From Candidatus Desantisiibacteriota bacterium (GTDB lineage Bacteria; JACRDZ01), in the NCBI GenBank assembly GCA_016209155.1, contig JACQWU010000134.1:1-14120 (forward strand): DNA of 14,120 nucleotides. The letters run 5' to 3'. This document shows positions 1-14,120 of the stretch, piece after piece. The first letter of the stretch is position 1. Each line of letters begins with the position of its first letter. Made by a program: the position numbers and the translations under genes. The notes below the pieces were generated by a model that was not told the DNA's origin, made no database searches, and worked only from the letters and a program-made list of their open reading frames with translations.

Positions 1-368
1 TTATCAAATTCGCGCTGCTTATTTCAGTTGCTATCAGCTTACTTTTAGCAGCAGTACATTTCCTGCGTGACGATCTGGTTTTGTTTGCTGTTATTTATTT
101 GTTTTTACTGGTTATTTTCCTGTTTCTTCATAAACCGGTAACTGTAAAGATAATACAGCCTGCATTAATAATTGCAGCCTGTGAATGGGGAAGAACCACT
201 TTTGTTCTTGTGTCTTTTCGTATTCAAGATGGTGATTCATGGACAAGGCTTGCTATTATACTTCTTAGTGTGGCAAGTTTTACATTCGTGTCAGCATTTG
301 CCTTCCGCAATAAATCTATAAAAGAATTATATGGATCAAAACAGGGTGTTGATGGTACATCCGGATAA
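1..368 (+). CDS. Small integral membrane protein, 5' truncated
   Basis: An open frame runs from the window edge (first full codon at position 3) to a TAA-type stop at 366-368, so the N-terminus is missing. The 121 visible residues contain about four hydrophobic segments. They are separated by a short charged loop (HFLRDD) and by a conserved-looking stretch with Trp and Arg (EWGRTT, then RIQDGDSWTRLA). The C-terminal tail is hydrophilic (KSIKELYGSKQG). I do not recognise a named family; it looks like one of the short conserved membrane proteins of unknown function found in Gram-negative anaerobes. An internal TTG at 81 could be read as a start, but the frame is open and equally hydrophobic upstream, so truncation by the window edge is the better reading. 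It converges with the small minus-strand operon at 429-751 across a shared terminator. Confidence 0.6.
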   Translation, partial: IKFALLISVAISLLLAAVHFLRDDLVLFAVIYLFLLVIFLFLHKPVTVKIIQPALIIAACEWGRTTFVLVSFRIQDGDSWTRLAIILLSVASFTFVSAFAFRNKSIKELYGSKQGVDGTSG

Positions 369-374
369 GTTGAT

Positions 375-413
375 AAAAAAAAGGATACTCTTATTTAGAA
401 AAGTATCCCTTTT
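375..413. terminator. Bidirectional rho-independent terminator
   Basis: A 7-bp perfect stem (GGATACT at 383-389, AGTATCC at 402-408) is flanked by eight A on the left (375-382) and CTTTT on the right. On the minus strand the stem is followed by U8, a strong terminator for the two-gene operon 429-751. On the plus strand it is followed by a short U-run, serving the membrane protein ending at 368. Its position between convergent genes fits this role. Confidence 0.75.
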
Positions 414-428
414 AAATTATATATCTAT

Positions 429-536
429 TTATTTTTTCCTGAAAAGTATCTTTTTTATTCCGTCTAATATCAGACAAATTGTTATAAAAGCCAATAATGA
501 TAAACTTGCATTTGTTCCCGGCGGTAAAGTCGGCAT
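429..536 (-). CDS. 35-residue single-span membrane peptide
   Basis: This short open frame starts at ATG 536-534 with a good Shine-Dalgarno (GGGAG, complement of 544-548) seven bases upstream, and stops with TAA at 431-429. The peptide is short and hydrophilic at the N-terminus (MPTLPPGTNAS), then has one hydrophobic helix (about residues 12-24, with a single Cys at 21), and ends basic (KKILFRKK), suggesting C-in orientation. It begins 17 bases after the stop of the 65-residue gene and ends just before the terminator at 375-413, so the two form a compact operon. No family is recognised. Size and topology are like small accessory subunits of membrane complexes (for example the tiny subunits of terminal oxidases), but nothing here names a partner. 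Confidence 0.6.
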   Translation of the reverse strand: MPTLPPGTNASLSLLAFITICLILDGIKKILFRKK

Positions 537-553
537 AGATTATCTCCCTTTTA

Positions 554-751
554 TTAATGAGCTAAAAAATTTTTTATTTCCACAAACAACTCATTAGCAA
601 CATGATTACCTATATGAGAAAATAATTGCACTAAAAATATAAACATACATATAAACCAAATAAAAGTAACTACTTTTTGTTTAAAACCGGGTTCATGATG
701 TACAATTTCATGATGAGATCCTTCATGTGATTCTGTATGCCCTTCTTCCAT
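554..751 (-). CDS. 65-residue His-rich single-span membrane protein
   Basis: ATG at 751-749 is preceded by a strong Shine-Dalgarno (AAAGGGGGA, complement within 760-768). The first 22 residues are rich in His and Glu (MEEGHTESHEGSHHEIVHHE; seven His including H5, H9, H13, H14, H18 and H19). A hydrophobic helix follows at about residues 29-46, then a short amphipathic tail with more His (HIGNH, LAH end). There is no cleavable signal peptide. The His/Glu cluster next to a membrane span could bind a transition metal, but this is inference and no known family is recognised. A promoter (885-914) lies upstream and the 35-residue membrane peptide follows 17 bases downstream, so the two are probably co-expressed and may act together. 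Confidence 0.7.
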   Translation of the reverse strand: MEEGHTESHEGSHHEIVHHEPGFKQKVVTFIWFICMFIFLVQLFSHIGNHVANELFVEIKNFLAH

Positions 752-780
752 GTTTTATTCCCCCTTTAAATTATTTAATT

Positions 781-848
781 ATGAAGAACCCTATGGCAGC
801 CACAAGGTATCTTCTGTCTCTGATAGGAATTCTTTATTATTTATTTTA
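781..848. repeat. Dispersed hairpin repeat R1, copy 1
   Basis: Copy 1 of a 68-69 bp repeat whose second copy is at 6809-6877 in the same window orientation. The right 41 bases (808-848) match 6837-6877 at 40 of 41 positions, and the left ten bases match exactly. The middle differs in sequence but keeps a hairpin: outer arms GAAGA (783-787) and TCTTC (810-814), then CCT/AGG and TGG/CCA around a CAG loop. It lies in the 5' untranslated region of the small operon, in the reverse sense to that transcript. Confidence 0.75.
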
Positions 849-866
849 GTGCCAATTCATGGCACT
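848..866 (-). other. Hairpin in the leader of the small membrane operon
   Basis: Perfect 6-bp inverted repeat AGTGCC / GGCACT with a 7-base loop. Read on the minus strand it would begin about a dozen bases after the predicted transcript start. The following bases are A-rich rather than U-rich, so it does not look like a terminator. It may stabilise the 5' end; its role is unknown. Confidence 0.4.
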
Positions 867-884
867 TTCAGATAATTTTAAAAT

Positions 885-914
885 AATTTAACATAAAAAG
901 AATAATAAAGTCAA
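885..914 (-). promoter_or_regulatory. Sigma70-type promoter for the 65/35-residue operon
   Basis: On the minus strand, TTGACT (909-914) and TAAATT (885-890) are separated by 18 bases, or TTAAAT one base over by 17. The predicted transcript starts near 878 and has a leader of about 125 bases that includes the hairpin at 848-866 and repeat R1. Confidence 0.5.
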
Positions 915-937
915 GTTTTTTTTACATTTTTTTTATA

Positions 938-2077
938 TTATATAAATTCAATTAAAACATCATTATTTAAATATATTCCCCGTCGTGTCAGCCGCAAAAA
1001 ATCGGGAGTATCTATAATCAATTTTTTTGATACCAATCTTTTAATAGTATCTCCCCATATATCATCAACCTTTATTCCAAAACGCGTATAGAATTCATGT
1101 TTAGACAATCCTTTTATAAGCCGCAAATTTAGCATAATTGCTTCTTTTATTTGTTTTTCTCTTGAAATATATTCTTTTGATAAACCGGCGTTTTCTTTTT
1201 TATTTATCTTTTCTATATAATTTATTATATTTTTTATATTTGATATCCGTCTTTCTCCAATATATGATACCGCACCGGCTCCAAGTCCCAGATATTTTTT
1301 ATTATGCCAGTAAACTAAATTATGTTTGCATTCCCTGTCCGGTATGGAGAAATTAGATATTTCATACTGTCTGTATCCCCGTTTTTTTAAAAAATTAATA
1401 CCATAACGATACATTATAAACTCAGCATCAGGGGATACAATTTCAAGTTCTCCCTGTTTTATTTTACGGGTTATAGACGTTCCATATTCATAAATAAGGC
1501 CGTACATGGAAATATGTTCAGGTCTAAGTTTAACCGCTTCACAGAGTGTCTCCCTCCAACTGCCATATATCTGACCCGGGATAGAAAAAAGAAGATCAAT
1601 ATTAATATTATCAAAACCTGCTTTCCGCGCAAGTTTAAATGAATTGTAGACATCCTCTTTTGAATGAACTCGTCCCAAAACTTTCAATAAAACCGGATTG
1701 AAAGTTTGAACTCCCATACTAAGGCGCGTAACACCCGATTCTTTCAATATTTTTATTTTTTCCGCTGATAATGTTCCGGGATTGGCTTCAATGGTGACTT
1801 CTATATTATTCTCCCATAAAAAAAAAGTTTTAACAACTGTCAAAAGCTCTTCGAGAGCTTTTTCAGTTAATATGGTCGGAGTCCCGCCGCCGATATATAT
1901 AGAAAAAATATTTTTCCCTGCATGGTCTCTGCTTTTTATTTCAATTTCTTTTTTCAAAGCTTTTATATATCTATCCGCTAAATACGGATCAAATAAAGAG
2001 GAATTGAAATTACAATAATTACATCGTGCGGCACAAAATGGAATATGGATATAAAGCCCGATAGAATTTTCTTCCAT
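938..2077 (-). CDS. hemW: HemW-type radical SAM protein (haem chaperone)
   Basis: A 379-residue protein with the radical SAM cluster motif CX3CX2C (C15, C19, C22 in IPFCAARCNYC), the glycine-rich SAM-binding GGGTPT (63-68), and the HemW/HemN-like C-terminal part with HNLVYWHNKKYLGLGAGA. Length and the IHIPFC start match HemW, formerly annotated as oxygen-independent coproporphyrinogen III oxidase. HemW proteins carry a [4Fe-4S] cluster and bind haem for insertion into target proteins rather than oxidising coproporphyrinogen. True HemN is longer and has an additional N-terminal region. Start ATG 2077-2075 has a weak upstream AGGA. It lies 48 bases downstream of the iscS-like gene on the same strand and is probably co-transcribed with it. 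The multihaem cytochrome elsewhere in the window shows that the cell uses haem. Confidence 0.88.
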   Translation of the reverse strand: MEENSIGLYIHIPFCAARCNYCNFNSSLFDPYLADRYIKALKKEIEIKSRDHAGKNIFSIYIGGGTPTILTEKALEELLTVVKTFFLWENNIEVTIEANPGTLSAEKIKILKESGVTRLSMGVQTFNPVLLKVLGRVHSKEDVYNSFKLARKAGFDNINIDLLFSIPGQIYGSWRETLCEAVKLRPEHISMYGLIYEYGTSITRKIKQGELEIVSPDAEFIMYRYGINFLKKRGYRQYEISNFSIPDRECKHNLVYWHNKKYLGLGAGAVSYIGERRISNIKNIINYIEKINKKENAGLSKEYISREKQIKEAIMLNLRLIKGLSKHEFYTRFGIKVDDIWGDTIKRLVSKKLIIDTPDFLRLTRRGIYLNNDVLIEFI

Positions 2078-2125
2078 ATTTTATATTATCCTTATTCCTT
2101 AATCTCAAATTTCAAATCTAAAATT

Positions 2126-3277
2126 CTAAAGCGGCGAGAGATCTCTTAATTTTTTCACTGTTAGTCCTGCGGCCACTGCCACTTTTTCAACCTGTTCTGT
2201 ATTATTAGAATGTCCAAGTGTTAAAACCATTGAACCATGGGCTTCCTCATGTTTTAATCCTATTGCCAGCAGCACATGAGAAGCCTGAAGTGTTTTAGAT
2301 GTACAGGCTGAGCCTGTGGCAATCTGGATATTATACATATCCATATAAAGCAATATACTTTCACCTTCTATACGGGTAAACCTAAAACTTGCATGATGAG
2401 GAAGTCTATCTGTCGGATGACCTGTCAGATAGGATTCCTCAATTTTTAAAATCTCTTTTACCAGACTATTTCGTATTTCTTTTAATCTTGCGCTTTCTTT
2501 TTCCATCTCATCTTTTGCTATTCTTGCCGCCTCTCCCATTCCCGCAATAGCAAATAAATTCTCTGTTCCTGATCTTAATCCGCGTTCCTGTCCGCCGCCC
2601 GGCATAACTGTTTGTATTTTTACTCCGGGTTTAACATATAATGCTCCTGCACCCAAAGGCCCGTATATATCGGTTGAAGATAATGTTAATAAATCTATCC
2701 CGTCCTTCTGTACATCAATCGGGATACGTCCTGCACTGGCGGTGGCATCCACATGCAGATAAACACCGCGATCATGAACTATTTTGCTCACCTTGTCTAT
2801 AGGCTCAATTGTCCCGATTTCATTATTTGCGTGCATTACTGAGGTTATTATTGTATCTTTACTCAAAGTATCTTCAAGCTTCTTAAGATCAATAACACCA
2901 TATGAATCAACAGGAACGAGATTTAATTGAAAACCATTTTTTGTAAGATCTTTCATTGGATTTAAAACTGACATATGTTCAATTGCGCTTGCCGCAACTT
3001 TTTTACCGATTGATAAATTTCTAAGCGCTGTACCCCTTATCGCAAGATTATTTGACTCTGTCGCACCTCCGGTAAAAATAATACATTCCGGATTTTCCGC
3101 ATTAATAAGTCTTGCAACATGCTCTCTGGCGTTTTCTATCCCTCTTCTTGCCATAACTCCCTGTGAATGACGCGATGAAGGATTACCGAAACCATTTGTC
3201 AAATAATGTTCAGCAAACTCCGCTACTCTTTTATCAACAGGCATTGATGAACCATGATCCATATATATTTTTTCCAT
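2126..3277 (-). CDS. IscS/NifS-like protein lacking the PLP lysine
   Basis: A 383-residue fold-type I aminotransferase-like protein of the IscS/NifS group. Recognisable blocks are GNPSSRHSQG (31-40), GGATESNN (70-77), IEH (99-101), HANNEIGTIEP (149-159), HVDAT (175-179), GGGQERGLRSGTEN (227-240) and the catalytic-loop ATGSACTS (320-327, Cys325). The block that normally reads S-x-H-K-x-Y-G-P reads SSTDIYGP here, so Asp203 stands where the PLP-forming Lys should be. The usual Gln after HVDAT is Ala180, and the conserved Arg of the S-I-R-x-S-x-G block is Val351 (GSMVLTLG). It is therefore unlikely to be a normal PLP cysteine desulfurase. Archaeoglobus fulgidus IscS, as I recall, has the same Lys-to-Asp change and uses its loop Cys as a cluster ligand with IscU. 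Shine-Dalgarno GAGGTGAT precedes ATG 3277. Neighbours are tusA-like upstream and hemW downstream; no iscU is in the window. Confidence 0.85.
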   Translation of the reverse strand: MEKIYMDHGSSMPVDKRVAEFAEHYLTNGFGNPSSRHSQGVMARRGIENAREHVARLINAENPECIIFTGGATESNNLAIRGTALRNLSIGKKVAASAIEHMSVLNPMKDLTKNGFQLNLVPVDSYGVIDLKKLEDTLSKDTIITSVMHANNEIGTIEPIDKVSKIVHDRGVYLHVDATASAGRIPIDVQKDGIDLLTLSSTDIYGPLGAGALYVKPGVKIQTVMPGGGQERGLRSGTENLFAIAGMGEAARIAKDEMEKESARLKEIRNSLVKEILKIEESYLTGHPTDRLPHHASFRFTRIEGESILLYMDMYNIQIATGSACTSKTLQASHVLLAIGLKHEEAHGSMVLTLGHSNNTEQVEKVAVAAGLTVKKLRDLSPL

Positions 3278-3320
3278 AATATCACCTCTTATTATTCAAA
3301 TGTCGGGTTTTTAGACTGAA

Positions 3321-3374
3321 GACTGAAGTCTATTAGTTATTATGCATAATTTGTTCCTAAAAGCTTTCCGCCTT
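3321..3374. repeat. Dispersed hairpin repeat R2, copy A
   Basis: This 54-bp stretch aligns without gaps to 10211-10264, with about 40 of 54 identical bases by hand count. It sits in the 105-base gap between the tusA-like and iscS-like genes. The centre is a perfect 12-base palindrome (ATTATGCATAAT, 3339-3350). The left end has a tandem GACTGAAG at 3313-3328. The right inverted end seen in the other copy is not preserved. Confidence 0.6.
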
Positions 3375-3382
3375 TTATTTAT

Positions 3383-3628
3383 TTATTTTTTTATCTTTTT
3401 AATTAAAAAAGTAAACTCTGCTCCTTTTTTCTCAAATTTTATAATCTCATGTCCTGCCCTCTTTGCCCATCGCTTAATATCCTCCTCTGCCGCAGGGTCA
3501 TCTGCGAGTACTTTTAGTATTTCTCCCTGTTTAAGTTCATCCATCTTTTCTCTTGTCATTGCAATCGGCATAGGACAATAATAACCCACACAATCCATTT
3601 CCGCATTATATATTATATCTTCATCCAT
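3383..3628 (-). CDS. TusA/SirA-family sulfur carrier protein
   Basis: An 81-residue protein with the family's CPxP motif (C18-P-M-P21 in YYCPMPIAMTREKM) following a beta strand, then LKQGEILKVLADDPAAEEDIKRWAKRAGHE, which is the usual beta-alpha-beta arrangement of TusA-like proteins. The Cys of CPxP carries persulfide in TusA and passes sulfur on to partners. A second Cys (C13) lies five residues before it. Length is normal for the family. ATG 3628 is preceded by GGGGGAA. It is the first gene of a minus-strand cluster with the iscS-like gene and hemW, and a promoter lies about 100 bases upstream (3733-3762). In bacteria TusA normally receives sulfur from IscS; here the neighbouring IscS lacks its key Lys, so the sulfur source may differ. 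Its exact subfamily (TusA, YedF or YeeD) cannot be set from this sequence. Confidence 0.88.
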   Translation of the reverse strand: MDEDIIYNAEMDCVGYYCPMPIAMTREKMDELKQGEILKVLADDPAAEEDIKRWAKRAGHEIIKFEKKGAEFTFLIKKIKK

Positions 3629-3732
3629 AAGAATTCCCCCATAAAAAGCTGAAACCTGAAAGCTAAATAGTTACCATACAGCAATCATTATTATATATTT
3701 TATGAAATTTGTAAACTATTTAATTATAATAT

Positions 3733-3762
3733 ATTATACTCTCTTGTTATTTGATTGTTCAA
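3733..3762 (-). promoter_or_regulatory. Candidate promoter for the tusA-iscS-hemW cluster
   Basis: On the minus strand TTGAAC (3757-3762) and TATAAT (3733-3738) are 18 bases apart. The implied start near 3726 gives a leader of about 100 bases before the tusA-like ATG. The region is AT-rich, so chance matches are possible; a weaker alternative is TTTACA at 3710-3715 with AATAAT at 3687-3692. Confidence 0.45.
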
Positions 3763-3839
3763 AATGAAGATTCATGGAAAGAGGTTATTGCATCAGGATA
3801 AATTTATTTCACTTGCAACTTGAAAAATAACTAAGAACC

Positions 3840-3969
3840 GGGGCTGTTTAAAAAGGTACAAAAACCACTTTTTCGTCATTCCTGCGAAGGCAGTAATCCA
3901 GCATTGAAGCCATTGTTCAAAAAACCAGATTCCGCATCAAGACAGAATGACACCTTTTTGGACAGCCCC
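3840..3969. mobile_element. 130-bp MITE-like element with terminal inverted repeats
   Basis: The left end GGGGCTGTTTAAAAAGGT (3840-3857) and the reverse complement of the right end GGGGCTGTCCAAAAAGGT (3952-3969) agree at 16 of 18 bases. The interior has no gene, but its CGTCATTCCTGCGAAGGCAG and GATTCCGCATCAAGACAGAATGAC-like halves form a second, imperfect inverted repeat. The flanks read AGAACC and AGAATC, a possible imperfect 6-bp target duplication. The GGGGCTGT ends resemble those of DDE-type insertion sequences, so this may be a non-autonomous derivative. It lies between the carbonic anhydrase 3' end and the tusA-like promoter region. Apart from this element and that promoter I see nothing in the 3629-4020 gap. 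Confidence 0.6.
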
Positions 3970-4020
3970 AGAATCTTCTGCTTCTCTTTGGAATTATTTA
4001 TATAGATGTGCTATTACTGC

Positions 4021-4662
4021 TTATTTTTTAAATTCCACATGCCCGTCTTTTAAAAAATATTTTGCGCTTACTATTTTAAATTTTCCTTCTTTAACAAGAC
4101 CCGCAATAATTGAGCTTTCTTCTGTTACACGTTTTACCATAACATTTGCATTTTCAACTATAGTTTTTTCAACCATATTATCCTTTTCACCGGCTTTTTC
4201 CATAGCTTCTACAGCAGGTTTTATCGCATTTAACATTGCTGTTATATTAATACTTTCATTGGTATGATTAACAGCGGCAGTAACTGCACCGCATTTTTCA
4301 TGTCCCATTACGATTAAAAGTTTTGCTCCTAAATGAGCAGCCGCATACTCAATACTGCCTAAAACTATCGGATCAATCACATTTCCCGCAGTTCTTATAA
4401 TAAATATTTCGCCCAATCCTGCATCAAATATATATTCCGGCACTACACGGGAATCAGAACAAGAAAGAATAATTGCGTATGGTTTTTGTCCTGTATAGAC
4501 TTCTTCTAATTTACTTAAAGCAGTATCAGGGGATACCCCTTCTTCTGAGTGATGTCCACTGCTGTGTCCTGATACTTCCTTCTCATTCGCTAAAACAAAT
4601 GAATTTAAAGATACAACTAATACTAAAACCAGCCAACAATTTTTTAAAACGTACTTTTTCAT
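4021..4662 (-). CDS. Secreted beta-class carbonic anhydrase
   Basis: This 213-residue protein interconverts CO2 and bicarbonate. A signal peptide (MKK, hydrophobic core about residues 9-24, ALA-like end VLANE) indicates export to the periplasm. The zinc-site motifs of beta carbonic anhydrases are complete: Cys68-x-Asp70-x-Arg72 (CSDSR) and His121-x-x-Cys124 (HEKCGA). RTAGNVIDP and GSIEYAA lie between them. After the signal there is a short His-containing linker (GHSSGHHSEEG, 32-42). Only about seven residues separate SPDTALSKL from GQKPYAI. In the family as I know it this stretch holds a longer arm with a GNxRF motif, so about 20-30 residues seem to be missing. ATG 4662 has AAAGGAGG upstream. 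It seems monocistronic with its own promoter (4724-4752). Confidence 0.88.
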   Translation of the reverse strand: MKKYVLKNCWLVLVLVVSLNSFVLANEKEVSGHSSGHHSEEGVSPDTALSKLEEVYTGQKPYAIILSCSDSRVVPEYIFDAGLGEIFIIRTAGNVIDPIVLGSIEYAAAHLGAKLLIVMGHEKCGAVTAAVNHTNESINITAMLNAIKPAVEAMEKAGEKDNMVEKTIVENANVMVKRVTEESSIIAGLVKEGKFKIVSAKYFLKDGHVEFKK

Positions 4663-4723
4663 AGCTAAAATCCTCCTTTTAAGATTTTTTGAAAATTTAA
4701 AAAATAATATATCACAAAAATAA

Positions 4724-4752
4724 ATTTTATGGTATTAATTTAATGTATGCAA
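4724..4752 (-). promoter_or_regulatory. Candidate promoter for the carbonic anhydrase
   Basis: On the minus strand TTGCAT (4747-4752) and TAAAAT (4724-4729) are separated by 17 bases, about 60 bases upstream of ATG 4662. Confidence 0.45.
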
Positions 4753-4894
4753 ATCAATTAAAATTAATAAAGCTAAAAACCGGTGCCGGATTTTAAAATG
4801 CATAAAAAATGGCTAAAAGAAAATCATCGGGCAATGGATATTTAAACCAATCAAACAAATCAATTTATGCAAAAATCTCAATCCTCTGCGTTGC

Positions 4895-4914
4895 TGGCGA
4901 ATTACCATTCGCCA
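4895..4914. other. Intergenic hairpin in the 4663-5039 gap
   Basis: A perfect 8-bp inverted repeat TGGCGAAT / ATTCGCCA with a TACC loop. Its local base composition is more GC-rich than the surroundings. There is no U-run, so it is not a classical terminator; it may be part of a dispersed repeat or a REP-like element. Besides this hairpin and the promoters on each side I see no gene in the gap. Confidence 0.45.
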
Positions 4915-4997
4915 ATTCTTAAAGTATAAGCTAAAAAAATGTTTTTATTGAAATTATAAACAATAAAAATAGATAGCATGTTAAACCAATAATAAGG

Positions 4998-5003
4998 TAT
5001 AAT
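4998..5003 (+). promoter_or_regulatory. Candidate -10 box for the DUF262 gene
   Basis: A perfect TATAAT lies 36 bases upstream of ATG 5040. No convincing -35 hexamer is found at 16-18 bases, so this is only a candidate. Confidence 0.35.
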
Positions 5004-5039
5004 AATATTTGAAATTACTAAATGTTCTGGAGGTATCAT

Positions 5040-6734
5040 ATGAAGAAGAATCTTTTAGATACAAAAACAGCTTCATGGGGTGAATTAATTAAAAATGGAA
5101 GAACATTCTTAGTTCCAAGATTTCAAAGAGATTATTCCTGGGAGGAAGAACATTGGGACGATCTTTGGTATGATTTGATTAATCTGGATGAAGAAGAATT
5201 TCATTATATGGGTTATTTGGTATTACAAAATAAACTTACAAATGAATATATTATTATTGACGGACAACAAAGGCTGACTACATTAAGTATTATTGCTTTA
5301 GCTGTAATTCAACTTATTACAGAATTGATTGAAAATGATGTTGATCGAAAAAACAACGAGGAACGCAAAAAATTATTAATGGATTCATTTCTTGGATATA
5401 AAGACCCTGCTTCCTTAATAGCTAAAAGCAAATTAACACTTAACCGTAACAATAATGATTTTTATCAAAGTTATTTAATGCGGCTCCGAAAGCCAACAAC
5501 AAAAAGTAAACTTAAACCTTCAGAAAGACTCCTTATTGATGCATTCGAATATTTTTATGGAAAAATTAAAAAGAAATTTGAATTGGATATTTCAGGCGAA
5601 AAATTAGCTGATTTCCTTAATAAAAAAGTTGCGGATCAGTTAATGTTTACATTTATCGCAGTTGATAGTGATCTGAATGCTTTCAAAGTATTCGAAACTC
5701 TTAATTCCAGAGGTGTAAAACTGTCCCCAACAGATTTATTGAAAAACTATTTGTTTATGGTTGCAGCAGAACATGGAGAAACAGATATCGATCAGGCAGA
5801 AAGACAGTGGCAAAACATTAATAATATTTTAGGTAATATAGAATTCACTATATATCTTAGACACTTTTGGAATTCGAGAAATATAATTGCCAGAAAACAA
5901 AATTTATTTAAAGTTGTAAAAACTTCAATTACTAATGCTGCTCAAGCTTTTGATTTACTGGATAAATTGGAAAATAATGCTCAACTTTATGCCGCGTTTT
6001 CACAACCTGAAGATGAGCTTTGGAAACAGGCTGAGCAATACGAATATATCAGGCAGTTAAAATTGTTTGGGGTAACTCAATGTTATCCACTATTACTTAC
6101 GGCTCATGGAAAATTTGATGCGAATGAATATGCCCGTTTATTAAGATGCTGCTCGATTATTGCTTTCCGCTATAATATAATTGGCGGATTAAATCCAAAT
6201 AAACTTGAAGAGGAATACAATAACACTGCGCGAGAAGTTTATAATAACAAGCTTAAAAACACGAGTGAGGTATTTCAAAATCTTAAAGCAGTTTATATTT
6301 CTGACGAAGAGTTTGAAGGCGCATTTGCCGCAAAAAGTATTATCACAAAAGGAAAAGGGACAAAACTTGTTAGATACATTCTTTTTTCTTTAGAAAATCA
6401 GATAAGTAATAAAAAATATGACTTTACCGATAGTTCAATAACTATTGAACATATATTGCCGGAAAATCCTCCTCAAAATTGGGAAACATATTTCCCTATA
6501 GAAGAACAAACTCAATTGGTATTTCGTTTAGGTAATTATACTCTTCTGGAAGAATCAAAAAACAAAAAATGCCAAAATGATGTATATCTTACGAAAAAAG
6601 ATATTTATAAAACAAGTAGCTATAAATTAACAGCGCAAGATAGCATATTTAATGAGTGGAATCCGGAGAGAGTTTCTGAGAGACAAAGAAAATTGGCAAA
6701 ATATGCTAAATCTGTTTGGAAATTTGATATATAG
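5040..6734 (+). CDS. DUF262/DUF1524 (GmrSD-like) defence nuclease
   Basis: The N-terminal half is a DUF262 (ParB/Srx-like) domain: LVPRFQRDYSW (24-34), MGYLVLQ (57-63), the nucleotide-site motif IDGQQRLTT (73-81) and the FETLNSRGVKLSPTDLLKN block near the domain end. The C-terminal part is a DUF1524 His-Me finger nuclease domain with IEHILPENP (His471), then RLGNYTLLE and a conserved Asn-rich NKKCQND. The two domains in one chain match single-polypeptide GmrSD-type, NTP-dependent type IV restriction enzymes, which cut modified phage DNA; related proteins act with phosphorothioation or BREX systems. I choose ATG 5040 (564 residues) because GGAGG (5029-5033) sits six bases before it. The in-frame ATG at 5022 lies upstream of that site. 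It stands alone, with no methylase or modification genes near it. Confidence 0.87.
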   Translation: MKKNLLDTKTASWGELIKNGRTFLVPRFQRDYSWEEEHWDDLWYDLINLDEEEFHYMGYLVLQNKLTNEYIIIDGQQRLTTLSIIALAVIQLITELIENDVDRKNNEERKKLLMDSFLGYKDPASLIAKSKLTLNRNNNDFYQSYLMRLRKPTTKSKLKPSERLLIDAFEYFYGKIKKKFELDISGEKLADFLNKKVADQLMFTFIAVDSDLNAFKVFETLNSRGVKLSPTDLLKNYLFMVAAEHGETDIDQAERQWQNINNILGNIEFTIYLRHFWNSRNIIARKQNLFKVVKTSITNAAQAFDLLDKLENNAQLYAAFSQPEDELWKQAEQYEYIRQLKLFGVTQCYPLLLTAHGKFDANEYARLLRCCSIIAFRYNIIGGLNPNKLEEEYNNTAREVYNNKLKNTSEVFQNLKAVYISDEEFEGAFAAKSIITKGKGTKLVRYILFSLENQISNKKYDFTDSSITIEHILPENPPQNWETYFPIEEQTQLVFRLGNYTLLEESKNKKCQNDVYLTKKDIYKTSSYKLTAQDSIFNEWNPERVSERQRKLAKYAKSVWKFDI

Positions 6735-6768
6735 ACATAATCATGGTAATTCGAATTATTTCAAAGAC

Positions 6769-6797
6769 TTGACATAAATCATTTTGTTCGCTAAAAT
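6769..6797 (+). promoter_or_regulatory. Strong sigma70-type promoter for DUF2914-gspN
   Basis: TTGACA (6769-6774), a 17-base spacer and TAAAAT (6792-6797) form a near-consensus promoter. The predicted start at about 6803-6805 is immediately before repeat R1 copy 2, so the leader of this operon would consist largely of that hairpin repeat. Confidence 0.7.
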
Positions 6798-6808
6798 CAC
6801 TGATACTA

Positions 6809-6877
6809 ATGAAGAACCTCGCAGTAAGCTGCGAGATATCTTCTGTCTCTGATAGGAACTCTTTATTATTTATTTTA
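6809..6877. repeat. Dispersed hairpin repeat R1, copy 2
   Basis: Second copy of the repeat at 781-848. Outer arms GAAGA (6811-6815) and TCTTC (6839-6843) enclose a perfect 7-bp stem CTCGCAG (6818-6824) / CTGCGAG (6829-6835) with loop TAAG. The right part (6837-6877) is 40/41 identical to copy 1. It occupies nearly all of the leader between the promoter and the Shine-Dalgarno of the DUF2914 gene, here in the sense orientation. Confidence 0.75.
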
Positions 6878-6895
6878 TTATTACGGAGGATTAAA

Positions 6896-7501
6896 ATGAA
6901 AAAATTTAGCGGGATTTTTATTATTTTATTTATGATTTCATCTTTTTCTATAGCTAAAGCGGAAAAACTAAAATTACATGCTAAGGATGAATTGTCTGAT
7001 ATAATCAAATCTGAAAAAACTGTACAAAAAGAATCTGCAATAAAAAATACTTATGAAACCACTGTTCCGGAAAAAAAAGTTAAAGACTCTGTTCCCATAG
7101 AAAAAAAGGTTCAGGTAGAAGATGTTCATGAAGAGAAATCTACAGCTTTAGCTGAAATTGTAGAATTTTCTTCCGAGCAGAAATTAACTGTTGATCGAGG
7201 TGTAATAGCAAAAAATGTTGAAGCAAGAACCCCTGTCGGTGCAGGAGAATCTTTCCCTGTGAACATTGAAAAACTTTATTGTTTTACTGAAATTTCCGGA
7301 GCAGAACACGGGACTCGTATTTCCCACGCATGGTATCGCAAAGACAAACTATTTGCAACAATAGACTTAACCATTAATACAAGCCATACTTATACATGGA
7401 GTTTCATTAAAATTCCCTCCGGTTGGGATGGCAGCTGGGAAGTACATGTATTAAATGACAAAGGTAAAGTAATTGCAAATATCCCTTTTAAAATAGAATA
7501 G
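6896..7501 (+). CDS. Exported DUF2914-domain protein
   Basis: A 201-residue protein with a signal peptide (MKKFSG, hydrophobic to about residue 18, then AKAEK), a low-complexity Lys/Glu/Val linker (about 23-95), and a C-terminal domain (about 99-201). The domain has the DUF2914 signature pattern: RGVIAKNVEARTPVG, then FPVNIEKLYCFTEISG, ISHAWYRKDKLFATI, TYTWSF and GSWEVHVLNDKGKVI. DUF2914 has no established biochemical role; it is found in periplasmic or membrane proteins of Gram-negative bacteria. ATG 6896 follows CGGAGGA at a good distance. An in-frame ATG at 6809 lies within the repeat only a few bases from the predicted transcript start and has no Shine-Dalgarno, so I reject it. A GspN-like gene follows after 30 bases and is probably co-translated. 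Confidence 0.82.
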   Translation: MKKFSGIFIILFMISSFSIAKAEKLKLHAKDELSDIIKSEKTVQKESAIKNTYETTVPEKKVKDSVPIEKKVQVEDVHEEKSTALAEIVEFSSEQKLTVDRGVIAKNVEARTPVGAGESFPVNIEKLYCFTEISGAEHGTRISHAWYRKDKLFATIDLTINTSHTYTWSFIKIPSGWDGSWEVHVLNDKGKVIANIPFKIE

Positions 7502-7502
7502 C

Positions 7503-7520
7503 CTCCTTATATTAAAGGAG
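7503..7520 (+). promoter_or_regulatory. Hairpin masking the gspN Shine-Dalgarno
   Basis: CTCCTT (7503-7508) pairs with AAGGAG (7515-7520), the Shine-Dalgarno of the GTG start at 7532. The left arm begins two bases after the stop of the DUF2914 gene, so a terminating ribosome would open the hairpin. This suggests translational coupling. Confidence 0.5.
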
Positions 7521-7531
7521 TAAAAAATAAA

Positions 7532-8386
7532 GTGAAAAAAGCATTAAAATTTCTTTTATTATTTGTTTCTATTCTTTTGTTTAGTCTGCTAATTCTTCTC
7601 TACCAATTTCCTTACAATAAATTATTAGAAAAAATTTCTGATGGTTCTATCTATAATTTTAATGCGGAGAAAATTTCATACCGGCCTTTTACTTCCCTAT
7701 TGATTAAAAATTTCTCAATAACTGATAAAAAAAATAATGATTTTTTTTTATGGCAAAATGAAAAAATTTTGCTTAATCTTCATGTTTTCCCTCTTTTACA
7801 TAAAACATTCTATTCCAATTTTGAAATTTTTGCATATGAAGGTATTATTACCGGTAATATTAAATATAATTTACTGGAAAATTACCTCGAAAATATTTTC
7901 ATTAAACTGGAAAATATAAATATATCTAAATATCCTCTCCAGGGGAAAATTATTCCGATTAAATTTGAAAGTTTATTATCGGGTATAGTAAAACTAACGA
8001 ATAGTAAAGGTAAATATCAGGGAAACGCTGAACTAAAATTTATCGGACCGGGTCTTATTTCAAATATTACATTTAAGGGTATGAATTTCCCTGATATTGA
8101 ATTTGAAAGTATTATTTTAAATTTTACTATTGAGGATGATACGGCAATTATAAAAAGCATTGCTTTCAGCGGAAGCAATGTTACTCTTACAGGGAGCGGA
8201 AATATTAAATTAAATCAGCCGTTTGAGGATTCTTATGCGGATATTATGCTGAATGTAAAACCGGTTCAGGACAGTAAAGTAGAAATCAATAATTTATTAA
8301 GTCTCTTATTGTGCAATCAGAATAAAGGTATGAAAATAAGAATAAATGGACCCGTGAACGACCCTGAGATGAATATAATTTATTGA
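7532..8386 (+). CDS. GspN/AsmA-like type II secretion protein (probable)
   Basis: A 284-residue protein with one N-terminal membrane anchor (about residues 6-25) followed by FPYNKLLEKI. The rest is rich in beta strands with repeated hydrophobic/Asn patterns, and the end is GPVNDPEMNIIY. The anchor plus FPY motif, the ISYRPF block, the length and the AsmA-like beta-rich body with a final G-x-x-x-x-P resemble the GspN family of type II secretion systems in Leptospira and Geobacter-like bacteria. No single motif is decisive, and an AsmA-like lipid-transfer or envelope protein is the alternative. The start is GTG 7532 with AAGGAG 11 bases upstream. No other secretion gene is in the window, so any system it serves is encoded elsewhere. 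Confidence 0.55.
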   Translation: MKKALKFLLLFVSILLFSLLILLYQFPYNKLLEKISDGSIYNFNAEKISYRPFTSLLIKNFSITDKKNNDFFLWQNEKILLNLHVFPLLHKTFYSNFEIFAYEGIITGNIKYNLLENYLENIFIKLENINISKYPLQGKIIPIKFESLLSGIVKLTNSKGKYQGNAELKFIGPGLISNITFKGMNFPDIEFESIILNFTIEDDTAIIKSIAFSGSNVTLTGSGNIKLNQPFEDSYADIMLNVKPVQDSKVEINNLLSLLLCNQNKGMKIRINGPVNDPEMNIIY

Positions 8387-8523
8387 TTTTACATCGGTGA
8401 TGTTTTTAAACTTGAAAGAATTAAACTCCAGGAAGTAAAACTATTATTATATCTGATAAAAATAGTGATAATAATGACTTTGAGGTTGAATTATACGAAA
8501 TTAAAGGATTTATAAGAAGTTAG
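8387..8523 (+). pseudogene. Possible broken coding remnant after gspN
   Basis: Immediately after the TGA of the GspN-like gene the same frame continues with FYIGDVFKLERIKLQEVK (8387-8440). After a shift of the frame near 8440, a second open stretch reads IIISDKNSDNN and then DFEVELYEIKGFIRS, stopping at 8521-8523. Together they resemble the end of a beta-rich protein broken by a stop and a frameshift. No start or Shine-Dalgarno is visible, and I cannot name the parent family. It could also be chance in AT-rich DNA. Confidence 0.25.
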
Positions 8524-8532
8524 ATAGATATT

Positions 8533-10107
8533 TTATCTGGAAGTGCTTTTAATTTTATTTTCAACAATACCAATATATTTCAACACTTCCTTATTTATCT
8601 TATGAGCAGGATATTTAACGGATATAACTTTAAAAACCTTCAATGCTTCCTCATATTTTTTTAAATTATAAAATGATAACCCTATCTTAAACTGAGAATC
8701 AACATCTTTATTCCCTTTTATTTCATTATTTAAAACCTTATCAAAATATTCTATGGCTTTATCAAAATCATTTTGAGAATAATAAGTCTCCCCAATCCAA
8801 TATAAAATGTTATCCAGCAAAAAATTATCAGGAGCTGAAAGCAGATGCTCAAGCTTCTCACGGGCTTCATTTACCTGTTTCTTTTTTAACAGAAGGGCAA
8901 TTGCTTCATTATAACGATTTGTTATTTCTTCTTTTTTCAACGGGGATTCAACTATTGATTTTGTTGCAGTATCCTGCCCGGTTTTTTCCGCTGTTCCCTC
9001 ATCTGCCGCAGGTCTTTCCTTCTCCGCCTGCTTTTCTTTTTGCCCATTGGAAGATGAAGCGGACGATTTTGCTTCTTTAGCCTTTTTTAAAAAACGTTCT
9101 TTCAAATTTATATCAATATGATCTTTTGACTGGGCAGCCCACTCTGTATTAGAATAATTATTTATTACGAATTCAAATGTTTCTTTTGCCCTGTCATAAT
9201 TATCAAAACTCTCATAGCAAACACCTATATAAAAATAGCTCTCCGGGATATATTTGCTATCAGGAAAATCCCTGACATATTTACGTAATTTAAAATATGC
9301 CTCACCAAAATTTTTAACTTCAACCAGTTTATTAATATCCGTAAAAATTTCTTCTCCGTTTATTTTTGCCAAAATATTACTCAGTTCAGGAATAATACTA
9401 TCTAACAATGTATTTGCTTCTGTAACAGAATCTTTTACACTTTTATAATCTTCAGCGGCAATAAAAGACTCTGCTTTAGTTATAAGTAAATTAATTTTAT
9501 TAACTTTTTCAGTTAAATATTTTTTAACTTCTGGATTGAAAGTTTTTTCTCTTTTCAGACGGGCACTTTCAACCAGGCTAAGAGCGGCTGTCTTTTCCCT
9601 TATTTTACGGGCTTCCTCTTCTTTTCTTTTTGCTTCTTCTGCTTCTTTTCTTTTTACTTCTTCTGCTTTCTTTTTTCTATCTTCTTCTTCTTTAGCTTTA
9701 CTTTCACCTATGGCAGTATTTATTTCCATACGTGCCCGTTCTGAAGCTTTTTGCGATTCAATAAAATTTTCTTTATTTAATAAAGATTCTGCTTCTACTA
9801 GCCAATTCTTCCCTTCTTTAAGTCTATTATTTGAATATTTAATATTTAAAGGCGTAGAAGATTCATTTAAAAGTAATTTTACTGTTTCAATTGCTTTTAA
9901 CGTTATATCTTTCTGTTTCTGTTTTTCTTCTTCAATCTGTCTTTTTTTTATTTCCTTCTGTGTTATTTCCAATTTAGGCGGTTCATATGATACAGGCAGA
10001 GAAGGCAGCCGCACAGCAGCACAACCATACAATAAAAAATTTACGAAAAAAATAAAAAAGATACTCTTTGTATTTAAATCTATAATTTTATTTCTCACCG
10101 GTTTCAT
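8533..10107 (-). CDS. TPR lipoprotein with coiled-coil region
   Basis: A 524-residue protein with a lipoprotein signal: hydrophobic core FFIFFVNF and lipobox L26-Y-G-C29, so it is probably anchored in the outer membrane. Residues about 50-130 are helical, followed by a highly charged coiled-coil stretch of KRKEEEARK-type repeats (about 135-172) and a further helical block (about 190-245). Two TPR groups follow: about 270-330 (YFKLRKYVRDFPDS, SYFYIGVCYESFDNYDRAKETF) and about 405-515 (ILYWIGETYYSQNDFDKAIEYFDKVL, KIGLSFYNLKKYEEALKVFKV). A Ser/Glu/Lys-rich linker (about 347-385) separates them. The TPRs resemble those of BamD/YbgF-like envelope proteins, but no specific ortholog can be claimed. 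ATG 10107 has AAAAGGA upstream. It converges on the GspN-like gene and diverges from livH. Confidence 0.8.
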   Translation of the reverse strand: MKPVRNKIIDLNTKSIFFIFFVNFLLYGCAAVRLPSLPVSYEPPKLEITQKEIKKRQIEEEKQKQKDITLKAIETVKLLLNESSTPLNIKYSNNRLKEGKNWLVEAESLLNKENFIESQKASERARMEINTAIGESKAKEEEDRKKKAEEVKRKEAEEAKRKEEEARKIREKTAALSLVESARLKREKTFNPEVKKYLTEKVNKINLLITKAESFIAAEDYKSVKDSVTEANTLLDSIIPELSNILAKINGEEIFTDINKLVEVKNFGEAYFKLRKYVRDFPDSKYIPESYFYIGVCYESFDNYDRAKETFEFVINNYSNTEWAAQSKDHIDINLKERFLKKAKEAKSSASSSNGQKEKQAEKERPAADEGTAEKTGQDTATKSIVESPLKKEEITNRYNEAIALLLKKKQVNEAREKLEHLLSAPDNFLLDNILYWIGETYYSQNDFDKAIEYFDKVLNNEIKGNKDVDSQFKIGLSFYNLKKYEEALKVFKVISVKYPAHKINKEVLKYIGIVENKIKSTSR

Positions 10108-10210
10108 AAAAAAATCCTTTTAAACATTTTAATATCAATAGCAATGATAATAAAAAATATCGGTAGAGATTAAAAATACTTTAGTTTAGTGTTAATAATT
10201 TAGGTATTAA

Positions 10211-10264
10211 GACTGAAGGATATTAGTCATCACATATGATCAGTACCCAAAAGACTTCCGCCTT
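10211..10264. repeat. Dispersed hairpin repeat R2, copy B
   Basis: Aligns without gaps to 3321-3374. It has a clear terminal inverted repeat AGACTGAAGG (10210-10219) / CCTTCAGTCT (10261-10270). The centre pairs ATCA with TGAT, where copy A has ATTA with TAAT: one base pair is changed on both sides and pairing is kept. It lies just upstream of the livHM promoter. Confidence 0.6.
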
Positions 10265-10289
10265 CAGTCTATTCACCTGAAGTTACAAA

Positions 10290-10318
10290 TTGACAAATTT
10301 GATGCGGATTGTTAATAT
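10290..10318 (+). promoter_or_regulatory. Strong sigma70-type promoter for livHM
   Basis: TTGACA (10290-10295), 17 bases, TAATAT (10313-10318). The predicted start near 10325 leaves a leader of about 30 bases to the livH start. Repeat R2 copy B ends 20 bases upstream of the -35 box. Confidence 0.7.
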
Positions 10319-10353
10319 AAAATATATCTCTTAAAAAGCAAAGGCTGAAAAAT

Positions 10354-11274
10354 TTGGAACAATTTATTGCGGATTTAAAAAACGGGATGTTTATACAGCA
10401 GTTGATTAATGGTTTTACCCTGGGCGGACTGTATGCTTTGATTGCTATTGGGTATACTATGGTATATGGAATTATTGAACTCATTAATTTTGCTCATGGT
10501 GAGATTTATATGTTTGGCGCTTTTTTTACTTTTGTTTTAATAAAAAATTTTAATCTTTCACTTGCCGCAGCAGCTTTAATAAGTATATTATCTTGTATTT
10601 TACTTGGAATAATAATTGACTATGTTGCTTACCGCCCGCTGCGGCATTCACCAAGGCTTACAGTCCTTATCAGCGCAATAGGTGTTTCACTTTTTCTTCA
10701 AAATCTGGCTCTTATAATATGGGGCGGGAGAATCGTCCATTTTCCGGAAGAATCACTGCCTTCGTTTTTCTCCGGTAGCGCAATAAACATCATGGAAATA
10801 AATATTTCATGGTTACAGGTTCTTATAATAATTATTACTTTAGCAATAATGCTGGCACTGAATTTATTGGTGACAAAAACACGTTTAGGTAAAGCTATGA
10901 GAGCGGTCGCACAGGATAAAACAACTGCAAGTCTCATGGGAATAAATCCTGACAGGATAATCAACTTTACTTTTGCAATTGGTTCAGCGCTTGGAGGTTT
11001 ATCGGGAATAATGGTAGGATTATATTATAATGCAATTTTCCCGACTATGGGTTACATGGTAGGGATAAAAGCTTTTTCTGCCGCAGTACTCGGAGGAATA
11101 GGAAGTCTTCCCGGAGCTATGCTTGGAGGCATACTTCTGGGTGTTGCTGAAGTTCTCGGTGCCGGATATATTTCATCTTCTTACCGAAACGGAATTGCTT
11201 ACGCAATAATGATTTTAATAATAATTTTTCGCCCTTCAGGACTTCTGGGCAAAAAAATAATAAAAAAAGTATAG
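10354..11274 (+). CDS. livH: Branched-chain amino-acid ABC permease LivH
   Basis: A 306-residue polytopic inner-membrane protein, with about eight hydrophobic segments, of the LivH family, one of the two permease subunits of HAAT-type ABC importers. Hallmarks are NGFTLGGLYALIAIGYTMVYG and INFAHGEIYMFGAF near the N-terminus, TRLGKAMRAVAQDKTTASLMGINPDRII in the cytoplasmic loop that contacts the ATPase, and KAFSAAVLGGIGSLPGAMLGG near the end. The start is TTG 10354 with AAAGG (10340-10344) upstream. An in-frame ATG at 10387 with a poor Shine-Dalgarno would give a product 11 residues shorter and is the alternative. LivM follows directly. No livG, livF or binding protein is seen in the window, so partners must lie elsewhere. 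Confidence 0.93.
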   Translation: MEQFIADLKNGMFIQQLINGFTLGGLYALIAIGYTMVYGIIELINFAHGEIYMFGAFFTFVLIKNFNLSLAAAALISILSCILLGIIIDYVAYRPLRHSPRLTVLISAIGVSLFLQNLALIIWGGRIVHFPEESLPSFFSGSAINIMEINISWLQVLIIIITLAIMLALNLLVTKTRLGKAMRAVAQDKTTASLMGINPDRIINFTFAIGSALGGLSGIMVGLYYNAIFPTMGYMVGIKAFSAAVLGGIGSLPGAMLGGILLGVAEVLGAGYISSSYRNGIAYAIMILIIIFRPSGLLGKKIIKKV

Positions 11275-11285
11275 GAATTAGCATA

Positions 11286-12353
11286 ATGATGCTATATTTA
11301 AAACAATTTACTGACAAATATAATAAGCTTCTATTTTTACTACTTTTTGTATTTATACTTGCTATCCCTTTTTTACCAGGGATAAATGACTATTTAATGC
11401 ATATTCTTATTTTAATTATTTTATACATAATCCTGGCATTAGGATTAAATATAGTTACCGGATTTACCGGTTTATTAAATCTTGGATATGTGGGTTTCTA
11501 TGGTATTGGAGCATATACATCCGGTTTACTTACTTCAAAATTTGCGATGCTGGATTCATGGCATTCCCTTTTCGGTAATTTCATGGTTGTTCTTATAATA
11601 GCTGTAATAAACGGAGCTTTGTGGGGAATTATTCTGGGCGCGCCTACTCTTAAATTAACCGGTGACTATTTTGCTATTGTTACTTTTGGTTTTTCAGAAC
11701 TGGTAATTCTCATCATTACAAATGAAATATGGCTTACAAACGGTCCGATGGGGATCCCCGGTATTTTACCTCCTGCAATAGGAGCATATGTATTCATAGG
11801 TAAAAAACCTTTTTATTATACTATTTTATTTCTGCTATTTGCAGTCTTTCATCTTGTATACTATCTTCAAAAATCCCATATCGGCAGAGCATGGTTTGCT
11901 ATAAGAGAAGACGAAATAGCGGCAGAAAGCATGGGAATAAATATTATAAAATACAAAATTTATGCTTTCGCGTTAAGTGCTGCGATCGGAGCTATGGCAG
12001 GCGCTTTTTTTGCACGCTGGATGATGTTCATTGAACCTAAAATGTTCCAATTCTGGGAATCAATAATAATATTATGTATGATTGTTATGGGCGGAATGGG
12101 CAGTATTAAAGGTACGATAATCGGTGCAATTATTTTAACTTCTATGGGAGAAATATTAAGAGAAATCCTGATACAAACAGGACTTCCTATCGAATCCCGT
12201 CATTTAATTTATGGTATAATCATGGTGCTTATTATGCGCTTCCGGCCGGAAGGATTATGGCCTGCAGGAAGAACCAAAGGAGAACTAAAGCCTGAAACCG
12301 CTCATATTCTGGAATATGAAGAAGAATCATATTTTGAAAAAAGAGAAAAATAA
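11286..12353 (+). CDS. livM: Branched-chain amino-acid ABC permease LivM
   Basis: A 355-residue polytopic inner-membrane protein, the second permease of the HAAT importer. Family marks are LGLNIVTGFTGLLNLGYVGFYGIGAYTSGLL, LKLTGDYFAIVTFGFSEL, the ATPase-contact loop SHIGRAWFAIREDEIAAESMGIN, and MGGMGSIKGTIIGA before the last spans. The C-terminal tail (HILEYEEESYFEKREK) is short, acidic and basic, with no fused ATPase. ATG 11286 is preceded by AGGAA that overlaps the livH stop, giving tight coupling with livH. An ATG at 11289 is an equivalent start. The next gene is a prenyl synthase rather than livG, which is unusual for this operon. Confidence 0.93.
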   Translation: MMLYLKQFTDKYNKLLFLLLFVFILAIPFLPGINDYLMHILILIILYIILALGLNIVTGFTGLLNLGYVGFYGIGAYTSGLLTSKFAMLDSWHSLFGNFMVVLIIAVINGALWGIILGAPTLKLTGDYFAIVTFGFSELVILIITNEIWLTNGPMGIPGILPPAIGAYVFIGKKPFYYTILFLLFAVFHLVYYLQKSHIGRAWFAIREDEIAAESMGINIIKYKIYAFALSAAIGAMAGAFFARWMMFIEPKMFQFWESIIILCMIVMGGMGSIKGTIIGAIILTSMGEILREILIQTGLPIESRHLIYGIIMVLIMRFRPEGLWPAGRTKGELKPETAHILEYEEESYFEKREK

Positions 12354-12424
12354 CAGTTAAATTCTATAGACAGAAAATAAATAAACTGATATTTTATCTT
12401 AATATAAATATAAAGGGGAAAGAA

Positions 12425-13396
12425 ATGATAGATATTTTTAATCCGATTAAAGATGAATTAAAAGAAGTTGAAATATTATTGGAGGAAAAAACATCTGCAA
12501 CTGTTAAACATATTGAAGGAGCAACCAAACATATTCTCAGCGCAGGAGGAAAACGACTAAGACCTACACTTACAATTCTCACCTCGCAGCTTGGAGACGC
12601 ATACGACAAAAAAAGAAGCATCCAGGTCTCATATGCTGTTGAATATATTCATATGGCAAGTCTGATCCATGATGATATAATTGATAATGCAGAAACCCGC
12701 CGCGGTAAACCATCCTCGAATGTTGTTTTTGGAAGCCATTATTGCGTTTTACTTGGCGATTATCTTTTTTCTAAATCTTTATTTGACCTTTCGATTTATG
12801 AAACCAGAGATGTCAGCAGCACTATTCTTGAAGCTACCAATAAAATGTGCGAAGGACAAATCCTGCAAGTGCTTATGAACCGTAAAATAGATATAACAGA
12901 GGATGAATATTTTGAAGTAATTCGAAACAAAACTGCTATTTTAATTGCAGGCGGATGCAAAGCCGCAGGACTTATAAGCGGACAGACAGATGAAAAAATA
13001 AAAAAATTATGGGATTTCGGAATTAATATAGGAATTGCCTTCCAGATATCGGATGATATTCTGGATGTAATTTCCTCCCCTGAAAAATTGGGGAAACCGG
13101 CCGGCAGTGACGTCAGGGAAGGCAGTTATACCCTTCCGCTTATTCATGCATTGGAAATAGCCCCGTCTTTTGATTGTGATAAAATAATAAGCTTACTCAA
13201 AAAGATAGAAATAGATGAAAAAGACTGGGGAATCATAAAAAATTTTATTGAAAAATATAAGGGAGTGGAATATGCCATGGATAAAGGGAAAAAGCATGTG
13301 GAATCCGCAAAAAAATCATTAGAAAATTTTCGTGATTGTCAGGCAAAAAAGATTCTTGAATACGCCGCGGATTACTGTATCCGCAGAACTTATTAG
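12425..13396 (+). CDS. Long-chain polyprenyl diphosphate synthase
   Basis: A 323-residue trans-prenyltransferase that extends an allylic diphosphate with isopentenyl diphosphate, probably for the side chain of menaquinone or another quinone. It has GGKRLRP (41-47), first Asp-rich motif DDIID (Asp83, 84, 87) followed by RRG, KT (169-170), second Asp-rich motif DDILD (Asp210, 211, 214), and GKPAGSDVREG (223-233). The residue five before the first Asp motif is Ala78, small as in synthases making long chains (about C35-C50) rather than farnesyl or geranylgeranyl products. IspB/HepT-type naming fits, but the exact chain length cannot be read. ATG 12425 has AAAGGGGAAAG upstream. It may be transcribed with livHM and the following cytochrome gene. 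Confidence 0.9.
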   Translation: MIDIFNPIKDELKEVEILLEEKTSATVKHIEGATKHILSAGGKRLRPTLTILTSQLGDAYDKKRSIQVSYAVEYIHMASLIHDDIIDNAETRRGKPSSNVVFGSHYCVLLGDYLFSKSLFDLSIYETRDVSSTILEATNKMCEGQILQVLMNRKIDITEDEYFEVIRNKTAILIAGGCKAAGLISGQTDEKIKKLWDFGINIGIAFQISDDILDVISSPEKLGKPAGSDVREGSYTLPLIHALEIAPSFDCDKIISLLKKIEIDEKDWGIIKNFIEKYKGVEYAMDKGKKHVESAKKSLENFRDCQAKKILEYAADYCIRRTY

Positions 13397-13434
13397 AGAA
13401 TAACGCAACCTTAAAACATGGAGTTATATTAATC

Positions 13435-14120
13435 ATGCATTTAAGTATATGGCTTTTAATTCTGGCAGTTTTTATTTTCCCTATTAAAACCATAAGTGAA
13501 GAAAAAGAAGAAAAAAACTGCAATTCATGTCATGAGGATCACGGTAAAAGCAATATTCTGGTTTTAAAGGCTCCCATACTTGAAATATGTGCCCAATGTC
13601 ATGATTACAAAGAGGATGATTTTAAAAAAATGCATCAGGGAATTTTCATTAAAAACTGCGTCAAATGCCATAACCCTCATGCCGGCACAAATGATAAGCT
13701 GATATATACAAATCAGCATACTCCATTTTTAAAGCGTCAATGTAAAGATTGTCATATACAAAACAATGATACTACAAAACTGAAAATTCCTCTTACCCAG
13801 ATATGCCGGAGCTGCCATATAGAAAAAAATATTCTAAACCAGGAAAGTAAATATCATTTACCATTTTTAGCAGGTCAATGCACTTCCTGTCATGATCCCC
13901 ATACTTCTGAAAATCCTAATATATTAAAGCTTAACTCTGAAGAACTTTGTATAACTGGCTGCCATTTACCAATACGCAATGAAAAAAATGAACATATGCC
14001 TGTTAAAACAAGAGAATGCTTGAAATGCCACCTCCCCCATCAATCATCAAACAAATATTTGCTAAAAATACTAAATAATAAAAAAATGACGGCTCTAAAC
14101 GATCTATGCCAGGAATGCCA
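13435..14120 (+). CDS. Periplasmic multihaem cytochrome c, paired-CXXCH type, 3' truncated
   Basis: The frame opens at ATG 13435 (GGAG 11 bases upstream) and runs off the window. The 228 visible residues start with a signal peptide (WLLILAVFIFP core, cleavage about residue 20). Haem-binding motifs are CNSCH (29), CAQCH (52), CVKCH (75), CKDCH (103), CRSCH (124), CTSCH (149), an unusual six-residue CITGCH (172) and CLKCH (195). A last CQEC (225) is cut at the edge, where the next two bases (CA) fit His. The repeated C-x-x-C-H-x-P-H followed about 25 residues later by another motif is the paired (doubled) CXXCH pattern of periplasmic electron-transfer cytochromes in anaerobes. It is 38 bases downstream of the prenyl synthase and probably in the same operon. 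Confidence 0.9.
   Translation, partial: MHLSIWLLILAVFIFPIKTISEEKEEKNCNSCHEDHGKSNILVLKAPILEICAQCHDYKEDDFKKMHQGIFIKNCVKCHNPHAGTNDKLIYTNQHTPFLKRQCKDCHIQNNDTTKLKIPLTQICRSCHIEKNILNQESKYHLPFLAGQCTSCHDPHTSENPNILKLNSEELCITGCHLPIRNEKNEHMPVKTRECLKCHLPHQSSNKYLLKILNNKKMTALNDLCQEC

Follow-up and report, generated by a model that had tools for sequence, protein, structure and literature searches.

Escherichia coli IscS, an active PLP desulfurase with K206, Q183 and R354 in place, binds both TusA and IscU near its loop Cys (PDB 3LVJ and 3LVL; PMC2854127) and gives sulfur to TusA as the acceptor; in these complexes TusA Cys19 lies opposite IscS Cys328, about 4 Å away, and the footprints of TusA and IscU on IscS are non-overlapping yet competing (PMC2854127). 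An IscS homologue without the Schiff-base Lys is already known from Archaeoglobus fulgidus (PDB 4EB5 and 4HVK; IscS–IscU complex), in which Asp, Ala and Leu take the places of Lys, Gln and Arg and the loop Cys is kept, and such a protein is therefore not new in itself. As cited in PMC7585200, A. fulgidus IscS shows no desulfurase activity and its Cys ligates a cluster on IscU. Methanosarcina acetivorans IscS1, which also lacks the Lys and formed inclusion bodies (PMC7585200), is a Lys-less archaeal paralogue alongside a Lys-containing one in the same genome, a likeness that we draw from its description only. Sulfur carriers of the DsrE family are represented by Allochromatium vinosum DsrEFH, in which DsrE Cys78 is persulfurated by sulfide alone and the sulfur is passed on, but this system serves sulfur oxidation via DsrC and has no link to IscS or IscU (PMC3397948). 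Two further Fe–S systems come close: MIS is a minimal machinery of the IscS–IscU type, but is described with a cysteine desulfurase, and SMS uses sulfide without a cysteine desulfurase, but via SmsCB rather than an IscS-like protein (PMC12192291). A literature search of partial coverage found neither a published link of Lys-less IscS to TusA or DsrE nor a report of a second, bacterial Lys-less clade with the same partners, and the tusA/dsrE/iscU setting of Lys-less IscS described here appears to be the new part.

The window analysed here is a 14,120-nucleotide stretch of DNA from Candidatus Desantisiibacteriota bacterium (contig JACQWU010000134.1). On its minus strand, at positions 2126–3277, lies a gene that we call iscS(D), an intact open reading frame (ORF) with an ATG start, free of internal stops and frameshifts, which encodes a Lys-less IscS homologue of 383 amino acids. 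An earlier note, made from the sequence alone, had placed and numbered this protein correctly, and its reading of the active site was confirmed by alignment to E. coli K-12 IscS (from NC_000913.3): K206 is replaced by Asp203 (codon gat, 2669–2671, minus strand, counted from the ORF start at 3277), Q183 by Ala180 and R354 by Val351, and C328 is kept as Cys325 (codon tgt, 2303–2305, minus strand). H104 and D180 are likewise retained as His101 and Asp177, and no replacement Lys was found elsewhere in the S-S-T-D-I-Y-G-P block. The earlier note did not mention that H205, which we take to be a PLP-phosphate ligand, is changed to Thr202, nor, as the most telling evidence, that a tusA gene lies directly upstream and that relatives of the gene form a tusA–dsrE–iscS–iscU operon. 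The parallel with A. fulgidus that it had drawn proved right, and because Asp, Ala and Leu occupy the same three sites there, the loss of the Arg is also common to both proteins. We considered a sequencing or assembly artefact at the Lys site and excluded it because Asp or Glu also stands at this position in 53 further homologues.

By profile searches the protein is a full-length member of the IscS/NifS family (fold type I, class V aminotransferase; Pfam Aminotran_5, 245 bits), whose NCBIfam NifS/IscS matches stay under the equivalog cut-offs (TIGR03402, 411 bits against 531), unlike those of a paralogue on another contig of the same genome. Its top sequence match is A. fulgidus IscS (PDB 4EB5, 429 bits; 49–55% identity), and the closest solved structures to its AlphaFold model (mean pLDDT 93) are the A. 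fulgidus IscS entries 4HVK, 4R5F and 4EB5, with TM scores of 0.94–0.95. The loop of residues 324–328, which includes Cys325, falls below pLDDT 50, and this low-confidence segment of the model is reminiscent of the Cys328 loop in E. coli IscS, which is disordered. Among the residues expected of a cysteine desulfurase, the Schiff-base Lys, the substrate Arg and the Gln contacting PLP O3′ are absent and the persulfide loop Cys is present; the A. fulgidus pattern of Asp or Glu at the Lys site, loss of Arg and Gln and retention of the Cys is found in full.

To place these changes, we aligned 173 IscS-family proteins gathered by a genome-contig scan and whole-genome searches, later searches being used for checks. 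This main set comprised 100 proteins with both Lys and Arg, 54 with Asp or Glu at the Lys site (the window protein included), 18 with another residue there and one exception from the bacterial Lys-less clade (L084:5026–6186), which has the Lys together with Met and Leu for Gln and Arg, is adjoined by iscU and tusA, and is possibly an intermediate or a reversion. The loop Cys and His101 were present in all 173. In Lys-containing IscS, 64 alignment columns show one letter in at least 95% of the sequences; only seven of them drop below 50% in a Lys-less group, four being PLP or substrate residues (Q180, H202, K203 and R351), which makes the erosion chemically specific. The window protein and almost every archaeal member have jointly lost Lys, Gln, His202 and the substrate Arg. 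The contact of the PLP ring nitrogen, Asp177, persists in most members, with Asn in its place in nine archaeal ones (L145–L150 and L152–L154, with LHVNAT or LHMNAT); most of these nine Asp-type proteins also have GGP or AGP for YGP.

Phylogenetic trees, computed without the trait columns, grouped the Asp/Glu proteins as one archaeal clade (support 100/97; 97 in a 129-row tree) that contains both A. fulgidus IscS and the window protein, the latter nested among archaeal sequences at 60–73% identity. The bacterial Lys-less proteins formed another clade (100/99), and the two were separate in the quick tree of 129 rows. Two independent losses of the Lys were considered as a firm claim and dropped despite that tree, because a tree with all Lys-less proteins in one clade was not rejected by an AU test on 59 rows (p 0.53), and convergence is therefore not claimed. 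The well-supported clade, the eroded PLP and substrate residues and the invariant His101 and Cys325 argue, at the level of sequence, for the long-term loss of PLP desulfurase chemistry that the earlier note had proposed.

In the gene neighbourhoods, the archaeal Asp-type order is tusA–dsrE–iscS(D)–iscU, with ORFs that often overlap or nearly touch, and the bacterial Lys-less order is iscS–iscU–dsrE2–tusA; the DsrE proteins of the two orders match different Pfam families best, DsrE and DrsE_2. A tusA or dsrE gene adjoins 45/54 Asp/Glu and 13/18 other Lys-less loci (58/72 together), compared with 0/100 loci encoding both Lys and Arg, the flank lengths being similar and the sample, gathered by query searches, carrying a query bias. 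At the 54 Asp/Glu loci we counted TusA at 42, DsrE at 37 and IscU at 34, and iscU adjoins 14/18 other Lys-less and 53/100 Lys- and Arg-containing loci. When the association of Lys loss with tusA/dsrE is corrected for phylogeny, only about three independent contrasts remain, so that it cannot reach significance. The reactive Cys is invariant in these neighbours (TusA CPxP, 56/56; archaeal DsrE, 39/39; DsrE2, 7/7), and the three ligand Cys of IscU are kept in 49–50 of the sequences that cover them. Residues of the E. coli IscS–TusA interface are only partly conserved; at the contact of IscS E49 with TusA R31, a charge swap is suggested by the many archaeal pairs with Arg or Lys opposite Glu or Asp, but Lys-containing IscS varies at E49 too. 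The presence of tusA, dsrE and an IscU gene beside the relatives suggests that Fe–S clusters are built from a sulfur source other than cysteine.

One of the proteins (L201) matches the 4EB5 sequence at 99.7% identity, which makes its genome (G181) very probably that of A. fulgidus. Two iscS(D) copies occur there (L157 and L201), whose loci carry dsrE and iscU, with tusA at one copy, whereas the window gene is in a bacterium, lies beside tusA and hemW and has neither iscU nor dsrE at its locus. Only IscS(D)-type proteins of G181 score as IscS, and the same search found no Lys-containing IscS or SufS there.

A relay or platform is the best reading of a dead desulfurase that retains its sulfur-carrying Cys and whose gene usually accompanies those for IscU and/or persulfide carriers. 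Judging from sequence and gene order, we consider IscS(D) on balance probably a catalytically dead, PLP-independent IscS paralogue that acts as a persulfide relay and assembly platform fed by DsrE/TusA, and not as a desulfurase. The sulfur would stem from sulfide or another inorganic form instead of cysteine and be brought by carriers of the DsrE and TusA types, and TusA would pass it to, or share it with, Cys325 on the mobile loop; this Cys could then hand the sulfur on to IscU at its three-Cys site or act there as a transient ligand of a nascent [2Fe–2S] cluster, as in A. fulgidus. The direction would run from TusA through IscS(D) to IscU, opposite to the flow in E. coli, and the window copy would serve an IscU of the same genome whose gene lies away from this locus. 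The A. fulgidus IscS–IscU complex is a structural model of cluster assembly, for which DsrE and TusA now become specific candidates for the sulfur supply, and, if the relay is real, many archaeal and anaerobic bacterial genes annotated as cysteine desulfurase do not encode desulfurases.

Several observations count against this relay. In a further bacterial sample tusA or dsrE lay near only 9/25 Lys-less genes (0/5 Lys-containing ones), with iscU near 19/25; a Thermoplasmata subclade of 12 loci (L173–L184, the class of L009) has tusA and dsrE upstream in 10/12 but no adjacent iscU; five other archaeal loci (L187, L188 and L190–L192) have none of the partner genes; and neither dsrE nor iscU is present at the window locus. 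Moreover, because E. coli TusA accepts sulfur from IscS and competes with IscU, adjacency could also mean that IscS(D) gives sulfur to TusA or merely holds it. More tentatively still, we propose that DsrE/TusA sulfur passing via a dead IscS to IscU constitutes a distinct and widespread Fe–S route of anaerobic archaea and bacteria, which may have arisen twice, once in archaea and once in bacteria, in opposite gene orders and with DsrE or DrsE_2, and with at least one archaea-to-bacterium transfer.

The earlier note had suggested a cluster scaffold or a sulfide-dependent assembly factor. A role in cluster assembly is upheld by the iscU genes adjoining the relatives, no iscU lies at the window gene, and a purely passive scaffold is disfavoured, as the tusA gene upstream and the tusA–dsrE–iscS–iscU operon of the relatives favour a carrier-fed relay. 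On the passive account IscS(D) would only dock IscU and lend Cys325 as a ligand, free sulfide would be the source, and TusA and DsrE would serve tRNA thiolation and Moco. This is the published view of A. fulgidus IscS, as cited in PMC7585200, it fits the invariance of the ligand Cys (173/173), and sulfide does supply another archaeal Fe–S system, SMS (PMC12192291), but it predicts neither the exclusive tusA/dsrE association (58/72 versus 0/100) nor the invariant carrier Cys of the TusA and DsrE neighbours, and we regard it as doubtful.

An improbable alternative is that IscS(D) works as a hub for acceptors other than IscU, in which the sulfur it takes up goes on to TusA to thiolate tRNA or cofactors and Fe–S assembly is secondary. 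The layout of the window, tusA–iscS(D)–hemW with no iscU, would suit such a role, as would the Thermoplasmata loci with tusA and dsrE and no adjacent iscU; the iscU genes adjoining 34/54 Asp/Glu and 14/18 other Lys-less loci speak against it, and among the annotated flanking ORFs a tRNA-thiolation gene was identified beside none of the loci. Far less probable is a PLP enzyme of altered chemistry, binding PLP non-covalently and using another base or a partner for catalysis. His101 is invariant, Asp177 stands in most members, most phosphate-site residues are kept and, according to a published figure legend, PLP was modelled in 4EB5; however, the window protein and almost every archaeal member lack Lys, Gln, His202 and the substrate Arg all at once, nine of the archaeal members have lost Asp177 as well, and A. 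fulgidus IscS is reported, in PMC7585200, to be without desulfurase activity. That the window gene is a decaying pseudogene or neutral relic of lateral transfer into a bacterium is barely credible, for although it lacks dsrE and iscU neighbours and a normal NifS/IscS is present elsewhere in the genome, its 383-amino-acid ORF is intact, has the residues typical of the clade and reaches 73% identity with archaeal orthologues, its fold is predicted with confidence and the adjoining tusA is intact.

Of the partner genes, only tusA is present at the window locus. The tusA gene (3383–3628, minus strand) lies 106 bp upstream of iscS(D) on the same strand and encodes a TusA-family sulfur carrier (Pfam TusA, 90 bits against a cut-off of 28.6) that keeps its CPMP Cys, in DCVGYYCPMP. 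Its identity to the TusA proteins from the nearest archaeal iscS(D) operons is mostly 58–68%, and that to a TusA encoded with a second Lys-less IscS of the same genome only 33%. On the other side, 49 bp downstream and on the same strand, is hemW (938–2077, minus strand), encoding a radical-SAM heme chaperone (NCBIfam TIGR00539, 335 bits against a cut-off of 205), whose full-length matches were confined to bacteria, with none in the archaeal genomes tested; hemW marks the contig as bacterial, and we claim no role for it in the IscS(D) system. The G+C content over iscS(D), 39–40%, is the maximum of the window, the rest of which is mostly 27–37%. No archaeal-type DsrE was found in the genome, and a search for repeats at the locus gave nothing notable. 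The simplest account is that tusA and iscS(D) were jointly acquired by lateral transfer from an archaeon and inserted beside hemW; a chimeric contig in this metagenome-assembled genome (MAG) is unlikely. Elsewhere, the window contains a GmrSD-type (DUF262/DUF1524) restriction-endonuclease-like gene (5022–6734) and a multihaem doubled-CXXCH cytochrome gene (13435–14118) that runs off its end.

Of the checks proposed in the earlier note, the tree of Lys-less homologues placed the window protein in a clade with A. fulgidus IscS (100/97), and the search for a normal IscS and IscU, in a genome of 352 contigs (79% complete by a tool estimate, 2.3% contamination), recovered both. Contig C96 encodes a canonical NifS/IscS with Lys, Gln and Arg that scores above the NCBIfam NifS cut-off, and contig C65 carries a SufS-like gene. 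A further NifS, on C212 (L128/L006), is broken into ORFs of 114 and 188 amino acids with the PLP region missing between them. Contig C334 encodes the second Lys-less IscS in the order iscS–iscU–dsrE2–tusA (L125:4635–6929, minus strand). This protein of 362 amino acids has a short N-terminus, with about 50 residues missing, and reads HDCQCL at the six key residues, with Gln at the Lys site (SSSQIYGP), Cys for Gln, a Leu-type loss of the Arg and the loop Cys kept. Altogether the genome has four TusA and two IscU genes, the second IscU gene being on C337 with bacterial best matches. It lies in an rpmH–rnpA–yidD–yidC–jag region (L126:4497–4970, minus strand), and its product shows an apparent deletion of about eight residues right after the third ligand Cys (KMHCS-AAIDDYY).

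Some variation was seen among the other loci. Two of them (L155 and L156) have three tandem tusA-like genes upstream of dsrE–iscS–iscU, the middle one being the most diverged (about 29% identity to the window TusA), and the L155 copy nearest dsrE has CQAP in place of the usual CPxP. In the Asp-type IscS proteins of L173–L184 the loop reads SSSSPC and Gln occupies the substrate-Arg site, and a FeS_assembly_P (DUF59/MIP18-like) gene lies downstream of at least two bacterial Lys-less loci (L230:3465–3818 and L236:392–775).
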